Below, one piece after another: positions 1-64,000 of a DNA stretch of 64,000 nt (position 1 is the stretch's first letter; every line of letters starts with the position of its first letter). The notes beneath the pieces were generated by a model. It saw nothing but the letters and a program-made list of their open reading frames with translations. It had not been told where the DNA came from and did no database searches. Made by a program: the position numbers and the translations under genes. This DNA is from Olivibacter domesticus (GTDB lineage: Bacteria > Bacteroidota > Bacteroidia > Sphingobacteriales > Sphingobacteriaceae): the NCBI RefSeq assembly GCF_900109575.1, contig NZ_FOAF01000002.1, forward strand, positions 744,001 through 808,000. Direction: 5' to 3'.

Positions 1-1
1 C

Positions 2-1801
2 AAAGGAGGTATTATTAATATAACTACCAAAAAAGGAGCAGACAACGGTACCTCATTGGTGGTAAATATCCAGGGAGGCCTTCCAAGTTTTGAAGATTAC
101 AACAATAAGGAAAGCCAAAAGAGATACGGTACAGATCTTACATTTAACTATAAAAATGATTATTGGGACCTAACAGCTAGTGCCAATTATCTTCGAAACG
201 ACAACGCTGGACTTAGAGAAGGGGATGTCTATACGATTATAAACAACATAAAAACCACATTTCCGTCAAATGGAGAACGTAGTTTTGATAAATACAATTA
301 TGGCGGACGTTTTAATGTAGGATTTAGCCCTGATAAGAGGAACACCTTTTCGTTAGGTTTCTTTGCGGGACACAAGTTCCAGGATAGATTGGCTGATATA
401 TACTATGACAATACTAAAATAGACTTATCGACAGGTCAAGCTATTGGAAAGAAGCAATATTTCAATTCAAACTTACAGAACAAGCAGGGAGATTTTATAC
501 TTGGTAACTTTAATTACACACATAGTTTTAACAAGAAATCTAACTTGGCTTTATCTGTATTGTATGAATATGCCGACCTTTTTGGTTCTACCATTAATAA
601 AAACATCGAAGCTGAAAATGTTGTTCAGCACACCGTAAACACCTATAAAAATCCATTAAACGGTTTCCGTGCCAACCTTGATTATACGTTGGAAATTGGA
701 AAAGGAAAGTTGGAAAGTGGCTATCAATTTCGTCAAGATAGCCAAGATGGCAATTTCATATATTCAGTAGCAGAGCAATCGGAAGATTTTGAAATCGATC
801 CTGAATTTTCAGGACTTGTAAAAGCAAAAAACACCATTCACTCATTATACAGCCAATATGCCGGGAAGCATAAAAAATTGGAATATGCAGCGGGTATGCG
901 GTATGAATACGCCTACAGGGAGGTCATGATATCCAGTGATCCAGATTCACACACACTCGAATTGAACAATTTATTTCCTTCTGCGAATGTGCTCTACACG
1001 CTCGACAAGGGGTGGAAAACAAAAGCTGGGCTAAGCAGAAGAATCCAGCGAACGAATAATTTTGAATTAAACCCTATTCCTGAACGAGAACATTCGGAAA
1101 CGCTTGAACAAGGAGATGCTGACCTGCTTCCTGAATATATCTATTTAATGGAGCTTGGTTTAATTAAATCTTTTAAACAAGGTTCGTTCTTCACAACCTT
1201 ATATTTTCAGGATATCAAAAATCCGATTCAGCGTGTAAATAGCGTATATGCAGACACCATTTTAAATCGCATTTTTACAAATGCAGGTAAAGCCCATCGT
1301 TACGGCATCGAAACAGGCACAAACCTTCAAGCGACAAAATGGTGGCAGCTTTATCTTGGCGCCAATTTATATAAATACGACATCAAAGGGACATTATTTG
1401 ATAATACAGTAAACGTAGAAAACTCCGACTGGGTCTATTCTATCAATTTCAACACCGATTTTCAGCTGAATTCTACACTAAATATCCAAGGGAATGTCAA
1501 TTACCTATCCGCAAGACCCACTGCACAAGGGCGCGATTCTAGGTTTTTATCGCCAAATCTCTCCATCAAGAAAACCTTTATGAATGGCAGACTTAGTGCT
1601 TTGTTACAATGGCAAAACATGGACATGGGTTTATTCAATGCGAATGAGCAACGCATCACAACCTTTGGAGCTGATTTTTATACTACTACCAATTACATCT
1701 ATGAAAAAGATGTCATTATGCTCAATTTAAGTTTCAACCTCAATAACTTAACACGAAAACTCAAATTGCCTGAGAGTGAATTTGGCACGAGAGAGTTTTA
1801 A
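2..1801 (+). CDS. TonB-dependent receptor, C-terminal part (5' end outside the window)
   Basis: The reading frame is already open at base 2. Its first residues (GGIINITTKKG) are the usual end of a TonB plug domain, so this is the barrel part of an outer-membrane receptor whose start lies upstream; an internal TTG at 56 is not a real start. The rest is about 590 residues of alternating aromatic/polar beta-strands without cysteines. It ends in FGTREF, a terminal Phe after a short linker, as in the PF14905-type 'outer membrane beta-barrel' receptors of Bacteroidota. Substrate cannot be told. A terminator-like hairpin follows about 67 bases after the stop, so it is the last gene of its unit. Sure about class, not about ligand. 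Confidence 0.85.
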   Translation, partial: KGGIINITTKKGADNGTSLVVNIQGGLPSFEDYNNKESQKRYGTDLTFNYKNDYWDLTASANYLRNDNAGLREGDVYTIINNIKTTFPSNGERSFDKYNYGGRFNVGFSPDKRNTFSLGFFAGHKFQDRLADIYYDNTKIDLSTGQAIGKKQYFNSNLQNKQGDFILGNFNYTHSFNKKSNLALSVLYEYADLFGSTINKNIEAENVVQHTVNTYKNPLNGFRANLDYTLEIGKGKLESGYQFRQDSQDGNFIYSVAEQSEDFEIDPEFSGLVKAKNTIHSLYSQYAGKHKKLEYAAGMRYEYAYREVMISSDPDSHTLELNNLFPSANVLYTLDKGWKTKAGLSRRIQRTNNFELNPIPEREHSETLEQGDADLLPEYIYLMELGLIKSFKQGSFFTTLYFQDIKNPIQRVNSVYADTILNRIFTNAGKAHRYGIETGTNLQATKWWQLYLGANLYKYDIKGTLFDNTVNVENSDWVYSINFNTDFQLNSTLNIQGNVNYLSARPTAQGRDSRFLSPNLSIKKTFMNGRLSALLQWQNMDMGLFNANEQRITTFGADFYTTTNYIYEKDVIMLNLSFNLNNLTRKLKLPESEFGTREF

Positions 1802-1867
1802 TTTTAATATACAAAGGCAAGTATAGCGTTTCACACAGTTGGATCTATTGAAATAATTTCCAAGACC

Positions 1868-1905
1868 GTCTTCGAATGAATTTAAAACGAAGACAAACTT
1901 TTTAT
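1868..1905 (+). terminator. Intrinsic terminator after the TonB receptor
   Basis: GTCTTCG at 1868-1874 pairs with CGAAGAC at 1888-1894 around a 13-base loop and is followed by AAACTTTTTATT. Position just downstream of a stop codon fits a transcription terminator. Seven base pairs only, so moderate confidence. Confidence 0.5.
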
Positions 1906-1913
1906 TCATGTAA

Positions 1914-1951
1914 AATCTTAAAAGTTACATTTATTTGTAATTTTTAAGATT
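1914..1951. repeat. Long AT-rich inverted repeat upstream of nrdJ
   Basis: AATCTTAAAAGTTACA at 1914-1929 pairs with TGTAATTTTTAAGATT at 1936-1951. The stem is 16 bp with one G:T wobble and the loop is six bases. It lies about 140 bases before the nrdJ start and 42 bases upstream of the proposed -7 box. It could be a second terminator arm or a protein-binding site for nrdJ control. It does not resemble a cobalamin riboswitch. Confidence 0.45.
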
Positions 1952-1992
1952 ACAAAAACACATAAACAACTAATAAACAACTAATTAATCTT

Positions 1993-2000
1993 TACTTTTG
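1993..2000 (+). promoter_or_regulatory. -7 promoter box for nrdJ
   Basis: TACTTTTG fits the Bacteroidota -7 consensus TAnnTTTG. No clear TTTG -33 box is present at the usual 19-base distance. Transcription would begin near 2007. Confidence 0.35.
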
Positions 2001-2091
2001 AAAACTTCTGAAATGAACACCTACTAATTAGTGTACAAATTAAGTAATTTTGGTTGACCGACAAAACGATCAAAGAGCAAAAGAATTTGTT

Positions 2092-4650
2092 ATGAAAGTT
2101 GAAAATCACCAAAATATCGAGAAAACCACCTACACCACAGAAGAGGCTTTTCAGGAATCACTCCGCTATTTCCAAGGAGATGACCTAGCCGCGCGTGTAT
2201 GGGTGAATAAATATGCCTTGAAAGATTCGTTCGGAAACATTTACGAGGCAAGTCCTAACGACATGCACTGGCGTATAGCAGGCGAAATAGCCCGTATAGA
2301 ACAACGTTATCCAAACCCTTTAAGTGAAGACGAAGTATTTCAACTAATAAAAGACTTTAAATACATTATTCCTCAAGGAAGCCCGATGACGGGGATTGGT
2401 AATCCCTATCAAATCGCCTCGCTATCTAATTGCTTCGTAATTGGTAATGACGGCGAATCTGATTCTTATGGCGGAATCATGAAAATTGATCAAGAGCAAG
2501 TACAGCTGATGAAAAGGCGAGGTGGCGTAGGTCATGATCTATCACATATCCGTCCTAAAGGTTCACCCGTCAAGAATTCGGCACTAACATCGACCGGTAT
2601 CGTACCATTTATGGAACGCTTTTCTAATTCTACACGAGAGGTTGCTCAAGATGGACGAAGAGGAGCGCTTATGTTATCCGTAGCCATAAGACATCCAGAT
2701 TCCGAAAACTTTATCGACGCTAAAATGCAAGAAGGCAAAGTAACTGGAGCGAATGTTTCTGTACGGATTGATGATGCTTTTATGAGAGCTGTTGAGAAGC
2801 AACTTCCTTATCAACAACAATATCCTATTGAAAGCAGCGCCCCTCTTTACAAAAAAGAAATAGATCCTACCGCGCTATGGAAAAAAATCATTCATAATGC
2901 TTGGCGCTCCGCGGAACCTGGAATTTTGTTTTGGGACACCATTATTCGCGAATCTTTACCCGATTGTTACGCTGACCTTGGTTACAAAACGATATCTACA
3001 AATCCTTGTGGCGAAATACCACTTTGCCCTTATGATTCTTGTCGCTTATTAGCTATCAACTTATTTTCTTATGTGGAGAAACCTTTCACGAAAGAGGCTT
3101 TCTTTAATTGGGAATTATTTAAAAAACACATCCATGCGGCACAACGTATGATGGATGATATCATAGATCTTGAATTGGAGAAAATCGATGCCATTTTACA
3201 AAAAATAGCGGATGATCCGGAAGATGATGAGATAAAACGTACGGAGAGAAACCTTTGGCTAAACATCCAAAAAAAGGCACAGGAAGGGAGAAGAACAGGC
3301 ATTGGCATCACCGCCGAAGGAGATATGCTTGCAGCACTTAATTTACGTTATGGTAGTGATGAAGGAACGGCTTTTGCAGTCGAAATCCATAAAACCGTTG
3401 CCTTGGAGGCTTATCGTGCGTCGGTATATACGGCTAAGGAAAGAGGTGCATTTGCTATTTTCGATGCCGAAAGAGAAAAGAATAATCCTTTCATACTTCG
3501 ACTAAAAGAGGCAGATGCACAACTTTACTATGAAATGTTAGAACATGGAAGAAGGAATATTGCGCTGTTAACCATCGCCCCTACTGGCACAACAAGTTTA
3601 ATGTCACAAACAAGTTCGGGAATTGAACCGGTCTTTATGCCTGTTTATAAAAGAAGAAGAAAGGTAAATCCTAATGATAAGCATGTTCGTGTTGATTTTG
3701 TAGACGAAGTAGGCGATTCCTGGGAAGAATACGCAGTATTTCATCATCGCTTCAAGCAATGGATGGACATAAACGGTTATGATTTAACAAAAAATTACAG
3801 CCAAAAAGAATTGGATGATTTGGTGAAAAAATCACCGTATTACAAATCGACATCGAATGATGTAGATTATTTGAAAAAGGTAAAAATGCAAGGAAGTATC
3901 CAAAAATGGGTAGACCATTCCATCAGTGTAACGATTAACATGCCCCACGATGTAACCGAAGAACTAGTTGGCGAGTTATACATGGAAGCCTGGAAGGCGG
4001 GTTGTAAGGGTGTAACTGTTTATCGAGACGGTTCGCGCTCCGGTGTCCTTATCGCTAATACCGAAAACAAGTCGAAAGAAAAAGAACTTCAAAACACTAT
4101 TAGCTTTCCGACAGTAAGACCCCAAGTACTCGAAGCAGATATTGTTCGTTTTCAGAATAACAAAGACAAATGGATTGCATTCATTGGTTTAATTGACGGA
4201 AAACCGTATGAGATTTTCACCGGCTTGGCCGACGACGAGGATGGTATTCTAATACCAAGGTGGGTAAACAATGGGCTTATCATCAAAAACAGGGAAACAG
4301 ATGGAAGTTCGCGTTACGACTTTCAGTATAAAAATAAGCGTGGACACAAAACAACCATTGAAGGATTATCCTACAAGTTTAATCCTGAATATTGGAACTA
4401 TGCAAAATTGATTTCCAGCACCCTTCGACACAGCATGCCCATCGAAAAGGTGGTAGATTTAATTAACAGCTTACAACTAGATGAGGCTATCAACACCTGG
4501 AAAAATGGTGTAGCAAGAGCTCTAAAACATTATATTCCAGACGGCACTGAAGTAAAAAAGCAAAAATGCATGAATTGTAACTCTACCAATCTCATTTATC
4601 AAGAAGGGTGTTTAACGTGTAAAGATTGCGGTTCGTCGAAATGCGGATAA
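2092..4650 (+). CDS. nrdJ: Adenosylcobalamin-dependent (class II) ribonucleotide reductase
   Basis: Reduces ribonucleotides to deoxyribonucleotides in the cytoplasm using a B12-derived thiyl radical. About 852 residues from the ATG at 2092. A TTG at 2050 would add 14 residues, but the residues after 2092 begin the conserved N-terminal helix region. Visible family marks are the redox cysteine in SLSNCFVIG (about residue 114), the catalytic NPCGEIPL loop (Asn304, Cys306, Glu308), the TIAPTGTTSL phosphate loop near 503, a TSCPD-type region after about 660, and a C-terminal cysteine cluster (CMNC...GCLTCKDCGSSKC) that shuttles electrons. Length matches the long class II form common in Bacteroidota. 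It stands alone with its own promoter. Confidence 0.95.
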   Translation: MKVENHQNIEKTTYTTEEAFQESLRYFQGDDLAARVWVNKYALKDSFGNIYEASPNDMHWRIAGEIARIEQRYPNPLSEDEVFQLIKDFKYIIPQGSPMTGIGNPYQIASLSNCFVIGNDGESDSYGGIMKIDQEQVQLMKRRGGVGHDLSHIRPKGSPVKNSALTSTGIVPFMERFSNSTREVAQDGRRGALMLSVAIRHPDSENFIDAKMQEGKVTGANVSVRIDDAFMRAVEKQLPYQQQYPIESSAPLYKKEIDPTALWKKIIHNAWRSAEPGILFWDTIIRESLPDCYADLGYKTISTNPCGEIPLCPYDSCRLLAINLFSYVEKPFTKEAFFNWELFKKHIHAAQRMMDDIIDLELEKIDAILQKIADDPEDDEIKRTERNLWLNIQKKAQEGRRTGIGITAEGDMLAALNLRYGSDEGTAFAVEIHKTVALEAYRASVYTAKERGAFAIFDAEREKNNPFILRLKEADAQLYYEMLEHGRRNIALLTIAPTGTTSLMSQTSSGIEPVFMPVYKRRRKVNPNDKHVRVDFVDEVGDSWEEYAVFHHRFKQWMDINGYDLTKNYSQKELDDLVKKSPYYKSTSNDVDYLKKVKMQGSIQKWVDHSISVTINMPHDVTEELVGELYMEAWKAGCKGVTVYRDGSRSGVLIANTENKSKEKELQNTISFPTVRPQVLEADIVRFQNNKDKWIAFIGLIDGKPYEIFTGLADDEDGILIPRWVNNGLIIKNRETDGSSRYDFQYKNKRGHKTTIEGLSYKFNPEYWNYAKLISSTLRHSMPIEKVVDLINSLQLDEAINTWKNGVARALKHYIPDGTEVKKQKCMNCNSTNLIYQEGCLTCKDCGSSKCG

Positions 4651-4676
4651 TTATAATATTTTCCAGCTTTAAACTG

Positions 4677-4877
4677 TTAATCAGTTGTCTGTGTACTCTT
4701 GGCAGCAATTCGAAAAGCCTCTTTTATTGATTCAAGCCCCTCATCTAAAATAGTACCATTTAAGAGAGGGGCTTGAACCCCTCTAAAGAAATCATAAAAA
4801 CTAAAAACCACAGCAATAATACTAATTATTTTAGTTATTTTCAAATACTGTTTGACAAAACGTTGATTATAAATCAA
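4677..4877 (-). CDS. Small predicted membrane protein, unknown
   Basis: A 66-residue open frame with one hydrophobic segment (ITKIISIIAVVFSFYDFF, residues 14-31) flanked by basic residues, then a polar tail. I do not recognise a family. It sits alone between the convergent nrdJ (27 bases away) and the MFS gene, with no obvious promoter or ribosome-binding site. It may be a real small membrane protein or a chance frame; the clean TM-plus-basic flank is the only support. Confidence 0.3.
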   Translation of the reverse strand: MIYNQRFVKQYLKITKIISIIAVVFSFYDFFRGVQAPLLNGTILDEGLESIKEAFRIAAKSTQTTD

Positions 4878-4981
4878 TACAGCTTGTTGAGCCTATATCT
4901 TAGAAAAAATTAGATATATTCTTAGCAATCTGATCTACTGTTTTAACGCTTCGTTTCCAACTGTTAGGCAGTGATACTGAA

Positions 4982-6169
4982 TCAAACAATAGAAATCTTT
5001 CTCAATATTAGCAACAATGAAAAAGTCAAAGCAGCCATGATAAAATAACAGATAGCCAAGGTACTTTGGTTATTCACGTTCAGCAAGTTAACCGTACCAT
5101 AACTTAATACGGAGGTGATTAGGTAGGCGCCGCCGCTCGTAATACCGCTTGAAATACCGGCATTTTCAGGAAAGCGCGTTAAACAAAAGGTAAAATACAC
5201 ATTGTATATAAAGCCAGCACATATATGCATAGCAAATACAAATAACATGAGCACATAAATACTCGAAAAAAAGTTACCAACTATAAACATCAGTAGTGCT
5301 AAGAAACATTGAGCCAAATTTCCAAACCGCAGCTTCGCCAGCAGTGGCTTTTTTGTTAAAAATTTAGCGAGCATTCCTCCAACGAATAATCCTAAACCTG
5401 AAATTAAAGCGCAATACCCGGTTACTATTGATGAAAAATGAAAATGCTCTTCAATAATAAAGGGGGCCGTCATTCCAAAAATCAACACCATTGCATAACT
5501 TGTACCCAACACAAAAAGTCCGAGTGAAAAGTCAGAAGTCCCCAATACCTTACGATAGTTCTTTATAATAATAGGAATGCGAAAAGAATGAACACCGCGC
5601 ATCGCTTCACCACAGAATATCCATTCTAATGAGAAAGAAAAGAGCGCATAGAAACCCACAAAATAAAAATTGGAAGTCCAACCCCAATAAGACTGCAGGT
5701 ATCCACCCAGGAAAGGTGCTGTAATCGGACCAAGTGACCATACTACCGATAATAATCCCATGTAATGTTTTAGCTTATCGCCTGTATAGATATCTACTAA
5801 AAAAGCTCTTTTAGCAACCACTATAAAAGCAGTTAGCACGCCTTGCAATACACGCATTGCATATAAAAACAGTAAATTATGTACAGAAGCAATAAGAAAG
5901 TTACTGAGTGCAAACAGCAATAAAGCTCCTAGCACAATGTTGTACCTACCATAACTATCTACTAAACTTCCTGCTACAAACATTGTTATACCGTAGCTGA
6001 TCAGAAAACACGAAAGTGTCAATTGTATACCAGCAGCGCTTGTATTAAAAGTTGATTGCATATCGGGGAAAGATGGTATATAAATATCCGTCACTAATCC
6101 AGATAAAGGAATTAAAATAAAAGTAGAAAGCGTACTTATTTTTTCATATTTACTGTTATATAACTTCAT
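4982..6169 (-). CDS. MFS transporter, Bcr/CflA-like drug exporter
   Basis: An inner-membrane major facilitator with about twelve hydrophobic segments in 395 residues. The first loop PLSGLVTDIYIPSFPDM corresponds to the D-x-Y-x-P signature of Bcr/CflA (drug:H+ antiporter, 12-TM) proteins, and VLQGVLTAFIVVAKRAFLVDIY resembles their motif C region. The start is placed at the ATG ending at 6169. An in-frame extension of 22 residues upstream would cover the -7 box and is not family-like. The downstream AraC-type gene is 82 bases away in the same direction and probably controls it. Drug or metabolite export is inferred from family; the substrate is unknown. Confidence 0.85.
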   Translation of the reverse strand: MKLYNSKYEKISTLSTFILIPLSGLVTDIYIPSFPDMQSTFNTSAAGIQLTLSCFLISYGITMFVAGSLVDSYGRYNIVLGALLLFALSNFLIASVHNLLFLYAMRVLQGVLTAFIVVAKRAFLVDIYTGDKLKHYMGLLSVVWSLGPITAPFLGGYLQSYWGWTSNFYFVGFYALFSFSLEWIFCGEAMRGVHSFRIPIIIKNYRKVLGTSDFSLGLFVLGTSYAMVLIFGMTAPFIIEEHFHFSSIVTGYCALISGLGLFVGGMLAKFLTKKPLLAKLRFGNLAQCFLALLMFIVGNFFSSIYVLMLFVFAMHICAGFIYNVYFTFCLTRFPENAGISSGITSGGAYLITSVLSYGTVNLLNVNNQSTLAICYFIMAALTFSLLLILRKISIV

Positions 6170-6192
6170 GGTCTCCCTCAGTTTAATCGACA

Positions 6193-6200
6193 CAAAGCTA
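6193..6200 (-). promoter_or_regulatory. -7 promoter box for the MFS gene
   Basis: On the minus strand this reads TAGCTTTG, matching TAnnTTTG, 24 bases before the chosen ATG. No good -33 box is visible. It supports the shorter start of the transporter. Confidence 0.35.
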
Positions 6201-6251
6201 GCATACCTAAAAGACCCGAAAAATAAGCAAATCAAATATTAATTAATCAAA

Positions 6252-7169
6252 TCAAATATCACTCAGTAACAATCCTCGATAGTCTCTCGGACTTTTGCCT
6301 GTCTTTCTTTTGAAAAAATTATTAAAATGTTGGGGGTATTCGAAACCAAGACTATAAGCAATTTCGGCTATACGCCAATGGCTATACTGCAGCAAATCAA
6401 GTGCTTCTTGCAAAATTCTCTCCTGAATAAGGTCGCTAGTGGTTTTTCCAAAATACGAACGTAAGCAATAATTTAAGTGGTTTACATGCACTTGTAGGTG
6501 ACGGGCATAATCGGCGGGAGTTTTCAGCGCAAGAGCATTGTCTGGAGATTCTATCGGGAATTGTTTTTCCAGAAGATCGCTAAACCTATTTACTAGATCG
6601 CCTTCCGACAGCCCCTTTTCAATTTCGCCCGAAGCCATTCGCAATTTGATAGTTGTATAAGCTATTAGCCTTAAAAAATCTTCAATGACCTGCTTTTTAT
6701 ATACAAAATCACTATTGTATTCCTTTAACATCCACTCAAAATATTGAGAAAACAGTTCATATTGTTCAGCTTGTAAAAAAATAAAAGAATAGCTATCATT
6801 CCGGAACAACTTAAACAGGTTTGATAAGGCCTTTCTTAATTCACTACCGATAAAAATATCATTGAACAGGCACACATAACCTTTTTGTGCAGGCGACACA
6901 TTTTCCCAACCGAAACGCACATTAGTGTTTGAAAAAAAGATAGCTGGCTGGTCTATTGTAATAGTTCCTTTATCGGTATGCAGTATAGCGCGCCCTTGTG
7001 TTAAACAGATCTTATAATAATCTTTCCGGGAAAAGTGTAAGCTCGCATAGCAGTTATTACGCTTTAACACGTTAAAATGAGCATTTTTCCCATCAGAATC
7101 TATCAGGTCGTCCGGTAACTTTCTACACGTTCTTTTATAATACTCCTGCAATGTTTCCGCTTTCTCCAT
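6252..7169 (-). CDS. AraC-family transcriptional regulator
   Basis: About 305 residues. The N-terminal half is a cupin-like sensor region (around FSRKDYYKICLTQGRAILH). The C-terminal 100 residues carry two helix-turn-helix motifs, with DLLQYSHWRIAEIAYSLGF and the AraC signature FFKRKTGKSPRDYR near the end. The start is the ATG at 7169; an upstream in-frame ATG at 7208 would cover a -7 box at 7190-7197. The gene lies directly before the Bcr/CflA-like exporter and diverges from the siderophore receptor at 7411, so it could control either or both. The effector is unknown. Confidence 0.88.
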   Translation of the reverse strand: MEKAETLQEYYKRTCRKLPDDLIDSDGKNAHFNVLKRNNCYASLHFSRKDYYKICLTQGRAILHTDKGTITIDQPAIFFSNTNVRFGWENVSPAQKGYVCLFNDIFIGSELRKALSNLFKLFRNDSYSFIFLQAEQYELFSQYFEWMLKEYNSDFVYKKQVIEDFLRLIAYTTIKLRMASGEIEKGLSEGDLVNRFSDLLEKQFPIESPDNALALKTPADYARHLQVHVNHLNYCLRSYFGKTTSDLIQERILQEALDLLQYSHWRIAEIAYSLGFEYPQHFNNFFKRKTGKSPRDYRGLLLSDI

Positions 7170-7189
7170 AATCACAAAATTAATCAATT

Positions 7190-7197
7190 CAAAGATA
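7190..7197 (-). promoter_or_regulatory. -7 promoter box for the AraC regulator
   Basis: Minus-strand TATCTTTG matches TAnnTTTG 20 bases upstream of the ATG at 7169. The -33 box is not clear. Confidence 0.35.
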
Positions 7198-7364
7198 TCA
7201 AAAAACATCCAATACGGTGAAATGATGAGTTACTACGACTATTCCTAATATTTTTTATTTGCGCTTCTATTGCCAATATCTTCTCAATAGCATAAACATC
7301 TCTCTCAGTATGTCATAATATTGTCATCTGATTTTTTTCTATTTTTAATAGGTCTAAATAGATA

Positions 7365-7372
7365 TACATTTG
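7365..7372 (+). promoter_or_regulatory. -7 promoter box for the siderophore receptor
   Basis: TACATTTG matches TAnnTTTG, with a TTTT in the -33 position 19 bases upstream and an ATG 38 bases downstream. I see no convincing Fur box. Confidence 0.45.
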
Positions 7373-7410
7373 CGACGATTAAAATTTCAGTCGCCTTACC
7401 CCAATACGTA

Positions 7411-9756
7411 ATGAAGTATTTATTAGCATTAGCAGGTATATTAATATTGAATGTGTCTCTACTTTATGCCCAATCACATGATGGAAAATTGAATGGAATC
7501 GTAACGGACGATAAGAAATCACTTTTGGAAAACGTAACCGTGCAGTTAATTGATACCGCGCCCCAGCGATCCGTCACCATAAAAACCGATAAAAATGGCC
7601 ATTTCTTCTTAACCAATCTTCCTATTGGAAAACATGTACTAAAGGTGAGTTATGTGGGGTACAAAGAATATCTTCAGGAAGTGCAATTATTTGCGGATAG
7701 TATCATACAAACAGCAATTATACTTAGTCAAGATATTGCGCTTGATGAAGTTGTAATAACGGCGGGACGGAAAGCAGAGAGTATTGATGAGGTACCCTCG
7801 TCGATCAGTATTCTAAATGCAAAAGAAGTACAAGAACAGACAAATGTCAATCCATCCATATCAACCATTTTGGGAAATGCTATTCCCGGGCTCGGAACGG
7901 CTACGAATAAAGCAACTAACAGTGGTCAAACCTTACGTGGGCGGCAGGTATTGGTATTAATTGATGGCATTCCTCAATCTACACCATTGATGAATGGTAG
8001 CCGGGATATACGAACCCTCGATCCCGCCGTTATTGAACGTGTAGAAGTAATTAAAGGAGCAACTTCGATTTATGGAAACGGATCTGGAGGCGGGATCATT
8101 AACTTCATAACAAAAAATCCGTCTCCTACCAAGCGCTTTGGTGGTACCACCAACCTTGGAACAAGTGGCAACCTCGCACATCCTTCAAACACAATAGGAT
8201 ATCGCTTCTCTCAATTATTTGAGGGAACGATTAACAAATTTTCTTACGTGCTCAGCGGCACTTACAATTATACAGGGGTACTTAAGGACGCTGAAGGAAA
8301 CGTCAATGCCCAAGCAGATGGCTTGGGGGAAAACAAGCTCTACAATACCTTTGTAAAGCTGGGCTATAAGATAAACGAGCACAGTGCTTTTACAGCTTCC
8401 TACAATTTGTTTAGAAGCGTGCAAAACAGTGACTATATAAATGTTGTAGGAAAGTATGGTGAAACGCCATCTATTGGCATAAAAGGTAATGATCCAGGAG
8501 AACCAGCAGGAACTCCATATAACCATAACGTTTTTATTTCGTATCATCACGATGCCCTACCCTACAACACGTCTTTAGATATAACGGGTTATTATAACCG
8601 ATTTGTATCAATGAATCGTTATGTTGAAAGTGGAACGGCCTGGTACGGACCTGGACAAACAAAAATCCAGTCTTTTAAAAAGGGGCTGCGGTTAAATTTA
8701 AATACACCTTGGGTGGTAAACGACGAGCTGCGTGGTGAGTTGACCTATGGATTAGATCTCTTGAATGATAAGACAAATCAGATACTAACAGATGGTCGTG
8801 TATACATTCCTGATATGAATATGATCAACTTGGCACCCTATGCACAACTCAAGCTGGATCTCTGGAATAATTTGGTACTAAAAAGTGGTGTCCGTTATGA
8901 AAATGCCAGCGTAAAGGTACAGGATTTCAACACGATCGCAACCGGCCCCAACGGTGAGGGGAGTGTCGCCGTTAGTGGAGGAAAAATCCCCTACCATGCC
9001 ACTATGTTTAATGTAGGATTACGCTATAATAAATATGATTTCTTGAATCCTTTTGTAAGTTTTTCACAAGGTTTTGCGATCAACGAGCTTGGTCGAATAT
9101 TACGTCGTGCAAAAGAGAATACGCTAGAGAACATCGAAACAGATCCTATCATCACAAATAATTATGAGCTGGGCGTCAGCAGCCGTTTTGATATCTTTCA
9201 TCTAACGGCAGCCTATTACATCAGCACATCTAAATTTGGTGCTAATCTGGTAGATGTAGGAGGTTTTTTGGTGGCGCAACGTGAGCCTGAACGCGTCTAT
9301 GGCTATGAAATTACGGCAGATGCGTACTTGCATCCACAATGGACCATGGGAGCAAGTTATTCATTTGTAGAAGGAAAATCTGAGCAAGAAGATGGTACCA
9401 AAGTGTACATGAACGGAACGCGGATTGCTCCTCCTAAGACAACAGCTTACCTTGCTTTCCGGCCTTCAACATCATTCGATGTAAAATTGAACTGGGTGTG
9501 TACGGGGAATAGAGACCGATTCGTTACCCGCGACAATGGTTTGTATGGAAATAGCGAAGGCCCGGTGGAATCGGTGAGTCTTTTAAATCTCTCGGCCTTG
9601 TATAAAATAAACAGTAAATTCGTATTAGGTATAGGAGTTGAAAATTTATTAAACTCATCTTATTACCCGGTTGTGAGTCAATACCGAGCAATAGATGCAG
9701 AATATGTCCGCGGCAATGGCGCCACAATGAATATGAACCTGTCTTACAGCTTTTAA
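7411..9756 (+). CDS. TonB-dependent siderophore-type receptor with carboxypeptidase-like N-terminal domain
   Basis: A 781-residue outer-membrane receptor. Starting at the ATG at 7411 it has a signal peptide (MKYLLALAGILILNVSLLYA), a CarboxypepD-reg-like beta-sandwich (about 26-110), a plug with IDEVPSSISILNAKEV and VEVIKGATSIYGNGSGGGIINF (about 125-240), and a barrel ending in LSYSF with the canonical terminal Phe. The GNGSGGGIINFITK element is typical of siderophore/iron receptors. Stop and start of the following PepSY-TM gene are five bases apart, and receptor plus PepSY reductase-like partner is the standard iron-siderophore arrangement. A TTG further upstream is not needed as the start. 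Ligand unknown. Confidence 0.9.
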   Translation: MKYLLALAGILILNVSLLYAQSHDGKLNGIVTDDKKSLLENVTVQLIDTAPQRSVTIKTDKNGHFFLTNLPIGKHVLKVSYVGYKEYLQEVQLFADSIIQTAIILSQDIALDEVVITAGRKAESIDEVPSSISILNAKEVQEQTNVNPSISTILGNAIPGLGTATNKATNSGQTLRGRQVLVLIDGIPQSTPLMNGSRDIRTLDPAVIERVEVIKGATSIYGNGSGGGIINFITKNPSPTKRFGGTTNLGTSGNLAHPSNTIGYRFSQLFEGTINKFSYVLSGTYNYTGVLKDAEGNVNAQADGLGENKLYNTFVKLGYKINEHSAFTASYNLFRSVQNSDYINVVGKYGETPSIGIKGNDPGEPAGTPYNHNVFISYHHDALPYNTSLDITGYYNRFVSMNRYVESGTAWYGPGQTKIQSFKKGLRLNLNTPWVVNDELRGELTYGLDLLNDKTNQILTDGRVYIPDMNMINLAPYAQLKLDLWNNLVLKSGVRYENASVKVQDFNTIATGPNGEGSVAVSGGKIPYHATMFNVGLRYNKYDFLNPFVSFSQGFAINELGRILRRAKENTLENIETDPIITNNYELGVSSRFDIFHLTAAYYISTSKFGANLVDVGGFLVAQREPERVYGYEITADAYLHPQWTMGASYSFVEGKSEQEDGTKVYMNGTRIAPPKTTAYLAFRPSTSFDVKLNWVCTGNRDRFVTRDNGLYGNSEGPVESVSLLNLSALYKINSKFVLGIGVENLLNSSYYPVVSQYRAIDAEYVRGNGATMNMNLSYSF

Positions 9757-9761
9757 ATTAT

Positions 9762-10937
9762 ATGGCCAAGAAACTCTTTCTTTGGCTACACCAGTGGCTT
9801 GGGCTACTTACCGGCATTGTGATCGTATTAGTGAGTCTATCTGGCAGCTTATATGTATTTTCAGATGAGCTGAAAGAGCTCGTTTACAAAGATCGCGTAT
9901 TTGTAAAAACACCTAATACTGGCGGGGCTTTACCATTGAGCACCTTACAGGAGCATGCACAACAAGCACTTGGGCCTGCTTATAAGATTACAAGAGCCGA
10001 GATTTATCCTGACAAAAGACGATCATGGATATTTCGTGCTTCGCAAACAGATTCAAGCGCTATTGGCCATTGGAACTACTATAAGTATTATTATCGGGTT
10101 TATGTGAATCCTTATAATGGAAAAGTTCTTTATATAGAAGACAGTAAGAATGAGTTTTTCCAACTAGTATTAAACCTCCATATGAATCTACTGCTAGGCG
10201 GACGGATTGGTAGCTCATTAGTAGGTTATGCTGTTATCGCCTTTGTCTTTATCTTAATAAGCGGTCTGGTGCTGTGGTGGCCCCAAGAATGGAGCAGAAA
10301 AAAGCTTAAGAAAAGCTTTCGGATAAAACGAAAGGCCTCTTCTAAGCGACTCAATTACGATCTTCACAATGTATTGGGTTTTTACATCTTAATACCGGTT
10401 TTTATTATCGCCTTGACAGGACTGGTATTTTCTTTTAAATGGGTTGATGACTCCATGCAATATGTCTTTAATGGTGGCACATCAACAACAAAACGAGCGA
10501 TTCCCACATCAGCTCCCGCAACTTTGGGAAATGGCGATAAAGCACTAGATAGAGCGGTGCATGCCGTACTTCAAGCGCATGGCGATGCTGATCTTCTTTC
10601 GATTAGATTTCGACCCGGAGAAACTACCCCAATTGATATTCAAACCCGTTTACTTAAAAGCAGAACCCATATTTTTGTCTGGTATTACTTTGATCGCCAA
10701 AACGGTAATCTGCTGATGAAATATAGCGATGCGGATTTACAAGGTGGTGAGAAAGTGCGCAGCATGAATTATGACCTGCATGTAGGTTCTATAGGTGGAA
10801 CAGGAACAAAAATATTGGCTTTTGGAGTTTCACTTATTTGTGCAAGTTTACCAATAACAGGTTTTTTAATCTGGTATAATAAAAAAAGGAAGAAAAAGAA
10901 ACGACAAAATAAACGACCAGGCATGCGTATACCTTAA
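9762..10937 (+). CDS. PepSY-associated transmembrane protein (iron uptake partner)
   Basis: A 391-residue inner-membrane protein of the PepSY_TM family (PiuB-like). It begins with an N-terminal TM helix containing LHQWLGLLTGIVIVLVSLSG, whose HxxxG pattern is characteristic. More TM helices follow near 150-170, 205-225 and 350-370, the second and third preceded by conserved histidines (NLHMNLLLGG, DLHNVLG) that could bind haem, and periplasmic PepSY segments lie between. The C-terminus is strongly basic (KKRKKKKRQNK). Members sit beside TonB siderophore receptors, as here, and are thought to reduce ferric siderophores in the periplasm. Translationally linked to the upstream receptor. The role in iron release is inference from family and context. 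Confidence 0.88.
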   Translation: MAKKLFLWLHQWLGLLTGIVIVLVSLSGSLYVFSDELKELVYKDRVFVKTPNTGGALPLSTLQEHAQQALGPAYKITRAEIYPDKRRSWIFRASQTDSSAIGHWNYYKYYYRVYVNPYNGKVLYIEDSKNEFFQLVLNLHMNLLLGGRIGSSLVGYAVIAFVFILISGLVLWWPQEWSRKKLKKSFRIKRKASSKRLNYDLHNVLGFYILIPVFIIALTGLVFSFKWVDDSMQYVFNGGTSTTKRAIPTSAPATLGNGDKALDRAVHAVLQAHGDADLLSIRFRPGETTPIDIQTRLLKSRTHIFVWYYFDRQNGNLLMKYSDADLQGGEKVRSMNYDLHVGSIGGTGTKILAFGVSLICASLPITGFLIWYNKKRKKKKRQNKRPGMRIP

Positions 10938-10957
10938 CCCTCGTTTCCATTCTCTAT

Positions 10958-11881
10958 TCATTTCTGGATATTAATTGTAAATAGCCAAAACTGTTGCTGA
11001 TCCAGCGCTTGCTGAGGTTTGGAACCATAATTGAATGACACACCTACTGATAGATCCATATTAGTTGAATTTTCTGCAGCAGTTAAAAAAAAATAATCAA
11101 AACCTCCTCTAAAAAAATGTGTGTAATTTTCTTCATAGTCAGTTGTATTGATAAGGTCGTACCATTGGTCGTAATTAAAGGTGAAAGCCCATGTTTTTAT
11201 AGGTTCTGTCATAAGGTCTCTCCTTTTATTACCGGCTAAACTATATTGTACTTTTAACGTAGGTCTTAAAATAAAACCCTTTTCACCGTCATTCTTAGCA
11301 GAGAAATTTTGTTGTATTTCTGTACCGCCTGATAGAAGGGCAAAATGAATTAACCGTTTATTTGACGAGAGTGTATTCGTGGCCAAATTCAAACCTTTTT
11401 CGCCAGAACGGAAAGGTAATGCGTCTACGTTTAAGGCCAACGAATGAACAGTGTCTACTTTATCCATTATATATTTCAATGTGGGAGAAAAAAACCAGCG
11501 ATTAATGGTTGTACCCGCCTGATTTCTCTTCGCTTTAGCGTACCATACCGATGCAAATCCAGCTTGCCAATTATGTTGTTCTTTTTCTACCAATGTATTG
11601 CGGTGGTATTCACCAAAAATTTTCCCATCACCCCATTGCTCGAGGCTATAAGCAATACCTCCATCAATCAAAAAGGAATGATCTTTATTTTTTGGAAAAG
11701 TCATTTGAAATTGAACCGGCGCATTTTTGCCGTCCGGTGTATTGAATGATTGCCTAAGTTCTACCCGATCAAAAAAGGACTTTTTTTGCTCAGTAGTATC
11801 TTGGGCTGCTACAACAGTATATAAACAAGCTAAAGAAAAGATCGATACCAGATACCGGAAAAGGATTATAAGATCTGACAT
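10958..11881 (-). CDS. Predicted outer-membrane beta-barrel protein, unknown
   Basis: A 307-residue protein with a signal peptide (MSDLIILFRYLVSIFSLACLYTVVAA followed by QD). After it come alternating aromatic beta-strand segments with no recognisable catalytic motif, finishing in QQFWLFTINIQK. I do not recognise a family. The ATG at 11881 is chosen because it starts the signal peptide and leaves four bases after the astacin stop; a further-upstream ATG would overlap that gene. It is the last gene of the protease/nuclease operon and the only one with a classical export signal, so it may be a channel or surface partner for the other products. That role is inference. Confidence 0.6.
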   Translation of the reverse strand: MSDLIILFRYLVSIFSLACLYTVVAAQDTTEQKKSFFDRVELRQSFNTPDGKNAPVQFQMTFPKNKDHSFLIDGGIAYSLEQWGDGKIFGEYHRNTLVEKEQHNWQAGFASVWYAKAKRNQAGTTINRWFFSPTLKYIMDKVDTVHSLALNVDALPFRSGEKGLNLATNTLSSNKRLIHFALLSGGTEIQQNFSAKNDGEKGFILRPTLKVQYSLAGNKRRDLMTEPIKTWAFTFNYDQWYDLINTTDYEENYTHFFRGGFDYFFLTAAENSTNMDLSVGVSFNYGSKPQQALDQQQFWLFTINIQK

Positions 11882-11885
11882 ATTT

Positions 11886-13067
11886 TTATCCTTTTGTTTT
11901 CGTATTAACCATATCAATTACGTCCTTCACAATCCGACAATTGTTCAGCTCACTTTCCGTGAAGGATGCCGATGCTAAATAAGTTTTCACCAGTTCGTTC
12001 AAGAGTTCCGCGCAGAGATTATAGGCATAACTAGAGGGTAATAAGTTGCTAAGTTTTGCCTTATCCTCCAAGTTGTTTGGGTTTTCGCGGGCCTGCCCCG
12101 CTCCTATCAAAATGCATTTCTTGGCTTTATACTCCCTGCTTTCATCTTTCTCTACAAACAGTTTTTTATGACTGGTATCGTCCGTCAAATAAACAAGATA
12201 GCTATTCAAAAATTCTTCATTTAATTTAACATTTTTCCATCTTTTCAATGCTACTTTTAGGTTTTTTATGCGCTCTTTTCGTTGCTTTACAATACTATTT
12301 TTGCTAAATGGATATGCTCTTTGTGCCATCCGTTTATCTTCGTCGGACAAAGTAGTATTTTCAGGAACATAGCAAGGCGATGCTTCCTTACTCACGAACA
12401 TCCAAGCGGGAAAAGAATAATGCATAATCGATTCTCGATCATGGGGTGAATAGATCAACCCACCAGCAGCCATTTTTCTTAAATTATAATCGACGGTTTC
12501 TTTTGACCAATTATTGGGAGGCTCAGCCAAATATTTATACAAGGCTGGCCAATCAAAATCACAATCTGAAACAGGCGATTGATGTTCATGATGAAATCCT
12601 AATGCATGCCCAAATTCATGCAACACGATGGACTGCCAATTATCGGGTAGCTTTTTATCAAATCCTTCCAAGTTTAAACTTATCTCGCCTGGTATACAAA
12701 ATGCTTCATCAACGCTTTGCGTGCCCACCCACGACCAATAGCCAGATTCATCAAACCCAACTCTTATAGGAGAGAAGTCTTGAGCGTGCCATGTACGATA
12801 AGTATTCTTTTTGGAATCATACCCAAAATCAAAAACTATATTAGCATACTTTGACCACTCCGCCGCCGCATTGGCTATTAGTTTATGTAATACCGCATCC
12901 CCCCCTTTAAAACTCACTTTCAGCACCCCTACCTGCCATAGTTTTAAATCCTCCATAACCAATTCCATTTTTTTGGTTGGCTTTCTTTTAAAACGATTAG
13001 CTTCCTCCGCCTTTATTCGTTTAATTAAGTAGTCCGGATATCCTTCTATAAGTTGCTTTTTATTCAT
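11886..13067 (-). CDS. Astacin-like (M12A) zinc metalloprotease without signal peptide
   Basis: A 393-residue zinc endopeptidase. The catalytic motif HEFGHALGFHHE at residues 150-161 is the full astacin signature HExxHxxGFxHE, and SIMHYSFPAW (Met at 215, Tyr at 217) is the astacin Met-turn. The N-terminal catalytic subdomain begins around residue 40 (LKLWQVGVLKVSF). The remaining 150 C-terminal residues are lysine-rich and match nothing I know. There is no signal peptide: the N-terminus is charged (MNKKQLIEGYPDYLIKRIK), unlike most bacterial astacins, which are exported. It is five bases from the preceding two-TM gene and four from the barrel gene, so it is clearly in the operon. The target is unknown. 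Confidence 0.88.
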   Translation of the reverse strand: MNKKQLIEGYPDYLIKRIKAEEANRFKRKPTKKMELVMEDLKLWQVGVLKVSFKGGDAVLHKLIANAAAEWSKYANIVFDFGYDSKKNTYRTWHAQDFSPIRVGFDESGYWSWVGTQSVDEAFCIPGEISLNLEGFDKKLPDNWQSIVLHEFGHALGFHHEHQSPVSDCDFDWPALYKYLAEPPNNWSKETVDYNLRKMAAGGLIYSPHDRESIMHYSFPAWMFVSKEASPCYVPENTTLSDEDKRMAQRAYPFSKNSIVKQRKERIKNLKVALKRWKNVKLNEEFLNSYLVYLTDDTSHKKLFVEKDESREYKAKKCILIGAGQARENPNNLEDKAKLSNLLPSSYAYNLCAELLNELVKTYLASASFTESELNNCRIVKDVIDMVNTKTKG

Positions 13068-13072
13068 GCTGC

Positions 13073-13603
13073 TTATTTTTTCTTTGTTAATACTTTATAA
13101 GCGTCAATACTCTCTTTTATCGCTATAATCTTCTTACTTAGCGCTCGTTGTAATTCTTCGTCATTTGCTAATCTCGTCGCTTTGTTAGGGGCCGCTAATT
13201 CTTCTACTTCTTTTATCTTTTCATCGAGATGTTCTAAAAACTTAAGCGTTATCCCACTATTATTAATACTTAACTCCTGTAATTTAGGAAGTGCTATTAT
13301 AACAACTACAAATACAGAGGCGAGGAGAAAATAAGAATAGGTGGAATCTTTTTGAGAAAAATGCGCGCTATCGGCATCTTTCCTTTTGGCAGTAGTGGCC
13401 ATCTCTTTACTACTACTGACGGTTATGGTCCTTTTCTCTTTATTTAGTAAAGTATCTAATTTTTCTTCTCTGCTATAGGTAGAGTCGGTAGTTATCAGAG
13501 AAGGCGAGACATCTTTATCATGCTCATGGGGTGTGTTTACAAATACCGCATACACAAAGATGAATATAGGAAACACTAATAGAAAATAATAGTTTCTTTC
13601 CAT
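13073..13603 (-). CDS. Two-TM protein with cytoplasmic coiled coil, unknown
   Basis: A 176-residue protein. TM1 is residues 4-22 (YYFLLVFPIFIFVYAVFV). A Ser/Thr/Lys-rich loop of about 65 residues follows, then TM2 (about 89-105, YFLLASVFVVVIIALPKL), then SINNSGITLKFLEHLDEKIKEVEEL leading into a coiled coil. The topology predicted from charge is a periplasmic loop with a cytoplasmic coiled-coil tail. No family recognised. Short two-TM proteins with such a tail occur as membrane components in bacterial conflict loci, but that comparison is loose. It lies between the lipocalin-like gene (46 bases) and the astacin (five bases). A 16-base motif shared with the M43 upstream region precedes it. Confidence 0.6.
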   Translation of the reverse strand: MERNYYFLLVFPIFIFVYAVFVNTPHEHDKDVSPSLITTDSTYSREEKLDTLLNKEKRTITVSSSKEMATTAKRKDADSAHFSQKDSTYSYFLLASVFVVVIIALPKLQELSINNSGITLKFLEHLDEKIKEVEELAAPNKATRLANDEELQRALSKKIIAIKESIDAYKVLTKKK

Positions 13604-13619
13604 AACAATAGGTTTTTTC

Positions 13620-13635
13620 TACGGCAATTAAAGCG
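13620..13635 (-). promoter_or_regulatory. 16-base motif upstream of the two-TM gene (copy 1)
   Basis: Minus-strand CGCTTTAATTGCCGTA, found again with one change at 14905-14920 before the M43 gene. It may be a regulatory or RNA-level element of the operon; function unknown. Confidence 0.35.
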
Positions 13636-13649
13636 TCTCCTTCAGATCT

Positions 13650-13964
13650 TTAATTGTTTTTTTTAAGCACCAGCCTCTCGGCATTTACTTCCCTAATGGT
13701 GTATTGCTCCTGGTTTTTCTGATCGAAAGTTAAAATCAATTTATCCTCCTTCACTTGCCAAAAACCAGTAGTAGACTCAAGGGCATCCCCCCTTCCCGGA
13801 AAGGTATTTATCAACTTCCCTTCTTCCTCTAAAGCTATTTTATCTCTTCCCCTCGATCTTGGCATCACAAAACCTTCTGGACGATACACTTTTTCTTCAT
13901 CCGTATCTTCTTCATAAGAGTGAACCCACTTACGAACTATCACCGATTTATGCCGGTTATTCAT
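13650..13964 (-). CDS. Small lipocalin-like protein, unknown function
   Basis: A 104-residue protein with no signal peptide. The second half (TGFWQVKEDKLILTFDQKNQ, then EQYTIREVNAERLVLKKNN) has the strand pattern of small lipocalin-like domains, namely 'W-x-ad-g-kLil-f' followed by a final strand ending rLvLk. The N-terminal half contains charged stretches (YEEDTDEEKVY). Its start overlaps the end of the M43 metalloprotease by eight bases, so the two are translationally coupled. That tight coupling suggests a companion or inhibitor of the protease, but nothing in the sequence proves it. Confidence 0.6.
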   Translation of the reverse strand: MNNRHKSVIVRKWVHSYEEDTDEEKVYRPEGFVMPRSRGRDKIALEEEGKLINTFPGRGDALESTTGFWQVKEDKLILTFDQKNQEQYTIREVNAERLVLKKNN

Positions 13965-14868
13965 TTTCTACAACTGGTATATTACGTAGCAAAGGCGCCC
14001 TTGGGCCTAAAAGTGTGGCTTTCATGCGATATGCCTGTCCTTTCGTAAACATAAACATACTATCGTCATCCACATAATCCATGTAATTCATAAACATATC
14101 CCCATGGGGAGCATTAGCGCATGAAACCGTTGGAAAAGTGGGTTTGTTATAATTTGGACCAAGCTGATTGGGTGTATCGTCTACATAGTCTGAATCATCA
14201 CAGGAGTTGCTTCTTCCATCTCCAAAAATATGCGACAAATTAAGGTAGTGTCCTATCTCATGGGTAGTGGTTCTGCCTAGGTTAAAAGGTGCTTCCGCTG
14301 TGCCTAAAGTACCAAATGCCCGATAATCAATTACAACACCATCCGTTTCTGGCGGGCCACCAGGGAACTGGGCATATCCTAGCAGCGAATTTTCCAAATT
14401 GCACACCCAAATATTAAGATAGCTCTCTGTAGGCCAGGGATCTTTTCCTCCCTTGCTGCTACTTTTAATAGTATTATCCGAACTAAATTGAAGTAAATCT
14501 GTGGCCGTTCTCGTAATACCGTCCGGGGCCAGCTCAAAATTAATAAATGTATCTGCCGCCAGATCATCCCACACATTTGGTACTTGATCCCGATCTTTAT
14601 TCGTTCTTCTAAAATCGTTGTTTAACACTTCGAGCTGACTCAAAATCTGTTCGTCAGAAATATTTTCTAGTGCCTCATGGTACACCACATGTACTACCAC
14701 ATAAATTCTGACTGGATCAACAAATCGTAATGATTCTCTGCCAGTTAACATAGTGTTAATATCGCTTTCAATCTTAGCTTGTGCCTTTCTATATGCCGGA
14801 AACATATCTGCCTGATGATTAAACACTTCCATTGTGGCACAATATCTTTTTTTTCTGATGGGTTCCAT
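13957..14868 (-). CDS. M43-family (pappalysin/cytophagalysin) zinc metalloprotease, leaderless
   Basis: A 303-residue zinc endopeptidase. The active site HEIGHYLNLSH (His203, Glu204, His207, His213) is the extended M43 motif. CDDSDYVDDTPNQ downstream and the Met-turn FMNYMDYVDD (about 258-267) are also family marks. Residues RYCATMEV (Cys10) match the cysteine-switch propeptide of M43 enzymes, in which the Cys caps the zinc until the N-terminus is removed. Unusually, the cysteine switch is at the extreme N-terminus with no signal peptide in front, so either it is exported by a non-Sec route or it works in the cytoplasm after activation. It overlaps the lipocalin-like gene by eight bases. Confidence 0.9.
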   Translation of the reverse strand: MEPIRKKRYCATMEVFNHQADMFPAYRKAQAKIESDINTMLTGRESLRFVDPVRIYVVVHVVYHEALENISDEQILSQLEVLNNDFRRTNKDRDQVPNVWDDLAADTFINFELAPDGITRTATDLLQFSSDNTIKSSSKGGKDPWPTESYLNIWVCNLENSLLGYAQFPGGPPETDGVVIDYRAFGTLGTAEAPFNLGRTTTHEIGHYLNLSHIFGDGRSNSCDDSDYVDDTPNQLGPNYNKPTFPTVSCANAPHGDMFMNYMDYVDDDSMFMFTKGQAYRMKATLLGPRAPLLRNIPVVENE

Positions 14869-14904
14869 GATTAAATTATTTAAGCGTACGAAGAAGAAGT
14901 CTTA

Positions 14905-14920
14905 TACGGCAAGTAAAGCG
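14905..14920 (-). promoter_or_regulatory. 16-base motif upstream of the M43 gene (copy 2)
   Basis: Minus-strand CGCTTTACTTGCCGTA, 15 of 16 identical to 13620-13635, lying 37 bases before the M43 start. The rest of the 124-base gap shows no other structure I can support. Confidence 0.35.
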
Positions 14921-14992
14921 GTCAACGGCTAATACATAAAAGATTTATAGTATGAAGTTACTTGTTTTTCTCTTAATATTCAATTCTAATTT

Positions 14993-16840
14993 CTAAATAG
15001 CATCACTAAAATTTAAGCTACCACACAAAGAAGGAAAATCAATAAAGGGATTTCTATTTCCCTGCATTAAAAAAATTTCGCGATTGCGGTGTTTTTCGTA
15101 AAGTGAAATGGGTTCCTTCTGTGCCCATTCTTTCAACATATCCATATCACGTTGTTTATAAACCTGAATTGTTTTCGGATATCGCACAAAAAAGTATAGC
15201 ACGGCCCGCGCCACCACGCCTTTATTCCGCTCCGGCTCAAACAACTTGTTTTCCATATTTCCACATTCATTCCTAACTTTTTCCACTGGCTCCAGCGGGT
15301 CAGGGTCGTAGTTTTCAAAATCAAAATAAGGATAATTGTTTCGGAAACTGTTGCAGCCCGACTCACAGGCAAAAAGATGATGTAAATCTCCCCGCATTGG
15401 TTCCTGCTTGTTAAACCAAGATTGGCACACCACATGTTCACAATTATATGGAAACATGGCTTCTAATTTGTCAATCTCCAAGTTATAGGCTTCTCTTTCC
15501 ATCTCTTTCCCAGTTTTTTCTATTTCAACAAATTTCAGCCTCCTTTCTGCATCCACCCTTTCGTCTGCCAACATTAACTCCTGCGCGGTAAATTCTTTGC
15601 CGGAATAAATACTTCTAAGTAAACCATCAGGATGGAGATCTATTTTAGGATATACATACTTCGATGGGTTATAATTGTGATGTGATGTATGAGTATCCTT
15701 TAGTAATTGATGCAATACATCAACTGTTACATTTTCAATTACCGAAATGTCTTTATAGTAACGGCTGATATCCTGATGATCACTCGCTTCGGGATAATAT
15801 ATTTCATTGCCCAATTTCGTACGACTTATCCCCATTGATTTCTCGATAACTTCCACATCAGAAATTGGTGAAAAATGATCCAACAAAAAGGGAAAGCTCG
15901 TTGCCGCCTGTGTTGTAATATCATATATGATACTGCTAACCCTCACCCCTTCGTTTTCTACCCAATCTATTTGCAGCTCGCCCTGTGATTTATCCCATGG
16001 GAGACCATCAATATTTAGTATTTTTCCGTCTGGATTATATTTGGGAATTCCTGCGTGATGTAGAGCCACTACTTCCCATTTGTCATTAAACACCGGCGCA
16101 CCAGAGGTACCCTGTTTTGTGTCGGTCATATAACGTATGAATTTAGGCATATCCAAATTCGTCACCTGATTCTCTCTCAATGCCACCTTTTTCATTTTAC
16201 CATCCGGATGCTGGATGATGGATACATAGTTGCCCTCTTTCGTTTTACCAAGATTAGGATTCAACGTTAAAAAGGCAAATTCACTTATATTATGCAAACC
16301 GTCGGCAGTAATTGACTCTAGCGCTATAATACTATAGTCTAGCTCTTCATTGGTATAAAACAACCGACTGCAATCAAATCTAAAATACTTCACCTGTTTG
16401 GGTAATCCGTTTGTTCCCTTTTCATAGTCAAACGCTGCATAGGAAAGTCTTCCATAATCCGCATTAGGCAATACATGGTTATTTGTGATGACAATAAACG
16501 GGGCGATTAAGAAACCTGTTCCATAGCCTTCTTCTCCATCTGGCGAAGCAATAGTAATACGGCAGACCGATCTGCCAGCCACTACCCCCATTTCCAAATA
16601 ATTCACATCTAATATATCATCTCCTTTTATTACCCGCTCACGCAGCAATCGGTCATTGATAAACTGGTTTAGCGTAAGATCATTTTGTTGGAGATAACGA
16701 TTCATTTGACGTGGCACCACCACCCTGTTGTCTGTGCTTACTTTCATTTGCGGTAGAGGGGGTTCTCCGAATACCGTCTTATTTACAGACCTTTGCTTGA
16801 CAAGTTCAATCTGCTTAATAAATTGCATCGATATTTTCAT
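14993..16840 (-). CDS. Fusion of trypsin-like serine protease and endonuclease I
   Basis: A 615-residue two-enzyme protein. Residues about 85-265 are a V8/trypsin-like protease: His122 in ITNNHV, Asp168 in EELDYSII, and nucleophile Ser246 in KQGTSGAPVF. Residues about 375-605 are an endonuclease I (PF04231) domain: NCEHVV with Glu468/His469, DLHHLF with His487/488, CNSFRNNYP, FEPERNKGVVARAVLYFFVRYP cut into its ARA and RYP elements, and the terminal GNRNPFID signature at 594-601. A charged linker (about 415-460) joins them. There is no signal peptide, unlike free-standing endonuclease I. It is the first gene of a six-gene operon with two metalloproteases. An obvious reading is a protease-gated or proteolytically released nuclease, but this is inference. 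Confidence 0.88.
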   Translation of the reverse strand: MKISMQFIKQIELVKQRSVNKTVFGEPPLPQMKVSTDNRVVVPRQMNRYLQQNDLTLNQFINDRLLRERVIKGDDILDVNYLEMGVVAGRSVCRITIASPDGEEGYGTGFLIAPFIVITNNHVLPNADYGRLSYAAFDYEKGTNGLPKQVKYFRFDCSRLFYTNEELDYSIIALESITADGLHNISEFAFLTLNPNLGKTKEGNYVSIIQHPDGKMKKVALRENQVTNLDMPKFIRYMTDTKQGTSGAPVFNDKWEVVALHHAGIPKYNPDGKILNIDGLPWDKSQGELQIDWVENEGVRVSSIIYDITTQAATSFPFLLDHFSPISDVEVIEKSMGISRTKLGNEIYYPEASDHQDISRYYKDISVIENVTVDVLHQLLKDTHTSHHNYNPSKYVYPKIDLHPDGLLRSIYSGKEFTAQELMLADERVDAERRLKFVEIEKTGKEMEREAYNLEIDKLEAMFPYNCEHVVCQSWFNKQEPMRGDLHHLFACESGCNSFRNNYPYFDFENYDPDPLEPVEKVRNECGNMENKLFEPERNKGVVARAVLYFFVRYPKTIQVYKQRDMDMLKEWAQKEPISLYEKHRNREIFLMQGNRNPFIDFPSLCGSLNFSDAI

Positions 16841-17122
16841 AGAAGAGGTTATATCTTATTTTTAGATAAATCATTCGCTTCTTACAACACTTACTCAATA
16901 ATTTTTCCTTAATAACGTATTGACAGTATAAAAAGGTCGGGTTATACTAATCGTCCAATATAACAGCGACCTACCTTAATTTGTTAGACATTAGTGTCCA
17001 ATTTAGGGTACTAATATTAGCTCAATGTTAGTTTTTTTATAAGTTTTATAACAGCTATCACTTTTTAAGGAAAATGCTATTTTCCTTAAAAATAAAAAAC
17101 ACTACTAAAGTTATAGATTTTA
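16841..17122. other. Divergent intergenic region between the protease/nuclease operon and a sulfatase
   Basis: AT-rich, no open frame of note, and no TAnnTTTG box seen on the minus strand for the operon. It presumably holds the operon promoter, which I cannot place. A plus-strand promoter box lies just after it. Confidence 0.4.
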
Positions 17123-17130
17123 TATATTTG
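17123..17130 (+). promoter_or_regulatory. -7 promoter box for the sulfatase
   Basis: TATATTTG matches TAnnTTTG 44 bases upstream of the ATG. The -33 region has no TTTG. Confidence 0.35.
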
Positions 17131-17174
17131 TTTTTAAGAATAGCGTTTTACTCTTCCAAATTAAAAATTGATTT

Positions 17175-18809
17175 ATGAGACAATTAAGACATAAGATCAT
17201 CGGTACTATCCTAATTAGCTTATTCCTTTCAGGTTGGCTTACTGCTCAGGAAAAACCCAATATCATTGTCATACTCGCTGACGACTTGGGTTATTCCGAC
17301 ATCGGCTGCTATGGCAGCGAGATCCCTACACCAAATTTGGACGCATTGGCCAAAAACGGTATTCGCTTTACTCAATTTTACAATACAGCACGGTGTTGCC
17401 CCTCCCGTGCCACGCTTCTTACCGGCTTATACAGTCACCAAGCAGGCGTCGGCCACATGGTTCAAGATCAAGGAAGCGATCATGAAGCCTATCGAGGCCA
17501 ACTCAATAATAGATCTGTAACAATAGCAGAAGTTCTTAAAAGTGCAGGTTACTTTACAGCCATGACGGGTAAATGGCATGTTGGTTTTGAGCATGGCGTT
17601 ACCCCGGTAAATCGAGGATTTGACAGATCTTTAGCTGCTCCAGCTGGGGGCTTTTATCATGCAGATAAGAGATCACGACTCTTTTTAGATGGACGGGAGT
17701 TAGATGTAAACAATGCTCCCGAAATTCCGAAAAACTGGTACAGTACAGATTTGTGGACCGATTATGGTTTGAAATTCATCGATGAAGCATTAACAGAAAA
17801 AAAACCCTTTCTACTCTACCTGGCACATAATGCTCCACATTTTCCTGTACAGGCACCCGAAGAAGAAATTGCTCAATTTAGAGGAAAATATCTACAGGGG
17901 TGGGATAAGCTAAGAGAAGCAAGGTATAAAAAGCAACTGGCTTTAGGCTTGATTGATTCGTCTTTGAAATTAGCACCTGATAATCCGATCATCTATAAAT
18001 GGGATACTTTAAGCGACGCCAAGAAAAAACAATATGATGACATGATGGCCATCTATGCGGCCGTTATCAATCACCTTGATAAAAGTATAGGCGTGCTCGT
18101 AGACGGACTAAAAAAACGGGGCGTCTTCGAGAATACGGTTATTCTCTTTGTATCTGACAACGGAGGTAACGCCGAACCTGGAATCGACGGTCGTTATGAA
18201 GGCGATCAACCCGGACAAGTATTCTCAAATGTTTTTATCGGACAAGGGTGGGCGCAAGCTGCCTGTACCCCCTTCTGGATGTACAAACATCATACGCACG
18301 AGGGCGGTATCTCTTCCCCTGCTATCGTAAGCTGGCCCGCTGGTATACCAAGGAAAAGAAATGGAACTTTTGAAAAACAACCCGCTCATTTGATTGACAT
18401 CCTACCAACACTTGTCGATCTATCGAAAGCCACCTATCCAACCGAGTATAAAGGCAATAAAATCCAAGCAACGGAAGGCATTAGTCTTAAACCCGCCTTT
18501 ATTGGAAAGCCTACAAACCGTAAAAATCCTATCTTTTGGGAGCATGAAGGTAACAGAGCGATACGGGACGGTAAATGGAAACTCGTTGCCGAGCGATCCG
18601 AAAAATGGCAACTATATGATCTTGAAGCGGATCGCACTGAATTACATGACCTTTCTGTTCAGTACCCTACTATTGTTGCCGATTTGGAAGTAAAATATAA
18701 GGAATGGTATAAAAGAGTACATGCAGAACCCTTCGATAAACCGCTTAACAAATGGTTTTATGATTATAATAAATTAAAGGCAGATTCTCAGTTTTCACAA
18801 TTAAAATAA
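17175..18809 (+). CDS. Periplasmic arylsulfatase (S1 family)
   Basis: A 544-residue sulfatase. The signal peptide is residues 1-24 (IGTILISLFLSGWLTA). NIIVILADDLGYSD carries the first metal ligands (Asp36, Asp37). RCCPSRATLLTG contains the Cys74-x-Pro-Ser-Arg formylglycine motif; the Cys form needs a radical-SAM or oxygen-dependent maturase, none of which is in the window. TGKWHVG and LFVSDNGGNAE provide further active-site Lys/His and Asp/Asn. Length and the long insert between about 235 and 300 fit the arylsulfatase A-like subgroup. It is monocistronic with its own promoter and ends near a convergent hairpin. Substrate unknown; a sulfated polysaccharide or sulfate ester is likely, since a second sulfatase sits in PUL 2. 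Confidence 0.92.
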   Translation: MRQLRHKIIGTILISLFLSGWLTAQEKPNIIVILADDLGYSDIGCYGSEIPTPNLDALAKNGIRFTQFYNTARCCPSRATLLTGLYSHQAGVGHMVQDQGSDHEAYRGQLNNRSVTIAEVLKSAGYFTAMTGKWHVGFEHGVTPVNRGFDRSLAAPAGGFYHADKRSRLFLDGRELDVNNAPEIPKNWYSTDLWTDYGLKFIDEALTEKKPFLLYLAHNAPHFPVQAPEEEIAQFRGKYLQGWDKLREARYKKQLALGLIDSSLKLAPDNPIIYKWDTLSDAKKKQYDDMMAIYAAVINHLDKSIGVLVDGLKKRGVFENTVILFVSDNGGNAEPGIDGRYEGDQPGQVFSNVFIGQGWAQAACTPFWMYKHHTHEGGISSPAIVSWPAGIPRKRNGTFEKQPAHLIDILPTLVDLSKATYPTEYKGNKIQATEGISLKPAFIGKPTNRKNPIFWEHEGNRAIRDGKWKLVAERSEKWQLYDLEADRTELHDLSVQYPTIVADLEVKYKEWYKRVHAEPFDKPLNKWFYDYNKLKADSQFSQLK

Positions 18810-18896
18810 TTAATTCCGGGGACAGCAATTATTCTAAACGCATTCTGTAGTTCTCTCTATATCTTTTAGGAGTAAGCCTTTTTAAGAGAATAATAG

Positions 18897-18941
18897 CCAT
18901 TAAGAAAGAGGAATTAAGTTAATTTCCTTGTTTCTTAATGG
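18897..18941. terminator. Hairpin between convergent sulfatase and acetyltransferase genes
   Basis: CCATTAAGAAA at 18897-18907 pairs perfectly with TTTCTTAATGG at 18931-18941. The position between two converging genes fits a bidirectional terminator, though the following T-run (TTTC) is short. Confidence 0.5.
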
Positions 18942-18962
18942 TTTCAACTATAAATTCTCAGT

Positions 18963-19415
18963 TTAAATAGAATGCCTGAAAGAATAGGAAAAATTGATAA
19001 ATTTACTAGCTACTGCGCCGGTTGAATGGTAAAACGTTACAGCATGCTGATCAATTTCCTCAGCTTGAACATACATTTCCTCTGCTCCTATTTCTTTACT
19101 ATATTCTGTAACAGCAGAGATCAGTAGCCTACCTATTCCTTGCCGTTGGTGTTCTGTCTTGACCGCCAGATCATACACATACAGCAAGGGCCGCTCAGCA
19201 TAATATTGTTTTAAAAGATAAGCAGTTAAACCACCCACAACCTTTTCGTCTTTTACTGCCACGAACACAGAAAAATTATCTTCCGCTAATATCTTCTGCA
19301 GATACTCATCTTCGGGCATCTTAAAATTCTCCATTTCGAAAACATCTTCAAAAATCCGGATTAATTCTATAAATGACATTAGACCATGGCCTAACTTTTT
19401 AATTTCCACAGACAT
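18963..19415 (-). CDS. GNAT acetyltransferase resembling AAC(3)-I aminoglycoside N-acetyltransferases
   Basis: A 150-residue cytoplasmic GNAT protein. The central block VVGGLTAYLLKQYY, LYVYDLAV and HQRQGIGRLLISAV follows the AAC(3)-I order (VVGALAAYVLP..., IYIYDLAV, HRRQGIATALI). HQRQGIGRLL is motif A, which binds acetyl-CoA, and EMYVQAEEIDQHAVTFYHSTG matches the AAC(3)-I YVQADYGDDPAV...G stretch. Length is right for a single GNAT domain. The resemblance is to a resistance family, but many chromosomal homologues exist without proven aminoglycoside activity, so I leave the symbol empty. It has its own promoter box and no mobile-element context. Confidence 0.82.
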   Translation of the reverse strand: MSVEIKKLGHGLMSFIELIRIFEDVFEMENFKMPEDEYLQKILAEDNFSVFVAVKDEKVVGGLTAYLLKQYYAERPLLYVYDLAVKTEHQRQGIGRLLISAVTEYSKEIGAEEMYVQAEEIDQHAVTFYHSTGAVASKFINFSYSFRHSI

Positions 19416-19453
19416 ATCTTTTTATTTATTAACTAACAGGAACATCTTGAATC

Positions 19454-19461
19454 CAAATCTA
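19454..19461 (-). promoter_or_regulatory. -7 promoter box for the AAC(3)-I-like gene
   Basis: Minus-strand TAGATTTG matches TAnnTTTG about 39 bases upstream of the ATG at 19415. Confidence 0.35.
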
Positions 19462-19552
19462 CACGCTTCAGGTAAATAATTAAAATAGTCGATCACCAGA
19501 CACATTCGATTTGTCTTTAGAACAATTATGCACCGTCCTTGTTTATACCTGT

Positions 19553-19789
19553 ATGACACTTGATCTTACACCCGCAATAGTAGAAGAACTGCAAAGAAAA
19601 GATTATACATTCTTCATTGATAAGGACAATATTTCGAATACCGAACATACATTCACACCCGTTAAAGAATCATTAGATCGATATGGCGTAAATCTCGAGC
19701 AGGATGCTATACTCACAATGGATGACGCAATACAACTATCCTTTGATGAACTGAGTAAACATAAGGTTATTATGCCAGACGTAGATTGA
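19553..19789 (+). CDS. Small cytoplasmic protein, unknown
   Basis: A 78-residue acidic protein. The ATG at 19553 is preferred over a TTG at 19511, because the intervening residues look like untranslated leader and MTLDLTPAIVEELQRKDY is a plausible N-terminus. There are no membrane segments and no motif that I know. It reads as a mostly helical, Asp/Glu-rich protein (ILTMDDAIQLSFDELSKHK). It stands 43 bases before a flavin reductase in the same direction, probably one transcript. It could be a small partner of that reductase, but this is only context. Confidence 0.6.
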   Translation: MTLDLTPAIVEELQRKDYTFFIDKDNISNTEHTFTPVKESLDRYGVNLEQDAILTMDDAIQLSFDELSKHKVIMPDVD

Positions 19790-19832
19790 AAATCACAAAA
19801 AAAGTAAAAGGGTCAATTTAGAATAAAAAACA

Positions 19833-20501
19833 ATGGCAGACTATATTGTAGAAGTTCTTGGGATAAAAAACATAACGCATAATGTGCATGCGTTTAGAAT
19901 CGAAAAACCCAGAGGTTTCACGTACATACCCGGACAAGCTACTGATCTTTCTATAGTAAAAGATACTTGGCAAAAAGAAAAACGTCCGTTTACCTTTACC
20001 TCCTTACAGCAGGAAGACACGTTGGAATTTACCATTAAATCTTACACAGACCACGATGGTGTCACCAATCAGTTAACCTATATAAAACCGGGTGATAGAT
20101 TAGAAATAAGCGATGCTTGGGGCGCTATTGAATTTAAGGGAGAAGGTACTTTTCTAGCTGGTGGCGCCGGTGTTACGCCCTTTATAGCTATCTTTCGCGA
20201 CCTGTATGTAAAGAAACAGCTGGGCAGTAATAAATTGTTTTTTTCAAATAGAACCGCAAGAGATATTATTCTGAAAGACGAGTTTGAAAAAATATTAGGT
20301 CCAAATTTCATTAATCTTATTTCACAAGAAAAAACAACAGAGTTTTATCATGGAAGAATTGACAAAGCTTTTCTAAAGGAACATATCAAAAATTTCGAAC
20401 AAGCTTTTTATGTTTGCGGTCCAGATAATTTTACAAGCTCCATTTTAGATGCTTTAAAAGAATTAGGGGCAGATCCTGATGCGCTGGTATTTGAAAAATA
20501 G
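19833..20501 (+). CDS. Ferredoxin/flavodoxin reductase-like FAD oxidoreductase
   Basis: A 222-residue cytoplasmic reductase with an FAD-binding barrel followed by an NAD(P)-binding fold. RPFTFTS (about residues 52-58) is the R-x-[Y/F]-[S/T] FAD motif, YIPGQ precedes it as in the family, and GGAGVTPFIAIFRDL (about 110-124) is the NAD(P) pyrophosphate loop. AFYVCGPDNF near 190-199 is the CGP motif for the nicotinamide end. No iron-sulfur domain is attached, so it must pair with a separate acceptor. Probably co-transcribed with the small acidic protein before it. The partner is unknown. Confidence 0.88.
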   Translation: MADYIVEVLGIKNITHNVHAFRIEKPRGFTYIPGQATDLSIVKDTWQKEKRPFTFTSLQQEDTLEFTIKSYTDHDGVTNQLTYIKPGDRLEISDAWGAIEFKGEGTFLAGGAGVTPFIAIFRDLYVKKQLGSNKLFFSNRTARDIILKDEFEKILGPNFINLISQEKTTEFYHGRIDKAFLKEHIKNFEQAFYVCGPDNFTSSILDALKELGADPDALVFEK

Positions 20502-20548
20502 TTTAAAATATATACACTTGTTCCTTCTATTGTCTTTTCCATCTTAAT

Positions 20549-21025
20549 TCATTTTTTCATCAATTTTGTTAGCTCATAGGTATCTAAAAAAGCCGTTGCT
20601 TGTACGATTTTCCCTCCTCTTATGGTCATCAGCCAAGCATAATGATTTTCATACATGTTCCCTTTCTTGGTTGCAGCCCGGCCTGTCCAAGTGATCCATA
20701 CCTGATCTTTGATGGCCGTCACACTAATAAGTGAAGGGGTGATTTTCGTGTTCAATTTTTCATGGATGGGGGTAACAGCTCGGTCGACAAAATCCTGCTT
20801 ACCAATATAAGTTCCCGAAACAGGCGACCTACCTGCTACCGTCCAAATCACCTCATCGTCAAGCAGATCAAAAAAGTTGAATGTACCATTTTCCCAACCA
20901 TTAAATGCCTGTAGGATAAGTTCCTTATTTTTTTGACTTTCGGTTAGCATACAATCCATCTCTTTGTTTTCTACGGATAAATGGCTACTCAATAAAATCA
21001 TAGCTGATATGGATAATAAAATCAT
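20549..21025 (-). CDS. NTF2/SnoaL-like fold protein
   Basis: Up to 158 residues. The region from about residue 28 (TESQKNKELILQAFNGWENGTFNFFDLLDDEVIW split over helix 1 and strand 1) to GGKIVQATAFLDTYEL is the standard SnoaL-like/ester-cyclase order. The N-terminal 22 residues are hydrophobic but lack the basic n-region of a signal peptide. Translation could begin at a later ATG (residue 23 or 26), giving a cytoplasmic protein; a -7 box only 15 bases before the first ATG favours the later start. SnoaL-like proteins are functionally diverse, so no reaction can be assigned. Confidence 0.75.
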   Translation of the reverse strand: MILLSISAMILLSSHLSVENKEMDCMLTESQKNKELILQAFNGWENGTFNFFDLLDDEVIWTVAGRSPVSGTYIGKQDFVDRAVTPIHEKLNTKITPSLISVTAIKDQVWITWTGRAATKKGNMYENHYAWLMTIRGGKIVQATAFLDTYELTKLMKK

Positions 21026-21039
21026 ACGTCTTTTTTATA

Positions 21040-21047
21040 CAAAAATA
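21040..21047 (-). promoter_or_regulatory. -7 promoter box for the SnoaL-like gene
   Basis: Minus-strand TATTTTTG matches TAnnTTTG. If used, the transcript begins within a few bases of the first ATG, which supports an internal start for that gene. Confidence 0.3.
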
Positions 21048-21210
21048 CGCCAGAACCAATCAGCAAAATAGATCATATCAAACCAATCATTGCATTTTTC
21101 AAACAATTTAACACACAGCTGTCTTTTACTTAACCAACGCCCTTGCCTTCATAATTTATTACTTTACTATAAATATGGCCAATATCGACATAGCTATGGT
21201 ACAAATACCT

Positions 21211-21459
21211 TCAAGGTGCCTTTTTGAGCGAAGGCTTTCTTTTCAACGGCATAGAAGATTTTCTTCTTAGCTGTCTTTTAATCCAATGCCCTTTCCAAAG
21301 CCAAAAACCCGAAAGCACTATTATTGGTAAAAAAATAAATTTCGTAGCCAAGGCAGGGTATGTTAAAGTAGCTACCGGCCCGTATATGTAACCCAGTACC
21401 GGTATGCTTAGCAGGATATGTACCCAACGAATGACTTTTCTTTCTGTAGCTCCTTTCAT
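21211..21459 (-). CDS. Small two-TM membrane protein, unknown
   Basis: An 82-residue protein with two hydrophobic segments (WVHILLSIPVLGYIYG at 12-27 and FIFLPIIVLSGFWLW at 41-55) and a very basic C-terminal tail (KRQLRRKSSMPLKRKPSLKK). The WVH...Y...P pattern and size recall small cytochrome b561/DUF2306-like membrane fragments, but I cannot assign a family. It follows another small membrane protein by 21 bases on the same strand and probably shares its transcript. Confidence 0.6.
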   Translation of the reverse strand: MKGATERKVIRWVHILLSIPVLGYIYGPVATLTYPALATKFIFLPIIVLSGFWLWKGHWIKRQLRRKSSMPLKRKPSLKKAP

Positions 21460-21480
21460 AAGTCCTATTGTTAATCTAAC

Positions 21481-21741
21481 TTATTTATTTCTCATGGTCG
21501 AATCAGGATGCTGAAAATAGCAAGCCTGGTTAGTATGATGATCTCCTCTGTGGAACCTGCCTCCCCAAGAAGCGAAGAAAATACCTGTGAGAATAGGTAT
21601 CACAACGATCAAAATGGTTGCTACTTTAGTGATCTTGGTAAGTGTTTTGCTCTTAGCAAACGACCCAAAAACGTAGCCTATAATAAACACCATACTGGCA
21701 ACTAATAATAGGCGTGTAAAAATGAAAAATCCAAAAAACAT
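21481..21741 (-). CDS. Small two-TM membrane protein, unknown
   Basis: An 86-residue protein. TM1 is about 6-27 (FIFTRLLLVASMVFIIGYVFG) and TM2 about 39-59 (VATILIVVIPILTGIFFAS). The histidine-rich tail (GGRFHRGDHH, then CYFQH) could bind metal. No family recognised. It opens a two-gene unit with the 82-residue membrane protein and diverges from copA, so a metal-related role is possible but only inferred from the His cluster and neighbourhood. Confidence 0.6.
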   Translation of the reverse strand: MFFGFFIFTRLLLVASMVFIIGYVFGSFAKSKTLTKITKVATILIVVIPILTGIFFASWGGRFHRGDHHTNQACYFQHPDSTMRNK

Positions 21742-21820
21742 AATCTTTATATTTTAGTGTTAATCGTTGCTGTCCGTCAAAAAAGATGTCCTTTCTTTCC
21801 TTTATTGAACGGCAACAATA

Positions 21821-21828
21821 CAAAGCTA
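21821..21828 (-). promoter_or_regulatory. -7 promoter box for the two small membrane proteins
   Basis: Minus-strand TAGCTTTG matches TAnnTTTG, with a TTTG about 15 bases further upstream (a short spacing). The leader to the ATG at 21741 is about 75 bases. Confidence 0.35.
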
Positions 21829-21991
21829 CACTCGAAAATTATTCAAAATTGAGAGAATAGATTAGCAGGTTAAATGCTGCGACAAGATGGAGAGTTCTGG
21901 CTACTTTGTATTTTGAATGTAATACAACACTGTTAAAAAATTATATAATCTTTTCGCAGAATCCTGTAATTATACTGCGCGGCCTCTCATT

Positions 21992-21999
21992 TATCTTTG
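21992..21999 (+). promoter_or_regulatory. -7 promoter box for copA
   Basis: TATCTTTG matches TAnnTTTG 20 bases before the copA ATG at 22020, which supports that start over an in-frame upstream ATG at 21906. Confidence 0.45.
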
Positions 22000-22019
22000 T
22001 GATATACAATTCAAAGAAA

Positions 22020-24251
22020 ATGTTAGAAAGAGAAAATATACAAACCATCTCATTACCTATTCTGGGTATGACCTGCGCCGCCTGTGCTATAAGCGTAGAA
22101 TCTATGGTAAAATCTTTGTTCGGTGTTCAAAAAGCCGAAGTGAATTACGCCACTCAGACGGTTAAGATTGATTTTGATCCTTCTTCCGTGCAGCCACCAA
22201 AATTCCAGGAAGCTGTTCAGTCCATTGGCTATGATTTGATTCTCGATACCGAAAAAGGAAAAGAGGCACAGGAAGAAGCGCAGAAAAGTAATTATAAAGC
22301 ACTAAAAAGGCGGATTATCGCCACAACTATTCTTACTATTCCCATAGTCATTTTAGGCATGTTTCTGATGGATATACCTTATGCAAACTATATGATGCTC
22401 GTGTTATCCACACCTGTATTATTTATCTTTGGGAAGAGCTTTTTTACCAATGCCTACAAACAGGCCAAACACAGAAAGGCCAATATGGATACATTGGTAG
22501 CGCTAAGTACGGGTATCGCCTATCTGTTCAGTGTGTTCAACACCTTTTACCCTGCGTTCTGGCATCAGCGAGGCTTACATCCTCATGTCTACTATGAAGC
22601 CGCAGCGGTTGTAATTCTGTTTATCATGCTGGGAAAATTATTGGAAGAACGGGCTAAATCAAACACTTCTTCCGCTATCAAAAAGCTAATCGGTCTGCAG
22701 CCAAAAAGTGTATTAATCATTACAGATAGTGGTGAAAGGGAAATACCTGTGTCGGAAGTACAGGTAGGCAACCAGTTACTAGTGAGGTCAGGAGAAAAGA
22801 TACCGGTAGATGGAGAGGTGTACAACGGTACATCCTACGTGGATGAAAGCATGATAACAGGTGAGCCGATAGCTATACAAAAAATTTCGGGTGATAAAGT
22901 GTTTGCCGGAACGATCAACCAGAAGGGAAGTTTTCGTTTTAGAGCAGAAAAAGTAGGTGCTGACACCATGTTATCCCAGATCATCCAATTGGTTCAAGAT
23001 GCACAAGGATCGAAGGCGCCTGTACAGAAACTAGTGGATAAAATAGCCGGAATTTTTGTCCCTATTGTAATACTAATTTCTCTGTCAAGTTTAGGAGCAT
23101 GGGTTTTGTTTGGCGGTGAACATGCTTTTACACAAGGGTTGTTAGCAATGGTAACAGTATTAGTTATTGCATGCCCATGTGCACTCGGATTGGCAACTCC
23201 AACGGCTATCATGGTAGGTATAGGAAAGGGAGCCGAAAATGGTATTCTGATTAAGGATGCAGAAGCTTTGGAATTAGGATATAAAGTAAATGCCATTATT
23301 CTTGATAAAACAGGCACAATCACGGAAGGTAAACCAACCGTTACAGATATTTATTGGAACCCCGCACTGCCCGAAGATAAAAAGGCATTAGAAAGTATTT
23401 TTCTTGCATTGGAACAACAATCAGAACATCCACTGGCAGAAGCTATTGTCAAATATTTTAGAGAAATAGAAGTGATTTCTGCTCCAGTGGAGCATTTTGA
23501 AAGTCTCACCGGTAAAGGGGTAGCCGCGATTTTTAACGGCGAAAAATATTTAGCCGGAAGTAAAAAGCTGTTTACAGACTTAAAAATTGAAATCCCTGAA
23601 GTTTTAAAAGAAAGGGTGAACCAATTACAGGCACAAGCTAAAACTGTTATTTACTTTTTAAATGAAAGCCAGATACTTGCTACGGTTGCCATTACTGATA
23701 AAATCAAAGGAGGGTCTAGAAAAGCCATATCGCAATTAAAAAGCAGAGGAATAGACGTTTACATGCTTACTGGCGATAATAAACAAACAGCTGCTGCAGT
23801 AGCCGCTCAAGTTGGTATTACGCGGTACAAGGCAGAAGTCTTTCCAGCAGATAAAGCGGCGTTCGTAAAAAAATTGCAGGCCGAGAAAAAAGTAGTAGGT
23901 ATGATTGGTGATGGTATTAACGACAGTCAGGCTTTAGCACAAGCCAATCTTTCGATCGCCATGGGTAAAGGCTCTGACATAGCCATCGACGTAGCCAAAA
24001 TAACATTGGTGTCATCCGATCTGCAGCAAGTACCTAAAGCCCTGCGATTATCCCGCTTAACCGTAAAAACAATCAGGCAGAATCTTTTTTGGGCCTTTAT
24101 ATATAACCTCATCGGTATTCCTATTGCCGCGGGCATTTTATATCCTTTTAACGGCTTTCTTTTAAACCCGATGATTGCAGGAGCTGCAATGGCTTTAAGT
24201 TCTGTATCCGTTGTGAGCAACAGCCTTCGGTTGAAATGGCGGAAACAATAG
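22020..24251 (+). CDS. copA: Copper-exporting P1B-type ATPase
   Basis: A 743-residue inner-membrane pump that uses ATP to export Cu(I). One N-terminal HMA domain has GMTCAAC (Cys19, Cys22). The membrane metal site is CPC at 385-387 in IACPCALGLATPTA, the phosphorylated Asp429 is in DKTGT, the HP motif is SEHPLAEAI, and GDGINDSQALAQA is the hinge. TM helices flank these blocks in the usual eight-helix order. The start is the ATG at 22020, because the region before it contains the promoter box. A small HMA-domain chaperone follows 43 bases later. Family and metal type are clear from CPC; silver cannot be excluded. Confidence 0.95.
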   Translation: MLERENIQTISLPILGMTCAACAISVESMVKSLFGVQKAEVNYATQTVKIDFDPSSVQPPKFQEAVQSIGYDLILDTEKGKEAQEEAQKSNYKALKRRIIATTILTIPIVILGMFLMDIPYANYMMLVLSTPVLFIFGKSFFTNAYKQAKHRKANMDTLVALSTGIAYLFSVFNTFYPAFWHQRGLHPHVYYEAAAVVILFIMLGKLLEERAKSNTSSAIKKLIGLQPKSVLIITDSGEREIPVSEVQVGNQLLVRSGEKIPVDGEVYNGTSYVDESMITGEPIAIQKISGDKVFAGTINQKGSFRFRAEKVGADTMLSQIIQLVQDAQGSKAPVQKLVDKIAGIFVPIVILISLSSLGAWVLFGGEHAFTQGLLAMVTVLVIACPCALGLATPTAIMVGIGKGAENGILIKDAEALELGYKVNAIILDKTGTITEGKPTVTDIYWNPALPEDKKALESIFLALEQQSEHPLAEAIVKYFREIEVISAPVEHFESLTGKGVAAIFNGEKYLAGSKKLFTDLKIEIPEVLKERVNQLQAQAKTVIYFLNESQILATVAITDKIKGGSRKAISQLKSRGIDVYMLTGDNKQTAAAVAAQVGITRYKAEVFPADKAAFVKKLQAEKKVVGMIGDGINDSQALAQANLSIAMGKGSDIAIDVAKITLVSSDLQQVPKALRLSRLTVKTIRQNLFWAFIYNLIGIPIAAGILYPFNGFLLNPMIAGAAMALSSVSVVSNSLRLKWRKQ

Positions 24252-24294
24252 AAACCAAGAAAACGCATTTAATTACTAACGTATCAATAAAATC

Positions 24295-24507
24295 ATGGAA
24301 ACACTAAAATTCAAAACTAACATCAAATGCAGCGGCTGCATTGAAACAGTTACTCCTTTTCTTAATAAAATATCCACCATTGAGTATTGGAAAGTAGACA
24401 CCGCTAGTGCCGATAAAACCCTCACCATCCAGGGAGCATCACCTCTCAACAAGGAACAAATTATATCCGCGCTCGAGAGTGCAGGTTATAAAGCAGAAAA
24501 GGTTTAA
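24295..24507 (+). CDS. Heavy-metal-associated domain protein, CopZ-like copper chaperone
   Basis: A 70-residue single HMA domain: the metal site CSGC at residues 12-15, followed by the beta-alpha-beta pattern ending in ALESAGYKAEKV. CSGC is a variant of the common CxxC, and the KTNIKCSGCIETVTPFLN form is frequent in Bacteroidota chaperones next to copA. It probably hands Cu(I) to the pump encoded just upstream and shares its transcript, which ends at the strong hairpin 24511-24556. Confidence 0.88.
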   Translation: METLKFKTNIKCSGCIETVTPFLNKISTIEYWKVDTASADKTLTIQGASPLNKEQIISALESAGYKAEKV

Positions 24508-24510
24508 GTT

Positions 24511-24556
24511 AAAGGGGGGAGCAAACAAATAAGCAATATTTCTTTGCTCCCCCTTT
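24511..24556. terminator. Bidirectional terminator after copA-copZ
   Basis: AAAGGGGGGAGCAAA at 24511-24525 pairs with TTTGCTCCCCCTTT at 24543-24556, a GC-rich stem with one unpaired G. T-rich flanks lie on both strands. It lies between the converging copper unit and PUL 1. Confidence 0.75.
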
Positions 24557-24568
24557 CTTCTCAAACGA

Positions 24569-25273
24569 TCAATTTAACGATTTAATCTTGATATTACGGA
24601 AGGCAATAGGAGTACCTTCATTTTGGAAGAGCAAATGCCCTCTCCTTGTTTCTCCAAAATTTTCAAGATCCTTGTACTTGCTGCCCTGCACCAACGACTT
24701 AAAAGAAGAACCGCTCCTATCGTATGCTACTATTTTCTGACCGTTTAACCAATGGCTAATATGAGTGCCTCTTACAATAATTTTCGCAAAATTCCATTGG
24801 CCAATTGCTTTTGTCGGTTTATTGATATCGGCAGGGATAAGATCATATAAAGATGCCAAAGAGCGTAAGTCGCCCCGTTCGGGGTATTTGTAGTTAACAT
24901 CGTCCAGAATTTGATATTCCAGCCCTAAATAAACTCCTTTCTGGCTAGGAAAATCGCTTGTCACTAAATATTTAACACCACTATTTGTATTTTTTGAGAT
25001 CTCGAATTCAAAAGACAACTCAAAGTCACCAAACATTGCTTCTGTAATGATATCCATTTGCCTACCGTGTGGAATGGGAGTTGCCATTAGCATACCATCT
25101 TTCACTTCCCAACCATCATCTGCTAATTTCCTCAAGCCATTAAAACTTTCCCCATCAAAAACTAGCTGCCACCCATTGGCTTTTTCTTTTGCAGTTAGTA
25201 CATTTTGTGTTTGTGCCTGCACATGGTAGACCTGTAGCACAAAAAATAACAAGATACCTTTTAGTATATTCAT
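24569..25273 (-). CDS. DUF1080 / 3-keto-disaccharide hydrolase-like protein (paralogue 1)
   Basis: A 234-residue exported protein with signal peptide MNILKGILLFFVLQVYHVQA. The concanavalin-like DUF1080 (PF06439) fold shows GWQLVFDGESFNG, FELSFEFEISKNTNSGVKY, LEYQILDD, and a terminal GHLLFQNEGTPIAFRNIKIK. The ATG at 25273 starts the signal peptide; an upstream in-frame extension would overlap the dehydrogenase gene. DUF1080 members cleave 3-keto-glycosides. Here the pair flanks a Gfo/Idh/MocA dehydrogenase that could form the keto sugar. The last gene of PUL 1. Confidence 0.88.
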   Translation of the reverse strand: MNILKGILLFFVLQVYHVQAQTQNVLTAKEKANGWQLVFDGESFNGLRKLADDGWEVKDGMLMATPIPHGRQMDIITEAMFGDFELSFEFEISKNTNSGVKYLVTSDFPSQKGVYLGLEYQILDDVNYKYPERGDLRSLASLYDLIPADINKPTKAIGQWNFAKIIVRGTHISHWLNGQKIVAYDRSGSSFKSLVQGSKYKDLENFGETRRGHLLFQNEGTPIAFRNIKIKSLN

Positions 25274-25373
25274 TTGCTTTGGTTTATTAAGTCTAGTATA
25301 ACCCCTTAAAGAAAAAGACCCTACAGGATTAGCCGTTGCCGTCCGCCTCGTGTATCTCTGTAGGGTCTGGTGC

Positions 25374-26741
25374 TTATATTTTAGGCTCCCATCCTGGTTC
25401 ATAACTACGGCTCCACAATTTCCCTGCGTCTGCATCACCTACGATATGACCATTTTTAGGATCAATTTTTAGATCACGCCCCACCCGCCAGGATATGTTG
25501 CCTAACAACATGGCTACAGTACTTTTATAGCCTAACTCAATGTCGCAATTTGGACGTCTGTTATTTTTTATTGCATCCAAGAAATCGGCAACATGCATGC
25601 TATCCATTCCTAAACTGGGGCTTGCCGTATTTCTACCGGCCAAACCTTCGGTTGCCGAAGTCGATTTTTCTTCCTTGATGAGCTTACCTTGTAAATCATA
25701 GACCTTATAGGCATCTTCTCCAGTATCTAAACTTCCCTTCTCGCCATAAAAAATGACTCCCCGCTCTAAACCTTCCACCTGTCGCCCATTACAGCTTCGG
25801 TTTTCCCATATCAAGGTAGCAGTAGGATATTCTACTGTTACGATCTGCGTGTCGGGTGTTTCCCAATCATCCTGAAATTGATAACGCCCGCCGATAGAGC
25901 TTACCCTTGTAGGGAAATCTACTCCCAAACCCCAACGGGCAACATCTACTTCGTGCGTACCATTGTTCAAGGCTTCACCTGTTCCCCAGTGCCAGAACCA
26001 ATGCCAATCGTAATGGATTAAGCCCTCCTTGTAGGGCATCCGCGGTGCAGGACCTTGCCACAGATCATAATCGAGCCATGAAGGAACAGTGCCCGGTTTC
26101 AAAAACGTTTCTTTGCGGGTATTGGTGTACCAAGTTTTAGCCATATACACCTTGCCAATGATACCATCATGCAATAGCTTTATTCCTTTGGTAAGCGTAG
26201 GCGCTGAACGACGTTGTGCACCCATTTGTACCACTCGGTTATATTTACGGGCAGCTGCTACCGCCATTTCTCCTTCCGCTGGATTATGTGCCATGGGCTT
26301 TTCAACATACACATGCTTCCCTGCCTGACAAGCCATGATGGTTAATGGCGCATGCCAATGATCAGGTGTCGCCGTATAAATGGCATCGATACTTTTATCT
26401 TCCAACACCTTCCGTAGATCTTTTTCAGAACGAGGTGTATTGCTTTGCCCGGCTTCCATGACACGTTTCATCGCTTTTGGAATGGCTCTTTCATCTACAT
26501 CACAAATGCAGGCGACCGTTGCATTTTTTTGTTTGGCAAAGGTACCGCTCATGCTGCTTCCACGACTATTTACGCCTATGGTGGCGACCTGGACGCGCTC
26601 ATTTGCACCGACGATGTTGCGGTAACTTTTGGCACTAAAGGCCATTGCCGGATGATGATTAAACAAGCTACTCCCAACAGATAATGCAGCAGTGCTTACA
26701 CCTAATTTTTTGATAAAATCTCTTCTTGATTTAGCGTTCAT
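25374..26741 (-). CDS. Tat-exported Gfo/Idh/MocA-family oxidoreductase
   Basis: A 455-residue NAD(P)-dependent sugar dehydrogenase. The twin-arginine motif RRDFIKK (residues 5-11) is followed by a hydrophobic stretch and AMA, so it is probably exported folded with its cofactor by the Tat system. The Rossmann fold begins around VQVATIGVNSRGSS (about 51-64), and VEKPMAHNP is the conserved Gfo/Idh E-K-P motif. The C-terminal DUF/GFO domain includes WHWFWHWGTGEALNNGTHEVDVARW. Position between two DUF1080 genes fits a periplasmic route in which it oxidises C3 of a glycoside and DUF1080 cleaves it. Substrate unknown. Confidence 0.9.
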   Translation of the reverse strand: MNAKSRRDFIKKLGVSTAALSVGSSLFNHHPAMAFSAKSYRNIVGANERVQVATIGVNSRGSSMSGTFAKQKNATVACICDVDERAIPKAMKRVMEAGQSNTPRSEKDLRKVLEDKSIDAIYTATPDHWHAPLTIMACQAGKHVYVEKPMAHNPAEGEMAVAAARKYNRVVQMGAQRRSAPTLTKGIKLLHDGIIGKVYMAKTWYTNTRKETFLKPGTVPSWLDYDLWQGPAPRMPYKEGLIHYDWHWFWHWGTGEALNNGTHEVDVARWGLGVDFPTRVSSIGGRYQFQDDWETPDTQIVTVEYPTATLIWENRSCNGRQVEGLERGVIFYGEKGSLDTGEDAYKVYDLQGKLIKEEKSTSATEGLAGRNTASPSLGMDSMHVADFLDAIKNNRRPNCDIELGYKSTVAMLLGNISWRVGRDLKIDPKNGHIVGDADAGKLWSRSYEPGWEPKI

Positions 26742-26762
26742 AATTTCGTTTTTTATAGCATT

Positions 26763-27488
26763 TTATAAAGCTTTTATTTTCACATTTTTAAAATAAACGA
26801 TATCGCCATGGTCTTGTAGCAGAATATGGCCTTTGTTTACTGAACCGAAGGCAGGTTTTGCCTCATTAAATTTACTTAACTGTCTGGCATTTTCAAATGC
26901 CGGACTTTTACGGTCAAAACTTAATACTTCCTGACCATTTACGTAGTGTGTTACTTTGCTGCCTTTTGCTACAATGCGCGCATGATTCCAATCACCCACT
27001 TTAACCGCTACTTTTTTTGTAACCGGTATCATATCATATAAGGCGCTGAGTTGGCGATTTCCGTTACGACCGAGCTTAGCGTCTGGATGACGATCATTAT
27101 CAATAAGCTGATATTCCATACCGAGCCATCCGCCTTCGCTGTAACGTGTAAAGAAGTATTTGATGCCGCTATTGGCACCATTCGTTAACTTAAAATCTAC
27201 ACGCAGATCAAAGTCGCTATACTCATCCACACTAATCATATCTATGTGCGTTTTGGTCCCTGTCTCATTTAAAGAGAGCTTCCCATTCTCAACTTTCCAG
27301 TCCGCATCAAGTGGAGTGCCTTTAGGAGAAGTCCAACCAGACAAATCTTTTCCATTAAAGAGTAATTGCCAGCCAGCTGTTTTTTCCTTTCCCGTTAAGG
27401 TATTATCCTGCGCGTGAACAGCCGCGCTACTTAAACCTAGCGCACTAACTAGTACGAATGAAAGAAAGAAATTTACTTGAATTGTCAT
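26763..27488 (-). CDS. DUF1080 / 3-keto-disaccharide hydrolase-like protein (paralogue 2)
   Basis: A 241-residue exported protein with a signal peptide ending AAVHAQ (about residue 26). It shares the DUF1080 order with its neighbour at 24569: GWQLLFNGKDLSGW, FDLRVDFKLTNGANSGIKY, MEYQLIDNDRHPDA, and GHILLQDHGDIVYFKNVKIK at the end. The two paralogues differ clearly in the loop around residues 130-180, which suggests divided substrate ranges rather than a recent duplication. It follows SusD by 10 bases in PUL 1. Confidence 0.88.
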   Translation of the reverse strand: MTIQVNFFLSFVLVSALGLSSAAVHAQDNTLTGKEKTAGWQLLFNGKDLSGWTSPKGTPLDADWKVENGKLSLNETGTKTHIDMISVDEYSDFDLRVDFKLTNGANSGIKYFFTRYSEGGWLGMEYQLIDNDRHPDAKLGRNGNRQLSALYDMIPVTKKVAVKVGDWNHARIVAKGSKVTHYVNGQEVLSFDRKSPAFENARQLSKFNEAKPAFGSVNKGHILLQDHGDIVYFKNVKIKAL

Positions 27489-27498
27489 GATATAAATT

Positions 27499-29067
27499 TT
27501 ATAATTGGGTATAACCTTTGTTTTGAATAATTTTTTGCGGATTGGATTGCATGACAGTTAGCGGAATAGGATAAGCTAATGCATCGTCGCTCCATGTAAA
27601 ATTACTAAAGCCATCTGCTTTCTGCTCTGCTATCATGACATCTTTTGCTCTTCCAGTGCGTACTAAGTCAAACCAACGGTGGTTCTCAAAAGCAAGCTCT
27701 ATACGACGTTCCTTTTCGATCGCCAGCAGAAACGCTTGATCATTAGCAAAATCCGAGGATTGATAATCGGCCAGTAAATTAGTAGGTGCCTGAATATTTG
27801 GATCACCGGATGTGTTTCTAGCCCGCTCACGGACCTTATTTAGATAAACTAAGGCAGTAGCCTGATCGGTACCTGTGCGGACTAAAGCTTCCGCATATAG
27901 CAAATAAATATCGCCTAGACGAAGCTCTAACCAGTTATTGCCATTATCAGAACCACTAGTGGCAACATCATAATATTTGCGAACATATTTCTCGGTTTCA
28001 AAAGCTCCGGTAGAGGCGTTTACCCAACCATCCCGCATGGATACATATTTTCGAGGGTCACCTGTTTCATAAGCGTTCGACATGTCTTGTGTAGGTGCAT
28101 TTTCACCACCTTTGTCACCAACCTGCACAACCTCTTTGTTCGAAAAACGAGGAGCAAAATTATTGTTCCATGGACTGCCGGTATTTCCGCCAGGACCTCC
28201 TTTCATGTATTGTACCTCAAATAGGGACTCCACACTGTTTTTCTTGTTCACATCAAATAGATCTGCATAGCTGGCTACTAAAGCATAACTACTATTATTA
28301 ACCACTTCCCTGAGCTTTTCAATGGCCATTGTGTAGTATTCGTTTCCTTTGTTTAAAGGGTAACCTGCCATAGTCATGTATACTTTTCCTAATAATGCGG
28401 TTGCCGCAGCCTTCGTCGCCCGTCCTTTATCCGTACTTCCATAAGATTCAGGCAAGTTCGCCTCTGCAAATAGAAGATCTGAAACAATTAAATTGTAAAC
28501 TTCTTCTAACGGCGCACGACCTAATTCGTAGGCTTCACTTGGAGTGAGTTCCTTATCTACCTTGATCACTCCCAGTAGTTCGCCATTTAGTCCAGTTCCA
28601 CCAAATATTCGGTTTAACCAAAAATAGGTTAGTGCGCGTAAAAAACTGGCTTCCGCCTTATATTGATTTTTTAAACTTTCGTCGGTAAAAGTCGCACCAT
28701 CGGTACGACCCAAAACCAAGTTACATCTCAAAATAGTATTATAACTATCATCCCAACAATCCATTAAAAAATTATTTTCAGGAAGAAGAGGAGAAGCAAA
28801 CTCATCTACTCCTTTTTCGTTTGCTGGGTTACCCGCCAGCCAAGAATAGGTAGTATTATCCGAACGAATTTCACCCAAGCGGTAAAATGAACCGTTATAT
28901 AAAATGCGAAGACTTTGATAGGCCGATAAAGTAGCCTGATTAATGTCTTGCTGGGTTTTATAAAAGGCCGTATTATTTAAGTTAGAAGGCGGTGTGAGTT
29001 CAATAAAATCCTTGCTGCATGATGCCAGCACGAAAACCGCTAGGCATAATAAAAGAATCTTTTTCAT
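27499..29067 (-). CDS. SusD/RagB-family outer-membrane lipoprotein (PUL 1)
   Basis: A 522-residue surface glycan-binding lipoprotein. The signal peptide ends in the lipobox LASC with the lipidated Cys17. RagB/SusD N-terminal TPR features (SFLRALTYFWLNRIFGG, TKAAATALLGKVYMTMAGYP) and the C-terminal SusD domain (LRLGDIYLLYAEALVRTG, ERRIELAFENHRWFDLVRTG) are present in order. Forms the lid of the SusC channel encoded 31 bases upstream. Confidence 0.93.
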   Translation of the reverse strand: MKKILLLCLAVFVLASCSKDFIELTPPSNLNNTAFYKTQQDINQATLSAYQSLRILYNGSFYRLGEIRSDNTTYSWLAGNPANEKGVDEFASPLLPENNFLMDCWDDSYNTILRCNLVLGRTDGATFTDESLKNQYKAEASFLRALTYFWLNRIFGGTGLNGELLGVIKVDKELTPSEAYELGRAPLEEVYNLIVSDLLFAEANLPESYGSTDKGRATKAAATALLGKVYMTMAGYPLNKGNEYYTMAIEKLREVVNNSSYALVASYADLFDVNKKNSVESLFEVQYMKGGPGGNTGSPWNNNFAPRFSNKEVVQVGDKGGENAPTQDMSNAYETGDPRKYVSMRDGWVNASTGAFETEKYVRKYYDVATSGSDNGNNWLELRLGDIYLLYAEALVRTGTDQATALVYLNKVRERARNTSGDPNIQAPTNLLADYQSSDFANDQAFLLAIEKERRIELAFENHRWFDLVRTGRAKDVMIAEQKADGFSNFTWSDDALAYPIPLTVMQSNPQKIIQNKGYTQL

Positions 29068-29097
29068 ATCTGTTTTATATATAAAATAAACGATGAG

Positions 29098-32000
29098 TTA
29101 AAAAGTTAAGTTAGCACCGAAAATAAAGGATCTGGCGGTAGGATAACCCAAATAATCGCCTCCCCTTTGAAGACCACTTTTTTGAGTGCCATCTTGGTTA
29201 AGACCACTTTCACTGCCAGTTTCCGGATCATAACCTGAGTAATCGGTAATGGTAAATAGATTGCTACCGGTTACATATAAGCGCAATCCTTTAATTTTAA
29301 GTTTATCCAATACCGGCTGACCGAAATTGTAAGAAAAGTTTACATTACGCAAGCGAAGATAGGACGCATTTTGCACCCATGCCGATGAAGGGTCACGTTG
29401 CCAGCCAGTAGGATTACGGGTTGCTCGGAAGTGAATACCGTCGCCTGGTTCTTCTGGTGAACGCCAGCGGTCAATCTGCTCGATCATACCATTCCGGTCG
29501 CCATGGTAAATACCCACCATCCGTTTAAAGAAGCTAAACACTTCGGCTCCATAAGAACCTGTAAACTGAACACTCAAAGAGAAATTTTTATAAGAGAAAT
29601 TATTGGTGATGCCAGCAGTAAAATCAGGCATATTATTACCTAAAATGGTCTTATCATTTTGATCCAACTTGCCATCACCATTCACATCGGCATAACGTCC
29701 GTCACCTATTTTATCGGCAGCTAAATGCGGATAGCGGTCCAGTTCTTCCTGCGACATGAAAACACCTTCCTGTTTATAGCCATAGAAACTCGCGATAGGT
29801 AAGCCAATGGTGGTGATGAATGCATTATTAGCATTTGGAGCACTGCCATAAATAGGGCGTTGATCAGGGCCTACTTCTAATACCTTATTTTTGTTAAAGG
29901 AGATATTGAAATTGGTGCTCCATTGAAATTTATTAATAAAGTTTCTGGTAGTTACCGAAAATTCCATGCCTCTATTTTGTACTTTTCCAACATTTTGAAT
30001 CTGCGAGGTATAGCCTGTAATGGTAGGAACGGGCACGTTTAATAATAAATCAACGGATTGACTGTCATAAAAGTCACCTTCTACCCGTACGCGGTCATTT
30101 GCCAAACCGAATTCAAAACCTAAATTATACTGCCGGGTTTTTTCCCATCCCAAGTCATTATTAGGAATGGTGCTAGGATCGACTGTATTTTGTAAGGTAC
30201 CTCCGGTAGGATAATATCCTGGGGATAATAGACCAATAGCCGAATAATCACCTATACGGTTATTTCCTGAAATACCATATCCAGCCCTGAGTTTTAGATC
30301 GCTGATCTGGTCTACATTTTTCATGAATTCTTCTTCTGAAATTCTCCAACCAACCGATACAGAAGGGAAAGTACCCCATTTCCGATTTTGTCCAAAGCGG
30401 GACGAACCATCACTACGGAGCGTAGCCGTAAAAAGATAACGGTCATCATACGAATAATTAACCCTACTTAAGTAGGAGATCATGGAGTATGCAGATTCTG
30501 TACTAGAAAGCGCATACATGTTTCCAGCATTCAAGGTTTCAATATCATCGTTGGCAAATCCACGGGCTTCACCATTCATATAATTTTTTGTATGCTTTTG
30601 TGTCGTGTATCCAACCAAGGCGGAAAAGTTATGTTTTTCACCAAAAGTTTTGGTATAATTTAAGGTGTTTTCAATTACCCAATCATAGTCTGTATTCCGC
30701 ATATCAACACCCTTTGCAGGACGTGGTGCTTTTGATGCATCCAAATCTACTATTGAAGGTTCAAATCTTTTTAATTGATCATCTTGGATTCCACCATTAA
30801 TGCTCAGGCGATATTTCAGATCCTTCATAATTTCCCAATCGGCAGAAATAGTCCCCAACCAACCATAACGTCTTCTATTGAGGTTTACCAAATTAGCAAC
30901 GCCAAGAGGGCTGGCCACATCCCCAACCAGCGTTTCAGGATTCCGTACCATTGATCCATAGGTGCCGTCTGCATTTCTCTCCGGATAAATCGGAGGTAAT
31001 TGCAGCGCATACATCACTGCTGAATATTTACCCTCATCTTGTTCTCTACCCTGTGCTGAATAGGCCATCAGGTTTACGCCAAGATTGATTGTCTTGCTAA
31101 CTTTTGAATTGATTGCCGAACGGAAGTTGAAACGATCATAATCGGTATTAATCACAATACCATCCTGTTTCATATAACTTCCTGAGAAATTATACTGCGT
31201 GTTTTCAGAACCACCATTAACGGAAAGTTCGTTTTGTTGTGTTAAGGCAGTTCGATATAATAAATCCTGCCAGTTATTATCGGGCATGGTTGCCACAGAG
31301 GCTGGATCCATAAAGTTATATTTATATCCACCTGTACCATCGGGTATCATGTATTGCCCACTAGCGCCAGGATAAAGGCTCCTTCGAGCATTTGGATCGT
31401 TGATACTATGTGGTGATTGATTAGGGTCACCCGGAATAACAGCTGCATCCAACCACGCTTGATTCCGACCATCAATAAACCAATCCACATATTGATCCCT
31501 GTTCATCATTTCAATTTCTTTTCCACGCTGCTGAAAACCTACAAACGAATTGACATTGATGGTAGGAGGGCCTTTTTTTCCTTTTTTGGTAGAGATTACC
31601 ACCACACCATTTGCACCTCTCGAACCGTAGATAGCAGTTGATGAGGCGTCTTTTAACACCTGAATACTTTCGATATCCGAAGGGTTAATAAGACGAAAGG
31701 CATTTCCTTCCATGGGATAGCCATCAACCACATATAAAGGATCGTTAGATTGGGTAATAGAACCCGTACCCCTTACCTTGATGGATAAACCTTCGCCTCC
31801 CGGTGCACCACTGGTTTGTTGCACCTGAACACCCGCCATTTGGCCGGCTATGGCTTCTCCAAAATTCTGAACAGGGCGATTTTGAATAGCTTCTGCCGAT
31901 ACCGAGGCAACTGCTGTTGTTACGTCTGCTCTTCTTTGGGTTCCATAACCAACCACTACTACTTCATCCAACGCGGATGGTTCTTCCTTCAAAGTTACAT

Positions 32001-32643
32001 TAACAACAGGGTTCGAGCCAACGGTGATCTCCTGTAAGGCATAACCTAAAATGCTAAATACTAGGGTTGCATCAGCTCCCGACACTCGCAAGGTATATAA
32101 ACCCTCTGCATTGGTTGTCGTTCCTGCCGTTGTACCTTTTATCTGAATACTCACGCCAGGTACAGGCAAGCCTTGCGCGTCGATTACTTTTCCTTTCACC
32201 TCTCGCTGTTGTAAAAAGGGAGAAGCCTGAAAGGTCTCACTTTTTCTTTTGATCATTACGTTATGTCCGGTAATCTTATAGGTAAAAGGTTGATTTCTGA
32301 GACATTCGCGCATGATCTCTTCTACCGTTGCATGCTGTGCATTTATGCTCACCTTTAGGTTTTTGATTTCTTTGCTATTGTAAACAAAGACATAGTCGCT
32401 CTGCTGCTTAATGGACCAAAAAACCTCTTCTAAGGTTACATTTTGTTTATTTACAGAGATTTTTTGTGCGTATGTTGCTGCGCGTAGCTGCATCAAGGCA
32501 ATGAACAAAAAGAAAAATGTAAGATTAAAGCGCATTATAATTTTCCTTTTAATATTGGCGGTTCGGTGTTGAACTAGGCTTGGTTTTCCAAAAAATTCGG
32601 ATAATGACCTAGCCCAGGCCATTGTCTTAGGTCTAATTTTCAT
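29098..32643 (-). CDS. SusC/RagA TonB-linked outer-membrane channel with STN domain (PUL 1)
   Basis: An 1181-residue TonB-dependent importer. There is a 36-residue basic leader, a signal peptide (MRFNLTFFFLFIALMQLRAATYA), a STN domain (about 60-130) that talks to FecR, a carboxypeptidase-like domain (GKVIDAQGLPVPGVSIQIKG), a plug (DEVVVVGYGTQRR, ASSTAIYGSRGANGVVVIST), then a 22-strand-type barrel ending in FIFGANLTF. The STN domain plus upstream FecR and ECF sigma genes show that substrate binding triggers sigma release. An internal ATG at 32535 could be the start, but related proteins keep such N-terminal leaders. Substrate unknown. Confidence 0.93.
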   Translation of the reverse strand: MKIRPKTMAWARSLSEFFGKPSLVQHRTANIKRKIIMRFNLTFFFLFIALMQLRAATYAQKISVNKQNVTLEEVFWSIKQQSDYVFVYNSKEIKNLKVSINAQHATVEEIMRECLRNQPFTYKITGHNVMIKRKSETFQASPFLQQREVKGKVIDAQGLPVPGVSIQIKGTTAGTTTNAEGLYTLRVSGADATLVFSILGYALQEITVGSNPVVNVTLKEEPSALDEVVVVGYGTQRRADVTTAVASVSAEAIQNRPVQNFGEAIAGQMAGVQVQQTSGAPGGEGLSIKVRGTGSITQSNDPLYVVDGYPMEGNAFRLINPSDIESIQVLKDASSTAIYGSRGANGVVVISTKKGKKGPPTINVNSFVGFQQRGKEIEMMNRDQYVDWFIDGRNQAWLDAAVIPGDPNQSPHSINDPNARRSLYPGASGQYMIPDGTGGYKYNFMDPASVATMPDNNWQDLLYRTALTQQNELSVNGGSENTQYNFSGSYMKQDGIVINTDYDRFNFRSAINSKVSKTINLGVNLMAYSAQGREQDEGKYSAVMYALQLPPIYPERNADGTYGSMVRNPETLVGDVASPLGVANLVNLNRRRYGWLGTISADWEIMKDLKYRLSINGGIQDDQLKRFEPSIVDLDASKAPRPAKGVDMRNTDYDWVIENTLNYTKTFGEKHNFSALVGYTTQKHTKNYMNGEARGFANDDIETLNAGNMYALSSTESAYSMISYLSRVNYSYDDRYLFTATLRSDGSSRFGQNRKWGTFPSVSVGWRISEEEFMKNVDQISDLKLRAGYGISGNNRIGDYSAIGLLSPGYYPTGGTLQNTVDPSTIPNNDLGWEKTRQYNLGFEFGLANDRVRVEGDFYDSQSVDLLLNVPVPTITGYTSQIQNVGKVQNRGMEFSVTTRNFINKFQWSTNFNISFNKNKVLEVGPDQRPIYGSAPNANNAFITTIGLPIASFYGYKQEGVFMSQEELDRYPHLAADKIGDGRYADVNGDGKLDQNDKTILGNNMPDFTAGITNNFSYKNFSLSVQFTGSYGAEVFSFFKRMVGIYHGDRNGMIEQIDRWRSPEEPGDGIHFRATRNPTGWQRDPSSAWVQNASYLRLRNVNFSYNFGQPVLDKLKIKGLRLYVTGSNLFTITDYSGYDPETGSESGLNQDGTQKSGLQRGGDYLGYPTARSFIFGANLTF

Positions 32644-32657
32644 TATTTTTGTAAAGT

Positions 32658-32720
32658 TTGAGTTAATAAAGGTTTTAACAAATTGGTGTTCCGGATTTTA
32701 TCCGGAAAGAGTTAACTCAA
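32658..32720. other. Structured leader of susC (PUL 1)
   Basis: Outer stem TTGAGTTAA (32658-32666) with TTAACTCAA (32712-32720), and an inner hairpin TTCCGGAT / ATCCGGAA (32689-32696 / 32700-32707, three-base loop). It lies between fecR and susC and would be part of the susC mRNA leader. A regulatory role is inference. Confidence 0.45.
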
Positions 32721-32726
32721 TGTATT

Positions 32727-32759
32727 CCGTTTCCTAATGGCGTTAGGAAACGGTTTTTT
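32727..32759 (+). terminator. Plus-strand intrinsic terminator in the fecR-susC gap
   Basis: CCGTTTCCTAA (32727-32737) and TTAGGAAACGG (32743-32753) form a perfect 11-bp stem with loop TGGCG, followed directly by TTTTTT. The T-run is on the plus strand, so it would stop a transcript running antisense to susC, not the susC mRNA. No plus-strand gene ends here. Confidence 0.6.
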
Positions 32760-32824
32760 GTTAACCCTGTCCTTACTTAAGTGATTTTCGTTTTTGGTCT
32801 TCTCATAATTTAATTGATTAAAGT

Positions 32825-33970
32825 TTATTGGATAATAATGATCTTTTTGGCGTTTCCTTTTGCTAAAATTTTATATTTTAAATCGAAATACCGTAAAATT
32901 TCCAACGCTTCGATGGCATTGGCATTTCTATGTACTTCCCCCCAAAGCTGAATATCAGGTGCGTCTCCTTCAAATTCGATCGTTAGATCATACCAACGGG
33001 CCATCTGCCGTAATGCTTCTTGAATGCCGGAGCCCTGAAACTGAAAAAGACCGCTTTTCCATGCGATTACATTTTCAGCATCTATCTGATCTACCTTTAA
33101 TTTTCCACTTTTCTTTAAGGCTGCTTGTTCTCCCGGTTTAAGAAGGATGGTATGATTAGTTTGAAGCGCTGATACTTTAACACTTCCTTCTAATAGGGTT
33201 GTTTTAATTTCGGGCTCGTCTTCATAACTGTTGATATTAAAATGAGTACCTAACACCAGTAGTTCCTGTCGATCCGTCAGTACTTTAAATGGTTGTTTTT
33301 CATTTTTGGCTACTTCAAAGTAAGCTTCACCTTTTAATAAGACCTTTCGTTCGTTTCCGGTAAATGTTGTAGGATAGCTGAGCGATGAAGCTGCGTTTAA
33401 CCAAACCTTGGTACCATCTGATAAAATGACTTGATATTGCCCGCCCTTTGGTGTACTCAATGTATTTGATTTTGCCTCTTGGATACCCGGATTAATTTGA
33501 TAGGTAATCAAACCATCCTCATTCTTTGTAATTTTTATTCCTCCCTTGTCCAGTATCTTCTGATCCGGAGCATTATCCAATGCTATTTGCGATCCATCAG
33601 CCAACGTTAACAGCGCCTTATTGGTACCAGGTGCAAAATCATTCGGATTGATTTTCGACTTATCAATGACTTCAACAAGTGGCTGGCTCGACTCTTTTTC
33701 TTTGAAAAAATAAAAACCAATGGAAACAAAAAGTAAGAATACCGCAGCCGCAACGATCCTAGGCAAAAGGGTAAAACTTTTGTTTTTCGATAGAGCAGGT
33801 ATCCGTTGATAGACATCTGCTAAATCTGCTTGTATCATTTCTTCCGTCAGATCGGAAGATGGGAGATTAGCCAGTTCATCGTAAAAGGATTCAACCCAAG
33901 CTTTTTCAGCATCGGTGCACAGACCTTTTCTGTATTTATGAAGCAACTCTTTTATTCTTTCTTTCTCCAT
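32825..33970 (-). CDS. FecR-family anti-sigma factor (PUL 1)
   Basis: A 381-residue inner-membrane protein. The cytoplasmic sigma-binding region is residues 1-70, one TM helix is about 71-89 (RIVAAAVFLLFVSIGFYFF), then a periplasmic FecR domain (TPKGGQYQVILSDGTKVWLNAASSLSYP cut around its GGQYQV and LSDGTKVWLN motifs; GEAYFEVAKN) and a C-terminal DUF4974 domain (about 315-381). It receives the signal from the STN domain of the SusC encoded 182 bases downstream and releases the ECF sigma encoded 86 bases upstream. Confidence 0.93.
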   Translation of the reverse strand: MEKERIKELLHKYRKGLCTDAEKAWVESFYDELANLPSSDLTEEMIQADLADVYQRIPALSKNKSFTLLPRIVAAAVFLLFVSIGFYFFKEKESSQPLVEVIDKSKINPNDFAPGTNKALLTLADGSQIALDNAPDQKILDKGGIKITKNEDGLITYQINPGIQEAKSNTLSTPKGGQYQVILSDGTKVWLNAASSLSYPTTFTGNERKVLLKGEAYFEVAKNEKQPFKVLTDRQELLVLGTHFNINSYEDEPEIKTTLLEGSVKVSALQTNHTILLKPGEQAALKKSGKLKVDQIDAENVIAWKSGLFQFQGSGIQEALRQMARWYDLTIEFEGDAPDIQLWGEVHRNANAIEALEILRYFDLKYKILAKGNAKKIIIIQ

Positions 33971-34056
33971 AAGCTCGGTTAATGAGGATCGTTAAAAGTA
34001 AAGTACGACAAGGAGGTCTTTGGGGGTAGAAAAAAAATATTTTTTTTACCATTGAC

Positions 34057-34641
34057 TCAAAACAGCCAATAAAGTAGGAGAAGGATGGCGTATAGAAAGG
34101 CTTCTAATTTGCTTCTCAAGATTCGTAAAGCATTCTTAACCTGCGTCTTAACCGTTGCTTCTGATAAATGTAATTTAGCAGCAATTTCTTTATGGGAAAG
34201 GTGTGCTTTTCTACTGAGGTTAAATACCTGTCGCATTTTTGAAGGTAATTTGCCGACTTCCCCTTCTACCAACTCCTGCAATTGTTTTTCCTGGATAGCA
34301 TGATCGGTAATGTCAGCCCCTACCTCTGCCATTGTTTGAAGCCAGTCGAAATAAACCGAACTAATCTTCTTATGCGCCATTAATTTAATTACCTGATTAC
34401 GATTAGCAATATATAGGTATCCGGCGAGGTTATTGATCTGGAGTTCGGCCCTTTTATTCCATAGAGATGTAAAAATATCCTGCACAATATCCTTTGCATC
34501 TTCTCGGTTTCTTAATACATGATACGCCTGCTTATACAAGCGTTCACCATAACGCACATAGCTTTCGGAAAAAGCAGTGGCATCATCTGCCTTTAATAGA
34601 TGTAATAATTCTTTATCCGTATACAGCTTATAGGATGACAT
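34057..34641 (-). CDS. ECF sigma-70 factor (PUL 1), hydrophobic C-terminal tail
   Basis: A 194-residue sigma factor of the Bacteroidota ECF group. Region 2 includes YKQAYHVLRNREDAKDIVQ-type residues (about 32-53), and region 4 has LPSKMRQVFNLSRK and the helix-turn-helix HKEIAAKLHLSEATVKTQV. After region 4 the protein ends in a strikingly hydrophobic stretch (AFLYAILLLLYWLF), which might contact the membrane near FecR. Opens the sigma-FecR-SusC-SusD unit. I could not place its own promoter. Confidence 0.92.
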   Translation of the reverse strand: MSSYKLYTDKELLHLLKADDATAFSESYVRYGERLYKQAYHVLRNREDAKDIVQDIFTSLWNKRAELQINNLAGYLYIANRNQVIKLMAHKKISSVYFDWLQTMAEVGADITDHAIQEKQLQELVEGEVGKLPSKMRQVFNLSRKAHLSHKEIAAKLHLSEATVKTQVKNALRILRSKLEAFLYAILLLLYWLF

Positions 34642-34779
34642 ACAGGTTAAATAGCAAATAGAACAGATATAAATTGGTTTGCTGCTACGAATCTACTAAA
34701 TGATTTTAAAGTTTTTTATAATATTGCTTATATAAATAAATTTTATTAACTATCTATATCCCATAAATAATTTGGAGCC

Positions 34780-35325
34780 ATGAATGAACAGGAAATTGAT
34801 AAACTACTGAAACATGAGAATGATCAGCTCGACAAACTACATCAAATTGTTAAAGAAGCTATATTAGATGAAGAGCTCATTGTCCAAAATTTGCTTAATC
34901 CCCCACTGGAAACAATTAGCAGGGGCCAGAAGCTGTCCGATAAAGTTGCCCGATTTGGCGGAAGCTGGTGGTTTATTATATTGTTTATCGTACTACTAAT
35001 AGCATGGATTACCTTCAATACAGTGGCTATTAAATTTTACAGATTTGATCCATATCCGTTCATTTTAATGAACTTACTTCTATCGTGTGTAGCAGCATTA
35101 CAAGCGCCTATCATTATGATGAGCCAAAACCGTCAAGAAGAGAAAGATCGTAAAAGAAGTGAAAATGACTACCTAATTAATTTAAAGGCTGAAATGCAGA
35201 TTCGTAGCCTGCACAAGAAAATGGATCTTTTACTGGGGGAACAAGTCAAAACCTTATTTGAAACGCAGCAACAACAATTTGAAATATTAAAAGAAATTCA
35301 AACAAAGTTAAATGAGCGATCGTAA
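34780..35325 (+). CDS. DUF1003 membrane protein
   Basis: A 181-residue membrane protein. SDKVARFGGSWWFIILFIVL and FDPYPFILMNLLLSCVAALQAPIIMMSQNRQ are the DUF1003 signature, with two TM helices (about 67-86 and 101-121). The polar N-terminal 45 residues and coiled-coil C-terminal 50 residues (LKAEMQIRSLHKKMDLL) are on the same side. The function of DUF1003 proteins is not established. It stands alone and diverges from the sigma gene of PUL 1, with no sign of co-transcription with either neighbour. Confidence 0.88.
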   Translation: MNEQEIDKLLKHENDQLDKLHQIVKEAILDEELIVQNLLNPPLETISRGQKLSDKVARFGGSWWFIILFIVLLIAWITFNTVAIKFYRFDPYPFILMNLLLSCVAALQAPIIMMSQNRQEEKDRKRSENDYLINLKAEMQIRSLHKKMDLLLGEQVKTLFETQQQQFEILKEIQTKLNERS

Positions 35326-35399
35326 AGTTTCTAAATAGTAATACCCCCAGCAGTCAAAAAAAATCTTTCATAACCATCATTATAACTTAGGTATTCTCT

Positions 35400-36818
35400 C
35401 TACTTTTCCCAAGGAAAAACTAAACTTTCTGTGTGTGACTCCAACATAAATTGCTGGATTTTTTTGACAACATCTGGATATTCGCTCGCAACATTTCGTT
35501 TTTCCTGTACATCTTTAGTTAAATCGTAAAGCGCAATAGGCGCATTTCGATCTTTCAGCACATTAAGTTTAATACCCTTCCAATTACCATACCTAACCGC
35601 CTGTTTACCTCCCTGTTCATGAAATTCCCAGTAAAGATAAGCATGCTCCTTTTGCTCACCTGTACCTTTCAGCGCACTTACAAAAGAAATACCGTCTACT
35701 CCCTGAGGAGGCTGCACACCGGCCAATGTTGCAAAAGTTGGGAATAGATCCCAGAAAGCACCAACAAATTCACTTTGTTGGTTGGGGCGGATTACACCAG
35801 GCCATCTCGCTGCAAAAGGCACACGAATTCCCCCTTCATACAAATCACGTTTAAACCCGCGAAGCCCACCTCCGCTATTAAAAAATGACGGATCTGCGCC
35901 CCCCTCCAAATGCGGGCCATTATCACTTGTAAATATCACCAATGTATTTTCATCCAAACCAAGGCTCTTCAGACGTTCAAGTATTTGCCCAACATATAAG
36001 TCTAATCGGGCTACCATTGCCGCAAAAGTTGCATGGGGGTATTGTTGAGAGGCGTAACCTCCGGGGCGAGCGCCTTTTCCATAGTCCTCACCCTTAAATG
36101 GTTTTTCAGGAAACTTACCTTTGTAATATTGGAATATACTGTCGTCAGGCACTAACAGTTCTGCATGTGGAAGAATGTAAGGAAGGAAAAGAAAAAATGG
36201 TGCCCCTTTATTTTCATCGATAAAAGCCAAAGCCTCCTTTTGTATCAGATCAGGAGCGTACTGTTTATGATATTGCAAATCGCCATTCTCCTCAAGTATT
36301 ATCTTTTTATCATTATCCCATAAATGAGTAGGATAATAGCGATGCGCCAGCGATTGGCAGTTATATCCATAAAAGTGATCGAAACCCTGTTTATTTGGAT
36401 CTCCTTCCGAATTCACCGGTCCTAAACCCCACTTTCCAAAAGCACCCGTTTTATAACCAGCCTTCTTCAATACTTCGGCCATCGTGTTCAACGAATCAGG
36501 GATAGGATACTGCCCTTCAGGGGCTACACCTAAATTTCCACGAATAAAGGTATGGCCCGTATGCTGTCCGCTCATCAAAGAAGACCTGGATGGGGCACAA
36601 ACAGCGGTACCTGAGTAAAACTGATTAAAACGGATTCCGTCTGCCGCCAATCTATCTAAGTTAGGCGTATTAATCAACTTTTGGCCATTAAATCCAACGT
36701 CACCATAACCGAGGTCATCAGCCAGAATAAAAATAATATTCGGTTGTTTATTTTGTGCCTGTGAAAAAAGAGACACCAATAACGTTGTTATTAATAATAA
36801 AAAGGTTTTCTTCATCAT
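35400..36818 (-). CDS. Periplasmic arylsulfatase of PUL 2
   Basis: A 472-residue S1-type sulfatase. The signal peptide is residues 1-20 (FLLLITTLLVSLFSQA). NIIFILADDLGYGD holds Asp34/35. VCAPSRSSLMSGQHTGHTFI has the CAPSR formylglycine motif with Cys74, and GKWGLG and VIFTSDNGPH complete the site. It is 15 bases after SusD and so clearly part of PUL 2. Together with the sulfatase at 17175, it shows that the organism meets sulfated glycans. Substrate position cannot be read from sequence. The required maturase is not in the window. Confidence 0.92.
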   Translation of the reverse strand: MMKKTFLLLITTLLVSLFSQAQNKQPNIIFILADDLGYGDVGFNGQKLINTPNLDRLAADGIRFNQFYSGTAVCAPSRSSLMSGQHTGHTFIRGNLGVAPEGQYPIPDSLNTMAEVLKKAGYKTGAFGKWGLGPVNSEGDPNKQGFDHFYGYNCQSLAHRYYPTHLWDNDKKIILEENGDLQYHKQYAPDLIQKEALAFIDENKGAPFFLFLPYILPHAELLVPDDSIFQYYKGKFPEKPFKGEDYGKGARPGGYASQQYPHATFAAMVARLDLYVGQILERLKSLGLDENTLVIFTSDNGPHLEGGADPSFFNSGGGLRGFKRDLYEGGIRVPFAARWPGVIRPNQQSEFVGAFWDLFPTFATLAGVQPPQGVDGISFVSALKGTGEQKEHAYLYWEFHEQGGKQAVRYGNWKGIKLNVLKDRNAPIALYDLTKDVQEKRNVASEYPDVVKKIQQFMLESHTESLVFPWEK

Positions 36819-36833
36819 AAATTAAATTTTTTA

Positions 36834-38342
36834 TCAATTACCGTAACCAGGATTTTGTTTTAGTGCATTATTCTCCTGAATAGCTATCGCCGGGATAGGC
36901 CATAACCCATCTCTCTGCTCATTAAAACGACGCGTATCGATTCGCTCTCCCTTATCGTTGTAAATATCGTTATTCAATACTTGCTGAGCAATACCCCATC
37001 GGCGTACGTCAAAGTAATATAAGCCTTCACCGGCTAATTCAATTCTTCGTTCATGCCTTATTTCCTGACGCAGTTCTTCTTTAGAAAAATCAGGCTTTAA
37101 GGCCGGCATTCCTGCCCGGTCCCGAATCTGATTTATCGCTTCATAGACGGACCCATCCGGTCCGTTCACCTCATTCTGTGCCTCTGCATACATGAGTAAT
37201 ACATCCGCATACCGGAGCAAGATATAATTTAATTCGGACTGTCCATCAGGTATAGTTGCCGCGGGTATATCATCTTTAAAGACCGTATATTTCTTTTGGC
37301 CATACCCAGTGCGGGGGTATTGGCTTTCTGTTACTGTGGCTCCCTTAAAAAGACTACCTTTTACAATTGCGGTTTTTTGAAGCCGAGGATCGCGGTTCTC
37401 ATAAGGTTTAGCAGGATCATACAAAGTCGATGCTGTTATTGGATTTCCCTCTATGTCGTAATAATCATTCACTAAGTCAGGCAAAGGCGCAATATTATTG
37501 TACTGATCGAGATTAATATCAAAGCCATGTGTAAATTCAGGATATTTGAATTGCGCATCAAAAATAACTTCTTCATTTCCCTCATTTTCTAAATAAAATA
37601 AGCCCCTATAATCCGGAAAGAGCTGATAGGTTTTCGCATCTATGATAGCTTTGGCTGTTTCCGCCGCCTCGGCCCATTTCCCACCATACAAAAGCACCCT
37701 CGCCTTAAAAGCTAAAGCCGCTCCCTTAGTTGCCCTTCCCTTTTCATTTGCTCCATAACTTACCGGAAGATCGGTTGCCGCCTCATCCAAATCTTTAATA
37801 ATTTGGTTATAAATTTCAGCAGCGCTATTACGCGGCAAATTCGCCTGCGCTCCATCATCTGTGGCGTCCAGAATTAAAGGGGCACCACCGTATAAGTTCC
37901 ATAGCGGAAAGTAAAAAACCGCTCTTAAGAATTTTGCCTGTGCTACATAACGTTTTTGTGCAGTTTCATCGAGTGGCACTTTATCAATATTAGCCAATAG
38001 ATTATTCGCACGACCAATACCTTGATAAGCACCTTGCCAAACTGTGTAAAAAAGACCTGTATTAGCATCATGTAAGCCTTGTGCAATCAGATTATAATCC
38101 CCTTGGTAACGATAAGTATTTGGCGATAGGTTTTCATAATACAACGGTGTAGTACCTCCATACAAACCATTATGCAATAGTGCTGCATATACGCCATTAA
38201 GGCTTGCTACCACCCGTTCCTCTGTTTCCCAATAATTGTCGTCTGTATAACGATCTGTGGGTTCCACATCCAAAAATGTTGAGCACCCGATAAACCCTAA
38301 AAGACCAATTGTTGAAAGTAATATAGTTAAAGATCTCATCAC
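36834..38342 (-). CDS. SusD/RagB-family outer-membrane lipoprotein (PUL 2)
   Basis: A 502-residue lipoprotein with signal peptide ending FIGC (Cys20). Hallmarks are AQAKFLRAVFYFPLWNLYGG, KGRATKGAALAFKARVLLYGG and the C-terminal LNYILLRYADVLLMYAEAQNE and RHERRIELAGEGLYYFDVRRW. Shorter than the SusD of PUL 1 and PUL 3. It lies 72 bases after SusC. Binds the glycan that the neighbouring channel imports. Confidence 0.93.
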   Translation of the reverse strand: MMRSLTILLSTIGLLGFIGCSTFLDVEPTDRYTDDNYWETEERVVASLNGVYAALLHNGLYGGTTPLYYENLSPNTYRYQGDYNLIAQGLHDANTGLFYTVWQGAYQGIGRANNLLANIDKVPLDETAQKRYVAQAKFLRAVFYFPLWNLYGGAPLILDATDDGAQANLPRNSAAEIYNQIIKDLDEAATDLPVSYGANEKGRATKGAALAFKARVLLYGGKWAEAAETAKAIIDAKTYQLFPDYRGLFYLENEGNEEVIFDAQFKYPEFTHGFDINLDQYNNIAPLPDLVNDYYDIEGNPITASTLYDPAKPYENRDPRLQKTAIVKGSLFKGATVTESQYPRTGYGQKKYTVFKDDIPAATIPDGQSELNYILLRYADVLLMYAEAQNEVNGPDGSVYEAINQIRDRAGMPALKPDFSKEELRQEIRHERRIELAGEGLYYFDVRRWGIAQQVLNNDIYNDKGERIDTRRFNEQRDGLWPIPAIAIQENNALKQNPGYGN

Positions 38343-38414
38343 TTTGATATTATTTTTTATGATCTAACGGACTTCATTAATAGTCCACTGATATATATTT
38401 TAGTTATATACTAC

Positions 38415-41400
38415 TTATAAAGATATATTCACACCTGCTGTAATCGACTTGTAATTTGGGTAATCTATCCCATTAGCTCGTGTTAAGTTCCGTTCCGGAT
38501 CTCCCAACTTAAAATTTGTAATAGTTACATAGTTTTGGGCGTTAACAAAGACTTTGGCCCGTTTAATATGGAGATGCTGCAACCAGTCTGATTGAAAATT
38601 ATAAGCTATTTGGATATTTTTTAATCGCAGGTAACTTGCATCCTTAACCCAGTAATCTGAAGTAAGATAATTTTGAGGATATCCGGACGACGTGGTAAGT
38701 CGTGGCAGCGTAGCCGTTGGATTTTCCGGTGTCCAAGAATTACTCAACCATTCGTTGGTAACACCTGCTCCATTACGATAAGGAAAAGCCAGATTACCAT
38801 TTGCGTAAGTTTCCGCATCTGCTACCCCTTGAAAAAAGAGATCTAAATCAAAGCCTTTATACGCCCCATTAAATGTGAAACCATAGGTATACGTTGGAAT
38901 GCTACTTCCTATAACCATTCTATCGTTGTTATCGATTACATTGTCACCATTTTGATCTATATAACGGATATCTCCCGGTTGGGTACTTGCCGCCTGATAA
39001 GCATGCGCTTGCACTTCTGCCTCGCTTTGGAAAATGCCATCAGACTGAAGGCCGTAAAAAGAGCTAATTGCGTCCCCTTTTCGAATGATCGTCACGCCAT
39101 CATAATAAATATTTCCCTTAACATCCAGCACCTTGTTTTTCACGTAAGCGACATTCCCCCCTATCCGATAACGAAAAGCACCTGCTTGATCTTGATACGC
39201 AAGGGATAATTCAATGCCCTTATTTGAAACTTTACCAATGTTTCGGTATGGGCCCTCCAACTTTCCAACTTGAGCCGGAATATTAACCTTTCGTAGAATT
39301 TCATTAGTTGTTTTATCAAACACATCTAGCTGAAAGGATAATTTATTTTGGAGGAGATCCAGGTCCACCCCAAGGTTTGTCATGGTAGTCGTTTCCCATG
39401 TAATCGTTGGATCGCTAATTTGTGTAATAGCTGTACCACCCACTACATTATTATTAAAGCTATAACCTTGCCCAAGGCTAATCGCATTTACATAGCTAAA
39501 TAGAGGAATTTGCTGGTTTCCCAATCTCCCCCAGGAGGCTCTTAATTTCAGATTATTTATCCAATTAGCATCTGCCAGAAACGCTTCCTGATTAATACGC
39601 CAAGCTCCAGAGAAAGAAGGAAATACACCCCAACGTTTTCCTTTAGCAAATCTCGATGAGCCATCGTAACGAATGTTAGCCTCCAATATATATTTATCGC
39701 GAAAACTGTAGTTAACCCGTCCGAAATATGACTGTAAGCGTGATTGCGAAGATTTTCCTCCCACTTCAGGAGCCGTACTACCAGCATCGAGCTCCGTAAG
39801 CTCATTGCCTAAATATCCTTGGTTATAGGCATCAAAATCGCCTTCGTCAAAACGTTCAATACTAAAACCTCCCAAAGCATTAATAGCATGATCATCCAAC
39901 TGTTTTACAAAATTTAGCGTATGAAAATTCGTTAAATTCACCGCATTTGCTGCAATCTGTTTTACACCCCTAGTAGGAATATTCCCCATAGGCGTTAGCA
40001 CACCAGTTTTCGGGTTGGTAAGTGAAATTTGCGGGTAAGCATATTTCTCCTGCCTATAAAGTAAGTTAGCCGCCGCCGTTATTTTATAGGTAAGGTTTAA
40101 AGGTAATTTTACTTCGGCATATACATTAGCCAAGGTCCGATAACGGGTATTTTTCCTAAATCCTTCGTAAGACAAAGCCAATGGATTACGGAAAAAATTA
40201 TGCCCCGGCACACGAACCCATTGATCGGCGTACGAGCCATCTTGCGCATAAGGTGCCTGCATAGGTAAACCTCTATATAACAATCCCATTAATCCCCCTT
40301 CACCATTAGCCTCATCTGATGTATAAGCACTCTCTCGATCGTTCCAGAATGTCCCCGCAACATTGGCACCTACCTTGAGCCAGCCAGTGACGTCGGATTG
40401 TATATTGCTATTAAATGTATATTTTTTTGCATTTGTTTCCAACAAAACCCCTTCCTGATCGAGATAGCCAAAAGAAAGCGAAAAAGATGTTTTTTCTCCT
40501 CCTCCTGAAAGCCGTAGATTATGTTCTTGAATCGGTGCGTTTCTATACATTACATCAAACCAATTCGTATTCGGATAAACGTATGGATCTGTTCCAGACC
40601 TATATTCCTGAATAAGGTCATCACTGTACTCAGCAGGTTTACCTTCGTTTGCCAAGGCTCGGTTTTTCCCTTGCATATATTGAACAGCATCTGTTACCAC
40701 ATCGGGCTTAAAGGTTGCTCTTTGCGACCCTCCATATACGTTATAATCGATTTGAAACTGACCTTTCTGGCCCGTTTTGGTTTTAACCAAGATAACGCCA
40801 TTAGCCGCCCTGTTTCCATAAATAGCAGCAGAGGCGGCATCTTTTAACACGGAGATGCTTTCAATATCGTTGGGATTTACCTCACTCAATGGATATTCAA
40901 TACCATCCACCAACACCAACGGATTATTATTATTTAATGTACTTACACCCCGAATTCGAATGGTATTCCCCTCCGCACCGGGTCTTCCTTTATTTTGATT
41001 GACATAAACACCGTTAGCGCCCTGAAGCGCTTGGGTTGCATTAGTAATAGGTCTGTTTGCCAAAAATTTAGCATCAACAGTAGCAACTGAACCTGTCAAT
41101 GTGCTTTTCTTCTGTGTACCATACCCTACCACCACCACATCTTCCAGTTGGTTCAAATCGGCTTCCAGAAAAATCTCCACGCTACCTGTACTAACTATTT
41201 TCTTCTGGGCTTTATATCCAATGTAACTAATAAGCAATGTATAAGGGAATCTTTGGCCGGTCACGAAGTGGAAATCACCATGCTCATCACTACTTGCCCT
41301 ATGTGTTGTTCCATCCAACGCAATCGTTGCACCGACAATAGGTTCTTTGGTGGCTGCATCAAGTACCTTCCCTTGTAAAGTCGAATTAATAAGCGGTTTA

Positions 41401-41495
41401 GTTTCTTGTGAATAAACATTTTGGAGTAAAATCCCAAAAACGAAAGTTAAAAGAAGCAAGCTCCTATGAACACCTGCCTTTAAACATTTAATCAT
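38415..41495 (-). CDS. SusC/RagA TonB-linked outer-membrane channel without STN domain (PUL 2)
   Basis: A 1026-residue importer. The signal peptide ends QNVYSQ (about residue 30). It goes directly to a carboxypeptidase-like domain (QGKVLDAATKEPIVGATIAL), a plug (DLNQLEDVVVVGYGTQKK, AASAAIYGNRAANGVILVKT) and a barrel ending KSITAGVNISL. No STN domain precedes the plug and no FecR or sigma gene is adjacent, so regulation must be by another system, possibly elements in the long leader upstream (41496-41909). Confidence 0.93.
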   Translation of the reverse strand: MIKCLKAGVHRSLLLLTFVFGILLQNVYSQETKPLINSTLQGKVLDAATKEPIVGATIALDGTTHRASSDEHGDFHFVTGQRFPYTLLISYIGYKAQKKIVSTGSVEIFLEADLNQLEDVVVVGYGTQKKSTLTGSVATVDAKFLANRPITNATQALQGANGVYVNQNKGRPGAEGNTIRIRGVSTLNNNNPLVLVDGIEYPLSEVNPNDIESISVLKDAASAAIYGNRAANGVILVKTKTGQKGQFQIDYNVYGGSQRATFKPDVVTDAVQYMQGKNRALANEGKPAEYSDDLIQEYRSGTDPYVYPNTNWFDVMYRNAPIQEHNLRLSGGGEKTSFSLSFGYLDQEGVLLETNAKKYTFNSNIQSDVTGWLKVGANVAGTFWNDRESAYTSDEANGEGGLMGLLYRGLPMQAPYAQDGSYADQWVRVPGHNFFRNPLALSYEGFRKNTRYRTLANVYAEVKLPLNLTYKITAAANLLYRQEKYAYPQISLTNPKTGVLTPMGNIPTRGVKQIAANAVNLTNFHTLNFVKQLDDHAINALGGFSIERFDEGDFDAYNQGYLGNELTELDAGSTAPEVGGKSSQSRLQSYFGRVNYSFRDKYILEANIRYDGSSRFAKGKRWGVFPSFSGAWRINQEAFLADANWINNLKLRASWGRLGNQQIPLFSYVNAISLGQGYSFNNNVVGGTAITQISDPTITWETTTMTNLGVDLDLLQNKLSFQLDVFDKTTNEILRKVNIPAQVGKLEGPYRNIGKVSNKGIELSLAYQDQAGAFRYRIGGNVAYVKNKVLDVKGNIYYDGVTIIRKGDAISSFYGLQSDGIFQSEAEVQAHAYQAASTQPGDIRYIDQNGDNVIDNNDRMVIGSSIPTYTYGFTFNGAYKGFDLDLFFQGVADAETYANGNLAFPYRNGAGVTNEWLSNSWTPENPTATLPRLTTSSGYPQNYLTSDYWVKDASYLRLKNIQIAYNFQSDWLQHLHIKRAKVFVNAQNYVTITNFKLGDPERNLTRANGIDYPNYKSITAGVNISL

Positions 41496-41517
41496 ATTGA
41501 AATGGGTTAAGTAAATT

Positions 41518-41548
41518 AAAAAAGGCGCAACGCCATTGTACCCTTTTT
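41518..41548 (-). promoter_or_regulatory. Terminator-like hairpin close to the susC start (PUL 2)
   Basis: On the minus strand GGCG-TTG-CGCC (41524-41534) is followed by TTTTTT, nested in a wider AAAAAGG/CCTTTTT pairing (41519-41525 / 41542-41548). It ends about 22 bases before the susC ATG, so it could act as an attenuator. The inner stem is only 4 bp. Confidence 0.35.
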
Positions 41549-41726
41549 ATTAAAATATATTATTGTTTGGCTATTCTATAGCTATATAATACTATACATC
41601 AGACAGCATAGTGATTTTTCCACATGAAGCTCGATAGTCGAAATGAGGTTTTTTAAAATAACAGGGATGCATGCACTGAGCTGCACCGCTTACATGGTTA
41701 TACATAAGATTGAGTTTTAGTTAAAT

Positions 41727-41763
41727 AAATGATAAGTGCAACGCCTATTGAAACTTATCATTT
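41727..41763. repeat. Perfect inverted repeat in the susC leader (PUL 2)
   Basis: AAATGATAAGT (41727-41737) and ACTTATCATTT (41753-41763), 11 bp, 15-base loop. Five T follow on the plus strand. The loop holds GCAACGCCTATTG, a near copy of GCAACGCCATTG at 41527-41538. Confidence 0.5.
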
Positions 41764-41880
41764 TTAATCCTTAAAAATTATATTCCTTTATAACGTATTT
41801 GTTTTGGCAGCATCGATAGCGGATAAGAATTTTTCTTTAGCATTCAAGCATTGCATTTATAAAAGATTGATTATCGGCGA

Positions 41881-41909
41881 CAAAGGTATAAGAATTTTTT
41901 AAAAAACAA
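41881..41909 (-). promoter_or_regulatory. Promoter for PUL 2
   Basis: Minus-strand TACCTTTG (41881-41888) matches TAnnTTTG with a TTG (41907-41909) 18 bases upstream as the -33 box. Transcription near 41874 would give a leader of about 380 bases before susC. Confidence 0.5.
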
Positions 41910-42463
41910 TACAAAGTCTATATGTTTAGTCTATTTTGTAGCATTAAACAAATACACACCTATTATTCAATAAATTACACATTATGCTATTTAAAAAAAA
42001 ACAATTAGCCAAGGTCCAAAGACTGCCCTCTACTACAACACATATTGTTAATAGGGATAGAGAAACCTTACATTCAATTAAAATATGAATATCTGGTAGA
42101 ATGCCCAAAATTGTTTTTATAAGAAACCGCAACACGTCAGTAGTCCTTCCGTTAATGTAATAGTATAACTAAAACTTATTCCCACGTACCTTTCACCTAC
42201 CTTTTACCTAGGTGTTACATACCTTTCTTTAGTACATCTTCCGTAGCTCAAAAATACTTATTGTCTATATGTCCTATACTTCATTAAAGTATTTCGGGAG
42301 CTGTTAGATGCTCTTTCGTAATGGCGGCTTTTTGCCCTTTGGGTAATTTGTCGGATAGTCATTTAAGAAAATATTGGCCCTTCCACTTATAAGGAAAATA
42401 TTCTTGGTATAACTATTGCTTATAAACTTAATTATAGATCAGTTACACTAAATAAGTTGAGCT
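41910..42463. other. Gene-free stretch upstream of PUL 2
   Basis: AT-rich with no coding region I can support; a 63-codon minus-strand frame at 41944-42135 is low-complexity. Three TACCTTT heptamers at 42187, 42198 and 42220 are spaced 11 and 22 bases and surround a palindromic ACCTAGGT at 42206-42213, a possible protein-binding site. Nothing else stands out. Confidence 0.4.
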
Positions 42464-42820
42464 ATGGAAATTACAACAACTACAATACACGAACTTAACT
42501 GGGATTTTCCGAATGCGCAGGATTTTAATGCCGAGATTATTAATGGAAAAATCACCAAGCTTATTCTACAGGATGTGGGAGAGCTCACTAATTCTCATCT
42601 CGATTCAACCAATGAAAAATACTTACGCCATGTGCATAGAGCTTTAGGTGGTTTATTTCAGCATCTTGATAAAATAAGGGGGATAGGTAGTTTAGATCAT
42701 CAAGAAGATGAAGATGCAGAACTAAAGGATGAAGAAAGAAATTTACGTTATCTTCAACGGGATGAAAGTGAGATGAAAGAATATAAAGAACGTGTTTTAA
42801 ATTCCATTAATCGCTCTTAG
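42464..42820 (+). CDS. Small cytoplasmic protein, unknown
   Basis: A 118-residue protein without membrane segments or cysteines. It has a beta-rich first 40 residues (NWDFPNAQDFNAEIINGKIT) and a highly charged, helical second half (HQEDEDAELKDEERNLRYLQRDESEMKEYKERVLN). I do not recognise it. No operon partners: the 554 bases upstream are gene-free and the next gene converges across a terminator hairpin. Length and codon use look like a real gene. Confidence 0.6.
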   Translation: MEITTTTIHELNWDFPNAQDFNAEIINGKITKLILQDVGELTNSHLDSTNEKYLRHVHRALGGLFQHLDKIRGIGSLDHQEDEDAELKDEERNLRYLQRDESEMKEYKERVLNSINRS

Positions 42821-42914
42821 TTTTTTCTCTTATTCAACAAGCTCCCACTGCCCAATGGTTTATTAAAACAGTATTCGAAGAAAGCCAAAAAATCCAGAAA
42901 TAATAATTCGGAAA

Positions 42915-42937
42915 AGGGCTGATCAATGACCAGCCCT
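42915..42937. terminator. Terminator between convergent genes
   Basis: AGGGCTG (42915-42921) pairs with CAGCCCT (42931-42937), nine-base loop. A TTTT follows on the minus strand and a T-rich stretch lies about 8 bases downstream on the plus strand. Confidence 0.55.
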
Positions 42938-42958
42938 CAAATCTTGTTTTTGAAATTA

Positions 42959-43414
42959 TTAATCGAGTACCTGGCTTAGCACATTCCCGTTTGCGTCAAA
43001 GGCAACCTTCAACTCTTCAGTGAAGCTCTTCAATTCAAGCGTATATCCTATGCTGTTTCCTTTGGTGATTTTTTTTACATCATCTATTCGGTAACTGTTA
43101 AAATTTGCTCTAATCTTTGTTAAAACCTTTTGCGGCAAGTCCCTTTTTGAAAGATCTTCTTTGTGTTCGGTTAATTTCCCTGCTTGATCGTACCATGCAT
43201 CATGATCCGTTGAGAGCAACCCTGTTTCAAATTCCACCTTATACAAATCGCCTTGCTGTTCCCATTCCACATCCGACGCATTAGGGAAAGCTTTGTGAAA
43301 ATTATTGATCACTACAGAGGGTACTTGGCTTGATTGAATATCCTGCCCTAACGAAACATTCGCATTGATAAGCAATGCAAGAAAACCGATTAAAATACTT
43401 TTTTTCATCTTCAT
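42959..43414 (-). CDS. Exported PepSY-like domain protein next to a two-component system
   Basis: A 151-residue secreted protein with a signal peptide ending NVSLGQ (about residue 24). It carries a PepSY-like domain (PF11396 type): NNFHKAFPNASDVEWEQQGDLYKVEF near 37-62, DHDAWYDQAGKLTEHKEDL, LPQKVLTKI, and a second copy of the Y-x-x-E-L motif (YTLELKSFTEELKVAFDANGNVL). Such proteins are usually encoded beside sensor kinases in Bacteroidota. Here the kinase gene is 218 bases upstream on the same strand, so it may be a target or a periplasmic modulator of that system. Confidence 0.85.
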   Translation of the reverse strand: MKMKKSILIGFLALLINANVSLGQDIQSSQVPSVVINNFHKAFPNASDVEWEQQGDLYKVEFETGLLSTDHDAWYDQAGKLTEHKEDLSKRDLPQKVLTKIRANFNSYRIDDVKKITKGNSIGYTLELKSFTEELKVAFDANGNVLSQVLD

Positions 43415-43632
43415 ATCATTTGTTTTTTAAAGGTGATGACGCTATCATGATTCATTAATTCAACTGTATTATTCGCAAATCATGATAGTTCCATGTCAAT
43501 AATTTTTAATTCTAATACGAAGAAACAGTTCAATTCTGGAAAAATGTTGGAATATTTTGGTGCAATACCGGGGGAAGAAAAAATTAATGCATTTTAGACG
43601 AACGAAGATCAAGCGCTTAGTATAGAGGTCTA

Positions 43633-44910
43633 TTATTGAGCATTGAAGCGCACATTAAAACAGTGCTTATTGTTTTCGAAACGATAGGTAACATCAAAAC
43701 CATACATGCTACAAATCGCCTTTACGATGGCCAATCCCAATCCGGTTCCCATCGACTCTTTATCCAACGACTTATAGAAGCGGCTAAAGATTTTATTCGC
43801 ATCCAACTCTTCCACTTTCCCTGTATTCGAAATTTCAATGGCATTTGCCGAGATGTCAACCGTCACAACACCATTTGTTACATTATGAAAGATGGCATTC
43901 TTTATTAAATTAGCCACGATTATGTTGGCAAGAGATGCATCCATCTGAACATTCAAATCGCTTGTTTCATTAACAATGATTTTTACCTCTTTAAAATCTG
44001 CAAACTCGTCCAGATCTTGTACGGTCTGTTGTACAATCCTATTGAGGGAAATGCTTTGCTTATCAAAAAATTGCTTGTTTTCTATTTTCGTTAAGAGTAG
44101 CAACGACTTATTCAAGCGTACCAAGCGTTCAATAATCGCTAAAATTTGCCCAAGACTTTCGGCGGCTGAATCCTCAATACCTCCCTTTTCTAGCAACAAC
44201 TCTAACTTACTGGTGGCCACCGCCAAGGGTGTCTGCAGCTCATGTGACGCGTTTTCAATAAATTGCTTTTGTTGTTCGTAGGTTTCCAAGCTGTGTTGCA
44301 GCAAGGTATTGACGGCATTTTTTAAACTATTGAACTCTTTAATGTTGGTGGTTATCTCGGGTAACTCTTTGCCCCTTCCTAGCCTAAAGCTTGTAACTTG
44401 ACTAAGAAAGTTGTAAAAGGGTTTCCACAATTTTCGTAAAACAATATTATTGATGATAATGATACTCGCTACCAAGATGAAATACAACCAAAACACCGAC
44501 CAAAATAAATCTTCAATCAAATCATCTTCTTCCACCATTGAATTGATGATTTTCAGCTCGTAAAAATGTCCGTGATTTTCAAATGCAGTAGTGAGTATAC
44601 GCACCGGTTCCAGATCATCTTCATCTTGCATATACATCAGGGTATCAACGTATCGATCTTTCATGGCAAGAGCAATTGGTTCGCCTATTTCCCGAATGGC
44701 ATAATTGCTTTCATCGAAATAGTTTTTCTTTAGTACCGATGAATCATCATTCGCCTTCTGAATAATTAAGAGTTTGTAATTTTCCAATCCATCGTCTATA
44801 CTATCGTGGATTTCGTCAAGCATATTTACATAAAAAATAATCGACCAAATCGTGACAATCAGAAAAATAGAGATAGAAAGATACTGTAAGGATTTATTGA
44901 GCAGTTTCAT
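43633..44910 (-). CDS. Sensor histidine kinase
   Basis: A 425-residue membrane kinase. TM1 is about 9-29, a periplasmic sensor region spans about 30-134, and TM2 is about 135-157. The HisKA box FIENASHELQTPLAVA carries His223. The HATPase domain has NLIKNAIFHN (N box) and GTGLGLAIVKAI (G2 box). The sensor loop is small and acidic (MQDEDDLEP, MVEEDDLIED), so a metal or cationic signal is conceivable. Overlaps the response regulator by four bases (ATGA), so the two are co-translated. Confidence 0.93.
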   Translation of the reverse strand: MKLLNKSLQYLSISIFLIVTIWSIIFYVNMLDEIHDSIDDGLENYKLLIIQKANDDSSVLKKNYFDESNYAIREIGEPIALAMKDRYVDTLMYMQDEDDLEPVRILTTAFENHGHFYELKIINSMVEEDDLIEDLFWSVFWLYFILVASIIIINNIVLRKLWKPFYNFLSQVTSFRLGRGKELPEITTNIKEFNSLKNAVNTLLQHSLETYEQQKQFIENASHELQTPLAVATSKLELLLEKGGIEDSAAESLGQILAIIERLVRLNKSLLLLTKIENKQFFDKQSISLNRIVQQTVQDLDEFADFKEVKIIVNETSDLNVQMDASLANIIVANLIKNAIFHNVTNGVVTVDISANAIEISNTGKVEELDANKIFSRFYKSLDKESMGTGLGLAIVKAICSMYGFDVTYRFENNKHCFNVRFNAQ

Positions 44911-45584
44911 TTCTCAACCATTTTATAACCAACACCATAAACTGACTCAACTTCTATCGCTGCATGTACTGCATGTAATTTCTTTCGAAGGTTTTTTATT
45001 TGGTAATAAATAAAGTCGAAGTTGTCGGCCTGATCAATATTGTCACCCCAAACATGTTCCGCCAATGACGATTTTGTTATCAGTCGGTTCATATTAAGCA
45101 GAAAATAATTAAGCACATCAAATTCCTTCCTATTCAGCACAACAAGTTCACCGCTCACAAAAAGTTGCCGTTCCTGTAAATCCAATACAATGTTTGTGGT
45201 TTCAATGGTATTTTTTCCTGCGAGCTTTTTTCTCCGTAAAACAGCTTTTACTCGTGCATTAAGTTCAGCAATATGGAACGGTTTGGTCAGATAGTCATCA
45301 GCACCTAGCTCAAGTCCTGCAAGCTTATCGTCAAGTGAATCCTTTGCGGAAATAATGATAACATTTTCCGATTTACCTGAATCTTTCAGCTGCTCCAATA
45401 AATGAAGGCCACTTCCTCCAGGAAGCATAATATCTAGCAAAATACAGTCGTAATCGTAAACAATGATTTTTTCCAGCGCCGTGGGGTAGTCGGCAGCCGT
45501 TTCTATTATAAAATGTTCTTTTATAAGCGAAGCCGAAATAGCCTCCAACAATTCCTTTTCGTCCTCAACTATTAAGATTTTCAT
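44907..45584 (-). CDS. OmpR-family response regulator
   Basis: A 225-residue regulator. The receiver domain begins MKILIVEDE (acidic pair Glu7/Asp8), with the phospho-acceptor Asp51 in CILLDIMLPGGSG and the Lys in DDYLTKPF. The C-terminal winged helix (about 130-225) contains NRKEFDVLNYFLLN and ESVYGVGYKMVEK. The ATG at 45584 starts the receiver; an upstream frame adds 30 non-homologous residues running towards the repeat element. Controls genes with its kinase partner, possibly including the PepSY-like gene. Confidence 0.93.
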   Translation of the reverse strand: MKILIVEDEKELLEAISASLIKEHFIIETAADYPTALEKIIVYDYDCILLDIMLPGGSGLHLLEQLKDSGKSENVIIISAKDSLDDKLAGLELGADDYLTKPFHIAELNARVKAVLRRKKLAGKNTIETTNIVLDLQERQLFVSGELVVLNRKEFDVLNYFLLNMNRLITKSSLAEHVWGDNIDQADNFDFIYYQIKNLRKKLHAVHAAIEVESVYGVGYKMVEK

Positions 45585-45640
45585 TAGAACAAGTATAGGG
45601 TTAAATTCTGGAAAGATTTTGGAAACATCGAATATCTCTT

Positions 45641-45828
45641 CTACTTTTTCTTGACAAAAAGTAGCCAAAGTCAAGGCTGCACGGACTTCGCTAAAGATTC
45701 AGATCCGTCCGCTCAAGACTGTTGAGCCGCTTCGCTTCCTAACAGCCTTTTATACCTTACACTCGCTGAATCTTCTTAACGCTCATCCCATGAGGCCGGT
45801 CCTACCAGCGTGCCGAGACTGTCTTGCT
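45641..45828 (+). repeat. Structured intergenic repeat, copy A
   Basis: Starts with a hairpin CTACTTTTT / AAAAAGTAG (45641-45664), then a core from GTCAAGGCT at 45670. Core elements are CGCTAAAGATTCAG and, inverted, CTGAATCTTCTTAACG, enclosing CTGTTGAGCCGCTTCGCTTC and AACAG, then ATGAGGCCGGTC. Same order and orientation as copy B at 55751. No coding potential. Confidence 0.75.
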
Positions 45829-45835
45829 ACTTGAT

Positions 45836-45938
45836 ACCCACAACTAACAACTAGCAACCAATAACTGACAACTAATAACTAATAACCAACTAGCAACCAA
45901 TAACTAACAACTGACAACTAATAACCAACTAACAACTC
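45836..45938 (+). repeat. (A/C)AAC-rich tandem array after copy A
   Basis: About 100 bases of imperfect units such as ACAACTAATA and ACCAACTAGCA. It ends inside the final codons of the FGGY kinase and supplies the kinase stop codon at 45929-45931. Confidence 0.75.
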
Positions 45939-47413
45939 ATCACCCTCTGCCATCCTTTGTAGGCTTCTGCTACTTTAGGCACAGATGCACTCCGGGCAAT
46001 TGGGTGCCTTTGAAAAAGGGAACGGATAGCATCTACATCGGTGAAAATCCCGGTCTTAAGTCCTGCTAAAACACCTGCACCCAGGGCCGATATATTTTTA
46101 TTTTCATTTTTTACAAGCGTGGCATCCAATAGGTCACTTAAAAACTGCGTAACGAACTGATTGCTACTAGCACCACCATTCACCATGAGTTCATTTACGG
46201 TCATGCCAGCATCCTGATTCATCGCCTCTAAGACGTCCTTAATTTGGTAAGCGATAGATTCGAGCGCGGCCCGCACAATATGGTTCTTATTGCTGGCAAA
46301 GGTCAAACCCTCAATAGACGCCTTTTTGTTCATGTCCCAGTAAGGAGCACCCAAACCGCTAAAAGCAGGAATCAGGTATACGCCGCCATTATCTTCTACC
46401 GAATTGGCCATGGTTTCTACCTCTGAAAAATCTGTAAGTAAGCCGAGTTCCGTTTTTAACCAGGCCAGCGGCGAGGCGCAAGATACGATGATGCCTTCAA
46501 GCGCATAATCCACCCGGTCTTCTGTGCTCCAGCAGATGGTAGAAACCATCCCCGAAGTCGAATTTTTACGTTTGCTCCCCACATTGAACAAGATGGAACA
46601 TCCCGTGCCAAGTGTTGCTTTTGCTGTGCCTGGGTAAATGCATGCCTCCCCAAAGGCCGCAGCGTGGGAGTCCCCTATGAGTGCATGGATGGGCAGCGCC
46701 TCTTCAAATAACCCTTCAAAATGACTTGCTCCAAAAGCATAGGACGACGGTTTAGCTTCCGGCAGTTGAATACCATCCAAGTTAAACCGCGATAACAATT
46801 CCCGGTCCCAATCCAAGGTGTCTAAATTAAAAAACAAGGTACGCGACGCGTTAGTATAGTCGGTCAAATATTTTTCGCCCCCTGTTAGTCTGTATAGCAA
46901 CCAAGTATCTATCGTTCCAAAATACGCCTCGCCTGCATCAATGGTCTGGCGGATTTCCGTATGATGTTGGTACAACCACATTAACTTTGTGCCAGAAAAA
47001 TAAGGATCAATGCACAAACCCGTTTTCTCCTGTATGATATAAGCCAAACCCGCTGCTTGCAAGGCTGTGCAGATACTAACCGACCGTTTGCATTGCCAAA
47101 CGATGGCATTATAAAGCGGCTGGCCGTCCTTATTCCAAAGTACGAACGTTTCACGCTGATTGGAGATGCCGCAAGATTTTATTGCCGATAGTACCCCTCC
47201 GGCAGCGCTGTATTGATCTACACAGGCTTGAACGGACTGTAAAACATTTTTATAAATCTCTTCCGGGTCTTGCTCTACATAGCCTTCAGGCAGGTAATGA
47301 GTTTTTAACGGAACGGTAGCCTCCGCGAAAATGCTTCCCGCTTCGTCAAAAATAATTGATTTCGTTCCACTCGTACCTTGGTCGATCGCTAAAATATACG
47401 AACTGCTTGTCAT
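45929..47413 (-). CDS. FGGY-family carbohydrate kinase
   Basis: A 494-residue sugar/polyol kinase. The actin-like ATPase fold starts YILAIDQGTSGTKSIIFDE (phosphate 1 loop). GISNQRETFVLW and IVWQCKR resemble the glycerol-kinase substrate loop. ATLGTGCSILFNVG is phosphate 2, and VNGGASSNQFVTQFLSDLL is the adenosine motif region. The DQGTSGTK variant departs from true glycerol kinase (DQGTTSSR), so a ketose or polyol is more likely here. It is the last gene of the DeoR-controlled sugar operon, three bases after the permease. Probably phosphorylates the ketose made by the isomerase. The last residues are encoded within a tandem-repeat array. Confidence 0.88.
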   Translation of the reverse strand: MTSSSYILAIDQGTSGTKSIIFDEAGSIFAEATVPLKTHYLPEGYVEQDPEEIYKNVLQSVQACVDQYSAAGGVLSAIKSCGISNQRETFVLWNKDGQPLYNAIVWQCKRSVSICTALQAAGLAYIIQEKTGLCIDPYFSGTKLMWLYQHHTEIRQTIDAGEAYFGTIDTWLLYRLTGGEKYLTDYTNASRTLFFNLDTLDWDRELLSRFNLDGIQLPEAKPSSYAFGASHFEGLFEEALPIHALIGDSHAAAFGEACIYPGTAKATLGTGCSILFNVGSKRKNSTSGMVSTICWSTEDRVDYALEGIIVSCASPLAWLKTELGLLTDFSEVETMANSVEDNGGVYLIPAFSGLGAPYWDMNKKASIEGLTFASNKNHIVRAALESIAYQIKDVLEAMNQDAGMTVNELMVNGGASSNQFVTQFLSDLLDATLVKNENKNISALGAGVLAGLKTGIFTDVDAIRSLFQRHPIARSASVPKVAEAYKGWQRVMSC

Positions 47414-47415
47414 GC

Positions 47416-48384
47416 CTATTCTTCTTTATGATTTGCTTTGTCAATGATTACGGCTAGTAAGATCACCACTCCTTTTACAACCTGTTGCCAAAAGGGCGAA
47501 ACATCCATCAATACCAAGCCATTGTTCAATACACCAATAATCATCGCACCTAAAACAGTGCCTATAATGGTACCTCTGCCACCTGCTAAAGACGTACCGC
47601 CGATAACAACCGCCGCAATGGAGTCTAACTCATAACTTAGACCAGCATTGGGCTGCGCAGAATTTAAACGCGAAGTAACCATAATACCCCCTACTGCTGC
47701 AAGAATTCCCGCCAGTGCATATACCCATATTTTGACGCTATTGATATTAATACCCGATAATTTTGCTGCACTTTCGTTGCCTCCGATGGCATAAATATAC
47801 TTTCCAAAGGCCGTTCGGTTGGTGAGTATAGTGGCTAATAGCACAACAATAGCAGCAATCCAAACCAGTACCGGAATGCCCAGAAACCATCCCGTACCAA
47901 TAAAAGAAAACTCCTTCCCTAAAGATGAAATAGGATAACCCTTTGTCCAGAGCATCGTAAATCCTCTAGCAATGGTTAGCATTGCCAGCGTTGCCACAAA
48001 TGGAGGCACTTTAAATTTAGTGATTACAAAACCATTGAAAGTTCCCAGTGCAGCGCCGACCAGGGTACCTGCCAGCAAAGCACCCAAAAGTGTAAAGCCT
48101 ATATATAGATCATATGTAGGTAATGCTATACCAAATTTAAGGAGTCCGGCGGCAATTGCACCACTAAAAGCCAAAATAGATCCTACCGACAGATCAATCC
48201 CCGCTGTCAGGATTACCAAGGTCATGCCAACGGAGATGCAAACATTTACCGAAATCTGCCGCAATACGTTCCAGCCATTGGCGAACGTAAGGAACTTATC
48301 GGAGAGCAGGGAGAGCACTACACACATTAATAGCAGCGCTATAAGCGATTGAAATTTGGCAATTTTTGAACGTTGTTGAATCAT
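47416..48384 (-). CDS. RbsC-type sugar ABC transporter permease
   Basis: A 322-residue inner-membrane permease. Eight to ten hydrophobic segments, with the family-typical ILTAGIDLSVGSILAFSGA in the second third of the first half and GGTSLAGGRGTIIGTVLGA near 255-273, the latter facing the ATPase. Partner of the RbsA-like ATPase encoded eight bases upstream and of the lipoprotein binding protein. Imports a pentose-like sugar by inference. Confidence 0.93.
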   Translation of the reverse strand: MIQQRSKIAKFQSLIALLLMCVVLSLLSDKFLTFANGWNVLRQISVNVCISVGMTLVILTAGIDLSVGSILAFSGAIAAGLLKFGIALPTYDLYIGFTLLGALLAGTLVGAALGTFNGFVITKFKVPPFVATLAMLTIARGFTMLWTKGYPISSLGKEFSFIGTGWFLGIPVLVWIAAIVVLLATILTNRTAFGKYIYAIGGNESAAKLSGININSVKIWVYALAGILAAVGGIMVTSRLNSAQPNAGLSYELDSIAAVVIGGTSLAGGRGTIIGTVLGAMIIGVLNNGLVLMDVSPFWQQVVKGVVILLAVIIDKANHKEE

Positions 48385-48392
48385 TTTTTTAA

Positions 48393-49898
48393 TTATATGG
48401 TCTTCGGAATGGCAGCCCTTAATACATTATCTTCATTTGCCTCATGTGCTTGAAACGTAGCGGTTAACTTGCCTTCACACATCACCATCACCCGGTCAGA
48501 CAGGCCAAGAATTTCCGGAAGTTCCGAGGAAACTACCACGATAGACATCCCCTTTTCGGCAAGACTCACAATAAGTTTATATATTTCATTTTTGGCGTGC
48601 GGATCAATGCCTCTCGTCGGTTCATCTAGCAACAACACACGCGGCTTCGTCACCAGGCATCGTGCCAGAACTACTTTCTGCTGGTTGCCGCCACTCAGGT
48701 TTTTCGTTTGCTGCATAGGAGAAGAACACTTAATTTTTAGCGAGTCTACATACTGCCGCGCTAACTCCAGGTCTTTCTTTCTGTTGATGAAACCCAGTTC
48801 AGTCACCTCACTAAGCCGACTGAGGCTGACATTTGTTTTGATGTCTAAGTTCAACACCAGGCCATTCTTCTTCCGGTCTTCAGGTACTAATACGATTCCT
48901 TCCCGAATTGCCTGTTGCGGAGATTTCAAGTGTAATGTGCGTTCCTCCATCCAAACGGTTCCACTTCTACGCGCATGATGCATGCCAACAATGGTTTCCA
49001 ATAGCTCGGTGCGGCCCGCTCCCATCAACCCGAACAAGCCTAAAATTTCACCCCGACGCAACTGAAAAGAAACATGATCCACGATGAGGTTCTGTTTTAT
49101 TCGCGTATCCTGCAAAGACATACCCTCAACGCTTAATAATACCTCCTCACCTACTGCTCTATGTGCTTGACCTAGTAGCTGAATCTCCCTGCCTACCATC
49201 TTGTTAATGAGTCCATCATGATCCACATCCCCCATTTCCCCACTTTCCATCACGCAACCATCTCGCATAACGATGTAGGCATCCGCTATTTTAAACAGCT
49301 CATCCAGCTTATGCGAAATGTAAACAATTGTTTTACCTTCATCGCGCAGCGCTTCAATAATGCCAAAAAGAACATCCACCTCCTGTTCACTGATGGCCGA
49401 GGTAGGCTCATCCATAATGAGCACATCGGCATCCGTTAGCAGGGCTTTGGCAATTTCCACCACCTGCTGCTGCCCAACCTTCAGTTCGTTTATCAAGGAA
49501 TTCGGGCTCACATTGAGTTTTAATCGTTCCAACAGCTGCTGGGTATTGCTCCGCATCGCTTTCCTATCTACAAAACCCCATTGATCCGTGAGTTCCCTAC
49601 CCAAATATATATTCTCAAAAATGGAGAGATCCGGAATCAGGTTGAGTTCCTGATGAATAATCGCAATACCACCATGTTGGGCCTCCCGTGGATTAGCAAA
49701 ATGTACTTCTTGCCCCTTGTATACGATCTTACCTTCATAATCCGGGTATACGCCCGACAGGATTTTCATCAAAGTTGATTTTCCAGCACCATTTTCACCA
49801 ATAATAGCCGTCACTTTTCCGGGCATCAGCCTCAGGTTCACTGCATTAAGGGCTGTTACGCCTGCAAACTTCTTTGTAATATTAAGGGCTTCAAGCAT
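48393..49898 (-). CDS. RbsA-type sugar ABC transporter ATPase (two ABC domains)
   Basis: A 501-residue cytoplasmic ATPase with two nucleotide-binding domains. Domain 1 has Walker A GENGAGKST (34-42), LKVGQQQVVEIAKAL in place of the signature, and Walker B VLIMDEPTSA. Domain 2 has the altered Walker A GLMGAGRTE, signature LSGGNQQKVVLARCL and Walker B VLLLDEPTRG. This asymmetry is normal for the RbsA/XylG class. One base pair separates it from the DUF2291 gene upstream. Confidence 0.94.
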   Translation of the reverse strand: MLEALNITKKFAGVTALNAVNLRLMPGKVTAIIGENGAGKSTLMKILSGVYPDYEGKIVYKGQEVHFANPREAQHGGIAIIHQELNLIPDLSIFENIYLGRELTDQWGFVDRKAMRSNTQQLLERLKLNVSPNSLINELKVGQQQVVEIAKALLTDADVLIMDEPTSAISEQEVDVLFGIIEALRDEGKTIVYISHKLDELFKIADAYIVMRDGCVMESGEMGDVDHDGLINKMVGREIQLLGQAHRAVGEEVLLSVEGMSLQDTRIKQNLIVDHVSFQLRRGEILGLFGLMGAGRTELLETIVGMHHARRSGTVWMEERTLHLKSPQQAIREGIVLVPEDRKKNGLVLNLDIKTNVSLSRLSEVTELGFINRKKDLELARQYVDSLKIKCSSPMQQTKNLSGGNQQKVVLARCLVTKPRVLLLDEPTRGIDPHAKNEIYKLIVSLAEKGMSIVVVSSELPEILGLSDRVMVMCEGKLTATFQAHEANEDNVLRAAIPKTI

Positions 49899-49899
49899 A

Positions 49900-50529
49900 T
49901 TACCTCCTTTCTTTTTGTGACTTTTCCACGTGTAAAGGAATAATTGTCGTTTCTGCCAATACCGGATCTTTTCGGTTTAACTCTATCGCACCTATAAAAC
50001 GAAGACTATCGCCAACTGCCAGCTGCTGCAATGTTGGTGTAAGCTGTTTCTTGATCAAGAAATTTATTTTTTCCGAGACCTCGTTAAATACCATGGTATT
50101 ATCAAAAGAATCTACCGAAACGAGTCCTGCAGCATCTCGTGCTGCCGTGCCATAGATGTATTGAGAAGCTAGCTTAAAGCTTTGTTTTGCGCTGTCTTCC
50201 AACCACACATAGCCTGAGTCTTTGCTAACTACAACGCCGCTACCATTTACCATAAAATACCGGATATCACCATCACTAGGCGCATGCGAATAAGCGTCGA
50301 AAGCTTCCGAAGGGTTAGCTTGTAAGGTATTCCGCAACAACGCAAAATCGGTAAAAGCAGCCGTAGATTTGGGTATTGTTTTAAACAAATAATTGCTGGC
50401 ATAGCCATCAACGTCAAAGCCTTTGTTAGCAGCTTTCACTGCTTGGAGGCTTTTAATGTATACCGAATTGTAAACCAGTACGGCACCGACGAGCACCAAC
50501 AATGTATATTTTATTCCCCGCTTTGCCAT
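49900..50529 (-). CDS. DUF2291 family protein
   Basis: A 209-residue protein with an N-terminal signal anchor (YTLLVLVGAVLVYNSVYI at 8-25) and an exported domain holding FKTIPKSTAAF, VNGSGVVVSKDSGYVWLED and KINFLIKKQLTP. DUF2291 members are regularly encoded inside RbsABC-type sugar operons, between the binding protein and the ATPase, exactly as here. Their role is unknown; a chaperone or periplasmic assembly factor for the importer is possible. Confidence 0.85.
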   Translation of the reverse strand: MAKRGIKYTLLVLVGAVLVYNSVYIKSLQAVKAANKGFDVDGYASNYLFKTIPKSTAAFTDFALLRNTLQANPSEAFDAYSHAPSDGDIRYFMVNGSGVVVSKDSGYVWLEDSAKQSFKLASQYIYGTAARDAAGLVSVDSFDNTMVFNEVSEKINFLIKKQLTPTLQQLAVGDSLRFIGAIELNRKDPVLAETTIIPLHVEKSQKERR

Positions 50530-50534
50530 ATCTG

Positions 50535-51473
50535 TTAGTTTTTCTTACCGTAAGCAATGTATTGGTCAATGTTTTTTGGCGTCACCACATCCACTGCGAT
50601 GGGCAATTTCTTTCGGAAATTCCGCTCGCCTTTAAAATAAGCGTCTGCGAGCGTTGCCGCCTTTTCAGCAATCAATTTCGGAAACTGCATAGCCGTAGCG
50701 TTAATTTTTCCATCTTTAACAGCATTAACGGCATCTTCCGCACCATCAAAACCATAAATTTTCACTTGATCTTCCTTTCCTGCGGCTACCGTAGCCTGGT
50801 AAGCACCCATAGCCATCGCATCATTGCCACAAAAAACGCCCTTGATATCCGGGTGTGCCTGGAGTATAGATTCCATTACCTCCATCGCCTTATTTCGGTC
50901 GAATTCTGCACTTTGCTGGGCTACCATCTTCAGGTCCGGAAAATTATCTACCACGCTGTGAAATCCTTTTGAACGATTCCAAGTGTTGTTGTCCGAAACA
51001 ATACCAAGTATTTCTGCATAATTTCCCTGCCTGTCCAAATCGCCCACAAATAATTTACCCAGCTGCACACAGGCAGCATAGCTATCAGATAAAATTTGAG
51101 AAGTAGCCGCCGTTCTAGAATTAATTTCCCTATCCATGCAGAAAACAGGAATATCGGCATCCGTAGCTTTCGTTGCATTCACAACAGAACCTTCGGCGTC
51201 TGTTGGATTAAACAAGATAGCATCATAGCCCGCAGCTATGGCATTTTCAAAATGATCCGTTTCTAAGGCTGTATTATTCTGCGAATCAAAAATTTTGCTG
51301 GTGTAGCCAAGTGCCTTTGCTTTTTCCGCTGCAGATTCTGCCAGAAAAACAAACCAAGGGTTATTGAGGGTAGAAACCACAATAGCAATCTGTTTAGGCT
51401 GCCCATCTTTGTTTTTGTTGCCGCAGCCCAAACATAACAGCAACAACAAGGCCCATATATTTAGGTGTTTCAT
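50535..51473 (-). CDS. RbsB-type sugar-binding lipoprotein
   Basis: A 312-residue periplasmic-binding protein. Lipobox ending LGC (Cys17), so membrane-tethered. [21 protein letters not shown] is the type I binding-protein start. [40 protein letters not shown] and [15 protein letters not shown] follow the ribose/xylose-binding order; the N-P-T-D and D-R-E positions usually touch the sugar. Substrate cannot be read, but a furanose or pentose is typical. Comes 137 bases after the transketolase gene. Confidence 0.92.
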
Positions 51474-51609
51474 CTGTTTATTCGTTAGTTTAATTGCCAG
51501 ATGAAGCCGCTGATGATCAAATAATCATTATGTTATGTACTCAAGATTATTTTAACCATGCCGGGTTCATAAAGGGTTAGTTTTATAAAAATTATTGCCT
51601 AAGATACAT

Positions 51610-52584
51610 CTATGCAATCGTGTTTAGTAATGCCAGCGCTGTATCAGCCAAACCTGTTTCCGAAATACCGTAATGATTCAGAATTTCAACCTGCGAACCG
51701 GTCACCGTGTATTCGTCAGGTATGCCAACGATTTTAAAGGGTTTACCATGATGATTCTGTAGCAGGTAAGCCGCACAGGCCTCCCCGAGCCCACCATTTA
51801 CACTATGTTCTTCTACCGTTATAATAGCCCTTGTATGCTCCGCGCGCTCCTTCAATAAAGCTGTATCCAATGGCTTGATCGTATGCATACTCACCACCGA
51901 AACGTCCAATCCATTCTCCCGTTGCAATCTGCCCGCTGCTTCTAAGGCCGGGTATACCGTTTCCCCAGTAGCAATAAAAGTTAGATCCTTTCCTGCTTTA
52001 ATCATGCGCCCTTTTCCTAATGTAAATGTATTTGCCCTATCCTCGGTGAGGAGTGGCATGTTCTTTTTTCCAAAGCGCAAATAGATGGGCTTACCAAGCT
52101 CGCTAGCCTGTAAAATAGCCTGTTCCGTTTCATAATTGTCGGCAGGGGCAACGATTGTTAAATTATTTATAGCCCTTAAAACGGCGTAATCATGCAAACT
52201 GTGATGGGTTGAGCCGAGTGCTCCATAACTTACTCCTGCACTGATGCCAATAAGTTTAACCGCATTATCCGAATAAGCCACATCATTTTTTATCTGCTCT
52301 AAGGCACGTGCTGTGAGAAAACAGGCAGGTGACACTGCAAATGTTTTTTTACCAGTAGAAGCCAGTCCCGCCGCTACACCCACCAAATTCTGTTCAGCAA
52401 TGCCGATTTCTACGATTTGCTCCGGATATTTCTTACCAAAAGGCACCAACTTACCAGAACCTCTAGAATCGCTGGTTACCACCACCACATCTCTATCATG
52501 AGCAGCCAGCTGCTGCAAGGTAGTAGAAAACACCTCCAGATTTGGCTTTGCAGCCTTGGCAACCTCTGTTGTTATATGTTCCAT
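51610..52584 (-). CDS. Split transketolase, C-terminal (pyrimidine-domain) subunit
   Basis: A 324-residue subunit. It contains the pyrimidine-binding domain of transketolase/dehydrogenase E1 (VVVTSDSRGSGKLVPF, FVEIGIAEQNLVGVAAGL with the catalytic Glu in EQN, and VIKLIGISAGVSYGALGSTHHSLHDYAVLR cut across the domain) and the C-terminal domain (ITVEEHSVNGGLGEACA). It forms a complete enzyme with the subunit encoded two bases upstream. Split transketolases usually serve dedicated catabolic operons, and here would move a two-carbon unit in the breakdown of the phosphorylated ketose. Confidence 0.93.
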   Translation of the reverse strand: MEHITTEVAKAAKPNLEVFSTTLQQLAAHDRDVVVVTSDSRGSGKLVPFGKKYPEQIVEIGIAEQNLVGVAAGLASTGKKTFAVSPACFLTARALEQIKNDVAYSDNAVKLIGISAGVSYGALGSTHHSLHDYAVLRAINNLTIVAPADNYETEQAILQASELGKPIYLRFGKKNMPLLTEDRANTFTLGKGRMIKAGKDLTFIATGETVYPALEAAGRLQRENGLDVSVVSMHTIKPLDTALLKERAEHTRAIITVEEHSVNGGLGEACAAYLLQNHHGKPFKIVGIPDEYTVTGSQVEILNHYGISETGLADTALALLNTIA

Positions 52585-52586
52585 AG

Positions 52587-53396
52587 TTATATACTTAATT
52601 CTTCCAGTGCTTGTGCATATTGTTCGGCATTTGGCACACCGTGATGCCAGCTCACACTGTGTTCCATAAAACTCACCCCTTTCCCTTTTACCGTGTGTGC
52701 AATAATTAAGCTTGGTTTACCCGCTTCAAAAGGCATGCTTTCGAAGGCTTCTTTAATAGCCTTTAGGTCGTGTCCATCCACATGTTTTACGGCCCAACCG
52801 AAACTTTCAAATTTCTCATCCACCGGATCGGTATTACACACATCCGCGGTTGGCCCTGTAATTTGCAAACTATTTTTATCGAGTATAGCACATAAATTAT
52901 CCAATTTATAATGGGCAGCTGTCAATGCCGCTTCCCAGTTTGATCCCTCCGGCAACTCCCCATCTCCCAAAAGTGTAAACACCCGATAATCTCTTTTATC
53001 CATTTTTGCTGCAAGGGCGGTACCTACACTGATGGGCAAACCATGACCAAGCGCACCTGTATTTTGCTCCACACCGTTTACCTTTCTGGTAGGATGCCCA
53101 ATATAGTGTGACTGGTAGCGGCACAGAGTATTTAAATCTTCTTCCGGGAAGAATCCTTTATCAGCCAATACCACAAACAACGCTTCCACGCAATGTCCTT
53201 TACTTTGAATGTAGCGGTCTCTATCGGGCGAGGCGAAATTCTCCGGTCTCGTATTCAATACCACATTATACAAAACGTTCAAAATATCGATGCACGACAA
53301 ACTCCCACCTGTGTGACCAGCATTCGCGCCAACTATATATTTCAGAATTTTCTGACGATATTCTTTTGATTTTGCAATTAATTCGCTTTCTACCAT
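52587..53396 (-). CDS. Split transketolase, N-terminal (ThDP-binding) subunit
   Basis: A 269-residue subunit. GANAGHTGGSLSCID (about 23-37) and GALGHGLPISVGTALAAK (115-132) match transketolase. The diphosphate-binding motif GDGELPEGSN runs from 144 to Asn153 and needs Mg. WHHGVPNAEQY near the end carries a conserved His. The gene is 15 bases after the isomerase and two before its partner. The two together replace a normal full-length transketolase and are likely specific to this pathway. Confidence 0.94.
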   Translation of the reverse strand: MVESELIAKSKEYRQKILKYIVGANAGHTGGSLSCIDILNVLYNVVLNTRPENFASPDRDRYIQSKGHCVEALFVVLADKGFFPEEDLNTLCRYQSHYIGHPTRKVNGVEQNTGALGHGLPISVGTALAAKMDKRDYRVFTLLGDGELPEGSNWEAALTAAHYKLDNLCAILDKNSLQITGPTADVCNTDPVDEKFESFGWAVKHVDGHDLKAIKEAFESMPFEAGKPSLIIAHTVKGKGVSFMEHSVSWHHGVPNAEQYAQALEELSI

Positions 53397-53411
53397 AACC
53401 TATAATGATTT

Positions 53412-54830
53412 TTAATTTTCGGGGTGATGTTGGTATACATCCCAGCCCATATAATTACCCAGAGCTTCTTTTAAAATGCCGGCCGTATTGGAGGCGTTCA
53501 TCACTACATGATGCTCAAACCCATTACGACACACATATTGCATTAGTCCCTGCAGGTTTGGGATTTGTGCCACGGCACGATTTCCAAAGGTATTTAAAGG
53601 ATCATCCGTTAAAGTTCCCTCTCCAATGTAGGCCTTAATAATACCTTTTGGGTCATCCGTACTGATGCGCCCATATGTTAAGGCCGAAGCAGGTGTACGG
53701 CCATCCAAGGCACCAAACGTATTTTCTACGCCAACAGAGGTTCCCAAGATAGGTGCATTGCTGATTTCAACCTCCGGTAAAAAAGATTTAGCCCAGTTGC
53801 CACAATGAAAGAGTACACACTTATCCGCATCATCGGCATAATTGTTATTCCAATCGACCAAGGCACTGGGTGAACCCGAAGCCAGTTGCATAGCATACAT
53901 ACTCAAGGTTCCGGTTACATCCACCTCACATGCACTAGGCAGCATATTTTCACTCATGATACTCATGGTGGTGCACACGTTACAGCCGTAATTTGTTTGC
54001 AGTGATGTCCAGCACTGAATAGCCGTTGCATCCAAATCATGTTCTTCTACAAACTGATTGAGTACCACATCCAACTTGGCAATCTGTATCATCGCCTCAT
54101 CGGGTGTTTTACCACGGGAGGCATACGCATTAATTTTGTCGAGGTGTGCCTTTACGATGGCGTCGTTTTTCGTGAGGCGATTGGCTTTTCCTAGAATTTC
54201 AGACAAGTCAACTGTTACCACAGAGATACCATGTCGTTGCAAGAGCTTCTCACTGTACCGAACAGTATTAAAACCACCAGGCCGAGCACCTACAGCACCT
54301 ATTCTTAGGCGTTTCAATCCACGTACCACACGGCATACTGCAAGAAAATTCACCAATTCACTTTCAAAAGCCGGATCCTTCGGATGAATTACATGTTGAT
54401 CAGTAAGCGTATATTTGATACCATACTGATACAAATTATTACAAACGGAAATCTTTCCGCACCATGAATCGCGCCTTCTGGCGAGGTCTAGCTTATTTAA
54501 TTCATCAGGATAAGCCTGCACCAATACCGGCACGTCCAATCCCGCTAATTTCAATGTTTCAGCTACGCCACGTTCATCACCAAAGTTGGGCAACACTACC
54601 AGCACCCCAACAATTTCTGCTGCGTGCTGTGTAAACAGCGTAGCACATCTCTGGGCATCTTTAAAGGTCTCTACTCCCCCTAATTTAGTGTGAAGTTCAT
54701 CCAAGACAATGTAGTCTATTTTCAATTTTTCGAGCTGTTCAATAACCTCTGCCCGTGCTTCTGAAACCAGCTTATCCGGAAAAAAATCACGATTTCCGAT
54801 AATGACTCCCAAACTTCCCTTCTTGTTCAT
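53412..54830 (-). CDS. L-fucose/L-arabinose isomerase-like sugar isomerase
   Basis: A 472-residue protein of the L-fucose isomerase-like superfamily. The N-terminal half is a Rossmann-type region (GVIIGNRDFFP, VLVVLPNFGDERGVAETL, PVLVQAYPDE). The C-terminal half has CTTMSIMSENMLPSACEVDV with the metal-binding Glu in SENM and CEVD, and ALVDWNNNYADDADKCVLFHCGNW with a conserved Asp and His. It probably converts an aldose to its ketose for the FGGY kinase. D-arabinose/L-fucose or a branched sugar are candidates. First structural gene after the DeoR regulator. Confidence 0.82.
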   Translation of the reverse strand: MNKKGSLGVIIGNRDFFPDKLVSEARAEVIEQLEKLKIDYIVLDELHTKLGGVETFKDAQRCATLFTQHAAEIVGVLVVLPNFGDERGVAETLKLAGLDVPVLVQAYPDELNKLDLARRRDSWCGKISVCNNLYQYGIKYTLTDQHVIHPKDPAFESELVNFLAVCRVVRGLKRLRIGAVGARPGGFNTVRYSEKLLQRHGISVVTVDLSEILGKANRLTKNDAIVKAHLDKINAYASRGKTPDEAMIQIAKLDVVLNQFVEEHDLDATAIQCWTSLQTNYGCNVCTTMSIMSENMLPSACEVDVTGTLSMYAMQLASGSPSALVDWNNNYADDADKCVLFHCGNWAKSFLPEVEISNAPILGTSVGVENTFGALDGRTPASALTYGRISTDDPKGIIKAYIGEGTLTDDPLNTFGNRAVAQIPNLQGLMQYVCRNGFEHHVVMNASNTAGILKEALGNYMGWDVYQHHPEN

Positions 54831-54860
54831 ATTTATGTTTGTTGTTTAGTTTTTTGTATT

Positions 54861-55634
54861 TTAAGCGAGCAGCATTTCAATATCATTCTCCTCAAAAACC
54901 TTTTTATCGCGGTCGTTGATATCCGAGTCGGTAATAATATAATCTACCAGTGATAGTGCTCCTAAACTAGCGAAAGAGCTCTTACCAATTTTTGTTGAAT
55001 CGGCCACCAAATAGGTCGTTTCCGCAGCATCAATCATCGCTTTCTTAACCACAATATCGTTAATGCTTGGATAGGTCAGTCCAGCTTTCAACGACAAACC
55101 AGCCGTCGCTAAGAATAACTTCTGCACATAGATCCCTTGAAAAAAATCTGCAGCTTTCTGCCCCGTAAGAGATAAAGTGGGCGGTTTAAACTCCCCTCCA
55201 GTAACAATGAGGTCAATGCCCGGCTCTGTGCCAAGCAACATGGCAATATTTAAGGCGTTGGTGATGACGGTGAGATTCTTAAAGCCTTTTAATTTCTTGG
55301 CAATCTCTGTGGTGGTTGAGCCCGAGTCGAGAATAATGCTATCACCACTTTCAATGTATTCAATGCACTTACTGGCTATTTTCTCCTTTTTATCAAGGTT
55401 ATCCTGATTGATGAGCGATAAGGTCCTTACTTTATCTTCGATATTTTTCAGGTAGGCTCCACCATGTTCCCGCACTAAAACCCCTTCTTTTTCGAGCTTC
55501 TCCAGATCTTGCCTGATGGTGACTTCGGTTACCTTGAAAATTTTTGCCAGATTAATCACTTTAGCAAAACCATCTTCTCTAAGCATCTCTACTATTTTTT
55601 CCCTTCGCTGGTTTGGAAGTATCGTTTCTGACAT
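54861..55634 (-). CDS. DeoR/GlpR-family transcriptional repressor
   Basis: A 257-residue regulator. The N-terminal winged helix-turn-helix (AKVINLAKIFKVTEVTIRQDL, then LEKEGVLVREHGGAYL) is the DeoR hallmark. The C-terminal DeoRC domain binds a phosphorylated sugar (DSIILDSGSTTTEIAKKL, DLIVTGGEFKPPTLSLTGQKA, ADSTKIGKSSF). First gene of the sugar operon, 30 bases before the isomerase, so it probably represses the whole unit and responds to a sugar phosphate produced by the kinase. Confidence 0.94.
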   Translation of the reverse strand: MSETILPNQRREKIVEMLREDGFAKVINLAKIFKVTEVTIRQDLEKLEKEGVLVREHGGAYLKNIEDKVRTLSLINQDNLDKKEKIASKCIEYIESGDSIILDSGSTTTEIAKKLKGFKNLTVITNALNIAMLLGTEPGIDLIVTGGEFKPPTLSLTGQKAADFFQGIYVQKLFLATAGLSLKAGLTYPSINDIVVKKAMIDAAETTYLVADSTKIGKSSFASLGALSLVDYIITDSDINDRDKKVFEENDIEMLLA

Positions 55635-55651
55635 AGTACAATCTTTGTTTG

Positions 55652-55670
55652 TTTTCGTTTATTTACGAAA
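55652..55670. promoter_or_regulatory. DeoR-type operator 1
   Basis: TTTTCGTTTATTTACGAAA is an inverted TTTCGT/ACGAAA pair of the kind bound by DeoR-family repressors. It lies about 18 bases before the regulator start. Confidence 0.45.
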
Positions 55671-55671
55671 T

Positions 55672-55679
55672 CAAAAATA
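55672..55679 (-). promoter_or_regulatory. -7 promoter box for the sugar operon
   Basis: Minus-strand TATTTTTG matches TAnnTTTG and lies between the two putative DeoR operators. Confidence 0.4.
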
Positions 55680-55723
55680 AACAAAGATTATAACAAATCA
55701 TAAAAAAAATAAAAAGGATTTTA

Positions 55724-55739
55724 TTTTCGAAAACGAAAG
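55724..55739. promoter_or_regulatory. DeoR-type operator 2
   Basis: TTTTCGAAAACGAAAG contains the TTTCG/CGAAA pattern twice, 54 bases upstream of operator 1, allowing a repression loop. Confidence 0.4.
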
Positions 55740-55750
55740 TATAATTAATC

Positions 55751-56062
55751 GTTCTTTTCTCTTAAAAGAAAAGAACCAAACCGAAGAACGTAGAGATGAG
55801 CTCATGAACGCCATATAAAAAGACACATGGTGAATAACGTCAAGGCTACATAGTCCTCGCTAAAGATTCAGATCCACCTCTCAATACTGTTGAGCCGCTT
55901 CGCTTCCTAACAGCCTTTTTACCTTACACTCTCTCTGAATCTTCTTAACGCTCATCCGCCAGTAGTCGGACAGGTTCTCATGAGGCCGGTCATGCTAACG
56001 TGCCGTAGTTTTCGTTTTAGCCGTCATCTCGACCGTAATGAAAATGAAGTGGAGAGATCTCT
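55751..56062 (+). repeat. Structured intergenic repeat, copy B
   Basis: Starts with the hairpin GTTCTTTTC / GAAAAGAAC (55751-55776). The core from GTCAAGGCT (55839) repeats copy A closely: CGCTAAAGATTCAGATCC, CTGTTGAGCCGCTTCGCTTC, CTGAATCTTCTTAACGCTCA, ATGAGGCCGGTC, with an extra 22-base insert near 55958-55979. It ends with CCGTCATCTCGACCGTAATG (56021) and GTGGAGAGATCTC, which copy A lacks. Confidence 0.75.
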
Positions 56063-56067
56063 TGCTT

Positions 56068-56106
56068 CGAACTAACAACGAATAACTAACAACGAATAAC
56101 CAACAC
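56068..56106 (+). repeat. (A/C)AAC-rich tandem array after copy B
   Basis: Units such as AACTAACAACGAATA, about 39 bases, the counterpart of the longer array after copy A. It stops just before the -33 box of the sigma gene. Confidence 0.7.
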
Positions 56107-56137
56107 CTTGCATGCTATTGAAAAATTAGTAAGTTTG
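56107..56137 (+). promoter_or_regulatory. Promoter of the PUL 3 sigma gene
   Basis: CTTG (56107-56110) then exactly 19 bases then TAAGTTTG (56130-56137): a full Bacteroidota -33/-7 promoter, the best in the window. Transcript starts near 56144. Confidence 0.65.
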
Positions 56138-56168
56138 TAGTTCAGCACGATTGAACCTAATGTGTATG

Positions 56169-56741
56169 ATGAAAGCCTACGAATCGTATAGCGACATCGA
56201 ATTATTAAGTTATTTAAAAGCAGGTGATCATCTTGCCTTTAATGAAATTTATGATCGGCATTGGGAAAAATTATACCAACAAGCCTTTCGAATGCTGCGC
56301 GATGAAGCAACGACGCTGGATGTTTTACAAGAAATTTTTACGTGGCTGTGGGCAAACCGCGAACAGGTACAACTGAACTCTTTTGCAGGTTACCTCGCAA
56401 TGGCTGTTCGTTATAAAATGGCCAACTACATCAGGCATGGAAAAGTAAGATTAGACGCTTTCAAGAAAATTGCCGATGAATCCTTAAAAGAATTGAACAC
56501 AACCGTTGATAGTTATGAGGTGAAAGAGCTACAAACCATCATCGAACAATTTACTGCGCAGCTCCCTGCACGATGCAGAGAGATCTTTCATCTCAGTAGG
56601 AGTGCATGGCTTACTAATCCCGAAATAGCAGAAAGGTTACAACTATCAGAAAAGACCGTAGAAAATCAATTAACCATTGCACTAAAAAAGCTTCGGCTTC
56701 ACCTCGCTAAACATAGCCACCTATTTTTTTTATTTTTATAA
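56169..56741 (+). CDS. ECF sigma-70 factor (PUL 3), hydrophobic C-terminal tail
   Basis: A 190-residue sigma factor. The ATG at 56169 aligns MKAYESYSDIELLSYLKAGD with MSSYKLYTDKELLHLLKADD of the PUL 1 sigma factor, so earlier in-frame TTG and ATG codons (from 56151) are unlikely. Region 2: YQQAFRMLRDEATTLDVLQEIF. Region 4: RCREIFHLSRSAWLTNPEIAERL, LSEKTVENQL. It ends in a hydrophobic tail (HSHLFFLFL) like its counterpart. First gene of sigma-FecR-SusC-SusD-hydrolase, its own promoter is 32-62 bases upstream. Confidence 0.92.
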   Translation: MKAYESYSDIELLSYLKAGDHLAFNEIYDRHWEKLYQQAFRMLRDEATTLDVLQEIFTWLWANREQVQLNSFAGYLAMAVRYKMANYIRHGKVRLDAFKKIADESLKELNTTVDSYEVKELQTIIEQFTAQLPARCREIFHLSRSAWLTNPEIAERLQLSEKTVENQLTIALKKLRLHLAKHSHLFFLFL

Positions 56742-56793
56742 TTTTTTTGGGGGATCATTCATTTAGAAGTGCCTATAAGATATAAGCACCCGT

Positions 56794-57939
56794 ATGACAG
56801 CTGATCAGTATAAGCAAATAGCCCAGAAAGTAGCCAATGGAACCGCTTCGACAGAAGAGATGGAAACCTATCTGTTGTACTTTAAACTACTTGAAAAGCA
56901 TCAGGAAGACTTACCTTTTGATACGAAAAATCAGCGCCATTTAAAGGATAGCTTGAAGCAGCGCATCGACGCGCAGATACAGGCATCACCGCAATCAACG
57001 TCCAAAAAACTACCCTATAAATATGCTGCCGCAGTTGCATTATTAGTGTTCTCTTCCCTTGTTGGCTATTATATCCAACAGAATCAAGAACCCCTGGAGA
57101 AGACTGTTAATGTATCCAATAGGCCCATTTCCGATTTTCAACCAAAAAAAACTACCCTTACGCTAGCCGATGGCTCAACCATTACGCTAGATGATGCAGC
57201 CGCCGGGGAGCTCGCTAAACAAGGTACAACAAGCATCATTAAATCATCCGACGGAAAAATCCATTATAAACCCATAGGCACCGCTGCTGCCGCGACCAAT
57301 AGCTACAACACTATATCCACGCAAAAAGGTGGGCAATACCAATTAGCCCTTCCGGACGGGTCGCTTGTATGGCTCAATGCTGCTTCGTCTATCACCTACC
57401 CAACAGCCTTTGGTAGTACAGAACGAAAAGTGAAAGTACAAGGAGAAGCATACTTCGAAATAAGGCAGCTCGCCAATCAACCCTTTATTGTAGAGACTAA
57501 TAATCAAGAAGTACTGGTGTTGGGCACCTCTTTTAACATCAACGCCTATAAAGTGGATGTAAGTGAAACTACTTTAATAAGTGGCCGTGTAAAAGTAAAG
57601 AATCTAAGAAGCACAAACACTGCTACTCCCATCTTATCTATTGGAGAAAAAGCGCTTGTTAACCATCAAGGCATCCAGATCGCCAAAGCCAACATTGAAG
57701 AAATCACCGCATGGAAAAATGGTTACTTCCAATTTCAGGGGGAGCTGCAGGATATTATGGAACAAATAGGACGCTGGTATGACGTACATATTGATTATCG
57801 TCTGTCTGGCAAAGAAGCCTTAACCTTCGGTGGGAGAATATCCAGAAACCGATCACTTCAAGATGTGCTTGCCATTATCGAAGCAACCGGAAATGTCCAT
57901 TTCAAAGTAGAAGGAAGGAGGGTTATGGTATCTAAATAA
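56794..57939 (+). CDS. FecR-family anti-sigma factor (PUL 3)
   Basis: A 381-residue protein, the same length as the PUL 1 FecR. The cytoplasmic part is 1-75, TM about 76-94 (YKYAAAVALLVFSSLVGYY), then FecR (GGQYQLALPDGSLVWLNAAS, GEAYFEIRQLANQPFIV) and DUF4974 (about 315-381, ALTFGGRISRNRSLQDVL). Receives the SusC STN signal and frees the sigma factor encoded 52 bases upstream. Confidence 0.93.
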   Translation: MTADQYKQIAQKVANGTASTEEMETYLLYFKLLEKHQEDLPFDTKNQRHLKDSLKQRIDAQIQASPQSTSKKLPYKYAAAVALLVFSSLVGYYIQQNQEPLEKTVNVSNRPISDFQPKKTTLTLADGSTITLDDAAAGELAKQGTTSIIKSSDGKIHYKPIGTAAAATNSYNTISTQKGGQYQLALPDGSLVWLNAASSITYPTAFGSTERKVKVQGEAYFEIRQLANQPFIVETNNQEVLVLGTSFNINAYKVDVSETTLISGRVKVKNLRSTNTATPILSIGEKALVNHQGIQIAKANIEEITAWKNGYFQFQGELQDIMEQIGRWYDVHIDYRLSGKEALTFGGRISRNRSLQDVLAIIEATGNVHFKVEGRRVMVSK

Positions 57940-57960
57940 GGATAATTAAGACAAGAAAGC

Positions 57961-57984
57961 CGGGAGTGCTTGTACCATCTCCCG
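57961..57984. other. Hairpin between fecR and susC (PUL 3)
   Basis: CGGGAG (57961-57966) pairs with CTCCCG (57979-57984), 12-base loop, no T-run after it. It occupies the same place as the hairpins in PUL 1, within the transcript leader of susC. Could dampen read-through from fecR; not a plain terminator. Confidence 0.4.
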
Positions 57985-58047
57985 ACTAAATCTTCAGACA
58001 AATAAATAAACCTAATAACAATCATTTACAGCTGAAAATTCAAAAAT

Positions 58048-61000
58048 ATGAATTTAATTGACATCTTATGGTCTAAGCCCATACGTTGGGCAAAGCCTAG
58101 GCCAACTTTTTCAATAGTACCTCTGATTATGAAAATCAACTTGGTTATAGCAATAACATTTGGCTGCTTTGTGCAAACATTTGCACTGCCAGCCAATGCG
58201 CAAAATATCACCATTAAAAGGAACAAAATATCCTTGATGGAACTCATTAATCTAATTGGTAAACAAAGCGATTACGATTTTATTTATGATCTTAATCTGC
58301 TGCAAAAAACAAATCCCATCAGTATTGATATCCGAGATGTAAATTTAGAAGAAGCACTTCAACAATCCTTTAAAAACCAGCCGCTCACCTACACCATCCA
58401 GAACCGGGCAGTTATCATTAAAGCCAAGCAATTGGAAGCTACACCTGCTAACGCTACTCCTGTGCAGCAAGTAAAAGCAATGGGTATTGTACAAGATATC
58501 AAGGGCCTTCCGCTAGCGGGCGTAAGTGTCTTGGAGAAAGGCACCAGTAATGGCGCAACTACCAATGAACAAGGAGCCTTTTCGCTTTCCTTACAGAAGC
58601 AGCCAGCCACTTTAGTCTTTCGTTTTCTAGGCTACAAAGCGATGGAGCAGGTGTACGACGGCAGAACCATGAGCATTGTTTTGGCCGAAGATCAAACGGG
58701 TCTTGATGAGGTGGTAGTAGTGGGCTATGGTACCCAGAAGAAAGTCAACGTAACCGGTGCCGTTTCCTCGATCGACTTTAATGATGTGGCCGAAACCAGG
58801 CCCATTTCTAACTTATCATCCGGTTTGGCCGGTCTCAGCTCGGGTATACAAGTAAGACAAGCCTCCGGGCAACCTGGAAAAAACGAAGCAACGCTCCGTA
58901 TTCGCGGACAAGGTACCCTGAACGAATCATCACCCTTGGTATTGGTTGATGGCGTACCGGGGGATATGAATGATGTCAATCCACAAGATGTGGCCAACGT
59001 ATCTATCTTGAAGGATGCGGCCTCAGCGGCCATATATGGTTCAAGAGCAGCGAATGGTGTTGTCCTCGTAACCACAAAAAGGGGGAAGGCAGGCACCTCA
59101 AATCTAAGTTACAATGTAAGGTTATCGCAGCAAGAGCCTTCCAATTTAATTGACATGGTAAGCAATTATCCACGTCATATGGAGCTAATCAACGAGGGCT
59201 TCAATAACCTCACCCCTAATTCCGGTCCTTTCACACAATCCGTGATAGACGATTGGCGAGCCAATTCGGTGATTGATCCCACACGTTACCCCAATACAAA
59301 CTGGTTCGACTGGATCCTACAGAAGAAATGGTCGCAAGAACATAATCTATCCGCCAGTGGAGGCAATGAAAAAACCACTTATCTACTCTCCGGCAACTAT
59401 ATAAACAGTCCGGGAATTGTAGAACGGGCCGGCTTCAAGCGTTACGGTGCACGCGTAAATGTCGAAACAAAAGTGAACGACTGGCTAACAGTGGGAAGCA
59501 ATACCTTCGGACTGTGGTCAAATGCTGGTTTAGCAAATATAGGTGACCTATTTGCTTTTACGGCCGGATCTGTACCCGGTATTTTACCTCGGGATGCCCA
59601 GGGACGCTACGGGTCGGCCATGGCCCCAGGCGAGAACCTACAAGCCAATAACTATCTTCATAATATCAACAGTACGATAGGTGATCTCGAAAGGCAGAAG
59701 ATATTTTCCAGAATGTATGCTAATATTGATCTGTACAAAGGTTTACGATTAGAATCCGGCTTCTCCATTGATTTTGATAATCAGTCAGAGAGGAGCCACA
59801 GTATTTACATACCACGCTATAACTTTCAAACCGAACAAGTTACCAATCCTAACCCTTCGCGAAACAGTGTATATAATACCCATCAGCGCGACTTTCAATA
59901 TGTCATGAATCACGTGTTGAAATACAATACTAAATTGGGAGCGCATACCGTGGATCTATTAGCGGGTTACCAAGAAGAGTATTACCGACGTAATGACTTT
60001 CAGGCACGCCGATACGATATGATTGATGAATCTACACCCGTGCTCGACGCAACAACTTCCTCAGATGCTGTGGTAGGTGGAAATGCAACCGACTGGGCCT
60101 TGCGTTCTTTCTTCGGCCGCTTCAACTACAACTACCAAGACAGATACCTATTTGAGGCCAACATCCGCAACGATGGCTCATCACGCTTCGCCAAGGCACG
60201 GCGCTGGGGGGTATTTCCCTCCTTCTCTGCAGGATGGCGCATCTCGCAGGAAGCGTTCATGAAAAACAATACCTTCATCAACGATTTAAAATTGCGGGGT
60301 TCTTGGGGAGCTCTTGGTAACAACAGCATTGGCGATTATGATTATATCAACTCCTACGGCTCGGCCAACTACTCCTTAGGCGGCACTATCGTACGCGGCG
60401 TCGCTCCACTGGGCATCACCAATCCCCGTTTAACATGGAAAAAAACCGAAGTAACTAATATCGGAGTAGATCTGGCAGCACTGAACAATAAAATCAGCTT
60501 TGAATTCGAATGGTTTAACCGCCGTACCAAAGACATCCTGATTGATTTACCTATTCCTTTGGTAAATGGAATACCCATCAATAGCGATGGCGACCTACAA
60601 TCGCCCAAACAAAATGCAGCTATTGTACGAAACCGCGGTGTAGAATTCTCGTTGGGATGGAATGATCAAGTAGGTGATTTAAGCTACGGTATTCATGCCA
60701 ATTATACGTACGTGCAAAACAAAGTCATCAAATACAAAGGGGATGAATATAGCTTGGCCAATCAGAACATTTTGGTAGAAGGAAGTCCCATTTGGGCCTT
60801 TTATGTGCGGCAGGTAGATCGAATTGTGCAAGAGAGTGATCGTGCCTACATCGATCAGCTAGTGGCAGACGGTTATACCTTTCAGCCCAGTACTCCGCAG
60901 CCCGGCGATTTCCTCTATGTAGATGCCAATGGCGATAAAAAGTTTGACGAAAACGACCGCCAGATTCTCAATGCAAGTCCCAACCCAACATCTCTGTTCG

Positions 61001-61470
61001 GTTTAAACCTCGATGCAAGTTATAAAGGTATTGGCATACAGGTTCTTTTACAGGGGCAGGCCGGCAATAAGGCCTATTGGCGCGACGGTTACCTTACCAC
61101 GGGTGTAAGAAACGGATATCTCATTAGCCAAGCAGTGGCTGATAATCATTGGACACCCGAAAACCCCAATGCCAAATACCCGCGTTTAACCAACTATGTA
61201 TACGGTCAAAACACGGACCCGGCATCCGACTTTTGGCTGCAGGATGCGTCCTTTTTACGTGTGAAGAACATCCAGTTAAGCTATAATTTACCAAGCAGAT
61301 GGGTGGAGAAAATAAATATGAAACGACTGATGCTCTATGTGAACGGCGAGAACCTCTTCACCTTTACCGGCTATGAAGGTATCGATCCGGAAATCACGAA
61401 ACTTGGTAGCACACAAACGCTCTACCCTACCATGAAGCAGATCAGTTTTGGTTTAAACGTAACTTTTTAA
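58048..61470 (+). CDS. SusC/RagA TonB-linked outer-membrane channel with STN domain (PUL 3)
   Basis: A 1140-residue importer. A 27-residue basic leader precedes the signal peptide (MKINLVIAITFGCFVQTFALPANA). STN domain about 55-125 (KISLMELINLIGKQ, NQPLTYTIQNRAVII), carboxypeptidase-like domain (VQDIKGLPLAGVSVLEKG), plug (DEVVVVGYGTQKKVNVTGAV, AASAAIYGSRAANGVVLVTT), barrel ending QISFGLNVTF. Partner of the SusD 36 bases downstream. Linked to the adjacent FecR and sigma. Glycan unknown, but the next gene suggests an acidic (uronate) polymer. Confidence 0.93.
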   Translation: MNLIDILWSKPIRWAKPRPTFSIVPLIMKINLVIAITFGCFVQTFALPANAQNITIKRNKISLMELINLIGKQSDYDFIYDLNLLQKTNPISIDIRDVNLEEALQQSFKNQPLTYTIQNRAVIIKAKQLEATPANATPVQQVKAMGIVQDIKGLPLAGVSVLEKGTSNGATTNEQGAFSLSLQKQPATLVFRFLGYKAMEQVYDGRTMSIVLAEDQTGLDEVVVVGYGTQKKVNVTGAVSSIDFNDVAETRPISNLSSGLAGLSSGIQVRQASGQPGKNEATLRIRGQGTLNESSPLVLVDGVPGDMNDVNPQDVANVSILKDAASAAIYGSRAANGVVLVTTKRGKAGTSNLSYNVRLSQQEPSNLIDMVSNYPRHMELINEGFNNLTPNSGPFTQSVIDDWRANSVIDPTRYPNTNWFDWILQKKWSQEHNLSASGGNEKTTYLLSGNYINSPGIVERAGFKRYGARVNVETKVNDWLTVGSNTFGLWSNAGLANIGDLFAFTAGSVPGILPRDAQGRYGSAMAPGENLQANNYLHNINSTIGDLERQKIFSRMYANIDLYKGLRLESGFSIDFDNQSERSHSIYIPRYNFQTEQVTNPNPSRNSVYNTHQRDFQYVMNHVLKYNTKLGAHTVDLLAGYQEEYYRRNDFQARRYDMIDESTPVLDATTSSDAVVGGNATDWALRSFFGRFNYNYQDRYLFEANIRNDGSSRFAKARRWGVFPSFSAGWRISQEAFMKNNTFINDLKLRGSWGALGNNSIGDYDYINSYGSANYSLGGTIVRGVAPLGITNPRLTWKKTEVTNIGVDLAALNNKISFEFEWFNRRTKDILIDLPIPLVNGIPINSDGDLQSPKQNAAIVRNRGVEFSLGWNDQVGDLSYGIHANYTYVQNKVIKYKGDEYSLANQNILVEGSPIWAFYVRQVDRIVQESDRAYIDQLVADGYTFQPSTPQPGDFLYVDANGDKKFDENDRQILNASPNPTSLFGLNLDASYKGIGIQVLLQGQAGNKAYWRDGYLTTGVRNGYLISQAVADNHWTPENPNAKYPRLTNYVYGQNTDPASDFWLQDASFLRVKNIQLSYNLPSRWVEKINMKRLMLYVNGENLFTFTGYEGIDPEITKLGSTQTLYPTMKQISFGLNVTF

Positions 61471-61506
61471 GAAGAATAGCCTCATCACCTTTAAACATAT
61501 ATACAG

Positions 61507-63141
61507 ATGAAAAAAATTATCTTTATAGGTCTTACAAGTTTGTTACTCGGCGCCTGCAAAAGCTCCCTATTGGAGACCACACCATACGACCGCATTGGCG
61601 AAGAACAAATGTGGCAAACGCAAGATCAGGCCATATTAGGCGTCAATGCTATTTATAACAATCTACGCGATGAAAATGTCTATCGTGAATATTATATGCT
61701 CGACTGCCTATCGCCCTATGCCTACGGTTACGATCGCTTTGAGCAGGAAATGGCCGGTACAACCACCACGCTAAGCAATACCTATGCAAATAAATGGCGT
61801 GAACTGTACAAAGGCGTGCAGCGGGCCAATGATGCGCTGGCCCATATACCCAACATGGCGGCTGTAGAAGAGACCCTTAAACAGCGTCTCATTGGTGAAG
61901 CACGATTTCTGCGCGCCTTACACTATTTCAATCTCTTAGATTTCTATGGAGGGGTTCCCCTTTATGAAGAACCCGTTTTGTATAATGAAGCGTTAAAACC
62001 GCGCAATACCGTAGAAGAGGTACGCGCCTTTATCGCGACTGATCTAACAGAAGCCATCAATGTATTACCCGAATCGTACGGAGCATCCGAATTTGGCAGA
62101 GCCACTAAAGGGGCGGCTATAGCACTAAGGGGCAAACTCGCCCTGTACGCCGAAGATTGGGAAGCTGCAGCGGCCGATTTCAAAACCGTTATGGATATGG
62201 GCTACAGTCTACATCCCAAATATAACGAACTATTCCGGGCAGAAACCGAGCGTAACGCCGAGGTGATCTTTTCTATCCAAAATGTACCAGTACAAGGCAT
62301 GGGCGAAAACATGAGTTTCCGTTTAGGCACACGGGCTACCCGAGGCTCCTGTTGGACAAACGGCGTACCTTCGCCAACGCTTATTGACAGCTATGAAATG
62401 CTAGATGGCTCGGCCTTCAACTGGGATGCAATCATCCCGGGTTATTCCACCATGTCTGTAGCTGAGCGCGATGCGCTCTTCCGTAGCCCAGACGTCATCA
62501 AAAAAGCCTATGAAAATCGTGATCCACGGCTGCAACAAACTATCATCACACCTTACGCACAATATATGGGCGCCAACAATGTTAACTATATCTTAGCATG
62601 GCCCTTTGTATCTGATGTCAGTCCGAGTTTCCATATCCGCCACAATTGGAACGCCAATGCCTTATACCTATGGCGTAAATTTGTCAGTGTAGGCGATGAA
62701 AGCCAGCTACGTGAGCATGGTCCCATCGATTTTCCTGTTATTCGCTTGGCAGATGTATTATTGATGTTTGCCGAAGCACGTAATGAGCTTTTAGGAGCGC
62801 CGGATGCGGAAGTTCTTGCCGCCATCAATCGCGTGCGCATACGTGCGGGTATACCCGAACTACAGAATAATAACGCTGGTTTACCTACCTTTGTTGATTC
62901 AAAGGAAAGCATGCGCCAACGTATTCGCCATGAGCGTGCAATCGAACTGGCTACCGAAGGTGTCAGCTTTAGCGACGTACGACGTTGGAAAATAGCACCT
63001 GAATTATGTAACAGACCAATACTGGAGTTTACTACCCGTGTATTAAAAACGCGCGTGTTTAAAGATAGAGACTACCTATGGCCCATTCCGCAAGCCGAAA
63101 TGGACCAAAACGATCAGTTAACCCAAAATCTTGGATGGTAA
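61507..63141 (+). CDS. SusD/RagB-family outer-membrane lipoprotein (PUL 3)
   Basis: A 544-residue lipoprotein, signal peptide ending LLGAC (Cys17). SusD marks: GEARFLRALHYFNLLDFYGG, KGAAIALRGKLALYAEDW, FPVIRLADVLLMFAEARNE and RHERAIELATEGVSFSDVRRW. It is longer than the PUL 2 SusD because of a roughly 40-residue insert near 310-370. Its stop overlaps the start of the next gene by one base. Confidence 0.93.
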   Translation: MKKIIFIGLTSLLLGACKSSLLETTPYDRIGEEQMWQTQDQAILGVNAIYNNLRDENVYREYYMLDCLSPYAYGYDRFEQEMAGTTTTLSNTYANKWRELYKGVQRANDALAHIPNMAAVEETLKQRLIGEARFLRALHYFNLLDFYGGVPLYEEPVLYNEALKPRNTVEEVRAFIATDLTEAINVLPESYGASEFGRATKGAAIALRGKLALYAEDWEAAAADFKTVMDMGYSLHPKYNELFRAETERNAEVIFSIQNVPVQGMGENMSFRLGTRATRGSCWTNGVPSPTLIDSYEMLDGSAFNWDAIIPGYSTMSVAERDALFRSPDVIKKAYENRDPRLQQTIITPYAQYMGANNVNYILAWPFVSDVSPSFHIRHNWNANALYLWRKFVSVGDESQLREHGPIDFPVIRLADVLLMFAEARNELLGAPDAEVLAAINRVRIRAGIPELQNNNAGLPTFVDSKESMRQRIRHERAIELATEGVSFSDVRRWKIAPELCNRPILEFTTRVLKTRVFKDRDYLWPIPQAEMDQNDQLTQNLGW

Positions 63142-64000
63142 TGAAAAAAAGACAATCAATACTATGGATTTTCCTCCTACTCTTGGCCACATCGGTTAGA
63201 GCAGCCGAAAAGCGCGACCTATTGATGAAGGGTTTCGCTGCTGATGTATTAGCCCAACATTTAGCCAAAGCACAGGAATGGGTGGCCTTCCCTACTTATC
63301 AGGATCGGGCGTTTTGGGACCAGCAACCAGCTGACCTAAGGGCCGCCAGCATACAAAAAGGAGAGGCAGCGCTCAACTTTAGCTGGGACATTATTAAAGC
63401 AACCGACTACCTGGCCATCAACCGTACCGGCAATCGTGAGCAAATGCAAAAGCCCGACAATGCTCGCAAGGAGGCACTCAAAAACCTTTTACTGGCAGAA
63501 TTGATGGAAGGTAAAGGGCGTTTTATTGATCAGATCATCAATGGTGTATGGGCCATTTGCGAACAGAGCAACTGGGTTTTATCTGCTCACCTTGCACTTC
63601 AAAAGCAATATACAGATCTCCCAGACATCGATAACATGGTAATCGATTTAGGCTCTGGAGAAACCGGTGCCCTCTTGGCGTGGACGCACTACTTCCTGAA
63701 AGACCGTCTTGACGAAGCCAGTCCACTCATCGCCAAACGCATCGCTACCGAAATTCGGCGAAATATCTTGGATCCCTACTATAAGCGAAACGACTTGTGG
63801 TGGATGGGATTAGGCGGTGAAAGCTCCAACAATCGAAGAGGTTTGGTAAACAATTGGAACCCTTGGATTAACTTCAATGTATTACAGTGTATCCTGCTGA
63901 TGGAAAGCGACCAGGAAAAAAGAACAACATACACCTATAAAACCATGCATTCGGTAGATCAATTTATCAACTCCTATAATGATGATGGCGCCTGTGATGA
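63141..64000 (+). CDS. Heparinase II/III-like enzyme, N-terminal part (3' end outside the window)
   Basis: The frame begins at the ATG at 63141, overlapping the SusD stop by one base, and stays open to the window end (286 codons). Signal peptide: ILWIFLLLLATSVRA. The N-terminal alpha/alpha domain matches heparinase II/III-type lyases: EGKGRFIDQIINGVWAICEQ, SNWVLSAHLALQ, DPYYKRNDLWWMG and NNWNPWINFNVLQ. The catalytic centre and C-terminal beta-sandwich lie beyond the window. Family members degrade uronic-acid polymers or act on their unsaturated products. PUL 3 thus probably targets an acidic polysaccharide. Confidence 0.7.
   Translation, partial: MKKRQSILWIFLLLLATSVRAAEKRDLLMKGFAADVLAQHLAKAQEWVAFPTYQDRAFWDQQPADLRAASIQKGEAALNFSWDIIKATDYLAINRTGNREQMQKPDNARKEALKNLLLAELMEGKGRFIDQIINGVWAICEQSNWVLSAHLALQKQYTDLPDIDNMVIDLGSGETGALLAWTHYFLKDRLDEASPLIAKRIATEIRRNILDPYYKRNDLWWMGLGGESSNNRRGLVNNWNPWINFNVLQCILLMESDQEKRTTYTYKTMHSVDQFINSYNDDGACD

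What the first reader, a model, noticed from the sequence alone, without database searches (positions are those of the whole stretch)
10958..16840. Operon of three signal-less hydrolases (trypsin-endonuclease I, M43, astacin) with membrane and small partner genes
Six same-strand genes, most with overlaps or gaps of 4-46 bases (124 after the first): a protease-nuclease fusion, an M43 protease, a lipocalin-like small protein, a two-TM coiled-coil protein, an astacin, and a barrel with a true signal peptide. The three hydrolases have zinc or serine catalytic residues intact yet no Sec/Tat signal, so they either act in the cytoplasm (a self-limiting or anti-invader system with protease activation of the nuclease) or leave by a non-classical secretion device. 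The set is not one I recognise as a described system.
Basis: partly seen in the sequence, partly recalled or inferred. Interest (0 to 1): 0.7.

Follow-up and report, generated by a model that had tools for sequence, protein, structure and literature searches.

The report
Internal protease-nuclease operon with adaptor domain
A soil-type bacterium carries a rare, conserved set of six genes encoding unsecreted protein- and DNA-cutting enzymes, probably a locked self-destruct or defence kit, tied by a small adaptor-like domain to an outer-membrane barrel; it resembles a predicted but untested class of bacterial conflict systems.

Summary
Six minus-strand genes lie in tight order (gaps 124, -8, 46, 5, 4 bases), and no earlier start gives the three hydrolases a signal peptide. 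Four genomes carry five or six of the genes at one locus. (2) The signal-less M43 protease and the 'lipocalin-like' gene are neighbours at 8 of 8 sites of the latter, reaching Rhizobium, Azospirillum and Burkholderia. (3) In Bacillota the same nuclease kind follows an S8 peptidase, of intracellular-subtilisin type in 2 of 3 plasmids. (4) No contractile-sheath gene in 5 genomes. Best reading: a cytoplasmic protease-gated nuclease locus, a Bacteroidota variant of the predicted trypsin-NucA 'System 3' (PMC7159879), with a new candidate adaptor and an outer-membrane partner. Function is inferred, not shown.

The parts
14993..16840 (-). Trypsin-endonuclease I fusion, 615 aa, no signal peptide
   Evidence: Pfam Trypsin_2 and Endonuclease_1; relatives 53-66% identical; 5 upstream codons only
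16061..16522 (-). Trypsin_2 domain, residues 107-260; H122, D168, S246 invariant in 5 sequences
15032..15460 (-). Endonuclease I domain, residues 461-603
   Evidence: PDB matches include endonuclease I structures
13957..14868 (-). M43 (ulilysin-like) protease, 303 aa, keeps the pro-segment with Cys10, no signal peptide
13650..13964 (-). Small partner of M43 ('lipocalin-like'), 104 aa, overlaps M43 by 8 bases
   Evidence: next to a signal-less M43 at 8 of 8 sites found
13073..13603 (-). Two-TM protein with helical/coiled C-terminus, 176 aa
   Evidence: hydrophobic N-terminus, second TM and coil read by eye; relatives in 2 of the 3 other complete loci
11886..13067 (-). Astacin-like protease with C-terminal ACP-like domain, 393 aa, no signal peptide
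   Evidence: Foldseek myroilysin for the catalytic part
11895..12140 (-). ACP-like (pseudo-ACP) domain, residues about 310-391
   Evidence: pLDDT 82-97 per ten-residue block from 311 to 390; carrier proteins among the Foldseek matches from rank 7, TMt up to 0.79 but E 0.033 or weaker; shared with other loci
10958..11881 (-). Predicted outer-membrane beta-barrel with Sec-type signal peptide (ATG start)
   Evidence: low-confidence barrel model

Best explanation
This is an accessory cytoplasmic conflict or self-destruction locus. Shown: the enzymes lack export signals, keep their catalytic residues, and are inherited together. Inferred: the trypsin-like domain gates the endonuclease I domain (cutting its own linker or an inhibitor) so that cytoplasmic DNA is degraded only on a trigger. 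The M43 enzyme is stored as a cysteine-switch zymogen beside its small dedicated partner, most likely an inhibitor or folding partner, and with the astacin forms a second protease arm. The small two-TM protein anchors or senses at the inner membrane. The ACP-like domain, which sits on the astacin here and in L032, on the nuclease in two relatives and alone elsewhere, acts as a protein-interaction adaptor, not as an acyl carrier. The coupled barrel is the envelope-side part, either a trigger sensor or an exit/permeabilising element.
For: Co-inheritance: fusion, M43, lipocalin-like gene and barrel together in 4 loci, with two layouts (one strand, or divergent). M43 orthologues score 616-663 bits in exactly the 4 of 120 genomes that have the full-length fusion; the next M43 scores 347. 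The lipocalin-like gene was found in 3 of 300 order genomes, all with the locus. Barrel and trypsin-nuclease fusions: 9 and 8 of 300 genomes, 4 shared, Fisher p 2.5e-5 (about 4e-4 if the two same-genus genomes count once; relatedness not otherwise corrected). In Pedobacter MR2016-24 a trypsin-NucA fusion lies divergent from a free pseudo-ACP plus barrel, with a YLATT (2.1e-25) membrane protein. Cytoplasm. Cys10 aligns with the pro-ulilysin cysteine; the latency role of that motif in mirolysin is from passages of PMC6949598. A trypsin-gated nuclease is shown by experiment for an unrelated nuclease (PMC12799240; outline and part 1 of 6 seen).
Against: No direct evidence of immunity: PADLOC gave only trypsin-level matches for the fusion (RT-Protease_XI 2.6e-09, LmuA 1e-06, PDC-S45 2.3e-06) and weak ones otherwise (ThsB 0.024 for the astacin protein, PDC-M53A 0.0012 for the free domain of L042); no NTPase or recognised sensor among the six genes. 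A Sec-exported barrel is hard to fit to a purely cytoplasmic device. M43 appears to keep one of the two disulfide cysteine pairs of secreted relatives (alignment). The fusion also occurs alone (L031), and 4 of 5 trypsin-NucA fusion loci opened in the order lack the barrel. Only 4 of 10 plasmid records with an M43 match have the small partner. The carrier-protein matches of the adaptor domain do not reach E 0.001.
Confidence: 0.5

Rival explanations
1. The hydrolases are exported or released without signal peptides: through the barrel and an unknown inner-membrane route with the ACP-like domain as the ticket, or simply by lysis of part of the population, to digest competitors or nutrients.
For: A signal-peptide barrel is directly downstream of the ACP-like domain in 12 of 12 barrel loci. 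M43 relatives are secreted zymogens (PMC6949598 abstract), and the window M43 appears to keep one disulfide pair and the switch cysteine. The astacin protein has a weak match (E 0.0014, below cut-off) to LegP, a signal-less injected protease of another bacterium (that LegP lacks a signal is recalled). Low-confidence Foldseek matches of the barrel include FapF, but equally plain porins, none at E 0.001. Signal-less M43 genes in a Priestia and one Rhizobium plasmid sit near M28 or M4 peptidases.
Against: Phage_sheath_1 and VipB in 0 of 5 genomes; other secretion machines were not searched. No transporter among the six genes. Partner S8 proteases of the nuclease are closest to intracellular subtilisins in 2 of 3 Bacillota plasmids.
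Confidence: 0.22
2. Ordinary cytoplasmic turnover: a starvation or dying-cell recycling set of proteases and nuclease, without antagonism or immunity, like intracellular subtilisin in Bacillus.
For: An intracellular-type subtilisin precedes this kind of nuclease in two Bacillota plasmids. Neighbours in the window are transport-type and sulfatase genes.
Against: Patchy: absent from 2 of 4 other same-genus genomes (G002, G003); full-length fusion in 4 of 120 relatives. Trypsin-nuclease matches also occur on plasmids of other phyla (103 of 72,556 records match, 1 over at least 80% of the query). A housekeeping role would predict wider retention.
Confidence: 0.15
3. Two or three unrelated cassettes (M43 pair; fusion plus TM; pseudo-ACP plus barrel) that merely sit together.
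For: Each cassette occurs without the others elsewhere: M43 pair in alpha- and betaproteobacterial plasmids, fusion alone in L031, pseudo-ACP plus barrel without a trypsin-nuclease in the stretches held of L042, L106, L107, L108, L109 (L109 is only 3.7 kb).
Against: The three cassettes meet in 4 loci with different layouts, the ACP-like domain is fused to the hydrolases themselves, and a trypsin-nuclease meets pseudo-ACP plus barrel again in L092.
Confidence: 0.1

Closest known systems
System 3: trypsin coupled to NucA-like endonuclease, Kaur et al. 2020 (PMC7159879, that section read in full; other passages)
   Same: Trypsin-like peptidase fused to a nuclease, further peptidases nearby, membrane segments, predicted proteolytic cascade releasing the nuclease; small adaptor domains shared between effectors.
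   Different: Here endonuclease I (PF04231) replaces NucA; M43 and astacin replace S8; an ACP-like domain stands where EAD1 is described; an outer-membrane barrel and an M43 partner gene are added; host is Bacteroidota. That system is itself a prediction.
Nuclease-protease pairs in Hachiman, AVAST, Lamassu, DRT (PMC12799240; outline and part 1 of 6 read)
   Same: Trypsin-like protease controls a nuclease; shown to unlock a pro-nuclease.
   Different: There the nuclease is an MBL-fold protein from a separate gene and the protease is fused to a defence enzyme; here protease and EndoI are one chain and no such enzyme is present.
Ulilysin and mirolysin, M43 pappalysins (PMC6949598, passages; PDB match)
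   Same: Catalytic core, pro-segment with switch cysteine.
   Different: No signal peptide, a dedicated small partner gene, one of the two disulfide pairs apparently missing in the window protein.
Acyl carrier proteins
   Same: Predicted fold of the C-terminal domain (TMt up to 0.79).
   Different: No invariant serine at the carrier position (motif recalled): 1 of 10 aligned domains has Ser there, or 5 of 10 if the register is moved by one; identity to the listed carrier rows at most 22%.
Intracellular subtilisin next to endonuclease in Bacillota plasmids (L145, L147)
   Same: Endonuclease I of the same kind next to a cytoplasmic-type protease.
   Different: Separate genes, S8 instead of trypsin; a third plasmid (L152) has an S8 of another type.

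Membership tests
Kaur System 3 (trypsin-NucA) | Trypsin-like peptidase coupled to a nuclease, often fused | tested here: met
Kaur System 3 (trypsin-NucA) | Nuclease of NucA (Endonuclease_NS) type | tested here: not met
   Window has Endonuclease_1; NucA versions lie in L092, L123-L126
Kaur System 3 (trypsin-NucA) | Additional peptidase(s) in the same unit | tested here: met
   M43 and astacin, of other families than the published S8
Kaur System 3 (trypsin-NucA) | TM segments | tested here: met
   Separate two-TM gene in the window; YLATT protein in L092
Kaur System 3 (trypsin-NucA) | EAD1 adaptor (a subset only) | tested here: not met
   No effector-associated domain among Pfam hits (that Pfam holds such models is recalled); ACP-like domain instead
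Protease-activated nuclease pairs (Tuck 2025) | MBL-fold nuclease encoded next to the protease | tested here: not met
   no MBL family among the hits of the six proteins
Protease-activated nuclease pairs (Tuck 2025) | Proteolytic activation of the nuclease | not testable with these tools
   needs biochemistry
eCIS or T6SS cargo | Contractile sheath genes in the genome | tested here: not met
   PF04984 0 of 5, PF05943 0 of 5; controls ring in 3 and 1 of 14 genomes
T9SS or Sec-secreted proteases | N-terminal signal peptide | tested here: not met
   (upstream stops and hydrophobicity; no dedicated predictor)
M43 pappalysins | Zinc motif and switch cysteine | tested here: met
M43 pappalysins | Secretion as a zymogen | tested here: not met
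   no signal peptide; latency itself not tested
Acyl carrier protein | Four-helix ACP fold | tested here: met
   predicted structure only; best carrier match E 0.033, TMt 0.79
Acyl carrier protein | Conserved phosphopantetheinylated serine | tested here: not met
   Ser in 1 of 10 (Asp/Glu in 6 of 10), or 5 of 10 in the neighbouring column; the window protein has Ser in both columns
Lipocalin_4 | Full-length domain match | tested here: inconclusive
   only profile positions 47-89 of 89; L032 relative below cut-off, Rhizobium relative no hit at 0.001

The most novel reading that the evidence does not exclude
The ACP-like domain is a new class of adaptor that recruits interchangeable cytoplasmic hydrolases (trypsin-EndoI, astacin, and in trans trypsin-NucA) into one pathway with an outer-membrane barrel and, in relatives, a dedicated membrane protein-histidine kinase-response regulator module: an envelope-to-cytoplasm self-destruct circuit not described in the papers searched, in which events at the outer membrane unlock zymogen proteases and a DNase.
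Probability: 0.28. Interest if true: 0.82.

Novelty: new variant of a known kind. Interest (0 to 1): 0.6.

Why it matters
Protease-gated nucleases have recently been shown to be a recurring immune mechanism (PMC12799240). This locus would add a single-chain version with another nuclease fold, a cysteine-switch zymogen kept inside the cell with its own partner gene, and a carrier-protein fold turned into an adaptor. It makes concrete, cheap tests possible: protease-dead and nuclease-dead fusions, the M43-partner pair, and whether the pseudo-ACP binds other parts.

Tried and rejected
Contractile injection (eCIS, T6SS) export: sheath families in 0 of 5 genomes. Hidden signal peptides: excluded by in-frame stops. 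Known defence family: PADLOC gave trypsin-level hits only. NCBIfam: only matches below the curated cut-offs, among them AbsR1 (7e-26) and LegP (0.0014) for the astacin protein and metzin_BF0631 (1.5e-15) for M43. Prophage or plasmid origin: the barrel has no match in plasmids; the fusion has one partial EndoI match in one phage record; the lipocalin-like gene none in viral contigs (135 stretches matched a pattern, none confirmed). Lipocalin-like protein as a known fold: PDB profile search gave 6 chance-level matches, best E 0.091. A potempin-like inhibitor role (small protein beside mirolysin in Tannerella) is recalled; one search was seen as a listing only and is no test. ACP likeness by sequence alone: no PDB match for profile A8, one weak Pfam PP-binding hit, E 0.079, for the L109 protein; it rests on the predicted structure. 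Barrel model too weak (pLDDT 52) to choose porin or secretion barrel. Astacin homologues on plasmids: 3 of 16 matching records opened (H35, H37, H45); no annotated trypsin-nuclease neighbour. Promoter scan: 13 sites against 21.9 expected; Bacteroidota-type pattern 2 against 4.1 expected, neither in the locus; terminator-like sites 9 against 4.9 +/- 2.2, none at the operon end. A caspase-like look of a small L042 protein, by eye, was wrong: it is DUF6642.
Full report
The locus. Six ORFs on the minus strand between 16840 and 10958 encode, in order, a trypsin-endonuclease I fusion (615 aa), an M43 protease (303), a small 'lipocalin-like' protein (104), a two-TM protein (176), an astacin-like protease (393) and a predicted outer-membrane barrel. 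The gaps are 124 bases, an 8-base overlap, 46, 5 and 4 bases (the last with the ATG at 11881). Upstream of the listed starts of genes 1-5 there are only 5, 11, 1, 5 and 9 codons before an in-frame stop, and the hydrolases have no hydrophobic N-terminus. Catalytic residues are invariant among the aligned relatives. The flanking genes checked are a TonB-dependent receptor, a PepSY_TM protein and a sulfatase.

Relatives of the whole set. Of 120 relatives searched with the fusion, 25 match, but only 4 over both domains: the source genome, two of the same genus (G001, G004) and Pedobacter quisquiliarum (G052); two other same-genus genomes (G002, G003) have none. A scan of genome contigs gave two named loci, P. 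quisquiliarum (L032) and Pedobacter sp. MR2016-24 (L031). In four of the five loci the fusion lies beside M43, the lipocalin-like gene and the barrel, five or six genes in all: the TM gene is in three of these four, the astacin in two; in L031 the fusion is alone. In G001 and G004 the M43-lipocalin-TM unit is divergent from the fusion-barrel unit, so the association survives rearrangement. M43 orthologues (616-663 bits) occur in exactly these 4 of 120 genomes, while 47 of 120 have some M43 at 1e-50 and the next best scores 347 bits. The lipocalin-like gene was found in 3 of 300 genomes of the order, each with the locus.

The C-terminal domain. In G001 and G004 the fusion has about 100 extra residues that match the end of the window's astacin protein. 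Searching with the barrel led to a locus in another family (G261, L042) where a free 131-aa protein with the same end lies directly upstream of the barrel. The same was found in Pedobacter MR2016-24 (L092), in L106, L107, L108, L109 and in two contigs of G579 (L110, L111): with the window and L032-L034, 12 of 12 barrel loci, 5 of them with a 4-base overlap of the two genes. A model of the astacin protein gives this domain high confidence (82-97 pLDDT per ten residues, 311-390) although the protease part is poorly modelled (mean of the whole 54.7). Foldseek finds myroilysin (astacin) for the first part; of 124 matches 50 were shown, and ranks 7-50 are nearly all acyl or peptidyl carrier proteins or enzymes holding such domains (best E 0.033, TMt 0.79); only the 6 myroilysin rows reach E 0.001. 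At the carrier-serine position (motif recalled) 1 of 10 aligned domains has Ser and 6 of 10 Asp or Glu; if the register is moved by one, 5 of 10 have Ser. Hence 'pseudo-ACP', with that caveat. Sequence searches alone did not show the likeness (one Pfam PP-binding hit at 0.079). A profile of the domain finds it in 11 of 14 chosen genomes; all 11 also have the barrel, and the 3 without it (G002, G003, G493) had no barrel hit. Most matched copies were rows of the profile, so the independent parts are the position directly upstream of the barrel and one new copy, in G536, beside a membrane protein, a histidine kinase and a response regulator without a barrel.

Wider network. In L092 the pseudo-ACP plus barrel pair is divergent from a trypsin-NucA fusion (716 aa), followed by a YLATT-family membrane protein (2.1e-25) and a protein with sub-cut-off alpha/beta-hydrolase hits. 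Four barrel loci (L042, L106, L107, L108) have a neighbouring membrane protein-histidine kinase-LuxR-type response regulator set; kinase and regulator are confirmed by Pfam in three, in L107 only the regulator was checked and the kinase is split in two ORFs. The same kind of set lies beside a trypsin-NucA fusion in L125, at what looks by eye like the same chromosomal place as L106 and L107 (flanking genes). In 300 genomes of the order, 9 have the barrel, 8 a trypsin-nuclease fusion and 4 both; Fisher p 2.5e-5, or about 4e-4 with the same-genus pair counted once; shared ancestry is not otherwise removed (a ninth hit, G506, matched only the nuclease part and was left out of the 8). Against the link: of 5 trypsin-NucA fusion loci opened in the order (L092, L123-L126) only L092 has a barrel, a sixth locus (L127) has separate trypsin and NucA genes and none, and the two genomes outside the order with such fusions (G277, G327) have no barrel hit. 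G277 has a trypsin-exo/endonuclease-phosphatase-EndoI triple fusion.

Two portable pairs. In plasmids the M43 query matches 10 records, and the lipocalin-like query 4 (two near-identical Rhizobium genes, Azospirillum, Burkholderia), all 4 next to a signal-less M43 of the same kind; with the 4 Bacteroidota loci that is 8 of 8 sites of the small gene, but only 4 of 10 M43 records. In Burkholderia the small gene precedes M43. The endonuclease part of the fusion finds separate endonucleases directly after an S8 peptidase in all three Bacillota plasmids opened for it; against the PDB, two of these peptidases are closest to intracellular serine proteases (6.9e-128 and 9.5e-122), the third (L152) to another subtilisin-like protease. 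Full trypsin-EndoI fusions also exist in a Streptomyces plasmid and, with an exo/endonuclease-phosphatase domain between, in a Mesorhizobium plasmid.

Mechanism. I read the locus as a cytoplasmic, protease-gated DNase device. The steps shown are: no export signals, intact active sites, joint inheritance, purifying selection (dN/dS 0.05-0.12 for four genes at high dS), and no contractile-sheath gene in 5 genomes. Inferred steps: the trypsin domain unlocks the nuclease; M43 is held by its pro-segment cysteine, as published for mirolysin (PMC6949598, passages), and by its partner; the pseudo-ACP is an adaptor; the barrel is the envelope part. What sets it off, and whether it serves phage defence, kin competition or orderly death, cannot be told here.

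Known or new. The nearest published idea is 'System 3' of Kaur et al. 2020, trypsin with NucA, predicted to fire through a proteolytic cascade, with EAD1 as adaptor in some (PMC7159879, that section read in full). The follow-up states the adaptor principle (PMC8195603, passages). Protease-activated nucleases have been shown experimentally with an MBL nuclease (PMC12799240, outline and part 1 of 6). The window locus fails strict membership of each (nuclease type, adaptor type, fused defence enzyme). The listings of my seven paper searches showed no description of a trypsin-EndoI fusion with M43, or of an ACP-like adaptor beside a barrel; most subscription papers are not held. I therefore call it a new variant of a known, mostly predicted, kind.

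Noticed in passing
L145:4973-6744, L147:10525-12433, L152:6707-8849: In Bacillota plasmids an endonuclease I directly follows an S8 peptidase; two of the three peptidases are closest to intracellular subtilisins, the third is of another S8 type.
   Followed up: partly
L148:7989-9460, L149:7968-9434, L150, L151: Signal-less M43 plus a small partner gene is also a pair in alpha- and betaproteobacterial plasmids.
   Followed up: partly
L073:7994-10738 and L143:7779-10550: One protein joins trypsin, an endonuclease/exonuclease/phosphatase domain and endonuclease I, in a Bacteroidota genome and a Mesorhizobium plasmid.
   Followed up: partly
L106, L107, L125: What looks like one chromosomal place carries either a pseudo-ACP plus barrel or a trypsin-NucA fusion next to the same kind of sensor-kinase-regulator genes, like exchangeable cassettes.
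   Followed up: partly
L127:6312-11388: A cluster with two separate Trypsin_2 proteins and an Endonuclease_NS protein, closer to the published System 3.
   Followed up: partly
L144:5284-13609: In a Rhizobium plasmid a trypsin-NucA-like fusion lies with genes annotated S1/P1 nuclease, phospholipase D-like and CHAT domain.
   Followed up: no
L042:14319-14876: A DUF6642 protein (6.7e-83) lies next to the regulator genes of the G261 locus.
   Followed up: no
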